From contig JAAFIN010000012.1 in NCBI GenBank assembly GCA_013297825.1, positions 1 through 40,868 of the forward strand: 40,868 nucleotides of DNA, in the 5' to 3' direction. A program made the translations under genes and the position numbers. Shown one piece after another: positions 1 through 40,868 of this stretch; positions within the stretch are counted from its first letter, which is position 1, and the number at the start of each line of letters is the position of its first letter. The DNA is from Cytophagales bacterium (GTDB lineage: Bacteria > Bacteroidota > Bacteroidia > Cytophagales > Microscillaceae). Under the pieces are notes generated by a model. The model worked only from the letters and a program-made list of their open reading frames with translations. It was not told the DNA's origin and did no database searches.

Positions 1-1
1 G

Positions 2-85
2 GCAAAAACAGGAAAAGGTTTTTATGAATATGTGCCTAATAGCAAAGCTACTTTGGTGGCAGAAAGATTTAGCCATATTTTTTAA
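2..85 (+). CDS. 3-hydroxyacyl-CoA dehydrogenase, C-terminal end (partial)
   Basis: The window opens inside a gene whose last 27 codons are readable. They contain KTGKGFYEY followed by a short tail ending in SHIF and a TAA stop. In 3-hydroxyacyl-CoA (3-hydroxybutyryl-CoA) dehydrogenases, a G-R-K-T-G-[KR]-G-F-Y-[DE]-Y segment is a hallmark of the C-terminal dimerisation domain, so this is probably the end of an NAD-dependent 3-hydroxybutyryl-CoA dehydrogenase acting in fatty-acid or butanoate metabolism. The catalytic and NAD-binding parts lie outside the window, so bifunctional FadB-type enzymes cannot be excluded. It converges on atpA across a long inverted repeat. Confidence 0.7.
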   Translation, partial: AKTGKGFYEYVPNSKATLVAERFSHIF

Positions 86-90
86 TTGTA

Positions 91-204
91 AATGGTGAAT
101 GGTAAATGGTGAATGAAACAGCCTTTTTTAATGGTAAATTATAAATGAAACAGCCAAATGCAATATTTGCAATTCATAATTTAACATTCACCATTTACCA
201 TTAT
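91..204. repeat. ACAGCC-family AT-rich repeat forming a long imperfect inverted repeat
   Basis: Blocks of the type GGTAAATGGTGAAT alternate with two ACAGCC cores (near 118 and 150). The right part is the reverse complement of the left: 98-115 pairs with 185-202 over 18 bp, and an inner stem of about 12 bp (near 136-147 and 171-182) has one mismatch. The element fills the space between two convergent genes and may act as a bidirectional terminator. Related copies lie at 4021-4220, 6385-6415, 20469-20508 and inside the 3' end of gltB. Confidence 0.75.
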
Positions 205-205
205 T

Positions 206-1780
206 TTAGTATTTTCTCGCCAAATTATCTGCAACTTCTTTCAACACTTTTATATCAGCATCATCATATTTTCCTTTGCGGAAATTATCAAGAACGCCTT
301 TGTGTTCAGCAGAAAGAATTAACAAATATTCTTTTTCAAATTCTCTTACTTTATTTACAGGCACTTTGTCCATACGACCAGTTGTAGAAGCATAAATAAT
401 CGCAATTTGTTGCTCAACAGGTACAGGTGAATATTGTGGTTGTTTTAGGATTTCTTGGTTAATGCGACCTCTATCAATGGTTAATTTGGTAGAAGCATCA
501 AGGTCAGAACCAAATTTAGCAAAAGCCTCCAACTCACGGAATTGTGCCTGGTCAAGTTTTAACGTACCAGCTACTTTTTTCATTGGTTTGATTTGGGCAG
601 AACCACCTACACGTGATACCGAAATACCTACGTTAATAGCAGGACGAATACCAGAGTTAAATAAATTGGTTTCCAAAAATATTTGTCCATCTGTAATTGA
701 AATTACATTGGTAGGAATATATGCAGATACGTCCCCAGCTTGTGTTTCAATGATTGGCAATGCAGTCAAAGAACCACCACCTTTGATTTTGCCTTGCAAA
801 GAAGGTGGAACGTCATTCATACTTTGGGCTACTGAATCAGACGCATTTATTTTCGCAGCACGCTCTAACAAACGACTGTGCAAATAAAATACATCACCAG
901 GATACGCCTCACGTCCAGGAGGACGACGAAGCAACAAAGAAACCTCACGATAAGCAACTGCTTGTTTTGACAAATCATCATAAATTACCAACGCAGGACG
1001 ACCTGTATCACGGAAATATTCGCCAATCGCAGCACCTGTAAATGGTGCAAAAAATTGCATTGGTGCAGGTGCAGAAGCAGCAGCAGATACTACGATTGTG
1101 TAAGCCATTGCACCACCTTTTTCTAAGGCTTGTACTACTTGTGCAACGGTAGATGCTTTTTGACCTACCGCTACATAAATACAATACACAGTTTCGCCTC
1201 TTTCGTAAAATTCTTTTTGGTTGATGATGGTATCAATCGCAACCGCAGTTTTACCTGTTTGGCGGTCGCCAATGATAAGCTCACGTTGTCCTCTACCAAT
1301 TGGAATCATTGCATCAATCGCCTTAATCCCTGTTTGTAATGGTTCATTTACAGGTTGGCGATAGATTACAGAAGGGGCTTTGCGTTCCAAAGGCATATCA
1401 AAAAGTTCGCCTGAAATAGCACCTTTGCCATCAATCGGATTGCCCAAAGTATCTACTACACGACCTACAAGACCTTCACCAGCTTTTACAAAGGCAATTT
1501 GATTGGTTCTGCGAACATTATCACCTTCTTTGATGCCTTTTGATTCACCAAATAATACCACCCCTACGTTATCTTCTTCAAGGTTAAGCACCATACCACG
1601 CAAACCTGTTTCAAATTGAACAAGCTCACCAGCTTGTGCTTTGGTTAAGCCATAAATACGAGCTACACCGTCCCCAATTTGGAGAACGGTACCTACTTCT
1701 TCAAGTTCTGCTTCTGTTTTAAAATTAGATAATTGTTCACGCAAGATAGCGGACACTTCGTCAGGTCTAATTTGAGCCAT
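206..1780 (-). CDS. atpA: F1F0 ATP synthase subunit alpha
   Basis: The 524-residue product is full length for the alpha subunit of the F1 head, the non-catalytic nucleotide-binding partner of beta in proton-driven ATP synthesis. It has a Walker A motif GDRQTGKT at residues 171-178, a Walker B region [12 protein letters not shown], and the alpha signature [10 protein letters not shown] near residue 390. The ATG start gives the usual [11 protein letters not shown]-terminus. In most Bacteroidota it follows atpH directly and is followed by atpG. Here a toxin-antitoxin pair sits upstream, and no atpG follows because the next gene is convergent. The 66-bp gap upstream shows no obvious promoter, so transcription may read through from the TA promoter. 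Confidence 0.98.
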
Positions 1781-1846
1781 AAAAATTGTTTAATTTATGA
1801 ATTTTTTATTTATTTTATTTTTTATTTATAATGATGAAAGAATTTG

Positions 1847-2176
1847 TTAAATAGGCAATTCTTCCAAAAGATTATTTAATTCTGTTTCACTTATGTTTTC
1901 CTGTTCACTTTTGTCATATATTGTCATAAGATAAACAATTTCTTCTGCAATATACAAATATGTAATCACACGAGAACCTCCAGATTTACCCTTATTTTTG
2001 CTACTAATTGCCATACGCAATTTATAAATATTTGGTGCAATGAGTGTTCCCATAGTTGGATTTTCTATGATTTCAGTAACCAAATCTGCAACATCTTGCG
2101 ACAAAGAAGGATATTTTTTTCTTAATCTTTTGACCTCTTTTTTAAATTTGTCCAATACTTCTACACTATAAGCCAT
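1847..2176 (-). CDS. Type II toxin, RelE/ParE family
   Basis: The 109-residue basic protein has the RelE/ParE layout common in Bacteroidota: an N-terminal helical hairpin (FKKEVKRLRKKYPSLSQDV), then IYKLRMAI, KGKSGGSRVITY, and a C-terminal VYLMTIYDKSEQE strand. Members act as mRNA interferases or gyrase poisons; which one applies cannot be told from sequence. Its ATG overlaps the 3' end of the antitoxin gene by 11 bp (2166-2176), the usual translational coupling of a TA pair. It sits inside the ATP synthase cluster, 66 bp before atpA, which is unusual. Family assignment is confident; toxicity is inferred. Confidence 0.9.
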   Translation of the reverse strand: MAYSVEVLDKFKKEVKRLRKKYPSLSQDVADLVTEIIENPTMGTLIAPNIYKLRMAISSKNKGKSGGSRVITYLYIAEEIVYLMTIYDKSEQENISETELNNLLEELPI

Positions 2177-2396
2177 TATCTTCTTGATTTAATTCATTTA
2201 AAAAATCTTCAAATTTAGTAGCTTTTTTCTTTCCTGCTTTTATTTGTTGTAACTCTGAAAGGGCTTCCTTAAAATCTTCAATTATTTTTTTTGATTTATT
2301 AGTTGCAGTTTTTACCTTAACAAAATCTAATTTTTGTATCATATCCATAAAAAAAGCATATTTTTCATCAATAATATGCAATGTAATTACTTTCAT
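2166..2396 (-). CDS. Antitoxin of the RelE-type module
   Basis: This is a 76-residue protein beginning MKVITLHIIDEKYAFFMDMI, a pattern seen in small Bacteroidota antitoxins paired with RelE-like toxins. It has an N-terminal strand-helix region followed by a charged, Lys-rich C-terminal half ending QEDNGL that should wrap the toxin. The internal ATG at 2396 is preferred over an upstream in-frame start at 2453. The upstream codons run through the -33/-7 promoter elements and the palindrome at 2424-2456, whereas 2396 lies about 25 nt downstream of the predicted transcription start. It overlaps the toxin gene by 11 bp. No classical helix-turn-helix or ribbon-helix-helix motif was recognised. Confidence 0.8.
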   Translation of the reverse strand: MKVITLHIIDEKYAFFMDMIQKLDFVKVKTATNKSKKIIEDFKEALSELQQIKAGKKKATKFEDFLNELNQEDNGL

Positions 2397-2423
2397 AAAA
2401 AATTTTATTTGGTTTAATATATG

Positions 2424-2454
2424 CAAAATTATAAAATCTTTTTGAACGTTCAAA
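2424..2454 (-). promoter_or_regulatory. Bacteroidota-type promoter of the TA module
   Basis: On the minus strand a TTTG (2454-2451) is separated by exactly 19 nt from TAATTTTG (2431-2424). This matches the Bacteroidota -33 TTTG / -7 TAnnTTTG consensus. The inferred transcription start is about 20-25 nt upstream of the antitoxin ATG. Confidence 0.65.
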
Positions 2455-2456
2455 AA
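2439..2456. promoter_or_regulatory. Perfect 18-bp palindrome, candidate TA operator
   Basis: TTTTTGAACGTTCAAAAA is a perfect palindrome centred at 2447/2448 that overlaps the -33 element of the TA promoter. This is where a TA complex would be expected to bind for autorepression. The position and symmetry are seen directly; binding is inferred. Confidence 0.55.
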
Positions 2457-2503
2457 CCTTATTGCAAATTTAGAAACTGAACTAAATTTTACGTTTAAAG
2501 AAA

Positions 2504-2547
2504 AATAATAGTCAGATTATTGCACAATGACAAAACTGACTACTATT
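2504..2547 (-). terminator. Hairpin after atpH (TCAG-family repeat), possible terminator
   Basis: Arms 2504-2515 and 2536-2547 pair over 12 bp with one mismatch, around a 20-nt loop. On the minus strand the stem is followed by a T-rich run. It starts 18 bp after the atpH stop and precedes the TA promoter. The same sequence type (CTGACTACT...CCTGAT) recurs at 22523-22550 and 35510-35610, so it may be a dispersed repeat serving as a terminator. Confidence 0.5.
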
Positions 2548-2565
2548 TCCTGATACCTAAAAAAA

Positions 2566-3114
2566 CTATTTCACAGTATCTGCAAATTTAAGTCTAAGGC
2601 GTTTGAGTTGGCTACGCACCGAATTATCAATTATTTGATTTTCGCCTACTTGAATAATAAGCCCACCCAAAAGTGAAGCATCAACTTCTTCGGTAATTTC
2701 AATGATTTTTTTGAGTTGTTGCGCAAGTTTGGCTTGTAGGTCAGCTTTTTGGTCTATTTCCAAAGGAACTGCACTAATCACGGTTACTTTTTGAATACCT
2801 TTTTGCTCATTGTACAAATCAATAAACACTGCACTAAGGTCGTAAAGGATATTTTCACGGTCTTTTCGCCCCATAAGTTCAAAAAGTTGCAACGTAAGCG
2901 TATTGATTTTATCTGCAAATAATGCTTTTAAAATAGCATATTTTTTAAAACCACGAATTACAGGATTTCGCAACACCGCCATAAATTGGCTATTTTGCTC
3001 ACAAGTAGTTCTAAGCAACTGCATATCTGCATATACTTGGTCTAAAACTCCTTTTTCATTTGCCAAATCCATAATAGGCTTGGCATAACGATAGGCTACA
3101 TTTTTATCTGACAT
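2566..3114 (-). CDS. atpH: F1F0 ATP synthase subunit delta
   Basis: The 182-residue product has the normal length of subunit delta (OSCP), which links the F1 head to the peripheral stalk. The N-terminal helical domain starts YRYAKPIMDLANEKG. The C-terminal part carries the family signature ASLLGGLIIQVGENQIIDNSV near residues 143-163. The usual partner atpF is not upstream; pyrF is instead, so the atp cluster is split. A canonical -7 element lies 58 nt before the ATG, and a hairpin follows the stop, so atpH may form its own short transcript. Confidence 0.95.
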   Translation of the reverse strand: MSDKNVAYRYAKPIMDLANEKGVLDQVYADMQLLRTTCEQNSQFMAVLRNPVIRGFKKYAILKALFADKINTLTLQLFELMGRKDRENILYDLSAVFIDLYNEQKGIQKVTVISAVPLEIDQKADLQAKLAQQLKKIIEITEEVDASLLGGLIIQVGENQIIDNSVRSQLKRLRLKFADTVK

Positions 3115-3171
3115 TTTTTCTTATGGGTATAATTTTCTGAGATAGTTTTTGTAATTTTTTATAATTTTGTG

Positions 3172-3179
3172 CAAAGATA
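3172..3179 (-). promoter_or_regulatory. -7 element upstream of atpH
   Basis: TATCTTTG on the minus strand matches TAnnTTTG exactly and lies 58 nt upstream of the atpH ATG, in the gap after pyrF. No TTTG at the canonical 19-21 nt distance was found, so only half of the promoter is supported. Confidence 0.45.
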
Positions 3180-3210
3180 AAAAATTTTTTCAAAAAATTT
3201 TTATAAAAAC

Positions 3211-4014
3211 TTAAAAAAACTTTTCCATTTCTTTCTGCCAAAATGTTGCTTTTTCTTGTGCTAATTGTGCAAAATTTTCTGCATTATTTTCATCAAAAGC
3301 ATAAATAATATCTCGTGAAATATTTATCAAAAGTCCTTCTTGTGCGTTTCTACCATATTTTATGACTTCTTCAAGGCTTCCGCCTTGTGTTCCCACGCCA
3401 GGAATTAACAAAAAATGATTTGGTATTATTTTGCGTACATTTTCTAAGGCTTGGGCTTTGGTTGCACCTATCACAAACATTGTATTTTGTTCATTTCCCC
3501 ATTTGGAAGAAGTTTTTAATACATTTTCATATAATTTTTCGCCATTTTCCAATTGCAACATCTGAAAATCAGAGGCAGACGCATTAGAAGTTAAACCCAA
3601 AATAATCGCATATTTATTAGGATATTTCAAAAAAGGCAACACAGAATCCTGTCCCATATAGGGTGCAATCGTTACCGCATCAAAATTCATATTTTCAAAA
3701 AAAGCCCTTGCGTAACTGTCTGCAGTATTGCCAATATCGCCACGTTTTGCATCAGCAATCGTAAAAATATCTTTTGGAATAAAATCTAATGTTTTTTCCA
3801 ATGCCTCCCAGCCCAAAATACCTTTTGCTTCATAAAAAGCGGTATTTAGTTTGTAGCTTACTGCCAAATGTTGTGTTGCATCAATAATTCTTTTATTAAA
3901 TTCTAATATTGGATTTTGATAATTTTCTTTTAAAAAATTTGGTATTTTGTCAAAATCTGTATCTAATCCTATGCACAAAAAAGATTTTTTTTTACGAATT
4001 TGTTCAGTAAGCAT
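3211..4014 (-). CDS. pyrF: Orotidine 5'-phosphate decarboxylase (type 2)
   Basis: The 267-residue enzyme converts OMP to UMP, the last step of de novo pyrimidine synthesis. It shows IGLDTD near residues 15-20, the catalytic motif ADAKRGDIGNT at 87-97 with Lys90 as the proton donor, and a phosphate-binding PGVGTQGG segment near the C-terminus. The longer-than-E. coli length and the motif spacing fit the type 2 (PyrF/UMPS-like) group. It lies just upstream of atpH on the same strand, an unusual neighbour. Its 5' side is filled by four ACAGCC repeats beginning within 10 bp of the ATG. Confidence 0.95.
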   Translation of the reverse strand: MLTEQIRKKKSFLCIGLDTDFDKIPNFLKENYQNPILEFNKRIIDATQHLAVSYKLNTAFYEAKGILGWEALEKTLDFIPKDIFTIADAKRGDIGNTADSYARAFFENMNFDAVTIAPYMGQDSVLPFLKYPNKYAIILGLTSNASASDFQMLQLENGEKLYENVLKTSSKWGNEQNTMFVIGATKAQALENVRKIIPNHFLLIPGVGTQGGSLEEVIKYGRNAQEGLLINISRDIIYAFDENNAENFAQLAQEKATFWQKEMEKFF

Positions 4015-4020
4015 TTTTTT

Positions 4021-4220
4021 TAATGGTGAATGGTAAATGTTGAATGGTAAATGAAACAGCCAAATTCAATGATAAATGTTAAATGTTAAATTATAAATGA
4101 AACAGCCAAAATTCAATGTTAAATCATAAATATTGAATGATAAATGATAAATGATACAGCCAAATTCAATGATAAATGATAAATGTTGAATGATAAATGG
4201 AACAGCCAAAATTCAATGTT
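4021..4220. repeat. Tandem array of four ACAGCC-family units
   Basis: Four units, each ending in a core like AAATGAAACAGCCAAATTCA, have ACAGCC cores starting near 4056, 4102, 4156 and 4202, so the spacing is about 46, 54 and 46 bp. Between cores are runs of ATGATAAATGTTGAATG-type near-heptamers. The array lies between the divergent pyrF and alpha/beta hydrolase genes and occupies the pyrF leader. The rest of this intergenic stretch (4221-4426) is AT-rich and holds the hydrolase promoter candidate. Confidence 0.8.
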
Positions 4221-4341
4221 TCATTTTTTCATTTTGCAAAAAAAGTTATTTTTAATGAGATTTTTAGGTTTATCTTTTAGGTTTTTTGATTTTTATTTTT
4301 GTAAAATAATTTTCTAAAAAACTAAAATCCTAAATTTTTTG

Positions 4342-4349
4342 TACTTTTG
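4342..4349 (+). promoter_or_regulatory. -7-like element upstream of the hydrolase gene
   Basis: TACTTTTG fits TAnnTTTG and lies 78 nt before the ATG at 4427. No convincing -33 TTTG was found at the expected distance. Confidence 0.3.
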
Positions 4350-4426
4350 TATTGATTTTATAAAATTAAATATCAATCAAAAACAAAAATAAAACTCAAA
4401 TAATCAAATATAATTAACCAAACACA

Positions 4427-5242
4427 ATGAACAAATATCTTGTAAAACTCATTTGTACTATTTTTCCAAATCAAATAGTTTCTTTTGCTTACAACCAATT
4501 AACCAATCCACAAGTCCAAAAATTAAGACAACATGAATTGGATATTTTGGATAAATCACAAAAAGAAACATTAAAATTTGAGCATTTTGATATTCAACTT
4601 TATACTTGGCAAGGCGGACAAGAAAAAGTATTGTTGATACACGGTTGGGAAGGACAAGCAGGAAATTTTGCGGATTTGATAGCAAAATTACAAGAAAAAA
4701 ATTACACCATTTATGCCTTTGATGCACCTTCACACGGTTTTAGTAGTAAAGGAAAAACAAGCCTTTTTGAATTTACATCATTGGTTAGCATTCTAATAAA
4801 AAAATTTCAAGTCAAAAAACTCATAAGTCATTCGTTTGGAGGCGTAGCGACTACTTACGCACTTTATAATAACCAAGATTTGCATATTGATAAGTATGTG
4901 TTGCTTACCACACCTGACAAATTTGCGGAACGTATAAATGATGTTGCTACACAAATTGGAATAACTGAAAATGTAAAAAACAAATTGATTACAAAATTAG
5001 AAAAAGAAACCAAACTTGATATTCACAAACTAAATGTAAGTGATTTTGTAAAAAGCATAAATGTAGCAAAATCACTCATTATTCACGATACCAACGACAA
5101 AATAATTCCCATAGAACGTGCTAGAAATGTCCAAAAAAATTGGAAAAATTGTACTTTTTTGGAAATTCAAGAAACAGGACATTTTAGGATTTTGAGAACG
5201 CAATCTGTGATTGATAAAACCATAGAATTTTTGAATGACTAA
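4427..5242 (+). CDS. Alpha/beta hydrolase
   Basis: The 271-residue protein has an alpha/beta-hydrolase fold pattern. An oxyanion-hole HGWEG lies at residues 72-76, and a nucleophile elbow SHSFGG at 134-139 places the likely nucleophile at Ser136. A late IIHDTNDKIIP segment carries the acid residue, and the catalytic His is in ETGHFRIL. The first elbow residue is Ser rather than the usual Gly. There is no signal peptide, so it is cytoplasmic; the substrate is unknown. It is a lone plus-strand gene facing the epimerase gene, whose stop is only 54 bp away. Confidence 0.88.
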   Translation: MNKYLVKLICTIFPNQIVSFAYNQLTNPQVQKLRQHELDILDKSQKETLKFEHFDIQLYTWQGGQEKVLLIHGWEGQAGNFADLIAKLQEKNYTIYAFDAPSHGFSSKGKTSLFEFTSLVSILIKKFQVKKLISHSFGGVATTYALYNNQDLHIDKYVLLTTPDKFAERINDVATQIGITENVKNKLITKLEKETKLDIHKLNVSDFVKSINVAKSLIIHDTNDKIIPIERARNVQKNWKNCTFLEIQETGHFRILRTQSVIDKTIEFLND

Positions 5243-5296
5243 TTTTTTTATTTTAGTTGTAATTTGGCTTTTTCATTCCTAATTCTTAATTCTCAA

Positions 5297-6286
5297 TTAT
5301 TCATTAAACCATTTCCAAGTTACTTCTAAGCCTTTTTTGAGGTCAAAAGTAGGATTATAACCTAATAATTCTTTGATTTTAGAAATATCAGCAAGGCTAT
5401 TTTTTACATCACCTAAGCGTTCAGCTCTGTGATTTGGTTTAATGTCTTTATTTGCCAATTTGCACAATGTATCCACAATATCCAACAGCGAATTACTTTC
5501 GCCAACTGCTACATTATACACTTGATTGATTGCTTCTTTTTTTTCTATAAAACAAGCCAAAATATTCGCCTGAACTGCATTTGCAACAAACGTAAAATCT
5601 CGTGTATGCGTGCCATCACCGTTGATATTAGGCGAAATATTATTTTTGATTGCTTCCATAAATAATGGCATTACCGCAGCGTAAGCACCTTTTGGGCTTT
5701 GTCTTATGCCAAAAATATTAAAATATCTTAAACCAATAGTTTCCAATCCGTAAGTTTTGTAAAAAACATCTGCATACAATTCATTTACATATTTGGTAAC
5801 TGCATAAGGCGACAAAGGTTTTCCAATAACATCTTCTTGTTTGGGTAAAATTGGGCTATCGCCATACGTAGAAGAAGATGCTGCATAGATAAATCTTTTT
5901 ACTTTTTGGTCTTTGGAGGCAACCAACATATTAAGAAATCCTTGAACATTTACCTCATTGCTCAAAATAGGATTATCAATGCTACGAGGAACCGAGCCTA
6001 ATGCAGCTTCGTGCAGTACATAATCCACATTTTGACAAGCATTTTGGCAGGTGTCCAAATCACGAATATCACCTTCTATAAATTCAAAATTAGGAAAATG
6101 CACAAAAGCCTCAATATTTTCCCTAAAACCTGTCATCAAATTATCCAAAACTTTTACTTTTTTGGCTTGATGTGTCAATAAGTATTCTACCAAATGAGAA
6201 CCTATAAAACCTGCTCCGCCTGTTACCAAAAAAGTAAATTGACTTAGGTCTTGTGTGTGAAAAGGAGGAATATTTTTGTAAAACAT
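5297..6286 (-). CDS. NAD-dependent UDP-sugar 4-epimerase (WbpP/TviC-like)
   Basis: The 329-residue short-chain dehydrogenase-type epimerase has the Rossmann glycine motif GGAGFIGS at residues 23-30, the catalytic SSSTYG at 137-142 and YAVTK at 161-165. The stretch GLRYFNIFGIRQSPKGAYAAVMP resembles the WbpP/TviC group, which interconverts UDP-GlcNAc and UDP-GalNAc (or their uronic acids) for surface polysaccharide. Substrate choice is inferred from similarity remembered, not tested. It stands alone, without other polysaccharide genes nearby. The stop codon leads directly into ATTAGGA-type repeat sequence (5265-5297). Confidence 0.88.
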   Translation of the reverse strand: MFYKNIPPFHTQDLSQFTFLVTGGAGFIGSHLVEYLLTHQAKKVKVLDNLMTGFRENIEAFVHFPNFEFIEGDIRDLDTCQNACQNVDYVLHEAALGSVPRSIDNPILSNEVNVQGFLNMLVASKDQKVKRFIYAASSSTYGDSPILPKQEDVIGKPLSPYAVTKYVNELYADVFYKTYGLETIGLRYFNIFGIRQSPKGAYAAVMPLFMEAIKNNISPNINGDGTHTRDFTFVANAVQANILACFIEKKEAINQVYNVAVGESNSLLDIVDTLCKLANKDIKPNHRAERLGDVKNSLADISKIKELLGYNPTFDLKKGLEVTWKWFNE

Positions 6287-6384
6287 TTTTGAATTTTTTA
6301 AAGGATTTTATGATTATTTTTTATAAATATTATTTTTATATGTAAAAATAGGTAATGATTTACACATTGAGAAAAAAACTTTTT

Positions 6385-6415
6385 TAATGTTGAATGATAA
6401 ATGAAACAGCCAAAT
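6385..6415. repeat. Single ACAGCC-family unit
   Basis: AATGTTGAATGATAAATGAA followed by ACAGCCAAATAA matches the array at 4021-4220. It lies between the epimerase start and the 3' end of the WG-repeat gene. The rest of 6287-6507 holds an AGGATTT/AGGATTA-rich stretch and a short AACTTTTGAACCTTGAAC-type simple repeat (about 6470-6510). No gene was seen there. Confidence 0.7.
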
Positions 6416-6507
6416 AAGAGCAGGATTTTTAGGATTTTAAGATTGGCAGGATTAAATACAAATTATTTTTAAACTTTTGAACCTTGAACTTTTAAACCTT
6501 AAACTTT

Positions 6508-9243
6508 TTACTCGCACACAATCCTCAAATATTCTTCTTCTTTCAGTACATTTGACCAAATTTCTTTACCATTTTGGGCAAAATAAACGACTTGATAACG
6601 TTTTTTGTCTTTTGATTTGTGTTCTGCAAAAAAAACAGGGTGTTCCAAAGTACCAATGTTATTGATATGTTCGTAATCAGGCGGAATGATATTACCATTT
6701 TTTGCACTATAAACGCCAAAAAAACCATTCATTTCTATCTGCACAAATACATCATCAGCAGTGCGTGCCAAAAATTTTACTTTTTCAAAATCCATTTTAG
6801 GCAATTTTGTTTGTGATTTTTTATTAAAATGCACAAAATTCCATTTTCCTTTTTTGTCCAATGCAAGTGCAATACTATCTTTCCACGCAATAATTTCGGT
6901 ATATTCCAATGGAATTAAATTTGCCCCTTTGCTATCAACCACACCAAATAAATTGTTGCGTTTTGCAACAAACCAAAGAGGGCGTTTTTTTGGGGTAAAA
7001 TATTGCAAAGGTTCATCAAAATTAGGTTCAATCAAACACAAACCTTTTGCCCAAAGTCCAAATTTTCTTTGGTTGGTTAAAATATATTCGCCTTCATTCG
7101 CCTTTGTGATGCCATCATATTTGGGCATTAGTAAAAATTTACCCAAAGAATCAGCCAAACCAAATTTTCCATTTTGTTGGATTACAACCTCTTTTGGGCT
7201 TACAATATAGTAATTTTGGGCAGTTGGCGGTAATATTTTATTGCCTTCTGGCGAAAAAAGTCCTTTTTTATTGGTCGCATCTTGATACGAAATATACGAT
7301 TGCAAAGCAGTATAATCGCCTTTTTCTGCTTTCAGATTACGCAATGCAGTAACTTCTACCACTTTTTGCGGAAATTGAATATAAGATTTTTTAGCTTTTT
7401 GGTACATCAAATTTTCGCCTATTGCGTACAAGGTATCAAGATTTATTTCGTGATGAATTTTTGCCATTTTATCCAAAATCCCCCATTTATTGCCCATTTT
7501 TACACCCAAAAAATGCGGTGTAATGATAATGTTTTGATATTGTTGTTCATTCAAGGGCTTGATTTCGTGGAGATTATTATTTTTAATAAATTGGTAAATT
7601 ATCCAATTTTTATTTTTTTCTATGGAAAAAATGTTTTCTGATATTTGTAAAATATTATCAAAATCCGAAAAAATAATATTTCCTTCTTTGTCTAATAGTT
7701 TTACTTTATTTTCTTGAACTATTTTTATCCATTTGGTTTCATTGTCTATTTTTTCCCATTGGTTATAAACAGGTAAATTTTGCATTTTTTCCTCAAAATA
7801 ATGCCCAAGTGCATTATTTGCCAATATTTGACTTTCGCTATTGCTCGCCAAACTCACAAAATATTTGCCTACTGCTTCTATTTCTGTAAATTTTGGTTCA
7901 ACAATCACCATTCCGTTATAGGTTGCAATTCCCCACCTGCGATTTTTGCGAATTTTCAAAAATTTATCATTCAAAACCTCAATCAAGTCATATTTTATAG
8001 GCAAAATTTCTTTGCCTGATGTGTGATAAATGCCTTGTTCTGCATTTTTGGAAACACGCACAAGCCCTGTAACAAAAAAATCAATTTGGTCAAATTGTGG
8101 TGTAAGGATTGCCTTTCCAAAAGCATCTTGCAAACCCACTCGGTTATTTTTTTGGGTAATCAAATAAGGTAAAAATTGAGCATTACAAAGGTGTTTTTTG
8201 GGAATTTCTTCCAAAGATGGCGAAATGGTAGTTTTGCCATTTTCATTTACATAACCAAATAATTCACTGTCTAAAAATGGAATATATGCTATTTTATAAT
8301 TTTTTTCAAATTTTTCAAAATATTCTTTTTCAGGAAAATTAGGAAATTCATTAAAAAGTTGTTTCCAAGTATTTTTTTCGTGAGCGTGTGCAACCAACCA
8401 ACTATACGCAAGCGAAGTAATAAGTGCTTGTGGATATTTTTTCACAAAATTTTTATAAAAATCTTCGTTATTTTGCCAACTATCTGCCCAATAAAGCTGT
8501 TCTATGGCGTTATTTCTATAAGCATTTTTTGGATTTTGGTTCAAAAAACGCAAAATTTTTGATTTTGTATTGCTTTGCGTATCACGCACCCACACGAGGC
8601 TATCGCTTACTCGGTTTGCTTCTTTGTATTGTGGAGCGTTAGGATATTTTTGCATAAATTCCTGATAAATTTCCAGCGAATTTTGTTGGCGTGCATCTTT
8701 CCAAGAGATTTGATAAAATCGTGTTTGGGCTTCTTGTACTTGTGGAGCTTTTGGAAAATGCGTCAAAAAAGTTTGGTAAGCGGTGAGTGTATTGCTTTTT
8801 TCAGCCAAATCAAAGCCTTTTTTTTCAATATTTTCTTTGAGTTTTTTGGCAGTTTCAAGCGTAATTTTTTCGCTTACCCATTCTTTGAGAATTTTGGGTT
8901 GAGCTTTTGGGTAGGAATTTATGGATTTTTGCACAAAAAAATACGCAGAATCCATATTATACGCAGGATTTTTTTCTGCAAAATAATATTCTGCAAGTAC
9001 GTGAAAAGTACCAGCATTATAAAGTGTATCTTTTTCTAATTGTTTATCAATCTGTGTTTTTGCTTTCGCAAACTCGCCTTTTTGTATTTGTTTGAATGCA
9101 CTTGTAATGCGGTCAGCAAGTAGGGAATGATGAAAAAACAGAGAAAAAAAAAGGTTAAAAAATAGAAAACTAAAAAAAGAAATTTTTTGAATTTTTTTAT
9201 AAAAGGATTTAAGTGGTTTGGAATTTGTCATTGTTGGTGGCAT
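6508..9243 (-). CDS. WG-repeat protein with N-terminal TPR-like region, exported
   Basis: The 911-residue protein has an N-terminal hydrophobic segment (FFSFLFFNLFFSLFFHHSLL, about residues 23-42) that looks like a signal sequence. Tandem helical repeats follow at about 45-300 (patterns like YQTFLTHFPKAPQVQEA and YQEFMQKYPNAPQYKEA), resembling TPR. After that come WG (KWG) repeats to the end, for example GKWGILDKMAKI, GKFGLADSLGKF, NLFGVVDSKG and GFFGVYSAKNG. WG repeats are common in Bacteroidota surface proteins of unknown function, probably in binding. An ATG four codons downstream is an alternative start. A -7-like TATTTTTG lies 32 nt upstream. Confidence 0.85.
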   Translation of the reverse strand: MPPTMTNSKPLKSFYKKIQKISFFSFLFFNLFFSLFFHHSLLADRITSAFKQIQKGEFAKAKTQIDKQLEKDTLYNAGTFHVLAEYYFAEKNPAYNMDSAYFFVQKSINSYPKAQPKILKEWVSEKITLETAKKLKENIEKKGFDLAEKSNTLTAYQTFLTHFPKAPQVQEAQTRFYQISWKDARQQNSLEIYQEFMQKYPNAPQYKEANRVSDSLVWVRDTQSNTKSKILRFLNQNPKNAYRNNAIEQLYWADSWQNNEDFYKNFVKKYPQALITSLAYSWLVAHAHEKNTWKQLFNEFPNFPEKEYFEKFEKNYKIAYIPFLDSELFGYVNENGKTTISPSLEEIPKKHLCNAQFLPYLITQKNNRVGLQDAFGKAILTPQFDQIDFFVTGLVRVSKNAEQGIYHTSGKEILPIKYDLIEVLNDKFLKIRKNRRWGIATYNGMVIVEPKFTEIEAVGKYFVSLASNSESQILANNALGHYFEEKMQNLPVYNQWEKIDNETKWIKIVQENKVKLLDKEGNIIFSDFDNILQISENIFSIEKNKNWIIYQFIKNNNLHEIKPLNEQQYQNIIITPHFLGVKMGNKWGILDKMAKIHHEINLDTLYAIGENLMYQKAKKSYIQFPQKVVEVTALRNLKAEKGDYTALQSYISYQDATNKKGLFSPEGNKILPPTAQNYYIVSPKEVVIQQNGKFGLADSLGKFLLMPKYDGITKANEGEYILTNQRKFGLWAKGLCLIEPNFDEPLQYFTPKKRPLWFVAKRNNLFGVVDSKGANLIPLEYTEIIAWKDSIALALDKKGKWNFVHFNKKSQTKLPKMDFEKVKFLARTADDVFVQIEMNGFFGVYSAKNGNIIPPDYEHINNIGTLEHPVFFAEHKSKDKKRYQVVYFAQNGKEIWSNVLKEEEYLRIVCE

Positions 9244-9274
9244 TTTTTGAAGGCAAGTTTTTTATATTAAACCA

Positions 9275-9282
9275 CAAAAATA
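9275..9282 (-). promoter_or_regulatory. -7-like element upstream of the WG-repeat gene
   Basis: TATTTTTG on the minus strand fits TAnnTTTG and lies 32 nt before the start codon, in the 112-bp gap after the defence-like operon. No spaced -33 TTTG was found. Confidence 0.35.
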
Positions 9283-9355
9283 CAAGCCAAAAAATGTAAA
9301 TTGTAAAAAAAATGATTTTTTTTTGAAAAAATAAAAAAAATGCCTAAAAAATCAA

Positions 9356-10411
9356 TTAAGCTAAGGTAATTTGATGTTTTTTGTGTACTTCTTCTTTTGT
9401 TGAAAAAGATGTTACTTCACCACTAAAAGAATATTCGCCCAGCCAAGTTGCATTATATGAAAATACTTCAAATCCTCCTGATTCAAAATCCGCAGATAGA
9501 TATATTTTGTGGTTGCTTTCACCTGCTGAATAAATTTCTCGTATTTTTCCACTTTTTTGTGCGTTCAATTTTGATATATCTTTTTCAAAAGTATAGCCAT
9601 TTATTGTTGCAACTATTTTTGCCATTTTGCTTATAATGCTTATTTTTTCAGGTGCATTTTTTTTGATTTTTTCCCTGAAATCTTGCCAATTATCAACCGT
9701 AAAAAGGTCGCTTAATGCACGAAAAGGTAATAAATTATTTGGAAAATCCTTGTTTGGTTGCCACTTTTCCCAATCAAAATCTTTGTATTTTGAATTATTA
9801 TAAAATTCTGTTTTTATTTTTTTCCAAATTTCTTTATCTTCAATACACTTATACCAATCAATATTTATTTTTTTCCAAATTTCCCAATCTTTAAATCGTA
9901 TAAAAGGAATTTCACCATAAAAAATTTCATTAAGATAAGTTTTTTTGAAAAAATATAAATGTAAAAAGTCATAATCATTTGACATACTCAACAAAGCAAA
10001 ATTAGTTGTTTTGTTGTATAAAAAATATCGTTCTATAACTTCTGCAAGTGTGTTATCAGTTTGTTTAGTTAATTTTTCGGAAGGAAAATCAACTTGATAA
10101 TATGAAATATTACCATCATTTATTTTGTTTTCTGTCCAGTCAATCAAATGTTGCATTTTATTTTTTATATTTCTTATGATTGATTTGTCTTCTATACATT
10201 CCTCTACATATTGAACAACAAAATTATTTTTGAGTAATTCAATTATGTTTGAGTTTGATGTAAAAAATTTGATTTCATTTTCATATTTTTTTACAACTTT
10301 TGTTAAAAAAATATGAAAGTCATTCAAGGTTTTTTCAGTGTCATTTTCTAACTCTTTTGAAAAAGAAATATCATCAAAAAAGATATTAAATTCTTTGTTG
10401 TTTTTGTCCAT
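9356..10411 (-). CDS. Unknown protein, third gene of the DUF262/AAA operon
   Basis: This 351-residue protein is not recognised. The N-terminal half is helical and charged. The middle is Trp-rich, with a repeated WKKI pattern (DWEIWKKI, KEIWKKI, DWEKW). The last 60 residues are predicted beta-rich and contain YLSADFESGGFEVF (304-317) and LGEYSFSG (324-331). That C-terminus is faintly like the catalytic region of colicin E3-type RNases: Asp308 and Glu315 fall where the Asp and Glu of the colicin motif would be, but the His between them is absent. It starts 9 bp after the ATPase stop, so it is almost surely translated from the same transcript and should work with the two proteins upstream. No homology search was possible. 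Confidence 0.8.
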   Translation of the reverse strand: MDKNNKEFNIFFDDISFSKELENDTEKTLNDFHIFLTKVVKKYENEIKFFTSNSNIIELLKNNFVVQYVEECIEDKSIIRNIKNKMQHLIDWTENKINDGNISYYQVDFPSEKLTKQTDNTLAEVIERYFLYNKTTNFALLSMSNDYDFLHLYFFKKTYLNEIFYGEIPFIRFKDWEIWKKINIDWYKCIEDKEIWKKIKTEFYNNSKYKDFDWEKWQPNKDFPNNLLPFRALSDLFTVDNWQDFREKIKKNAPEKISIISKMAKIVATINGYTFEKDISKLNAQKSGKIREIYSAGESNHKIYLSADFESGGFEVFSYNATWLGEYSFSGEVTSFSTKEEVHKKHQITLA

Positions 10412-10420
10412 TTATATTTT

Positions 10421-11716
10421 TTATTTTACGCCTAAAATAATATCTAAATCATTCTCAGTTTGGTCAAAAAAACCTTCAATCCAATTCGTTATTTTTCCTT
10501 TTGGGCTTATTGGAATTTGGGTAAAATATTTTTCTTGTGAATTTTCATCTTCTGTTTTTGGGTCGTGAAAATAAAAAACATTTGCTTGTGTGTTTTCTAA
10601 AATGTTGTCAATAATAGCAATTCGCAAACCATTTAAAATATGCTCGCTGTGTGTTTCCACAAAAACCTGTACGCCACAACTTGCGACTTTTGCCAAAAAT
10701 TTTGTCAAACTATTTTGTGCTTTTGGGTGAAGGTGTGCCTCTGGGTTTTCTATTATCAATATTTCGCCTTTTTTGGCTATCAAGCCTGACACGATAATGG
10801 GTAACAAATACGAAAATCCAAAACCTACATTGGTTGGTCTGTATTGTGGTGTTCTATCAGAATTTGTATTAAAAAGAAAATAAATAATGTCTTTTTGGGA
10901 GGTATCATCAATATTAAATTTTACATTTCCAAATATTTCTTTGAGCCACTCCTCAGTTTGTTGCAAAAGTGTATTCGCATCTTGTCCCAAATATAATTTT
11001 TCATCTACATTTTGAGCTTTAAATTTTGAAAGTACGCTTGCAGTGTTTTCGCCTTTCGCACCAACAACAGGAAATAAATCTAAATCTTTTTTTACATAAT
11101 ATTTTTGAGAACCTATGCGGTCAGCTGATATATAGTGAACGTATAAGAAACTATTAGCCCCAATATTGTTACCAACATTCCAAAGATTATTATAAATAAT
11201 ATTTTGATTATTATTAACAGCTTCATCTTTTTGAGTAATTAAATTTACAGGTAATAAAAAAGCAAGGAATACATCTTTTATGCCTAATTTTTCCTCAGAT
11301 TCAAAAGCAGGGGTTTTTCCTTCAAATGTTTTATGTTCCGCATCTAAAAAAAAATCTGCATTCTCATTTTTAAATTTTAAATTCTGAATATCAAGCGTTG
11401 TACTTTCCAATTCACTTTTTAAATTATATTCTGCTTTCCCATTTTTAAATTCAAATGCCATTGTGATGTATTCATTTGTAGGTGCATCAATGTTTTTCAC
11501 ATCTTGAAAATCACCCAGATTCACACAACTACCATTCAAATAAATTTTTGGAGCAAGTTGGTTAAAATCAATGCTTTGCTTCATCAACAAAATGGATTGT
11601 AACAAAGATGATTTTCCTTTCCCATTTGTACCTGTAAGCAGGTTAAAATTAGCAAGTGGAAAAGTAGTTTTTTCTCTAAAAACCTTAAAATTTTGGAGTG
11701 TGATATTTTTTAGCAT
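10421..11716 (-). CDS. AAA family ATPase, DUF3696 type
   Basis: The 431-residue SMC/RecF-like ATPase has a Walker A GTNGKGKSS at residues 29-37. The Walker B region IIENPEAHLHP is at about 321-331, and the following ETHSEHILNGLR holds the switch His at 354-365. The C-terminal GFFDQTENDLDIIL (from about 415) is typical of DUF3696 proteins. Such ATPases often act as sensors or motors in anti-phage systems next to nucleases. It is the middle gene of a three-gene operon: 20 bp after the DUF262 gene and 9 bp before the unknown gene. No Toprim domain is present, so it is not a full-length OLD nuclease. Confidence 0.92.
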   Translation of the reverse strand: MLKNITLQNFKVFREKTTFPLANFNLLTGTNGKGKSSLLQSILLMKQSIDFNQLAPKIYLNGSCVNLGDFQDVKNIDAPTNEYITMAFEFKNGKAEYNLKSELESTTLDIQNLKFKNENADFFLDAEHKTFEGKTPAFESEEKLGIKDVFLAFLLPVNLITQKDEAVNNNQNIIYNNLWNVGNNIGANSFLYVHYISADRIGSQKYYVKKDLDLFPVVGAKGENTASVLSKFKAQNVDEKLYLGQDANTLLQQTEEWLKEIFGNVKFNIDDTSQKDIIYFLFNTNSDRTPQYRPTNVGFGFSYLLPIIVSGLIAKKGEILIIENPEAHLHPKAQNSLTKFLAKVASCGVQVFVETHSEHILNGLRIAIIDNILENTQANVFYFHDPKTEDENSQEKYFTQIPISPKGKITNWIEGFFDQTENDLDIILGVK

Positions 11717-11736
11717 TGTGATTTTTGTGTAATTTT

Positions 11737-12903
11737 TTATATTTTTCCTAATATTTCTTCTGCAAGCGTAAAACGGTCAATTACATTGCGTTTGGAAGCT
11801 GTGGAGGTTTTTGTAGCATTGCGATAGATTTCATTTTTGAGTAAAATATTCATATTTTCAATGATTTTTTCTTTGTTTGTTTTCAAAAAATCATCTGAAT
11901 ATTTAGAGAAAAAATAAGCAATAGATTCCATCAGGGAGGTATTGATAAAACCACGATTAAGTTTGTTGTCTTTGTCCAAAATAGGAAACCTAAAATTTTC
12001 TTTTCCAAAAAACTCAAGCGTTAAATCCATTACTCTTACAAAATCCTCTTTGAGTGCCAAAAGTTCTTCTGGTTGCATTTGGTTTATTTTTCGCATTGTA
12101 TTTCCTAAAAAATCGTCCAAATCACCTTTATAATCTTTTTCATAATCAAAAATTTTAAACGAAAGATAACGCAATACAATTTCCCTGTCTTTCATTCTTT
12201 TATCAGAAACACCATTGTCTATAGCTTTTTTAAAAACTTCCATTTCAGAAAGTTCTTTGAGTAATTTGGTGGAATTACCTAAAAAAATACAATTCCTTAC
12301 CTCTTGTTGATTAAGTGGAGTGCCTCCTGTATTTATTCTATCAAATAATTCATAAATTACTTGCGTAGAAACTGAAGGTTTTAATACATAAAGCATCAAA
12401 TTTTTATCTTCTATTTTTGCCCTTATCGCACTTGGTAATTCTGAAAATTTTTTATTATTATAATCTGGTAATTGCTTTAAATCTTTTAATGGAAATTCAT
12501 TATTAACAAATTCGTGTAATGCAGTAGTACGTTGCAACCCATCAATAATAGTATAATCTCCATTTCTTTGTTGGTTGACATAAAAAGGAGGAAGCGGAAA
12601 CCCTAAAATAATAGATTCAATAAAACGTACTTTTTGATGAAGTTTCCAAACCAAATTGCGTTGATAATCAGGGTCAATTACAAGCCTTTTTTGGTCATAA
12701 AAACGCATATATTGATAAATAGAAAATTTATCTTCTCTTATATCCACATCAGCAATTTCAGGGTTATAAGGGAATTTTTTAGGTTGGTCAGAACCTGAAT
12801 CTTCTTCTGTATTATCACTATCATTGACAATTATTTTTTCACTTTTAATTTTGTCTTTATCTTCTGTGGTATTATTTTCAAATAATTCTGGATTATTCAT
12901 CAT
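11737..12903 (-). CDS. DUF262 (GmrSD N-domain-like) protein
   Basis: The 388-residue protein opens with an acidic, low-complexity N-terminus (about 1-55). A DUF262 domain follows, with PDYQRNLVW at 78-86, the hallmark IIDGLQRTTAL at 119-129, and RINTGGTPLNQQEVRN. DUF262 is a ParB/Srx-like nucleotide-binding fold, best known as the N-terminal part of the type IV restriction enzyme GmrSD. There is no HNH (DUF1524) domain in the C-terminal part, so catalysis here may be limited to NTP hydrolysis. It is the first gene of the operon. Two consecutive ATGs (12903 and 12900) are possible starts. A promoter-like pair lies just upstream. Confidence 0.9.
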   Translation of the reverse strand: MMNNPELFENNTTEDKDKIKSEKIIVNDSDNTEEDSGSDQPKKFPYNPEIADVDIREDKFSIYQYMRFYDQKRLVIDPDYQRNLVWKLHQKVRFIESIILGFPLPPFYVNQQRNGDYTIIDGLQRTTALHEFVNNEFPLKDLKQLPDYNNKKFSELPSAIRAKIEDKNLMLYVLKPSVSTQVIYELFDRINTGGTPLNQQEVRNCIFLGNSTKLLKELSEMEVFKKAIDNGVSDKRMKDREIVLRYLSFKIFDYEKDYKGDLDDFLGNTMRKINQMQPEELLALKEDFVRVMDLTLEFFGKENFRFPILDKDNKLNRGFINTSLMESIAYFFSKYSDDFLKTNKEKIIENMNILLKNEIYRNATKTSTASKRNVIDRFTLAEEILGKI

Positions 12904-12920
12904 ATATTTATTTTTTATTG

Positions 12921-12947
12921 CAAAAATATTGATAATTTTTTTACAAA
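12921..12947 (-). promoter_or_regulatory. Weak promoter candidate for the DUF262 operon
   Basis: TATTTTTG (12928-12921, minus strand) lies 18 nt before the start codon, with a TTTG at 12947-12944. The 15-nt spacing is shorter than the usual 19-21, so this is tentative. Confidence 0.3.
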
Positions 12948-13136
12948 AAAATTAAAAACTTTTCATTTTTCAATAACTGAACTAATTATTTCTCAAAAAA
13001 CAGACTAAAAACATAGTTTTTACTAATAAAAATACCAGTTTTTATGTTATTTTTGTGGTTATAAAACATTTTTTTCATATCACCTTTAAAATCATACACT
13101 TTTTAAAAATTAGTACCAAAAAGCAGAAATTTAACC

Positions 13137-13182
13137 GCTTTGCGAAAAGCCCTCCCCAGAAGAGAAGGTTTGAGTGGGGTTT
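13137..13182. repeat. Degenerate half-copy of the GC-rich inverted repeat
   Basis: TTGCGAAAAGCCCTCCCCAG then GAGTGGGGTTT matches the right half of the element at 39764-39865. It is bracketed by an 11-bp inverted repeat, CATACACTTTT (13093-13103) and its complement (13188-13198). The rest of the 12904-13195 gap is AT-rich, with a -7-like TATTTTTG at 13048-13055 on the plus strand. Confidence 0.6.
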
Positions 13183-13234
13183 CTGAGAAAAGTGTATGGT
13201 TTCAAACATATTCCCCAAAACATTCCTAATTCTT

Positions 13235-14752
13235 ATGAAATTCCTTTTTTTATTTTTAATTTTTGCATTTTCTAAAATTTTATTTTTTCAAAATGAAGTT
13301 TTTGCCCAAAAACAATCAAATATTTGGTATTTTGGTGAAAAAGCAGGTTTTGATTTTAATACCAAAACACCGCTTTTAGATGGGCAACTTAGTACCGAAG
13401 AAGGTTGTGTTGTGATTGCAGACAAAAAAGGCAAATTACTTTTTTATACTGATGGCACAAAAGCCTATAATCGCAATCACCAACTTATGGTTGATGATTT
13501 GAAAGGTCATAAATCTTCTACACAGTCAGGAATTGTAGTTCCTTTTCCAAAAAAAGAAAATTTGTTTTTTTTGTTTACAGTTGGCATAATTGAGGCAGAA
13601 AGTCCAGGCGAATTTTGTTATTCTTTGGTGGATATGAATCTTGATAATACATTAGGAAATATTATTCCTGATAAAAAAAATATTATTTTGGCTAAAAATG
13701 TAACTGAAAAATTAACTTCTGTAAAACACCGCAACCAAAAAGATACTTGGGTAATCGTGCATAGTTGGGAAAGTGATGAATTTAAGGCGTTTTTGGTTAC
13801 AGAAATGGGTATTTCACCTAATCCAATTATTAGCAAAGTAGGCAAAATACACAAAGGAACACCTACAAATGCACAAGGTTATATGAAATTAAGCCCTGAC
13901 GGAACAAATCTTGCGTTGGCTTTGGAGGAAGAACACCAAGTTGAAATATTTGATTTTGATAGTGCAACGGGCAAAGTAAGCAATCATATCAACGTCCAAT
14001 TAGATAACAACGAATTTCCATACGGGATAGAATTTTCGCCTAATGGTTCGCTTTTGTATGTAACAGGTGCAGGCACAGGAAGCGTTTTTCAGATAAATTT
14101 GCAAGAAAATTCAATGGAAAAAATCAAAAAATCAGTTAAAAAAGTAGGACAAACCGAAGACAAAGGTTGGATTGGTGCGTTACAACTTGCGAGTGATGGC
14201 AAGATTTATTTTCCTATTTACCAAAAATCTTTTTTGGGTGTTATCAATAATCCAAATGGTTTAGCGGAAAAATGTGGACATAAAAATAATGCAATTTCAC
14301 TTGGTGGAAAATTGGCACGTTTGGGTTTGCCTACATTTATTCAAAGTGATTTGGAGCAAAAAATCACTAATGAAGTTGTTTATTTTAATGAAAAAAACAT
14401 TGAATTTGATAAATATTTAATCCTAAAAAATGTAAATTTTGCATTTTCAAAAGCAGATTTATTACCTGTTTCTTTTGCAGAATTGAACAAAGCTCTTGAT
14501 ATTTTGAAGAAAAATCCAACCTACAAAATTAACCTTGCAGGTCATACAGATAATATTGGCAACAAAACTAATAATCTTATTTTGTCTGAAAATAGGGCAA
14601 ATTCTGTAAGTGATTATTTCCAAAAAAATGGCATTGCCAAAGAACGCATTTCTACACAAGGTTTTGGTAGTGGAAATCCATTGGTAAATAATGACACCGA
14701 TGCAAATCGTTTGCTTAATCGCAGGGTGGAGATGATGGTAATTAGGAATTAG
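13235..14752 (+). CDS. Beta-propeller/OmpA fusion protein, outer-membrane or periplasmic
   Basis: The product has 505 residues from the ATG at 13235, which gives a clean signal peptide (MKFLFLFLIFAF ... VFAQ). The upstream in-frame ATG at 13196 lies inside an inverted repeat and adds a poor N-terminus, so it is not preferred. The N-terminal ~360 residues form a beta-propeller-like domain (NIWYFGEKAGFDF, EEGCVVIADKKGKLLFYTDG, STQSGIVVPFP) common in Bacteroidota cell-envelope proteins. The last ~110 residues are an OmpA domain, with VNFAFSKADLL, INLAGHTDNIG, LSENRANSVSDYF and NRRVEMMV, that should bind peptidoglycan. The final residues VIRN and the stop come from a tandem ATTAGGA repeat. Confidence 0.88.
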   Translation: MKFLFLFLIFAFSKILFFQNEVFAQKQSNIWYFGEKAGFDFNTKTPLLDGQLSTEEGCVVIADKKGKLLFYTDGTKAYNRNHQLMVDDLKGHKSSTQSGIVVPFPKKENLFFLFTVGIIEAESPGEFCYSLVDMNLDNTLGNIIPDKKNIILAKNVTEKLTSVKHRNQKDTWVIVHSWESDEFKAFLVTEMGISPNPIISKVGKIHKGTPTNAQGYMKLSPDGTNLALALEEEHQVEIFDFDSATGKVSNHINVQLDNNEFPYGIEFSPNGSLLYVTGAGTGSVFQINLQENSMEKIKKSVKKVGQTEDKGWIGALQLASDGKIYFPIYQKSFLGVINNPNGLAEKCGHKNNAISLGGKLARLGLPTFIQSDLEQKITNEVVYFNEKNIEFDKYLILKNVNFAFSKADLLPVSFAELNKALDILKKNPTYKINLAGHTDNIGNKTNNLILSENRANSVSDYFQKNGIAKERISTQGFGSGNPLVNNDTDANRLLNRRVEMMVIRN

Positions 14753-14792
14753 GAATTAGGAATTAGGAATTAGGAATTAGGAATTAGGAATT
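14741..14792. repeat. Tandem ATTAGGA heptamer, seven copies, with inverted partner
   Basis: Seven perfect ATTAGGA units (14741-14789) plus a partial one. The complementary CTAATTCTTAATTCTT-type sequence at 14893-14927 could pair with it, forming a stem between the convergent OmpA-type and methyltransferase genes. The first units encode the last four residues and the TAG stop of the OmpA-type gene. The 14793-14892 spacer is AT-rich with no gene. Confidence 0.9.
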
Positions 14793-14918
14793 GTAGTAAA
14801 AATACTTTAATTATCCAAATTTTATTTTAATTAATTTAAAAATAATTTTATTTATTTATTTTTTAATTATATTTTTATTTCTAATTGTAATTCATTCCTA
14901 ATTTCTAATTCTTAATTC

Positions 14919-15692
14919 TTAATTCTTCCTTGCTACATACAATATTTCAGATGCAGGAAGGGCATATTTAGCAATATTTTCTTTGGGTAATTCTTTTACA
15001 AAAAGATTTTCTTCTACCTCAAAACCTACCGAAGCAATACGCACAGGATAATCCTGTCCATACATTCTTACGTGGTCTTCTTGTCCATAAGCCTTAAAAC
15101 GCTCTTGTGGGCTTATAATCGTGTCATCTTGAAAAGTTTTTTGTAGATTTAAGTCAAAAAATGGCACCTGTAAAATAGCCCAACCATTAGGCGAAAGCAC
15201 ACGATACATTTCGCTTAATGCCTTATAATCATCAGGAATATGCTCCAATACGTGATTGCAAAGCACTACATCAAAACTATTATCTTCAAAAGGCATTTTT
15301 TGAATATCCATTTTTACAGTTGCCAATGGTGATTCCAAATCAGCAGTTGTATAAGTAAGATTTTTTTGTTTTGAAAATGGGGTAATAAAACAGCTTTCAG
15401 GTGCAATATGCAAAACTCTTAAATTTTTTGTGAAAAAATCTGTTTTTTCTTTCAAATAAAGCCAAATCAATCTGTGTCTTTCTAATGTTTGGCAACTTGG
15501 ACACAAAGCATTTTCACGTGCTGACGAGCCACGCCCATAAGGCAGAAATTTTTTGTATTCTTTGTTACAAACAGGACACTGCACGCCTTTTCCTGCATAA
15601 AAAAAGCCTAACACACGCAAAGCAACAGGACTTAACACCTGTAAATATTTGCGTGGTACATAACGAATGACTGTGCTAATGAGTTTTTTCAT
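14919..15692 (-). CDS. SAM-dependent methyltransferase with zinc-ribbon N-terminus
   Basis: The 257-residue protein starts with two CxxC pairs (Cys39/Cys42 in CPVC, Cys64/Cys67 in CPSC), probably a zinc ribbon. A class I methyltransferase core follows, with LRVLHIAPES, TTADLESPLATVKMDIQKMPF, FDVVLCNHVLEHIPD and MYRVLSPNGWAIL. This LEHIPDD arrangement is of the Methyltransf_11 type; the substrate is unknown. It converges with the OmpA-type gene. Its last codons and stop lie in a heptamer-like AATTCTT repeat, so the end VARKN is followed by the repeat. Confidence 0.88.
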   Translation of the reverse strand: MKKLISTVIRYVPRKYLQVLSPVALRVLGFFYAGKGVQCPVCNKEYKKFLPYGRGSSARENALCPSCQTLERHRLIWLYLKEKTDFFTKNLRVLHIAPESCFITPFSKQKNLTYTTADLESPLATVKMDIQKMPFEDNSFDVVLCNHVLEHIPDDYKALSEMYRVLSPNGWAILQVPFFDLNLQKTFQDDTIISPQERFKAYGQEDHVRMYGQDYPVRIASVGFEVEENLFVKELPKENIAKYALPASEILYVARKN

Positions 15693-15755
15693 AAAAAAAT
15701 TTAAAGTTTAAGGTTTAAGACAAAATAGTTTCATTTGAAGAAATCTAATAAAAAT

Positions 15756-15881
15756 ATGCCAATCATCAGCACAAAAATACAAGAATTGTTTGAAATAGGA
15801 ATAAATCCATCAGTGTTATACACATTAAATTTTGCATTTGAAGCAAATTATGAATCCCCAATCAAATCAACAACATTTTAA
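15756..15881 (+). CDS. Possible small ORF or gene remnant (41 aa)
   Basis: An ATG-started 41-codon frame encodes MPIISTKIQELFEIGINPSV and onward to a TAA. The composition is protein-like, and readable codons (NDFEYVFYILKTPL) continue in another frame just after the stop, which suggests the remnant of a decayed gene. A hairpin with flanking A and T runs (15984-16007) follows. It is not recognised; it may be non-coding. Confidence 0.3.
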   Translation: MPIISTKIQELFEIGINPSVLYTLNFAFEANYESPIKSTTF

Positions 15882-15983
15882 AAATGATTTTGAATATGTT
15901 TTTTATATCTTAAAAACACCTTTAAACGTATTGATGACCTTATTTTAAAAATTATTTAGTAGAGTGTTTTTAGACATAAAAAA

Positions 15984-16007
15984 CTTCAAAACGCAAATAT
16001 TTTGAAG
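15984..16007. terminator. Terminator-like hairpin
   Basis: CTTCAAAA (15984-15991) pairs with TTTTGAAG (16000-16007) around an 8-nt loop. It is preceded by an A run and followed by a T run, so it could work in both directions. It lies between the methyltransferase start and the photolyase gene. The rest of 15693-16157 shows only the small ORF described above. Confidence 0.5.
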
Positions 16008-16157
16008 ATTTTTTGCTACCAATAAGTCAGCAAAAAAGCCTATACAGTATAAATACACAATAACAGTGCAAATAAACGTTTAGCAATACCTATAAAGAAC
16101 AAAAAACAAATCAATATTTTATTTGGTTTAAAAAAAATAAATCAAATCAATTAAATA

Positions 16158-17720
16158 ATGCAGAATACGCTACGCTTAATTTTGGGCGACCAATTAAATA
16201 TTCGACATAGTTGGTTCAAAGAAATAAATCCAAATATTACATATCTTTTGATGGAAATCACGCCTGAATCTGAATATGTAACACATCATATCCAAAAAAT
16301 AGTAGGTTTTTTCTTAGCAATGCGTGATTTTGCAAATACCTTAAAAAATTTGGGTCATCAGGTTATTTATTTTGAATTAGATGCAGAAAATAATTTGCAA
16401 AGTTTTGAGAAAAATATTCTGCAAATTATTGAAAATAAATCTTCTGGAAATAATCCTATTCAACAATTTCAATATTTGTTGCCTGATGAATACAGATTGG
16501 ATATTTTATTTCAACAAATTTCTGAAATTTTAAACCAAAAAAATATCAAAGTAAATTGTTTTGATACTGAACATTTTTTGACTTCACGCCATTTTCTAAA
16601 AGATTTGTTCAAAGACAAAAAAACATATTTATTGGAAACTTTTTACAGAAAAATTAGAAAAGATTATGATATTTTGATGGAAAATAATGAGCCTTTGACA
16701 GGAAAATGGAATTATGATGCTGAAAATAGAAAAAAATATGATGGAAAATATCCCATTCCAACACCTCATTTGCCTGAAAATGATGCTACAAAAATTTTAG
16801 AAATTATTGAAAAAAAAGGCATAAAAACCATTGGAAATCTCCAAAAACCTACTAAATTCTCTTGGTGCATCAATCGTGAGCAAGCACTTGCATATTTGGA
16901 TTTTTTTGTAAAAAAATGCTTAATTCATTTTGGCACGTATGAAGATGCAATGGTGGAAAATGAACCTTTTTTGTTTCATTCAAGACTCTCTTTTGCCTTA
17001 AATATAAAATTATTAACACCTTTGGAGGTTGTAAATTCTGCGATAAATTATTGGCAACAAAATCAAAAAAGCATTTCTATTGCTCAAATTGAGGGTTTTG
17101 TAAGACAAATTATTGGTTGGCGTGAATATATGCGAGGTGTTTATTGGGCAAATATGCCTTCATATTCCCAGAAAAATTATTTTGAATACAAAAATAATCT
17201 TCCTACTTGGTTTTGGACAGGAAAAACCCAAATGAATTGCCTCAAAAATGCTATCAATCAATCACTTGATTATGCTTTTGCACATCATATACAAAGGTTG
17301 ATGATAACAGGAAATTTTGCACTTTTGGCAGGCATACACCCTGACGAGGTAGATAAATGGTATTTGGGTATTTATATTGATGCGATTGAATGGGTTGAAA
17401 TTACCAACACAAGAGGTATGAGCCAATATGCAGACGGTGGAATGATAGCAACCAAACCTTATACTTCTTCTGCAAATTATATTGACAAAATGAGTGATTA
17501 CTGCAAAAAATGTAAATATGATAACAAAAAAAAATATGGTGAAAATGCCTGTCCTTTTAACAGCTTGTATTGGAATTTTTATGACCAACATCAAGCAAAA
17601 TTAGCCAAAAATCCACGAATTGGTATGGCGTATGTTACTTGGAACAAAATGCAAGCAGAAGAAAAAACTAAATTATTAGAACAAGCATCTTATTATTTGG
17701 AAAATATAGAAAATCTTTGA
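16158..17720 (+). CDS. FeS-type (6-4) photolyase / cryptochrome-like protein (PhrB/CryB family)
   Basis: This 520-residue flavoprotein is of the deoxyribodipyrimidine photolyase-related (FeS-BCP) group, which repairs UV (6-4) lesions or senses light. The N-terminus LRLILGDQLNIRHSWF starts the antenna domain. The C-terminal helical domain holds GWREYMRGVYW, AHHIQRLMITGNFALL and IHPDEVDKWYLGIY. Four cysteines at about 361, 449, 452 and 465 (spacing 88, 3, 13) match the [4Fe-4S] ligand spacing recalled for Agrobacterium PhrB (350, 438, 441, 454). It is a single gene with no partner. Repair versus signalling cannot be decided from sequence. Confidence 0.93.
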   Translation: MQNTLRLILGDQLNIRHSWFKEINPNITYLLMEITPESEYVTHHIQKIVGFFLAMRDFANTLKNLGHQVIYFELDAENNLQSFEKNILQIIENKSSGNNPIQQFQYLLPDEYRLDILFQQISEILNQKNIKVNCFDTEHFLTSRHFLKDLFKDKKTYLLETFYRKIRKDYDILMENNEPLTGKWNYDAENRKKYDGKYPIPTPHLPENDATKILEIIEKKGIKTIGNLQKPTKFSWCINREQALAYLDFFVKKCLIHFGTYEDAMVENEPFLFHSRLSFALNIKLLTPLEVVNSAINYWQQNQKSISIAQIEGFVRQIIGWREYMRGVYWANMPSYSQKNYFEYKNNLPTWFWTGKTQMNCLKNAINQSLDYAFAHHIQRLMITGNFALLAGIHPDEVDKWYLGIYIDAIEWVEITNTRGMSQYADGGMIATKPYTSSANYIDKMSDYCKKCKYDNKKKYGENACPFNSLYWNFYDQHQAKLAKNPRIGMAYVTWNKMQAEEKTKLLEQASYYLENIENL

Positions 17721-17809
17721 TTTTTTCTGAACTATGATTTTTGTTCTTGTGAGAAATTTGCTGTGCTTATCATTCATTTTATGTGTTTTTTGGTTATTTA
17801 ACGATTTTT

Positions 17810-17939
17810 GGTTATCTGACAATTTTTGTGGAATGTGTTAAATTTATCATTTATTTTTAATATGGAATATTGATAATCAAACCTATAAGGTTTTTAAAAC
17901 CTTATAGGTTTGTAACTCCACAAAAATTATCAGACAACC
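17810..17939. mobile_element. MITE-like nested inverted repeat
   Basis: The ends 17810-17832 and 17917-17939 are 23-bp inverted repeats with two mismatches (GGTTATCTGACAATTTTTGT type). Inside is a near-perfect 33-bp palindrome, 17879-17911, with 16-bp arms (AAACCTATAAGGTTTT) around one base. There is no coding capacity. It could be a small non-autonomous element, or a REP-like palindrome that landed in an older inverted repeat. It lies after the photolyase gene. Confidence 0.5.
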
Positions 17940-17958
17940 CAATTTCTGTGGAATTTTA

Positions 17959-18006
17959 TCATTCTGTTATTCTTCTGCACAAAACAGCCAGATTCTTTCA
18001 GAATGA
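17959..18006. repeat. TCATTCTG hairpin
   Basis: TCATTCTG (17959-17966) pairs with CAGAATGA (17999-18006). The loop holds ATTCTTCTGC and ACAGCCAGATTC. It looks like an intergenic hairpin repeat between the convergent photolyase gene and the 181-residue orphan, and may serve as a terminator. Confidence 0.4.
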
Positions 18007-18042
18007 CACCCAAAACGAAAAAAAACATTTTTATTTTAATAA

Positions 18043-18588
18043 TTACCAATCAAAAGCATCTTTTAGAGGCATATTTTTTTCGTCTATTATTTTTATAATT
18101 TCCTTTAATGTGCTTACATAAGCATTTTTTTGAAACTCAAAAGTTATATTTTCATCTACTTCCCAAGTAAATGTATCATTTTTTTCAATTACTCCAATAT
18201 TCCAACCCCAACATACAGGGTCACCACAGCAAGTACTCAAATAAATCCATATTTCTTCAGTTTTATAATAACTCAAAAAATCTTCAATATCTTCTTTTAA
18301 AGGATTAGGATTATTATATTTTACTTTTGTTTCTGCTTCCTGTTCTGTCAAAGGTATTTTTAATAGTTGTTTTAATAGACATTTTTCTTCAAAAGCAGAA
18401 CTTTTAAACCAACCCAATGCCCCTACTCCAATAGCAGTATCAAAAATACTAAAATTATATTTTTTAAAAATGTATTCACAAAGAGGTACATCATCAATAT
18501 AAAATTCTAAAAACTTATTATTTCCAACAAATACACTATCTTCCTCTTGAGATATTATGTAATAAGGTTTTATGTCTAATATATTCAT
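18043..18588 (-). CDS. Hypothetical protein with CCGDPVCWGW motif
   Basis: The 181-residue acidic, soluble protein is not recognised. It has a Cys-rich strand IYLSTCCGDPVCWGWNIGV near residues 115-133, followed by FTWEVDENITFEFQKNAY. The CGDP.CWG core followed by a strand and a Trp resembles small immunity-type or SMI1-like orphan proteins in Bacteroidota, but this is an impression only. There is no signal peptide. It lies downstream of lepA on the same strand, 80 bp beyond the lepA start-distal end, and is separated from it by an A-rich hairpin-like stretch. Confidence 0.7.
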   Translation of the reverse strand: MNILDIKPYYIISQEEDSVFVGNNKFLEFYIDDVPLCEYIFKKYNFSIFDTAIGVGALGWFKSSAFEEKCLLKQLLKIPLTEQEAETKVKYNNPNPLKEDIEDFLSYYKTEEIWIYLSTCCGDPVCWGWNIGVIEKNDTFTWEVDENITFEFQKNAYVSTLKEIIKIIDEKNMPLKDAFDW

Positions 18589-18668
18589 AAATACTAAAAA
18601 TATTCCCCCAAAAACAGAAAAAAAAAAACCTTTTCCACTTTTGGGAGATGATTAAAAACAGAAAAAAA

Positions 18669-20462
18669 TTATTCTAATTTCAAAACTGCCATAAACGCCT
18701 CTTGTGGAATTTCAACTGTACCTACTTGACGCATACGTTTTTTACCTTTTTTCTGTTTGTCCAAAAGTTTTCTTTTGCGTGAAATATCACCACCATAACA
18801 TTTTGCTAATACATTTTTGCGAAGTGCCTTAACCGTTTCACGAGAAATAATTTTCATACCTATTGCAGCTTGTATCGCAATTTCAAACTGTTGACGAGGC
18901 AACAATTCCCTTAATTTTTCACAAAGTTTTTTGCCCCAATCGTAAGCCTTATCTCTATGAACAATCGCAGAAAGTGCATCTACTTTATCACCATTCAATA
19001 AAATATCCAATTTCACCATATTGGAAGTTTGGAAACCTATCAATTCGTAATCCAATGACGCATAACCTCTTGAAATAGTTTTTAATTTATCAAAAAAATC
19101 AAAAACAATCTCCGCCAAAGGCAATTCAAACGTCATTTCTACCCTATCAGTTGTAAGATAACTTTGATTTTTGATGATGCCCCTTTTGTCCATACAAAGT
19201 GTCATAATTGCCCCAATATATTCTGATTTGGTGATAATTTGAGCTTTTACATAAGGTTCTTCTATAAAATCAATGCGTGAAGGGTCAGGCATATCCGCAG
19301 GAGCTTGCACCGCCAACACCTCGCCATCAGTAAGATACGCCTTGAACTGCACAGACGGAACAGTGGTAATAACCGTCATATCAAATTCACGTTCTAAGCG
19401 TTCTTGTACGATTTCCATGTGCAACATTCCCAAAAATCCACACCTAAAACCAAAACCCAACGCTGCAGAAGTTTCAGGCTCCCACACCAAAGAGGCATCA
19501 TTTAATTGTAATTTTTCTATTGCCTCACGCAAATCCTCAAATTCTGACGTTTCTACAGGATAAATTCCTGCAAAAACCATTGGTTTTACATCTTCAAAAC
19601 CCTTTACAGCTTCTTTACAGGGATTCAAAACGTGTGTAATGGTATCACCTACTTTTACCTCTTTGGCATTTTTGATGCCTGAAATAAGATAACCTACATT
19701 GCCAGCACTCATTACAGTTTGCGGTTCTTGTGTAAGTTTTAATACGCCTATTTCATCAGCACCATATTCTTTGCCTGTTGCCAAGAATTTTACTTTATCA
19801 CCTTTTCTGATTTCGCCATTCATTATTCTAAAAATAACCTCAATTCCTCTAAAAGAATTAAAATGCGAATCAAAAATCAATGCTTGTAATTCGCCTTTTG
19901 GGTCGCCTTTTGGTGGCGGAACACGCTCTACAACTGCGTTAAGAATGTCCTCAATGCCAATTCCAGCTTTTCCACTTGCTCTTACAATTTCCGCCCTATC
20001 ACAACCCAATAAATCCACGATTTCGTCGCTTACTTCTTCAGGCATAGCGTGTGGAAGGTCAATTTTATTCAAAACAGGGATAATAGTAAGGTCATTGCCA
20101 ATCGCCAAATACAAATTAGAAATGGTTTGGGCTTCAATACCTTGCGAAGAATCTACAACCAATAAAGCACCTTCACACGCCATAATAGAGCGTGAAACTT
20201 CATACGAAAAATCTACGTGTCCAGGTGTATCTATTAGGTTTATGGTATATTCATCACCTTTGTACGTATACTTCATTTGAATAGCGTGGCTTTTGATAGT
20301 AATGCCTCTTTCACGTTCTAAATCCATATCGTCCAATAGTTGAGCCTGCATATCACGTGAGGATACCGTTTGTGTAAATTCAAGCAAACGGTCAGCTAAG
20401 GTACTTTTTCCGTGGTCAATGTGTGCGATAATGCAAAAATTGCGAATATATTTTTGGTTCAT
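18669..20462 (-). CDS. lepA: Elongation factor 4
   Basis: The 597-residue translational GTPase EF4 back-translocates or rescues stalled ribosomes. The G1 motif [15 protein letters not shown] is at residues 13-27, with DTPGHVDF and NKIDLP following. The LepA-specific C-terminal domain ends with [20 protein letters not shown] and [16 protein letters not shown]. Length is normal. The ATG lies 6 bp from an ACAGCC-family repeat, and a canonical -7 TAACTTTG lies about 117 nt upstream, so the repeat forms part of the leader. It is a housekeeping gene in an otherwise accessory neighbourhood. Confidence 0.98.
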
Positions 20463-20468
20463 CTTTTT

Positions 20469-20508
20469 TAATGTTGAATGGTAAATGTTGAATGGTGAAT
20501 GAACAGCC
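20469..20508. repeat. ACAGCC-family repeat in the lepA leader
   Basis: ATGTTGAATGGTAAATGTTG continues to an ACAGCC core at 20503-20508. It abuts the lepA start codon, the same placement as the array in front of pyrF. Confidence 0.7.
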
Positions 20509-20578
20509 TTTTTTTATTGTTTTTTATGTTAAAACAAAAGTTTTAGGTGCTTGTTTTTGATTTTTTGGGTCAATTTTG

Positions 20579-20586
20579 CAAAGTTA
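20579..20586 (-). promoter_or_regulatory. -7 element upstream of lepA
   Basis: TAACTTTG on the minus strand matches TAnnTTTG exactly. No TTTG at the expected -33 distance was found, so only half of the promoter is supported. Confidence 0.4.
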
Positions 20587-20738
20587 CTTTTAAAAACAAA
20601 AAAAATCATAAAAATTCTTTTTTTTAAGCAAAAAATAAATCATTTGGAAATAAATTAAAAAACAAAATAGCTGCTTTTAAAAAATAGGATTACACACACT
20701 AAGCATCAATACTAAAATAGTTTATATTATCGGTTTTC

Positions 20739-20772
20739 AACTCTTGGAGGGTTTTAAAACCCTCCAAGAGTT
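20739..20772. repeat. Perfect 34-bp palindrome
   Basis: Arms AACTCTTGGAGGGTTTT (20739-20755) and its exact complement (20756-20772) meet with no spacer. It lies between the 3' end of the UbiB-type gene and the lepA promoter. The architecture is the same as the palindrome at 17879-17911 (GG core, TTTT-AAAA centre), suggesting a REP-like family. The rest of 20509-20854 has no gene. Confidence 0.85.
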
Positions 20773-20854
20773 TTAGAAGCGTTTTTTTTATAAAATTACT
20801 TTTTTGAATAATATAAAATAAATCAGTGTGATTACTTATCCAAGCCTTATTTTT

Positions 20855-22513
20855 TTATTTTCTAAAAAATCCAAAAACACCTAAAACACTTCCTAAAATC
20901 AACCCAAACGTACTCAAATAAGGCAAACCAAACCACAAAGGCATTTGTGAAGCAAAAGGTGTAAGCATAAACAAAATAGATGAAATAATGCTCACACTTG
21001 ACAAAACAGTAAGATGAAGGCGTTTGCTATTGCGGTGAAGTTGTTTAGGAATTTGGTCTAAATGTTCTATGTTGTGCGAAATTTTCAGTTGTCCATTGCG
21101 AAGTTGTTTTAAGATTTGTTTGATTTCAGAAGGAAAAACATACAACAATGAAATGAGTTGGGACATTGAATAAAATATTTCATTGCGTTGATTTTTAAAA
21201 GAAAATTGTTCAGTCATTAATTTTAATCCATAAGGTTTTATAAATTCTAATGCTTGAAAATTTGGGTGCAATGTTCTACCAATTCCTTCAATAATTGCTA
21301 AAGCTCTCAAAATCAAAAAAACTACGCCATGAACTTGTAATTTGTGTTTGTAAATAATTTTTTGGAGTTGTGCAGTACATTCACTAAGTCCTGCATTATC
21401 CACATCAAGCACAATAAAATTTTCTATCAATTCCTCTAAATCCTGTTCCAACGCTTGCACATTATCAAAATCACTTTCAGGCGATAATTTTCTCAAATTC
21501 AACGCCATACTTCTTGAATCTTGGTTGGCAAGCCCCACAAAAACACCTGCAAAAGCGTATTTTTGAAATAATGTTAATTTTCCAACCATTCCAAAATCCA
21601 ACAAAACTAATTTTCCTGTTGGACGCACCAAAATATTGCCAGGGTGAGGGTCAGCGTGAAAAAAACCATTGTCAAATATTTGCGATAAATACACTTCCAT
21701 ACCTTTTTCCACCATTTTTTCAGGGTTGATGCCCCACGCTTCCATTTGTGGAATATCAGTTATCTTGCAACCTGACATATATTCCATCACAAGCATTTTT
21801 TTTGTGCAAAGATTTCTATAAGGCATTGGAATAGAAAAATCTGGGTGATTGGCGTAGCATTTTCTAAATTGCTCCAAATGTTTTGCTTCACGCATATAAT
21901 CCATTTCTGCCTGCATACTTTCCTCAAAAGCCTCCAAAACCTCCAAAGGATTAAGAATACCTAATTTTTTAAAATAACTTTCAGTAAGACGTATAAATTC
22001 CCTCAAAAGCCCCAAATCCACTTCAAGCTGTTTGCTAACATTAGGGCGTTGAATTTTTACGACAACATCATTGCCATTTTTGAGTTTTGCTTTATGAACT
22101 TGCCCAATAGAAGCCACACCGATTGCTTTTTTGTCAAAAAAAGAAAAAATATCTTCTACTTTTTTTTGCGTTTCTTCAAAAATGGTTTTTTCTATCAAAT
22201 CATAATGAATAGGCGTAGCATTATTTTGTAATTTTTCAAATTCTTGGATAAGCGTTTCGGGCAGTAAATCAGGGCGATTGCTGAGAAGTTGGGCAAATTT
22301 GATAAAAGTAGAGCCTAATTCTTCTACCACCATACGCAATTTTGCCCAACGTTCTTTGGGTTGTGTGGTTGTAAAAAACTCTTGATTATTGCGATTAGGC
22401 AATATAAAACGCAAAGAAGATTGGAAAACCACATCACCAAAACCGTGTTTTAGTAATACTTGTACTACTTCACGCAAGCGATTGAGGTGTTGGAGGGTTT
22501 GGCGTAGGGACAT
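20855..22513 (-). CDS. ABC1/UbiB-family protein kinase-like protein
   Basis: The 552-residue atypical kinase belongs to the UbiB/ADCK group, linked to isoprenoid quinone synthesis and membrane lipid handling. The KxGQ-like segment is TFIKFAQLLSNRPDLLP, the Ala-rich loop GVASIGQVHKAKL, and the lysine motif VVVKIQRP. The catalytic loop is FFHADPHPGNIL and the metal motif LLDFGMVG. Two hydrophobic helices at the C-terminus (about 500-548) anchor it in the inner membrane. A TCAG-type repeat (22523-22550) and one copy of a 60-bp direct repeat sit just upstream. Confidence 0.92.
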   Translation of the reverse strand: MSLRQTLQHLNRLREVVQVLLKHGFGDVVFQSSLRFILPNRNNQEFFTTTQPKERWAKLRMVVEELGSTFIKFAQLLSNRPDLLPETLIQEFEKLQNNATPIHYDLIEKTIFEETQKKVEDIFSFFDKKAIGVASIGQVHKAKLKNGNDVVVKIQRPNVSKQLEVDLGLLREFIRLTESYFKKLGILNPLEVLEAFEESMQAEMDYMREAKHLEQFRKCYANHPDFSIPMPYRNLCTKKMLVMEYMSGCKITDIPQMEAWGINPEKMVEKGMEVYLSQIFDNGFFHADPHPGNILVRPTGKLVLLDFGMVGKLTLFQKYAFAGVFVGLANQDSRSMALNLRKLSPESDFDNVQALEQDLEELIENFIVLDVDNAGLSECTAQLQKIIYKHKLQVHGVVFLILRALAIIEGIGRTLHPNFQALEFIKPYGLKLMTEQFSFKNQRNEIFYSMSQLISLLYVFPSEIKQILKQLRNGQLKISHNIEHLDQIPKQLHRNSKRLHLTVLSSVSIISSILFMLTPFASQMPLWFGLPYLSTFGLILGSVLGVFGFFRK

Positions 22514-22522
22514 TTTTTTAGT

Positions 22523-22550
22523 AGTTATCAGGAATCAGTAGTCAGTAAAA
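22523..22550. repeat. TCAG-family repeat
   Basis: GTTATCAGGAATCAGTAGTC is the reverse complement of the type found at 2531-2556, and related to 35510-35610. It lies immediately upstream of the UbiB-type gene. Confidence 0.6.
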
Positions 22551-22587
22551 AAAGCAAAACAACCAATTTTATAAAAATTTATTTTAT

Positions 22588-22647
22588 TGCAAAAAAAGGA
22601 TTTTTTTATGGAAATGCAAATGTTTTTGTTGGAAAATTTATGAATTT
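22588..22647. repeat. 60-bp direct repeat, copy 1
   Basis: It starts TGCAAAAAAAGGATTTTTTT and ends AAAATTTATGAATTT, and is identical over 60 bp to 24585-24644. On the minus strand it contains TTTG, a 19-nt spacer and TTTTTTTG, a near match to the Bacteroidota promoter. It lies 75 bp upstream of the UbiB-type gene and 30 bp from the 3' end of the Toprim-like gene. Confidence 0.95.
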
Positions 22648-22676
22648 GAAAATTAAAAAATTAAAAATCATAAAAT

Positions 22677-23285
22677 CTAAAACCATTTTTGGATTGTATT
22701 TTTAAATTTTTCAAAATTTAGGTCAATGCAACCTTTAAAACTTGCTTTTTGTGCTATATTTTTGTAAATAGCTGATGAACGAGGTATTTGTTTTTCTTTC
22801 AAAGCCTCCTCAAATGCTTCTTTTGGGCGAGGTGGTTTTATGTCATTTTGATTTTTAAAACCTTTTTGAATAAGCCAATTATCAAGTGTTGGCATATCTT
22901 CCCATTCTGTTTCCTGTGCAAGATGTGGAGAATTTACCCAAATCCAATTTTCTATTTCAGGCTCAATGATGATAACTGCATTTCTATTTTGCCAACCATT
23001 TATATCCAATTCATTTTCCATTTTTTGCACAAGTTGTGGCTGACTTGTTTGGTCGCCTGAACCTTCATAATCAAACAAAACAATCGCATAATCATAATTT
23101 GTAATAAATGGACGCAAAAAATCACTACTTCCTGCACGCACACCTGCATCACGCAAAGGGTGGATTTTCATATCAAAAGTAAATTCTTTGGTGGATAATA
23201 TTTTGGGCAAACGAGGCAAAAGTCCATCTAATAAAAACTGCGTATTTTTGTCTGCTACCAATATGATTAAATCTTTTTTTTGCAT
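22677..23285 (-). CDS. Toprim-like effector protein paired with AAA ATPase (MAD4/DUF4276-like)
   Basis: The product has 202 residues from the ATG at 23285. That start places the first strand DLIILVADKN at residues 5-14, as expected for the family, and leaves a 16-bp gap to the ATPase gene; an upstream start at 23324 would overlap it. Further motifs are YAIVLFDYEGSG at 66-77, IIEPEIENWIW at 106-116 and a late RSSAIYKNI. The acidic residues at strand ends resemble Toprim-like families (DUF4276, RloB, DUF4435) that sit beside OLD/PARIS-type ATPases. I also recall strong likeness to MAD4 of the methylation-associated defence system. Function as a nuclease effector is inferred; the classical DxD is only partly present. 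Confidence 0.82.
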   Translation of the reverse strand: MQKKDLIILVADKNTQFLLDGLLPRLPKILSTKEFTFDMKIHPLRDAGVRAGSSDFLRPFITNYDYAIVLFDYEGSGDQTSQPQLVQKMENELDINGWQNRNAVIIIEPEIENWIWVNSPHLAQETEWEDMPTLDNWLIQKGFKNQNDIKPPRPKEAFEEALKEKQIPRSSAIYKNIAQKASFKGCIDLNFEKFKNTIQKWF

Positions 23286-23301
23286 ATTTTTTTTAAAGAA
23301 A

Positions 23302-24558
23302 TTAGTCCAAAATACCACTTGCAAATAAAATACTTAAATTGGTTTCGTGTTGCCAATTTTTGAGATTTGGGTGTTCATCTCCTTGCACAATATCAGCAAT
23401 GCCATCTTTCGTTTTTGCAAAACAAAGTATATTTTTTAATTCTGCAATACTTAGTACCGCAGGCGAATGTGAAGCAACTAATATTTGGGCGTGATACAAA
23501 GAAGAAAGTGATTGAAAAATGGTTTCAATCGCTTTTGGGTGAATACCATTTTCAGGTTCTTCTATCAAATAAATTCCTTTAAAATCAGGCAAATACGCAA
23601 TAATCGTAAGTGCCAATAATCGCAATGTTCCATCAGAAATTATCCAACTTGGCACTTCTGCACCATTTCCATAAATAATTTTGAGGTATTTGTGTTTATT
23701 ATCAGGATTTTCAAAAATTTTTATGGTTTGAATATCAGGCAAAGCAGTTTGGATATGATTTATCCAATTTTCAAATTTTTTTGGATAATTTTTTTTTAAA
23801 TCATCTATTACCCAAGGAAGATTACTGCCATCAGAACGAAATTGTTTGCCTTGATTTGGCGGACTTGTTTCACGAATTTTTAAACTATTGAGCATAAAAA
23901 GCTGTACACCTGTTTCCAAATATTCTTTTAGCCAAATAGATGCAGGAAATTTTTCTTCATCAGCAGGAAGATTTGCTAATGCGGATTTTCGGTGTCCAAG
24001 TTTGAATGATAAATTCCAACCTTTTGAAATTTCAGAAAAATAAGCATCATTTTTATTTTGTGCTTTGCTTATTATAGATTTGAATATTTGTTTTGGATAT
24101 TTTTTATTGTAAATCGAATTTCCCTCTTGAAAATGTGGAAAAAGATTATGCGTTTTTATTTCCTTTTCAATAAGTGAATTGTCCAATAATAAAACCCTTT
24201 CACCTAAAATTCCAATGTCTTTTTGTGTTTCGTGTATTCCTATTTGTAATTCATAACGAATAGTTTTGAGAGATTTATTTTCTTCTAATTTTTCAATAAT
24301 ATGATTGGGCAACAAAAATTCAAGGGCAATTTCTATATTTCCGCCTTGACCTTTCCAAGTAAGGTCATCAAAATTAGTTACACGATTAGAAACTGCTTTT
24401 TCTACATTATCATTTACAATATCACGCACAAAACTTATCACATCTAAAAAAGTCGTTTTTCCTGTGGCATTTGCACCCACAAGTATATGAAAACCTTTTA
24501 AATCTTGTGAAATGTATCGTAAAAGTTTGTAATTTTTTACTTCTATTTTTGTAATCAT
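23302..24558 (-). CDS. AAA family ATPase of a two-gene defence-like cassette
   Basis: The 418-residue RecF/OLD-type ATPase (AAA_15/AAA_21) has Walker A GANATGKTT at residues 28-36 and a signature SDGTLRLLAL at 308-317. Walker B is IYLIEEPENGIHP at 329-341, and ASHSP at 362-366 carries the switch His. The C-terminus lacks a fused Toprim nuclease; the adjacent gene supplies a Toprim-like protein instead, the split arrangement of PARIS-, RloAB- and MAD3/MAD4-like pairs. It is not closely similar in sequence to the DUF3696 ATPase of the other operon. Perfect 60-bp direct repeats bracket the pair. Confidence 0.9.
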   Translation of the reverse strand: MITKIEVKNYKLLRYISQDLKGFHILVGANATGKTTFLDVISFVRDIVNDNVEKAVSNRVTNFDDLTWKGQGGNIEIALEFLLPNHIIEKLEENKSLKTIRYELQIGIHETQKDIGILGERVLLLDNSLIEKEIKTHNLFPHFQEGNSIYNKKYPKQIFKSIISKAQNKNDAYFSEISKGWNLSFKLGHRKSALANLPADEEKFPASIWLKEYLETGVQLFMLNSLKIRETSPPNQGKQFRSDGSNLPWVIDDLKKNYPKKFENWINHIQTALPDIQTIKIFENPDNKHKYLKIIYGNGAEVPSWIISDGTLRLLALTIIAYLPDFKGIYLIEEPENGIHPKAIETIFQSLSSLYHAQILVASHSPAVLSIAELKNILCFAKTKDGIADIVQGDEHPNLKNWQHETNLSILFASGILD

Positions 24559-24584
24559 TCTAAAAAATTATGCTGAAATATATC

Positions 24585-24644
24585 TGCAAAAAAAGGATTT
24601 TTTTATGGAAATGCAAATGTTTTTGTTGGAAAATTTATGAATTT
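24585..24644. repeat. 60-bp direct repeat, copy 2
   Basis: Identical to 22588-22647. It lies 27 bp upstream of the ATPase start. Its minus-strand TTTG-N19-TTTTTTTG could be the promoter of the ATPase/Toprim-like pair. Confidence 0.95.
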
Positions 24645-24680
24645 AGAAATTATTTTTTTAATTTGAAATTATTTTTTTCT

Positions 24681-24699
24681 TAATTTTGACATATTTTTG
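24681..24699 (+). promoter_or_regulatory. Two overlapping -7-like elements before 5-FTHF cyclo-ligase
   Basis: TAATTTTG (24681-24688) and TATTTTTG (24692-24699) both fit TAnnTTTG, 59-77 nt upstream of the ATG. The nearest TTTG (24662-24665) is 15 or 26 nt away, so neither spacing is canonical. Confidence 0.35.
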
Positions 24700-24757
24700 C
24701 TTATTGTGATTGAACATATCAAAATACATTTTTTTAAATTACATTTTTAAAAAATTT

Positions 24758-25342
24758 ATGAACAAATCTGCATTACGTCAGTATTATTTGGAACTTCGCC
24801 AAAATCTTAGCTCAAAGGAAATTGAATGGTACAGTGGGCAAATTATGGAAACTTTTTTTGGACATTGGAAACCACAAGATGACGAAACTTTGCACGTTTT
24901 TTTGCCTATTCCCAACAAAAATGAAATAAATACTTGGCTTATTATCCAAAAAATTTGGCAAGAATTTCCACAAATTCAGTTATTAACTTCTATTACTGAT
25001 TGGCAAAATAAAACGCTTTCACATTGTATTTTTGATAAAAATATTGAACTAAAAAACGATAAATTTAATATTCCTACGCCCCAAAATCCACAAATTACTA
25101 CACCTGAACACGTGGATTATGTGCTTGTGCCTTTGTTGGCTTTTGATGAATTGGGTTACAGAGTGGGATATGGACAGGGTTTTTATGATAATTTTTTGGG
25201 AAAATGCCCTGTTTGGACACGCAAAATAGGTCTTTCATTTTTTCCGCCTGTTCCTCGCATACTTGACACACAAGCACACGATATTCGTATGGATATGTGC
25301 ATTGTGAAAGACCAAATTTGGGATTTTGTGCCTGAAAGGTAA
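24758..25342 (+). CDS. 5-formyltetrahydrofolate cyclo-ligase
   Basis: The product has 194 residues from the ATG at 24758, which gives MNKSALRQYYLELRQNLS, the usual start of this family; an upstream in-frame start adds an unlikely hydrophobic stretch. It converts 5-formyl-THF to 5,10-methenyl-THF with ATP. Motifs seen are HVFLPIPNKNEINTW, VDYVLVPLLAFDELGYRVGY and the glycine-rich GYGQGFYDNFL. It is the plus-strand neighbour just outside the right direct repeat of the ATPase cassette and converges with the lamin-tail gene. The 150-bp gap after it holds a short GCTCAAAAGCTCAAAA simple repeat and no gene. Confidence 0.92.
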   Translation: MNKSALRQYYLELRQNLSSKEIEWYSGQIMETFFGHWKPQDDETLHVFLPIPNKNEINTWLIIQKIWQEFPQIQLLTSITDWQNKTLSHCIFDKNIELKNDKFNIPTPQNPQITTPEHVDYVLVPLLAFDELGYRVGYGQGFYDNFLGKCPVWTRKIGLSFFPPVPRILDTQAHDIRMDMCIVKDQIWDFVPER

Positions 25343-25492
25343 TATGCTCAAAAGCTCAAAAAATGGTTTAAAAAGTTCAATTTAAAAATGTGTGTTGTAT
25401 TGATAATGAATGAGTTACAGGAAATAATATTTAAAAACTGTGTTAGAAATTTATTATTTTGAGTGTCTTATCTTATCCTTGTTAATTTCCCA

Positions 25493-28090
25493 TTAAAACC
25501 TATTTGCAAGCACCACAATCGTTTTATAGACTTTTTCCATACCATCAAGCCCAAAAACTTTCGCAATTACAAGATAATTGCCACTATCCACACGTGCCTG
25601 TTGGTTGGTTGTTCCATCCCAAACGAAGTTAGCGGTTTGTGTGCCAAGCGTAAAATTATCAGCAAGGCGTTTGATTTCTCTGCCTGTTTTATCAAAAATT
25701 GCTAAATATTGCAAAACACCGCTTTGAATTTGGGGCGAAAGTTCCAACAATGTAAAATCTGCATTGCCATCACTATCAGGCGTAAATACTTGTGGATTGG
25801 CAATTAAGCCATTTTCTTGCAAGGTGTTTGTATTTTGGGAATTGCGATAACCAGGCGTTGCAAAACCTACCACAGACGCTCCAGATTGCCAACTATTGCG
25901 GTCATTTGCAGGCAAATTAGGTGCAACTCTTTCCAAAGAAACGCCCTCTACTTTGTCCAAAAGCGGAAAATGATATTTTTCAGAATATGCAAATTGTTCC
26001 GCAATTTCTGCATTTGGGCTTATCAAAATGATTGTTCCTTCGTCGTCATTATAAGAAGGTAAATCAAGCGGATAATAAAATTCTTTTTTACCCAAAGGAT
26101 ATTGACTTTCTAAAAAAATAGTATTTGGCGTAAAAACCGCATAACTTTTGGGGGAAATGCTTAAATCCAAAATACTTAATTGTTTTTGATTTGCCAAAAT
26201 TCCATTTTCTAAATTTGCAATTCGCCAATTTTTTAGATTGATGTATTTTTCTGAATTATTATAAATTTCTACAAAATCACTTCCATTTGTGGGCGGATTA
26301 AACAAAAATTCATTCAAAATAATATCGCCTTTTTCACCTGCAACCGCAAGCCCAAAAGTAGCAGAATTATTGCCTTGAATGATATTTTGGCTACAATCTC
26401 GTATATTTTGGACTGAAATGGTGTAAATTTGATTAGGCAAAATATTATCATTTAACGTTATTTTTATTTGTACCAAATTAAATTCTGTTACAAATGCAAC
26501 ATTTTGAATATTAAGATTTGGGGAAATGGAAAAAATAGCATTTGTAAGAAGATTATTTTTTTCTAAATTTTCATCAAAAGTCAATAAAATACTTGTGTTA
26601 TCAAATGCCTCTGCCCTACGCAGACGTGGCGGTGTAAGGTCAGTAAATTGTTGATTTTGGCTATTTACTTGTGCAGGCGTGCCTCCTCGTGGTGCTGTGG
26701 AAGAAACCCAATTTCCTTGTTCTTTACAAACATTTTTTACATCTAATTTTTCCAAACTCCAACCGCCATCTCGTTTGGTGCTGTTGTCGTGCCAAGCATC
26801 GGAATATTCTACAAAAGTTATCAAAATATTATTTGGATTTCTTAACAAAATTCTTTCTCCTGCATTGGTAAGTGTTGGAAAACTTGTTACACCTATTGTT
26901 TTTCCAAAACTTTGAAAATTAGAAACTTCTGTAATATCGCAAATAATGGCATATTCATTGGGAAAAAGCAAAATTTCAGGTAATAATTTTGTAGTGCTTT
27001 CATCTGCAAACTGCACATTTTTCAAATTAAAAATTTTATTTGTTGGGTTAAAAATTTCTACATATTCCGCATCAGGCAAAGGATTTAGCGGTGTGCCATT
27101 GCCTCGTGTGTCTGACATTATTTCTGTAAAAACCAATTCCTGATATTGTGGTACGAATGTAAGATAATAAATAAAAGTTGTATTTTGGGCGTTCATTACA
27201 TTTGCAAATACATCTTGGAGATTTTGGGCTGTGAGCGTTTGCGTTTGTCCGCTTGCGAAACTATTTGTAGGATATTGCAAAATTACTTGGCTTGCATTTG
27301 CACCAGCTTGCACGCTTGTAGGATTTCCCAAACCTGCAATGCTATAATTTGCAACATTTAAAGCGGTTGTATTGTCCAAAGTTTCCGAAAAATTAACCAC
27401 AACAGATTGTCCATTGATAGGTTGAGCAGAAACCAAAGATGGTGCGATATTGTCCTGTTGCACAATTACATCATCAAAATAATATTTATCTCGGTTAGAA
27501 AGTGTATTAAATTGACAAAAAAATCCAAAAAAATTAGTACTTGTGTAAGTATTATCTGTGATTGTGCCTTCTAAGGTATAATTCCCTGTAATTCCTTTGT
27601 CCATATAAAAAAACCAATTTCCACCTGCAAGTCTCACAATACGCATTTTTACCAATACATTTCCTGTAAAATTCGTAGTTGTTCCTGTGAAAAGATTGGT
27701 ATTTACAAGGTTATTTTGACGAAAAAATTGCAAAAAATCTGCGTTGGTTTGTCCAAATTGAATAAAATACCCTTGTAAATTTCCTTTTAAATTGCTTTGA
27801 TTGCTTGCTAAATACACACGTACAAAGTTGGTCGCAGTAGGATTGAACTTTAAATCAATGGTAAAAATCCATTCTGTTTTGTCCATAAAGGCGTTATTTG
27901 TACCTAAATATGTGGTTGTGGCAACATTGGGAGCTTGCAAACGCAGTTGTCCAACATCAACTATAAAATTAGCTGTTTCACCTGTCCAAGTAGGATTTTG
28001 TGTAAAATCACCATCATCAAAATTATCTTGTATTTGTGCGAAAATGAAATGAATTTTTAGGAAGAAAATTAGGAAAAATAAAATTTTCAT
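25493..28090 (-). CDS. Lamin-tail domain secreted protein with gliding-type C-terminus
   Basis: The product has 865 residues from the ATG at 28090, chosen because it gives a proper signal peptide (MKILFFLIFFLKIHFIFAQ); a longer frame begins inside the neighbouring duplicated sequence. After a jelly-roll-like region (about 20-210) come Ig-like segments (SLVSAQPINGQSVVVNFSET; RLRRAEAFDNTSILLTFDEN). Two lamin-tail domains follow, with LVFTEIMSD...YVEIFNPT and IILNEFLFNPP...FVEIYNNS. The end (FTPDSDGNADF, YLAIFDKTGREIKRL, NYLVIAKVFG) resembles the FlgD-like C-terminal region of Bacteroidota secreted proteins. It is probably a cell-surface or secreted structural/adhesive protein. Confidence 0.87.
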   Translation of the reverse strand: MKILFFLIFFLKIHFIFAQIQDNFDDGDFTQNPTWTGETANFIVDVGQLRLQAPNVATTTYLGTNNAFMDKTEWIFTIDLKFNPTATNFVRVYLASNQSNLKGNLQGYFIQFGQTNADFLQFFRQNNLVNTNLFTGTTTNFTGNVLVKMRIVRLAGGNWFFYMDKGITGNYTLEGTITDNTYTSTNFFGFFCQFNTLSNRDKYYFDDVIVQQDNIAPSLVSAQPINGQSVVVNFSETLDNTTALNVANYSIAGLGNPTSVQAGANASQVILQYPTNSFASGQTQTLTAQNLQDVFANVMNAQNTTFIYYLTFVPQYQELVFTEIMSDTRGNGTPLNPLPDAEYVEIFNPTNKIFNLKNVQFADESTTKLLPEILLFPNEYAIICDITEVSNFQSFGKTIGVTSFPTLTNAGERILLRNPNNILITFVEYSDAWHDNSTKRDGGWSLEKLDVKNVCKEQGNWVSSTAPRGGTPAQVNSQNQQFTDLTPPRLRRAEAFDNTSILLTFDENLEKNNLLTNAIFSISPNLNIQNVAFVTEFNLVQIKITLNDNILPNQIYTISVQNIRDCSQNIIQGNNSATFGLAVAGEKGDIILNEFLFNPPTNGSDFVEIYNNSEKYINLKNWRIANLENGILANQKQLSILDLSISPKSYAVFTPNTIFLESQYPLGKKEFYYPLDLPSYNDDEGTIILISPNAEIAEQFAYSEKYHFPLLDKVEGVSLERVAPNLPANDRNSWQSGASVVGFATPGYRNSQNTNTLQENGLIANPQVFTPDSDGNADFTLLELSPQIQSGVLQYLAIFDKTGREIKRLADNFTLGTQTANFVWDGTTNQQARVDSGNYLVIAKVFGLDGMEKVYKTIVVLANRF

Positions 28091-28127
28091 ACGCAAAAAT
28101 AAGATGATGAATGTGTGGATTAAAAAA

Positions 28128-28439
28128 TTAAGAAGGTAGTTTTTTTTGAATATCAAGCACATAATCAATGCTTACATCAAAAATTTCAGCAATTTCTTCA
28201 ATAGAAAGTTTGCCTCTTAAAAGTGCTTTTGTTATGCCTTTATTTTTTGTTTTAATTTCGCCTTTAATTTCTCCCCTGATTTCACCTTTAATTTCGCCTT
28301 CAATGCGAGCAGTTTCTGTAACATTGTGAATATCACGATAGGTATTAAGACTTTCTTGGTAAAGTGCCATTTGTTCTGTGGTAAATTTTGAGATTTTTGC
28401 AATTTTAAGAAAGAAGATTTTTTTGAATATCAAGCACAT
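28128..28439 (-). pseudogene. Tandem duplicate of the 3' end of the Rpn-type gene
   Basis: From IAKISKF onward, this frame repeats the last ~85 residues of the gene just upstream (EMALYQ/QMALYQESLNTYRDI, HNVTETARIEGEIKGE, LSIEEIAEIFDVSI, YVLDIQK). It has an extra eight residues from GEIK/GEIR repeats (24 bp). Its own ATG reads the old 3' end in another frame (MCLIFKKIFFL), so it lacks the nuclease core. The copy offset is about 253 bp. It is probably a non-functional relic or a decoy tail; alternatively it is a small expressed C-terminal protein. Confidence 0.75.
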
Positions 28440-29292
28440 AATTAATGCTTACATCAAAAATTTCAGCAATTTCTTCAATAGAAAGCCTGCCTTGTTCAAG
28501 AGCTTTTACTATACCTTTATTTTTTGTTTTAATTTCACCTTTAATTTCCCCTTCAATGCGAGCAGTTTCTGTAACATTGTGAATGTCACGATAAGTATTA
28601 AGACTTTCTTGGTAAAGTGCCATTTCTTGTTGGTTAAATTTTGAGATTTTTGCAATTTCAAATGCTTTTAAAAAAATTTTATTGTCAAACATTTTAGGAA
28701 TTTCCTTCAATGTAGGTAAATGCTTCAAAAAATAAAGCCATTTATCTGAGTTCGTTTCCAATTCGTTGATTTTCTTGGTGAAATTTGGCATTTCCAAAAA
28801 AATCATTCTTAATTTTTCATAAAACAAAGATTTATCTTCTATGTCCAGAAGCATAATATCGTGTTTTATTTTTTGCGTAAATTTTTCATCAAACCTAAAA
28901 TCCATTACTGCAATTAAAAAAACACTTGGTAATTTAAAATCCCAAACAAAATTTTCTTTTTTGTTGTCTTTTTGGGCTTGTTCTTGAATGACAGAAGATG
29001 TGTAATATAAAGCTCTATCCTTGAAATAAATTTGCTTTGCTTTTTGCATTTCAACGATAAAATTATCGCCTTTTTCATTTTCGCAAAAAATATCAAAAAC
29101 AGCTTTTCTGTCAGTTTCTCTTTTGCCAAGATGTTCATTTTTGAGAAATTTAACATTACTTATTTTGACCTCATTGCCTAAAAGTGCATTTAGGAAATCA
29201 ATCAATAAATCTTTATTGTCTTCTTCTCCAAAAAACTTTTTAAATCCAAAATCTGTATATGGATTCATAAAAACCTCTAAATCTTCTGCCAT
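28405..29292 (-). CDS. Rpn-family recombination-promoting nuclease / PD-(D/E)XK transposase-like protein
   Basis: The product has 295 residues from the ATG at 29292, chosen because the upstream GTG at 29313 overlaps the -7 element. The N-terminal core PYTDFGFKKFFGEEDNKDLLIDFLNALL, then DRKAVFDIFCENEKGDNFIVEMQKAKQ, is the PD-(D/E)XK signature (D...ExQ) of the Rpn/transposase-31 group. A following RALYYTSSVIQEQ helix is also typical. The C-terminus has GEIK repeats and a helix-turn-helix-like LSIEEIAEIFDVSINYVLDIQK. Family members are mobile-element-associated DNA nucleases. A good promoter lies directly upstream, and the 3' end is duplicated downstream. Confidence 0.87.
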   Translation of the reverse strand: MAEDLEVFMNPYTDFGFKKFFGEEDNKDLLIDFLNALLGNEVKISNVKFLKNEHLGKRETDRKAVFDIFCENEKGDNFIVEMQKAKQIYFKDRALYYTSSVIQEQAQKDNKKENFVWDFKLPSVFLIAVMDFRFDEKFTQKIKHDIMLLDIEDKSLFYEKLRMIFLEMPNFTKKINELETNSDKWLYFLKHLPTLKEIPKMFDNKIFLKAFEIAKISKFNQQEMALYQESLNTYRDIHNVTETARIEGEIKGEIKTKNKGIVKALEQGRLSIEEIAEIFDVSINYVLDIQKNLLS

Positions 29293-29312
29293 TTTTTTTG
29301 TGTTTGTTTTCA

Positions 29313-29344
29313 CAAAATTACGTTTTTTTTGATTTTTTTACAAA
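29313..29344 (-). promoter_or_regulatory. Bacteroidota-type promoter of the Rpn-type gene
   Basis: TTTG (29344-29341) and TAATTTTG (29320-29313) on the minus strand are 20 nt apart, matching the -33/-7 consensus. The leader would be about 15 nt long, which supports the ATG at 29292. Confidence 0.55.
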
Positions 29345-29409
29345 AAATATTTTCAAAAATAGGTTAAAAACTTTATAAATATTTTTTATTTTTTTCTAAA
29401 AATCAAACC

Positions 29410-30789
29410 CTAAAACTGCTCTCCATGTTGGCTCATATCAAGTCCCATTTGTTCTTGTTCAGCACTCACACGAATTTTTAAGATGCTATTTACCACCAAA
29501 TACAACAACCACGCACCCACAAAAGAAAATACTACCACAATCAACAAAGCCAATATGTGATACAAAAACAATCCTGTTCCACCAAACAACAAACCATCAG
29601 CACCAGCAGGATTGACCGCTTTGGACGCAAAAACTGCGGTTGCCAACATACCAAACATTCCACCTACACCATGACAAGGAAATACATCTAAGGTATCATC
29701 AATATTAGATTTATTTTTGAAATGCACCACCAAATTACTGATAATACTTGCAAATGTTCCAATAAAAATACTCGCCCCAATGCCCACAAAACCCGCTGCA
29801 GGCGTAATGGCAACCAATCCAACCACCGCACCAATACACGCACCCATCGCAGAAGGCTTGCGACCTTGTACCGCATCAAAAAATATCCACGAAATCGCAG
29901 CAGCAGCAGAAGCGGTATTTGTGGTTGCAAAAGCAGTTACTGCCAATGATGACGCACTCAACGCAGAACCTGCATTAAATCCAAACCAACCAAACCACAA
30001 CATTCCTGTTCCTAACAATACAAAAGGAATATTGGCTGGTGTATGTGGTTGATGCTCCAAATGGCTTTGTCTTCTACGCAAAAATATTGCTCCTGCCAAC
30101 GCAGCACAACCTGCTGACAAATGCACAACCGTACCACCTGCGAAATCCAAAACGCCCATTTTCCTCAAAAATCCTTCTGGGTGCCACGTCCAATGTGCTA
30201 AAGGTGCGTAAATAAAAATACAAAATAATACCATAAATAACAAATATGCAGAAAAACGCACTCTTTCAGCAAATGAGCCTGTAATCAATGCTGGTGTTAT
30301 AATCGCAAATTTGAGTTGGAACATTGCAAAAAGTAACAACGGAACAGTGGGCGAAAGATTTGGGTCTGTTTTCGCACCTACGCCATTGAACATAAAAAAA
30401 GTCGTTGGATTACCAATAATTCCACCAATGCTTTCGCCAAATGCCAAACTAAACCCGAAAACTACCCAAATAATGCTTATCACACCCATTGCAATAAAAC
30501 TCTGTAACATCGTGGAAATTACGCTTTTTGAGCCAACCATTCCCCCATAAAAAAATGCTAATCCTGGTGTCATCAACAGCACAAGACCTGTTGCGGTAAG
30601 CATCCAAGCTACATCAGCCATTACAATTTTGTCGTCAGCTACAAACATTTTCGCATCAAGAGGCATAAAAGCCCCTATTACACTTACGATAATCAATAAA
30701 CCAAAAGGAATTATCCAAAAATTCTTTTTTTGTTCAACTTGGTCAGGTGCTATGCTGGCTTTTTTGGGAGGAGATAAAAGTGTTTTCAT
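29410..30789 (-). CDS. amt: Ammonium transporter
   Basis: The 459-residue polytopic membrane protein of the Amt/MEP/Rh family conducts ammonium/ammonia across the inner membrane. About eleven hydrophobic helices follow a 25-residue cytoplasmic N-terminus. Family landmarks are FFYGGMVGSKS, GSFAERVRFSAYLLF, the conserved histidine site DFAGGTVVHLSAG, FGWFGFNAGSAL and FPCHGVGGMFG. It lies 93 bp downstream of gltB on the same strand and is probably co-expressed with it for ammonia uptake and assimilation. The usual PII regulator gene (glnK) is not adjacent in this window. Confidence 0.96.
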   Translation of the reverse strand: MKTLLSPPKKASIAPDQVEQKKNFWIIPFGLLIIVSVIGAFMPLDAKMFVADDKIVMADVAWMLTATGLVLLMTPGLAFFYGGMVGSKSVISTMLQSFIAMGVISIIWVVFGFSLAFGESIGGIIGNPTTFFMFNGVGAKTDPNLSPTVPLLLFAMFQLKFAIITPALITGSFAERVRFSAYLLFMVLFCIFIYAPLAHWTWHPEGFLRKMGVLDFAGGTVVHLSAGCAALAGAIFLRRRQSHLEHQPHTPANIPFVLLGTGMLWFGWFGFNAGSALSASSLAVTAFATTNTASAAAAISWIFFDAVQGRKPSAMGACIGAVVGLVAITPAAGFVGIGASIFIGTFASIISNLVVHFKNKSNIDDTLDVFPCHGVGGMFGMLATAVFASKAVNPAGADGLLFGGTGLFLYHILALLIVVVFSFVGAWLLYLVVNSILKIRVSAEQEQMGLDMSQHGEQF

Positions 30790-30882
30790 TGTGATTTTTT
30801 AATGTAATTTGATTTTTTTTTGAAAATTTTTTTTGAAAAATTTATTTTTAAAACGTAAAGTTTTGAATTTTGTAAGCATTTT

Positions 30883-33800
30883 TTATACTTTATTTGGCTG
30901 TTTCATTTCTAATTCCACATTTTTAATTCCTAATTTTATTGCCACATATTTTTTGAACAAAACCTTTTCAATTTGCCAATTTTCCAACATATTTTTAGCG
31001 GTTTTGCTTTGCGTTTCTGCGAAATAATCCACTAAAATCCCCTTCAAATCCATATAACAATCATCTGAAATCTCCTCCTCTGCGATATATTCGGTATTTA
31101 TCATTAGCGGATTAGGTTGGTACAAATATAATTCGCCTCCTGTCATTCCACTACCCACATTATAAGAGGTTTTGCCCAAAATAACGACTTTTCCACGTGT
31201 CATATACTCGCAAGCGTGCAGTCCAACGCCCTCAACCACCGCCAAAGCACCGCTATTGCGTATCGCAAACCTATCACCAGCCTTGCCATTTACATACAAA
31301 GTGCCATTATTTGCACCATACAAGGCACAATTTCCAATAATTACATTTTCAGAAGGCTCAAAAGTGGTGTTTTTGGGGGGAATAATAATCATTTTTCCGC
31401 CAGATGCTGATTTTGCAACAGAATCATTCGCTTCGCCAACGAGTTTTATATACATTCCCTTTGTCATAAACACCCCAAAACCTTGCCCTGCACTACCTTC
31501 AAAGGTTATTTTTAAGGTTTTTGAAAAAGTAGAGATATTATTTTGAGCATTTTGAACGCTTTGAACCTTTTGAGCATTTTGAGCATTTTGAGTAATTTGA
31601 GCATTTTGAGCATTTTGAGCATTTTGAATATTTTGAACAATGCTTTTGTGTTCTTTCCAAGCGATTTTTCCTGCTAAGGTTGCCAAAACTGCCCTATCGG
31701 TATTTTTTATAGGATATTCCAACGAAATATCTTGATTTTCTTGTAAGGATTTTTGGGCATCTTTGAGAATTTGCTTATTTAAAACACCTAATTTTTCATC
31801 AAAAAGATTTTTATAAAGGTTTTCGTTGGGATTATTGGCGTTATTATTAAAAAAAGGTTGATATTTTTTTTCTTTTAAAATAAAATCTAATTTCAAATTG
31901 CGTTTTTCTACCAAATCCTTATGATTTTCTGCAATTTCCAAAAAATCAGTCCTGCCTTGTAGCTCTTTTAGGTTAGAAATTCCTAAAAGTTGTAGTTTTT
32001 CGTGAATATCTTTTGCTAAATACGTCAATATTTTTACAATGTGGTTTGCATTTCCTTGATATTTTGCCTTAAAACGTGGGTCGTGTGTCGCAATGCCTGT
32101 CGGACAAGTGTTTTTTTCGCAAATGCGAGCCATAATACAGCCCTGAGCTACCAATAACAACTTCCCAAACTCAAAACCATCAGCCCCCAATATGCTTGCG
32201 GTGATAATATCTTGCCCTGTATGCAATCCACCATCAACTCTCAACACCACATTTTGACGAATTTTGTTGTCCATTAAGGCTTTATGAGCTTCCCAAAGCC
32301 CAAATTCCCAAGGAATTCCTGCGTGTTTCATTGACGATAAGGTCGCAGCACCTGTTCCGCCATCTCCCCCTGAAATATGGATAATATCCGCCCCAGCTTT
32401 TGCCACGCCCACCGCTATTGTGCCAATTCCAGCCCCAGCAACGAGTTTTACATTGACTTTTGCGTAAGGATTTATTTGTTTTAATTGATAAATTAATTCC
32501 TTCAAATCCTCAATGCTGTAAATATCGTGCAAAGGAGGAGGCGAAATCAAATCAACATTCGTAAGCGAATGGCGTGCTTTTGCAATGTGTTCATCAACTT
32601 TGATAGCCATAAGTTGCCCACCTTCGCCAGGTTTTGCACCTTGTGCAACTTTTATTTGGTATTCATTGCTTGAAATAAGATAAAGAGCATCTACGCCAAA
32701 TCTTCCAGAGGCAATTTGTTTAATTGTTGCAGTAATTCCTTCTTTAAAATAATACGGATTTTCGCCACCTTCACCGCTATTGCTTCGCCCTGAAATCACA
32801 CGCATTGCCTCAAAAATATCCCTTTGAGCCTCTGCGGAAATTGCCCCAAACGACATAGCACCAGCCCCAAAAGTCGTTAAAATGCTTTCCAAAGATTGCG
32901 TTTCTGCGATATTTTTTTCTGTATTTTTGGAATTTTTATTATTTTTTAAAGCAAATAAATGCCTGATATGAATGGGATTTTGGGCAATATTTGCTTTTAA
33001 ATAGGTTTCAAATAATGCAGGATTATCCAAATTAAGACTATTTTCACGTGCTAATTGGTGAATTATTTTGGATAATGAGGCAGTCATAGCGTGTTTTTCG
33101 CCTTGCGTGCCTCTTGCGTGTTCTTTGAAAAGATACGTGTGTAAAGTTTCTTGTTTTTGGGCTTGTTCTTGTGCAGTTTCTGCTTTTTGGATAATATTTT
33201 CTACAATTTGGGGCAAACCAATACCACTCAAATAATGTGTAGAACGCACAAAATACGTATCTGCTAATTCAAAATCTAAGCCTATTGTGGTGAAAAGTTG
33301 AGAATTTTCGTAACTTCTTACAACCGAAATACCCATTTTGGACATTATTTTTAACAAGCCAGCTTGATATGCTTTTATGACATTTTGCTCTCTTTCTTTT
33401 GGGGAAATATCTTTAAAATCTTTGTCCTCTAATTCCTTTTCTTTCCCAAATTTTGCCATTTCTAAGGCAAAATAAGGACAAACCGCACTCGCTCCATAAG
33501 CAATACACGCAGAAATATGATGTGTATTTTTGATTTCCGCAGATTCAACCACCATTCCCACACGCAAGCTCACGCCTCCAGCGTGAAAAGCCTTTTTGCA
33601 GGTACGCAATGCCAACAAAACAGGAATTGGGAGGCGTTCAAAAGTTGCATTTCTGTCAGACAACACCAAAATACTTGCATCATTTTTTACTACTTTTTCT
33701 AAGGCTTGGTCATAAATATTTTTTAATGCCTTTTCAAAACCAGCCAAACCTTCGCTTTTTTCAAAAGTAATATCAATCGTTTCAACTTTGATAGGAATTT

Positions 33801-35478
33801 CTTTTGGCAAATGATAAAGGCTTTCTAAGGTGTCCAAACTCATAATTGGACTTTTTAATTCCACTGCAAAAGGCATTGGTGCAAATTCTTTTTTGGCAAA
33901 AATACTTGGACGTGTCCCCAAATAAACCGACAAATCTGTTACAACTTTTTCACGCAAATAGTCCAAAGGCGGATTGGTAACTTGTGCAAAATTATGATAA
34001 AAATAATCAAAAAAACTACGTGGTTCATCTGAAAAAATCGCCAAACGTGCAGTATCGCCCATTGACCCAATAGGTTCTTTGCCTTCTTTGATAACAGGAA
34101 TTAGGATTTTTTGAATATCCTCTTGGGTATAATTGAATAAATATTTTCTAAGTTGGTGTTTTTGTAAATTTTCTTGTTCAGAAGTTGATTTTAAAAATGT
34201 TTCATCAAAAAAATCATTTACGTTTGTATTTTCAAACGATTTAGGTAATAATTTAAAAAGTCTATCATCAAAATTTGCATCAATATTTTCAGGCGAATGA
34301 CTTGGGTCTCTAAAACTAATTTTGCCTGTTTTGAGATTAACCGTTACGCTATTTCCTGCATCAAGTTTTCCTTTTTGTAAAATTTCTTCATTTTTAATGT
34401 CAAAAGTACCAGCTTCTGAACTTAGAAAAAAATAATCTTTGGTTTTTGTCCATCTACAAGGTCTAAAACCATTTCTATCCAATCTTGCCCCAATATTTTG
34501 CCCATCAGAAAAAGCCATCAACGCAGGCCCGTCCCAAGGCTCCATAGCCCTTCCCCAAAATTTATAAAAAGCATTTTGGATATGTGCAGGAGGCATCATA
34601 ATTGCCAACGCTTCTGCCAACGTTGGAATACTGCTTCTAAATCGCAATGCTTCTACAATTTCGTTCAATGTTCCAGAATCTGAAATGCCTTTTGAAGTCA
34701 AAAGTTCTTCATCAGGAATTCCCATAAGTTTTTCCCTTGCGGTTGCCCAACTTCTATTTCCTGAAATCGTGTTTATTTCGCCATTGTGAGCCACCAATCT
34801 AAAAGGTTGTGCTTTGTCCCAAGTTGTGGAAGTATTGGTGCTAAAACGTCTGTGAAAAAGTGCAAAAGTGGTTTTGTAATTAGGATTTTGTAAATCCAAA
34901 TAAAATTTTGCCAATGCGTCTGCTCTTGTAAGTGCTTTATAAACGATTGTATTGGCGGACAAAGAAGGCAAAAAGAAATCAAATATATTGTATTTTCGTA
35001 ATTGCGTCAAAGCACTTTGTTTTGCCTGGTATAAAAGCGTGTCAAAAGATTCATCAGTGCGACAAAAAGTAGGTCTTTGGATAATAACTTGTAAAATCGT
35101 TGGCAAAGTTTCTAAGGCATCTTCCCCCAAAACCGATTTATCCACAGGCACATCTCTATATGCTAATATTTTTAATCCATAAAACTCCAAAGCACGTTCA
35201 AAAATCTCAATAGAAACCTTTTTTTTGGTCATATCTTGGCTAAAAAACAAGGTTGCAACTGCGATTTTTCCTTTTTCATATCCTAATAATGCAAAAGGAA
35301 TATCAGTCATAATGCCTGCTCCATCGCCTGTGAGCAAATCCGCACTATATGCTCCCCTGTGTTCCACACAACACAATGCTTTACAGGCTTGTTCTAATAT
35401 ATGATAACTTGCTTCTTGTGTAAGGCTTGCCATAAAACCTACACCACAAGCAGATTTTTCAGTAATAATATTTCTCAT
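30883..35478 (-). CDS. gltB: Glutamate synthase large subunit
   Basis: The 1531-residue enzyme transfers the glutamine amide to 2-oxoglutarate. The N-terminal glutamine amidotransferase has its nucleophile at Cys11 (SACGVGFMAS), so a short propeptide is expected. The central and FMN/2-oxoglutarate domains include SGEGGENPYYFKEG, PPPLHDIYSIEDL and the Cys cluster CIMARICEKNTCPTG near residue 1113, the 3Fe-4S ligands. A GXGXG beta-helix closes the protein. Between the FMN and beta-helix domains lies a QNA tripeptide-repeat insertion (about 1280-1311). The last ~14 codons derive from intergenic repeat DNA. No gltD is seen nearby, so electrons may come from a distant small subunit or ferredoxin. 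Confidence 0.97.
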   Translation of the reverse strand: MRNIITEKSACGVGFMASLTQEASYHILEQACKALCCVEHRGAYSADLLTGDGAGIMTDIPFALLGYEKGKIAVATLFFSQDMTKKKVSIEIFERALEFYGLKILAYRDVPVDKSVLGEDALETLPTILQVIIQRPTFCRTDESFDTLLYQAKQSALTQLRKYNIFDFFLPSLSANTIVYKALTRADALAKFYLDLQNPNYKTTFALFHRRFSTNTSTTWDKAQPFRLVAHNGEINTISGNRSWATAREKLMGIPDEELLTSKGISDSGTLNEIVEALRFRSSIPTLAEALAIMMPPAHIQNAFYKFWGRAMEPWDGPALMAFSDGQNIGARLDRNGFRPCRWTKTKDYFFLSSEAGTFDIKNEEILQKGKLDAGNSVTVNLKTGKISFRDPSHSPENIDANFDDRLFKLLPKSFENTNVNDFFDETFLKSTSEQENLQKHQLRKYLFNYTQEDIQKILIPVIKEGKEPIGSMGDTARLAIFSDEPRSFFDYFYHNFAQVTNPPLDYLREKVVTDLSVYLGTRPSIFAKKEFAPMPFAVELKSPIMSLDTLESLYHLPKEIPIKVETIDITFEKSEGLAGFEKALKNIYDQALEKVVKNDASILVLSDRNATFERLPIPVLLALRTCKKAFHAGGVSLRVGMVVESAEIKNTHHISACIAYGASAVCPYFALEMAKFGKEKELEDKDFKDISPKEREQNVIKAYQAGLLKIMSKMGISVVRSYENSQLFTTIGLDFELADTYFVRSTHYLSGIGLPQIVENIIQKAETAQEQAQKQETLHTYLFKEHARGTQGEKHAMTASLSKIIHQLARENSLNLDNPALFETYLKANIAQNPIHIRHLFALKNNKNSKNTEKNIAETQSLESILTTFGAGAMSFGAISAEAQRDIFEAMRVISGRSNSGEGGENPYYFKEGITATIKQIASGRFGVDALYLISSNEYQIKVAQGAKPGEGGQLMAIKVDEHIAKARHSLTNVDLISPPPLHDIYSIEDLKELIYQLKQINPYAKVNVKLVAGAGIGTIAVGVAKAGADIIHISGGDGGTGAATLSSMKHAGIPWEFGLWEAHKALMDNKIRQNVVLRVDGGLHTGQDIITASILGADGFEFGKLLLVAQGCIMARICEKNTCPTGIATHDPRFKAKYQGNANHIVKILTYLAKDIHEKLQLLGISNLKELQGRTDFLEIAENHKDLVEKRNLKLDFILKEKKYQPFFNNNANNPNENLYKNLFDEKLGVLNKQILKDAQKSLQENQDISLEYPIKNTDRAVLATLAGKIAWKEHKSIVQNIQNAQNAQNAQITQNAQNAQKVQSVQNAQNNISTFSKTLKITFEGSAGQGFGVFMTKGMYIKLVGEANDSVAKSASGGKMIIIPPKNTTFEPSENVIIGNCALYGANNGTLYVNGKAGDRFAIRNSGALAVVEGVGLHACEYMTRGKVVILGKTSYNVGSGMTGGELYLYQPNPLMINTEYIAEEEISDDCYMDLKGILVDYFAETQSKTAKNMLENWQIEKVLFKKYVAIKLGIKNVELEMKQPNKV
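30895..30960. repeat. ACAGCC/ATTAGGA repeat inside the 3' end of gltB
   Basis: Read on the minus strand, this stretch has ATTAGGAATTA, then GGAATTAGAAATGAAACAGC and CAAATAA, the same two repeat types seen between genes. It encodes the tail KNVELEMKQPNK of GltB. Confidence 0.7.
31540..31638. repeat. Minisatellite coding for QNA repeats in gltB
   Basis: Nine-base units of the type TTTTGAGCA, perfect or nearly so, are repeated about ten times. On the coding strand they give QNA/QNI/QSV tripeptides. The unit is a multiple of three, so copy-number changes would keep the frame. Confidence 0.85.
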
Positions 35479-35509
35479 TTTTAGATAAAACTTGTATATA
35501 CAATTTTAA

Positions 35510-35610
35510 GGAGTCAGTAATCAGGAAACAGTAGTCAGGGGTCAGTAATCAGGTATTATTTATCCCTTTTTCCTGATACCTTTCTCCTGATACCTTTCTC
35601 CTGACACCTT
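35510..35610. repeat. TCAG-family inverted repeat cluster upstream of gltB
   Basis: GTCAGTAATCAGGAAACAGT and related units (35514-35553) face CCTGATACC/CCTGACACC units (35571-35608), allowing a large imperfect stem. It is the same family as 2504-2547 and 22523-22550. The remaining gap to 35749 is AT-rich and shows nothing else. Confidence 0.6.
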
Positions 35611-35749
35611 TTGTATTTTGTATTATTCCAAGATTTTTTTTAATTATTTTTATAAATTATTATTTTGATATATGAGATAAAACATTATTATATTTTGTTT
35701 AATAATATTTTTTCAAGCAAAATTATAATAAGTAATTAAAAAAGCAAGT

Positions 35750-35810
35750 TTTTATATGTTTTTAAGATGAAATTTTTGAGAAAATTTTTCTGCACACGTT
35801 GCCAATTTTG
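35750..35810. repeat. 61-bp direct repeat, copy 1
   Basis: It starts TTTTATATGTTTTTAAGATG and ends CACACGTTGCCAATTTTG. It matches 37462-37522 with a single mismatch (G to A). It lies 84 bp upstream of the rhomboid gene. Confidence 0.95.
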
Positions 35811-35837
35811 TTTTTTTTTGTTTTTATTTTAATTTTA
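35807..35837 (+). promoter_or_regulatory. Promoter candidate for the rhomboid gene
   Basis: TTTG at 35807-35810 is the last four bases of the 61-bp repeat. It is followed after 19 nt by TAATTTTA (35830-35837), seven of eight matches to the -7 consensus. Confidence 0.4.
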
Positions 35838-35894
35838 CATTCCTTTTAAATAAATAGATTTCAAATTACCGTTTTTTAACAAATACTTTCAAAA

Positions 35895-37349
35895 ATGAAC
35901 CACATCAAAAATTTTCAATTAAGCGAATTAGAATTAACCACACAACATTTTTTGGTACTTGCAATAGAAACAACAGAGAAAATAGGCTGGGACGTACAAC
36001 ATATAAATAAACAACAAATTATTGCATACACAAAAAATGATGGTTTATTTTTTGAAATAACAATAAAAATAGAAAATGATGTTGCACATTTGAACAGTGC
36101 CTCAATGAAAGAAGATGGATTAGTGGATTGGGGTTATAACAAAAAAAATGTTTATGATTTTGTAGCTATTTTTGATGAAATGAAATCCACATTCACAAAA
36201 GAAGAACTTGATGAAAAATTTAAAAACCTTGAAGAACAAATTGCCTTGAATGAGAAAAATATTTTCAATGTTGTTCCTCCCAAACAAACAAATGTTGTCA
36301 AAGATTTTTTATCAATTTTTATTCCAACCAAAGATTTTTTTGTTACACCAATTCTTATAAATATAAATATTGCTATATTTATTTTGATGATTATGAGTGG
36401 CGTGCATATTATTTCACCCACAGGAGAGAGTTTGATAAATTGGGGTGCAAATTTCAAACTTTATACCTTAGATGGACAATGGTGGAGATTAATGATGAGT
36501 TGTTTTTTGCACATTGGTATTTTACATCTTTTGATGAATATGTACGCACTTTTGTATATTGGTATTTTATTAGAACCTCTTTTAGGGAAATCAAGATTTA
36601 TTTCAGCATATTTATTGACAGGTTTATCAGGAAGTGTAGCAAGTTTATGGTGGAATGATATGGTGATAAGTGCAGGTGCATCAGGAGCAATTTTTGGAAT
36701 GTATGGCGTTTTTTTTGCATTATTAACTACTAATTTGATAGAAAAAGATGCACGTCAAGCATTTATGTCAAGTATTATGTTGTTTATTGGTTATAATCTT
36801 GTTGCAGGCTTGGGCAAAGATGGTGTTGATAATGCTGCACACATTGGAGGACTTTTGAGTGGATTATTCATTGGATATATGTTTTTTACAAGCCTCAAAG
36901 AAAATGAAAATAAAAAAATGAAATACATCATAATTGCTACAATATCTGTCTTTATTTTGGTTGTGTCTTTTGTGGTTTATTTGATTGTCCCAAACAACAT
37001 AAAATATTATAATAATAAGTTTGAAGAATTTAGTTTGTTGGAAAAATCTGCATTGGAAGCTATAAAAAACATTGAAAATACACCAAAAGAAGAAACATTA
37101 GAAAATTTGCAAAAAGGTATTTTTAATTGGATAAAAAGTAAAAAAATTATAGAAGATTTACAAAAATTAAATTTTTCAAGTAATTTACAAAAAAGGAATG
37201 AAAAGCTAAAAAAATATTGTGAATTGCGAATCAATAGTTATGAATTATTGCGCAAAGCTATTTCAGAAGACAGTGATAAATATAATAAAAAATTGAGTTT
37301 TTGTAATACTCAGATTGAAACTATATTGTCTGAATTAAGTAAAGAATAA
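35895..37349 (+). CDS. Rhomboid-family intramembrane serine protease
   Basis: The 484-residue protein has an N-terminal soluble domain (about 1-145, alpha/beta with a Lys/Glu helix), then six or seven membrane helices. Rhomboid signatures are RLMMSCFLHIGILHLLMNMYAL, GASGAIFG with the catalytic Ser263, and AAHIGGLLSGLFIGYMFF with the catalytic His316. A C-terminal charged helical tail runs from about 375. It should cleave membrane proteins within the bilayer; substrates are unknown. It is a single gene bracketed by 61-bp direct repeats at 35750-35810 and 37462-37522, which suggests that it arrived or was duplicated as a unit. Confidence 0.93.
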   Translation: MNHIKNFQLSELELTTQHFLVLAIETTEKIGWDVQHINKQQIIAYTKNDGLFFEITIKIENDVAHLNSASMKEDGLVDWGYNKKNVYDFVAIFDEMKSTFTKEELDEKFKNLEEQIALNEKNIFNVVPPKQTNVVKDFLSIFIPTKDFFVTPILININIAIFILMIMSGVHIISPTGESLINWGANFKLYTLDGQWWRLMMSCFLHIGILHLLMNMYALLYIGILLEPLLGKSRFISAYLLTGLSGSVASLWWNDMVISAGASGAIFGMYGVFFALLTTNLIEKDARQAFMSSIMLFIGYNLVAGLGKDGVDNAAHIGGLLSGLFIGYMFFTSLKENENKKMKYIIIATISVFILVVSFVVYLIVPNNIKYYNNKFEEFSLLEKSALEAIKNIENTPKEETLENLQKGIFNWIKSKKIIEDLQKLNFSSNLQKRNEKLKKYCELRINSYELLRKAISEDSDKYNKKLSFCNTQIETILSELSKE

Positions 37350-37461
37350 TTCAAATGTGTTTTTATTTTTACAAATCAAAAACACTTTTCTCTTTTCATA
37401 TTTTTCACTAAGAAAATGTTTTTATGGTTACCATTAAATTTCATTATTTCAAGTTTTAAAC

Positions 37462-37522
37462 TTTTATATGTTTTTAAAATGAAATTTTTGAGAAAATTTT
37501 TCTGCACACGTTGCCAATTTTG
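37462..37522. repeat. 61-bp direct repeat, copy 2
   Basis: One mismatch to 35750-35810. It lies 112 bp after the rhomboid stop and 231 bp before the next gene, on the same strand. A GGTTTAAGGTTTAAAATTTA simple repeat follows. Confidence 0.95.
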
Positions 37523-37589
37523 GGTTTAAGGTTTAAAATTTAAGGTTCAAAATTTAATTATTTATAAAAATGTCTTTAAATTAACTAAA

Positions 37590-37637
37590 TTTTTTTGATA
37601 ATTTTTTTGATAATTTTTTTGATAATTTTTTTGATAA
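37590..37637. repeat. Four perfect 12-bp tandem repeats
   Basis: TTTTTTTGATAA is repeated four times without error, 116 bp upstream of the next start codon. A TTAACTTTAC just after it (37671-37680) includes a seven-of-eight match to the -7 element. Confidence 0.9.
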
Positions 37638-37753
37638 TTTTTTTTTATAGGTAAAATACAATTATTTTTTTTAACTTTACTCAAATAAAAACTTAAATAA
37701 AAGTTTAAGTAAAAAATAACCTTTTTAAATTCAAACAATCATCAATAAAAAAT

Positions 37754-38947
37754 ATGCTAACATTTACTTTTTCCAAAGTTTTAAAAATAGAAAAACAAAC
37801 TGACAAACTTGTTTTTAGAGGTGAAAACAGTACATCAAAAGTAGTTATGTCTATGATTTATGTATATTTGCTATATTTTGCGATTGTTTTTTTGTCTATT
37901 CTTAGCAAAAACATAGAAATATTAGCTTTTGTATTGCTTGTAGGGATAATAGTTTTAATGTTTCTTTCTGTAATTGTTATTTTGACAGCAAATTCTTATA
38001 ATCCTATTGTTTATTTAGAATTTTCACATAAAGGGGTATTTTCTTCTAAAAAAAGTGAAAAAAACATTGATTTATATTTGGAAAGGGCTGATATTCAAAA
38101 ATTTCAAATTGTTCAAACACAAACCTCCAAAAAAACAAAAGTATTTGTTTTTGTCAATGGGCTTCCAAGAGCTTTTGCTTATTTTGAATTAACAGAAAAG
38201 GTAGATATTAATGATTGGGAAACGCTTTTGGCATCTTATTGGGAAACGTGGGGCTTACAACTCAAAAATAAAAATACACACGACGACAAATCAGAATTAT
38301 TATTGGAAGAAAAACCTGAAATATCTGAAATTCTCAAAACAACAAATGTTTCGCCAACAAACGAAAACATTTCATCACTTTCTGCTTTTGCAGCTACTTT
38401 TTTGGAAGATGATGATTATTTTGTTATCAACACTGACACAGCCCTCACAAAAACGATTTCTATTTTTATATTTGTTATAAGTGCTTTTTTAGCATTTATA
38501 TTTACAGGTATATTTATCGCAACCATAGATTTTTATTCCTTGATTCCTTTGGCTGTTTGTTTGTTTTTTGTGGGCATTGCAGGATACGGATTATTTATAT
38601 ATGATGCCCCACAACAAATTTTGGTGAATAAATCCAAAAAAACAATTTTACTCAAATACAAAAGAAAAGAGCTTTTGATAGAAAATACTAACATCAAAAG
38701 TTTGCATTTTATAGGACAAGCACACAGAAATAAATCATCTGTGAATTATTATGTTGAAATCACTTTGGAAACAAAAGACAAAAATATTGTATCAATTATA
38801 ACACTTTCACCAAAACTTTCTTTTGGTTTTAATGAAAATACACAAAATTCTATGTATGTGTATGGGCAAGGTATTTTATTGGCTGATAAATTAAGTGATA
38901 TTTTGGGTGTAAAATATGATTGGAAAGATGATTGGAAAAATGTTTAG
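37754..38947 (+). CDS. Membrane protein with two similar halves, unknown function
   Basis: The 397-residue protein is not recognised. Two hydrophobic hairpins (about residues 33-80 and 235-287) are each followed by a beta-rich soluble segment (VYLEFSHKGVFSSKKSEKNI...; QILVNKSKKTILLKYKRKEL...). Each segment ends near a W/Y-rich helix (ASYWETWGLQL; SDILGVKYDWK). This suggests an internal duplication of a hairpin plus PH-like domain, as in some bacterial membrane-associated PH proteins. A polar linker (about 180-215) joins the halves. It lies just outside the second 61-bp repeat and is probably the resident gene at that site. Confidence 0.78.
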   Translation: MLTFTFSKVLKIEKQTDKLVFRGENSTSKVVMSMIYVYLLYFAIVFLSILSKNIEILAFVLLVGIIVLMFLSVIVILTANSYNPIVYLEFSHKGVFSSKKSEKNIDLYLERADIQKFQIVQTQTSKKTKVFVFVNGLPRAFAYFELTEKVDINDWETLLASYWETWGLQLKNKNTHDDKSELLLEEKPEISEILKTTNVSPTNENISSLSAFAATFLEDDDYFVINTDTALTKTISIFIFVISAFLAFIFTGIFIATIDFYSLIPLAVCLFFVGIAGYGLFIYDAPQQILVNKSKKTILLKYKRKELLIENTNIKSLHFIGQAHRNKSSVNYYVEITLETKDKNIVSIITLSPKLSFGFNENTQNSMYVYGQGILLADKLSDILGVKYDWKDDWKNV

Positions 38948-39021
38948 GGCAATTACAAAGTCTTTTTTATTTCCTTAAATTTATTTTTTATATTTACGGT
39001 TTTATCATTCCATCAAAAAAA

Positions 39022-39699
39022 ATGAATTATCAAATCATAAAAGACGAAACTTTATTACGTGAATTTATTGCGTGGTTGCCTGATTTATTGCCTCACGAAA
39101 CCTATTATGTAAGCCTTTTTGCACGTAACAAATACGCCAAAGAAATCAAAGCAGACAAAGCTCAACTCAAAAGATTTACTGCCTCCAAAGAATATTTATT
39201 TGCCAAAATAAAACAACTTGAATGTGAAATAGGAAGTTATACACAAGACCAAAATCCTATTCCACAACAAGCATTGGCACTTTATATCACGCCTAATCCA
39301 CGTGATTTGGTAAAAGCTACCAAAGAATCTTTAATTGAATTTGCAAAACTTATCACACTTCCACAATACAATGGTTACAATCCACATCAGGAAGTAATGA
39401 CACAATTACAAAAATGTCATAGCAGAAAAATTTATTTTGATTTGGATTTTGATAAAGTGGATTTAGAAACTACACGCCAAGCCATTGCACAATATATCAA
39501 TATGGATTGTGTCAATATTCTTCGCACACACGGTGGTTTTCACGTGTTGATAGAAATGGAAAAATTAGATAAATCTTTTGAAAAATCTTGGTACAAAAAT
39601 CTTACATCTTTGGCTGGTTGTGATGTGCGAGGTGATAATCTTGTGCCTGTTCCTGGTTGCACACAAGGGAATTTTGTGCCATTTTTTGAAAAAAAATAA
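39022..39699 (+). CDS. Hypothetical protein with primase-like C-terminal pattern
   Basis: The product has 225 residues from the ATG at 39022; an in-frame start at 38932 would overlap the previous gene and add a hydrophobic stretch. The N-terminal half is helical (EFIAWLPDLLPHETYYVSLFARNKY). The C-terminal half has KIYFDLDFDKVD, NILRTHGGFHVLIEM and LVPVPGCTQGNFVPFF. An acidic strand followed by a [RT]-x-GG-[FY]-H strand recalls archaeo-eukaryotic primase-like (AEP) folds, but no full motif set was recognised. It follows the membrane-protein gene by 74 bp on the same strand. Function unknown. Confidence 0.75.
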   Translation: MNYQIIKDETLLREFIAWLPDLLPHETYYVSLFARNKYAKEIKADKAQLKRFTASKEYLFAKIKQLECEIGSYTQDQNPIPQQALALYITPNPRDLVKATKESLIEFAKLITLPQYNGYNPHQEVMTQLQKCHSRKIYFDLDFDKVDLETTRQAIAQYINMDCVNILRTHGGFHVLIEMEKLDKSFEKSWYKNLTSLAGCDVRGDNLVPVPGCTQGNFVPFFEKK

Positions 39700-39763
39700 T
39701 CATTTTTTTGTTTTTTGAGATAGTTTTTTGTATTTTTAAACCAAAAAATAATAAGTAAAATAA

Positions 39764-39865
39764 AACCCCACCCCTTGCCCCTCCCCAGAGGGGAGGGGAA
39801 TATAATACATATATTATCAACGCATTGCGAAAAGCCCTCCCCTCTGGGGAGGGTTGGGTGGGGTT
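39764..39865. repeat. GC-rich inverted repeat
   Basis: Arms 39764-39797 (AACCCCACCCC, CCCTCCCCAGAGGGGAGGG) and 39835-39865 (CCCTCCCCTCTGGGGAGGG, TGGGTGGGGTT) pair closely. Each also contains its own CCTCCCC/GGGGAGG palindrome. It is far richer in GC than anything around it and of a type recurring between genes in many bacterial genomes. It ends 18 bp before the PP2C start. Confidence 0.85.
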
Positions 39866-39883
39866 CAACTAAACAACTCAACA

Positions 39884-40868
39884 ATGTTACAAAATACACT
39901 TTTTCGTTTTGGAAATCATACACACGTAGGACAAGTAAGAAGCCAAAATGAGGATTATATGGGATTTTTTGAAAATGAAAATGGTGCTTGTTTCGTGGTG
40001 TGTGATGGAATGGGCGGACACAAAGGCGGTGCAGTTGCGTCCCAAACTGCGGTACAAGCCATCAGAGAATATTTTGAACGTCAATATTACGAACACGTCC
40101 CTGATGCTCTCACAGAAGCCATACAATACGCCAATCATCTTATTTACGAAAAAGCCACCCAAAACCTTGACCTGCAAGGTATGGGAACTACCTGCGTAAT
40201 GCTTTTGGTGCGTGCTGATGAGGTTTATTATGCACACGTGGGCGACAGTAGAATATATGGTTATTTTATGAAAGCACTTCACCGCCTTACCAAAGACCAT
40301 TCTTACGTACAAGAACTTGTGGATAAAGGCGTGATAACTGAGGAACAAATGGAAACACACCCACGCAAAAATCAAATATTGCGAGCTTTGGGCGTAGAGC
40401 CTTATGTGTTGGTAGATGTGTGTTCGCAGTCATTGCACCCACAACGAGGTGATGCGTTTTTGTTGTGTTCTGATGGATTGAATGGACTTGTGAGTGATGC
40501 AGGCATCAAAGATATTTTGCAAAAACCTTTTGACCTCCAAACCAAATGCCTTGAACTTGTAAATACCGCCAATGCACTCGGAGGACACGATAATATCACC
40601 GTCCAACTTGTAGAATTTGTGCGAGATACTTCGGTAAAATTAGCCCAAAAAGAACACAAAAATTTTGGGCGTACCCAAGAAGAACCTATTTATAACACTG
40701 AAAACGACCAAACTGAAAATAAACAAGCACATTTTTCGGAAGAAAAAAAAAAAACAATAAATCCTGAACGTATTAAACCCATTGCAGAAGAAAAAATAGA
40801 AAGAGAAGAAAAATTTAGCCAAATCATAGAAGGAGATATTCCAGAAGATTATGACTTTAAACCTATGT
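39884..40868 (+). CDS. PP2C-family serine/threonine phosphatase (partial, runs off the end)
   Basis: Open from the ATG at 39884 to the window edge (328 codons, no stop). A PP2C (PPM) catalytic domain fills the first ~245 residues: QNEDYMG at 21-27, VCDGMGGHKGG at 39-49, GMGTTCVMLL, YYAHVGDSRIYG, FLLCSDGLNGL and GGHDNITVQL. All the expected metal-binding aspartates are present. It should dephosphorylate Ser/Thr in a Mn/Mg-dependent way, typically opposing a Hanks-type kinase such as PrkC/PknB; none is in the window. After the domain comes a Glu/Lys/Asn-rich tail, so the full protein is longer, perhaps with a membrane or binding part. Confidence 0.93.
   Translation, partial: MLQNTLFRFGNHTHVGQVRSQNEDYMGFFENENGACFVVCDGMGGHKGGAVASQTAVQAIREYFERQYYEHVPDALTEAIQYANHLIYEKATQNLDLQGMGTTCVMLLVRADEVYYAHVGDSRIYGYFMKALHRLTKDHSYVQELVDKGVITEEQMETHPRKNQILRALGVEPYVLVDVCSQSLHPQRGDAFLLCSDGLNGLVSDAGIKDILQKPFDLQTKCLELVNTANALGGHDNITVQLVEFVRDTSVKLAQKEHKNFGRTQEEPIYNTENDQTENKQAHFSEEKKKTINPERIKPIAEEKIEREEKFSQIIEGDIPEDYDFKPM

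Follow-up and report, generated by a model that had tools for sequence, protein, structure and literature searches.

The question raised by this locus is whether three closely packed genes in the genome of a Cytophagales bacterium form an undescribed defence system, as the first-pass annotation had proposed, and what the third of their products might do. Throughout, the window is the whole stretch of DNA that was analysed, 40,868 nucleotides long. Its three open reading frames lie on the minus strand as annotated, are separated by 20 and 9 bp according to their coordinates, and form one operon (Table 1).

Table 1. Features of the three-gene operon in the window.
Feature	Position	Strand	Description
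NsnA	11737..12903	-	388 aa; first operon gene; DUF262/GmrSD_N (ParB/Srx-like NTPase fold), without HNH
NsnB	10421..11716	-	431 aa; ABC/OLD-type ATPase with C-terminal DUF3696
NsnC	9356..10411	-	351 aa; two parts, an N-terminal region (~1-250) and a putative C-terminal effector tip
NsnC C-terminal tip	9359..9634	-	residues 260-351; predicted colicin-E3-like ribonuclease fold, common to Rhs toxin tips

PADLOC models name all three proteins, as NsnA (6.4e-113), NsnB (2.6e-116) and NsnC (6.1e-16), names that we take to be those of the Menshen system genes. By these profile matches the trio is a Menshen (NsnABC) anti-phage system. The proposal of a defence system was thus correct, while the proposal that the system is undescribed was not, as it is of a kind already known. 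The window operon shares with Menshen (Millman et al. 2022) its gene content and order: a DUF262 protein without HNH, a DUF3696 ATPase and an NsnC in third place, in a tight A-B-C arrangement that is kept across genomes. It differs in the N-terminus of NsnC, which is divergent and has no direct PADLOC match, and in the tip, which is an atypical E3-like domain. The passages of PMC10952713 that report Millman 2022 describe Menshen as resisting phage and as depending on its DUF262 gene.

The domain content of the first two proteins agrees with this assignment. The sole Pfam match of NsnA is GmrSD_N/DUF262 (PF03235, 3.4e-27), and the Pfam search found no DUF1524/HNH domain in it, just as had been noted from the sequence. 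It keeps the conserved motifs DYQR, IIDGLQR and FDRINTGG. NsnB, which had rightly been described as an ATPase of the defence type, matches AAA_15 (2.6e-29), AAA_21 and DUF3696 (PF12476, 1.9e-10), and its Walker A (GTNGKGKSS), Walker B (ILIIENPEAHLHP) and VETHSEH motifs are intact; no Toprim match was found in the Pfam search. Several related systems were considered and set aside. NsnA has its DUF262 domain in common with the type IV enzymes GmrSD, BrxU and SspE, but the DUF1524 HNH nuclease of type IV restriction is missing. It also matches PD-T4-2_A of the PD-T4-2 system (DUF262 + HEPN) at 1.5e-45, far below its match to the NsnA model, and its partner is a DUF3696 ATPase rather than a HEPN protein. 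Septu is ruled out by missing partner domains.

The genes around the operon are mostly house-keeping (ATP synthase, LepA and glutamate synthase), and a strong defence-island setting was not found in the window. This would suit a system of house-keeping or restriction that has DUF262 and AAA domains but no relation to Menshen. We regard that explanation as very improbable, given that NsnA and NsnB match PADLOC models over their full length, that NsnC matches as well and that the gene order is exactly that of Menshen. Elsewhere such operons do have defence genes for company: among 103 neighbours of trio loci PADLOC recognised defence proteins, including those of type I restriction-modification, which lie close to some of the trios.

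The trio is conserved as a unit. A survey with the NsnA profile at 1e-40 was positive in 40 of 395 Bacteroidota genomes, and, together with loci that a scan of contigs with the tip brought up, it yielded 23 distinct NsnA-NsnB loci. A third ORF follows NsnB on the same strand in every one of them (23/23), within ~80 bp except at locus L041, where the ORF is interrupted; the third gene is therefore conserved with the other two. The remaining DUF262 hits of the survey have no adjoining NsnB and were treated as other DUF262 systems. The tip led to seven further loci. Six encode NsnA as well as NsnB; the exception (L118) has NsnB only and begins at a contig edge, and at another (L116) the NsnA match is weak. 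Four more trios were found on plasmids, from Bernardetia, Photobacterium, Gluconobacter and Crinalium, so that the plasmids bearing the trio include those of Cyanobacteria and Proteobacteria. Because the same order with an adjoining third gene recurs in all 23 loci, in the loci found by the tip and on plasmids, the arrangement is not due to chance.

On the Bernardetia plasmid NsnA is 40% and NsnB 53% identical to the window proteins (NsnB over its C-terminal half), whereas NsnC has no detectable similarity to that of the window. The window NsnC protein had no match among plasmids, phages and viral contigs, and a search of the 395 genomes with PADLOC PDLC03890 returned, besides the window, a single marginal hit (3.6e-4) to a long frame that contains internal stops. 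At L041, a Desulfococcaceae trio with the same tip, the NsnC reading frame (7324-8285, plus strand) is interrupted. The genome from which the window comes holds two additional trios, on contigs C304 (L059) and C357 (L050), the window copy being on C24. It thus has three complete NsnABC operons; E3-like tips occur in two of them, and the tip of the third is of another type (PDLC03909).

What, then, is NsnC? It had been called unrecognised, and this stands as far as Pfam (no match) and NCBIfam (no meaningful match) are concerned, but PADLOC does recognise its C-terminal ~90 residues: the NsnC match spans residues 252-343 only. The N-terminus can be tied to Menshen through relatives. Over most of its length the window NsnC has 35-37% identity to the NsnC of L040 and L002, whose N-terminus in turn matches the PADLOC NsnC model PDLC03889 at 1.5e-12. 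AlphaFold gives no confident model of the N-terminal ~250 residues (pLDDT about 50-65). Comparisons of the N-termini of the window clade with other NsnC N-termini by hhalign were not significant, and for this reason we do not claim common ancestry of all NsnC N-termini.

Pairwise and profile searches show that NsnC is modular, with tips exchanged on a conserved N-terminus. The NsnC of L043 has residues 1-165 in common with L045, L047 and L052 and its tail in common with L057 and L058. A profile of this N-terminus (the L043/L045 type) finds L118 (2.4e-11) and L041 (4.3e-8), both of which have E3-like tails, while the NsnC of L045 (5338-6195, minus strand) ends in a YoeB toxin (PF06769, 5.4e-16). 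A single N-terminal type therefore bears YoeB (L045), E3-like (L118, L041) or other tips (L043, L047/L052). These tails are toxins, in keeping with the earlier suggestion that the third protein is the likely effector. A further type of tip is perhaps present at L062 (5630-6349, minus strand), where the NsnC has no Pfam match and shows, by eye, an HxD motif of the phospholipase-D kind (HHDRYVVID). In a Cytophagales genome an RNA 2'-phosphotransferase-like (Tpt1/KptA) gene lies directly after NsnC (L042, 8256-8786, plus strand).

The same three-gene layout seems to be known under another name. The ptuXYZ system consists of a DUF262 protein without HNH, a PtuA-like ATPase and a third protein of two domains, of which the C-terminal one is an RNase toxin, YoeB (RelE/ParE superfamily survey, mBio 2025, PMC11980606). 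PADLOC identifies L045 as a Menshen locus, and its NsnC ends in just such a YoeB domain. This suggests that ptuXYZ is the YoeB-tipped form of Menshen and that the two names refer to the same kind of system. The window copy itself is not the YoeB-tipped form, its tip being E3-like; moreover, the third protein of ptuXYZ has a PIN-like N-terminus, whereas the corresponding model in the window is of the low pLDDT given above.

The E3-like assignment of the tip was reached as follows. The last ~90 residues of the window NsnC form a discrete tip, which Rhs toxins also carry at their ends: residues 260-350 match other NsnC tails and the Rhs toxin tail of L115 (5.6e-15). Just 2 bp after this Rhs tail with its NsnC-type tip (5564-6975, minus strand) comes a gene of 184 aa. 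It is probably the cognate immunity gene, and its product could serve as an inhibitor for Menshen tips. PDB sequence searches with profiles of the tip or of the full NsnC gave chance matches only, so the link to colicin E3 needed an Rhs intermediate. This is a 1096-aa Rhs protein (L120), which is reached by the NsnC-tip profile. Pfam assigns its tail to PF09000 'Cytotoxic' (1.9e-16), the tail finds colicin E3 in the PDB (1.4e-9), and relatives of this protein on plasmids are annotated as 'colicin E3/pyocin S6 family cytotoxin'. In reciprocal HMM searches of the collected ORFs and shuffled controls, the tip profile found E3 domains at E 1.6e-5 and the reverse search gave 4.9e-6 to 2.9e-5, with the best shuffled control at E 9. 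An hhalign comparison agreed (91%, E 1e-6).

Predicted structures point the same way. In a template-free AlphaFold model of the full NsnC the pLDDT is 64 overall and ~90 in the tip, and the top three Foldseek matches among 350,542 PDB chains are colicin E3. With the tip alone (pLDDT 89.5) the top two PDB matches are again colicin E3 (TM 0.54), and rank 4 is the Enterobacter cloacae CdiA toxin, which has a known E3-like fold. The Foldseek E-values are weak (0.1-0.6) and not significant by themselves, but the ranking is clear, and the case for the E3 fold rests on this ranking together with the sequence evidence. On these grounds we assign the colicin-E3 ribonuclease fold to the tip, a claim about fold that does not extend to activity as an E3 ribonuclease. 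Pfam gives no PF09000 match for the window tip, and that of the NsnC of L111 is sub-threshold (0.043). PADLOC already has NsnC models with this tip family (PDLC03890, 03905 and 03917). The E3-like assignment is the new part of our analysis; the Menshen domain survey of Li et al. 2025 (NAR gkaf357) may already report such a tip.

The tip thus appears to share with colicin E3, pyocin S6 and Tox-ColE3 (PF09000) the fold and a core D...E motif with a preceding Arg, and has homologues on Rhs proteins. Unlike these toxins, NsnC has no secretion part and no adjoining immunity gene, and it has extra N-terminal helices. The active site differs as well. The signature of E3-type toxins is R, Dxx[HK], E, H (Zhang 2012, PMC3482391), and colicin E3 needs D510, H513 and E517 (PMC4905994). 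In profile alignments the window tip keeps R291, D308, E315 and H346, and in its last segment a His takes the place of R545 of colicin E3, but it has Ser311 for the usual His or Lys, at the equivalent of the essential H513, and Trp323 for the usual His. The full signature is therefore absent from the window tip, whereas most other NsnC tips have it: Dxx[HK] and the second His are present in L110, L111, L114, L117 and L118. The tips of L040 and L041 have no His or Lys at 311 and keep the second His.

Because of Ser311 and Trp323 the activity of the window copy is doubtful; its catalysis may be changed or weak, and its power is uncertain. One possible but less likely reading is that this is Menshen but with a non-catalytic tip in the window copy, a degenerate module for ribosome binding, structure or sensing, so that killing would fall to NsnA and NsnB or to a sister copy. 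Besides the replacements at 311 and 323, this is favoured by the second full NsnABC in the same genome (L059), whose E3-like tip keeps DxxH (DTQHIDFE). It sits less well with the retention of D308, E315 and R291, with H346, which is near-invariant across the tips, with the intact NsnC reading frame in the window, and with the relatives, among which Lys, Ser or Thr at 311 is common, including the Rhs tip of L115 (the annotated E3-family cytotoxin L122 has Lys). In a bolder reading, likewise less likely than not, NsnC would be a cassette-type intracellular polymorphic toxin. Its ribosome-directed tips (E3-like or YoeB) would be swapped with those of Rhs proteins and be controlled by NsnA and NsnB rather than by an immunity protein, and the E3 centre of the window copy would be non-canonical, one in which H346 may stand in for the two missing histidines.

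The RNase activity of YoeB is ribosome-dependent, and both this toxin and colicin E3 act at the ribosomal A site. A ribosome-directed tip on NsnC therefore fits, as YoeB is found on the same N-terminal type. Since no immunity gene is present, the toxin would have to be restrained by its partners. Given that NsnC tails are toxins, that two recognised kinds act at the A site and that an immunity gene is lacking, the most economical reading is that NsnA and NsnB are a sensor and an ATP-driven gate and that NsnC is a ribosome-directed effector. What the analysis itself establishes is the identity of the system, its conserved gene order, the modularity of NsnC and the homology and fold of the tip. 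Beyond this we infer that NsnA (DUF262, NTP-binding) and NsnB (ABC/OLD-type ATPase) would sense infection and keep NsnC inactive until a phage trigger, upon which the ATP cycle of NsnB would expose or deliver the tip. The tip would then attack the ribosome, most likely the decoding site of its 16S rRNA, so that translation would stop and the infected cell would release no phage. Taken as a whole, an NsnABC operon in the window that bears a colicin-E3-like NsnC tip and attacks the ribosome upon infection seems to us probable.

The roles could also be reversed, with NsnC as the phage sensor, its variable tail recognising the phage, and the nuclease activity in NsnA or NsnB. Variable domains are typical of sensors, a nuclease function has been proposed for the ParB/Srx-like fold of NsnA (PMC11980606), and a component of the OLD-nuclease type has been suggested for Menshen (PMC10952713). 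We nevertheless think this improbable, as the tails are recognisable toxins (YoeB and E3-type) in common with Rhs toxins, and NsnB has no Toprim match and NsnA no HNH. If NsnC is the ribosome-directed effector, an 'unknown' defence effector becomes testable and Menshen would halt infected cells at the ribosome. The shared tips further suggest that warfare toxins and phage-defence effectors draw on exchangeable tips in common.

Other genes of possible relevance to defence were seen along the way. In the window, 10 kb from the operon, an ATPase (AAA_21/AAA_15, HEC-01A/mad3-like) and a 215-aa protein with a match to mad4 (2.9e-9) make up a second defence-like pair of genes (22677-24558, minus strand), and a PD-(D/E)XK transposase-family gene (PF12784, 4e-66; 28405-29313, minus strand) is a sign of mobile DNA. 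Elsewhere in the same genome, a candidate defence pair lies directly upstream of the second trio on C304 (L059, 4429-6462): an ATPase with a 312-aa protein that is Toprim-like by eye. On contig C299 (L088, 6711-9850) a DUF262 gene without NsnB is followed by a 246-aa protein and one that is AlbA-like by eye, possibly a PD-T4-2-like system.
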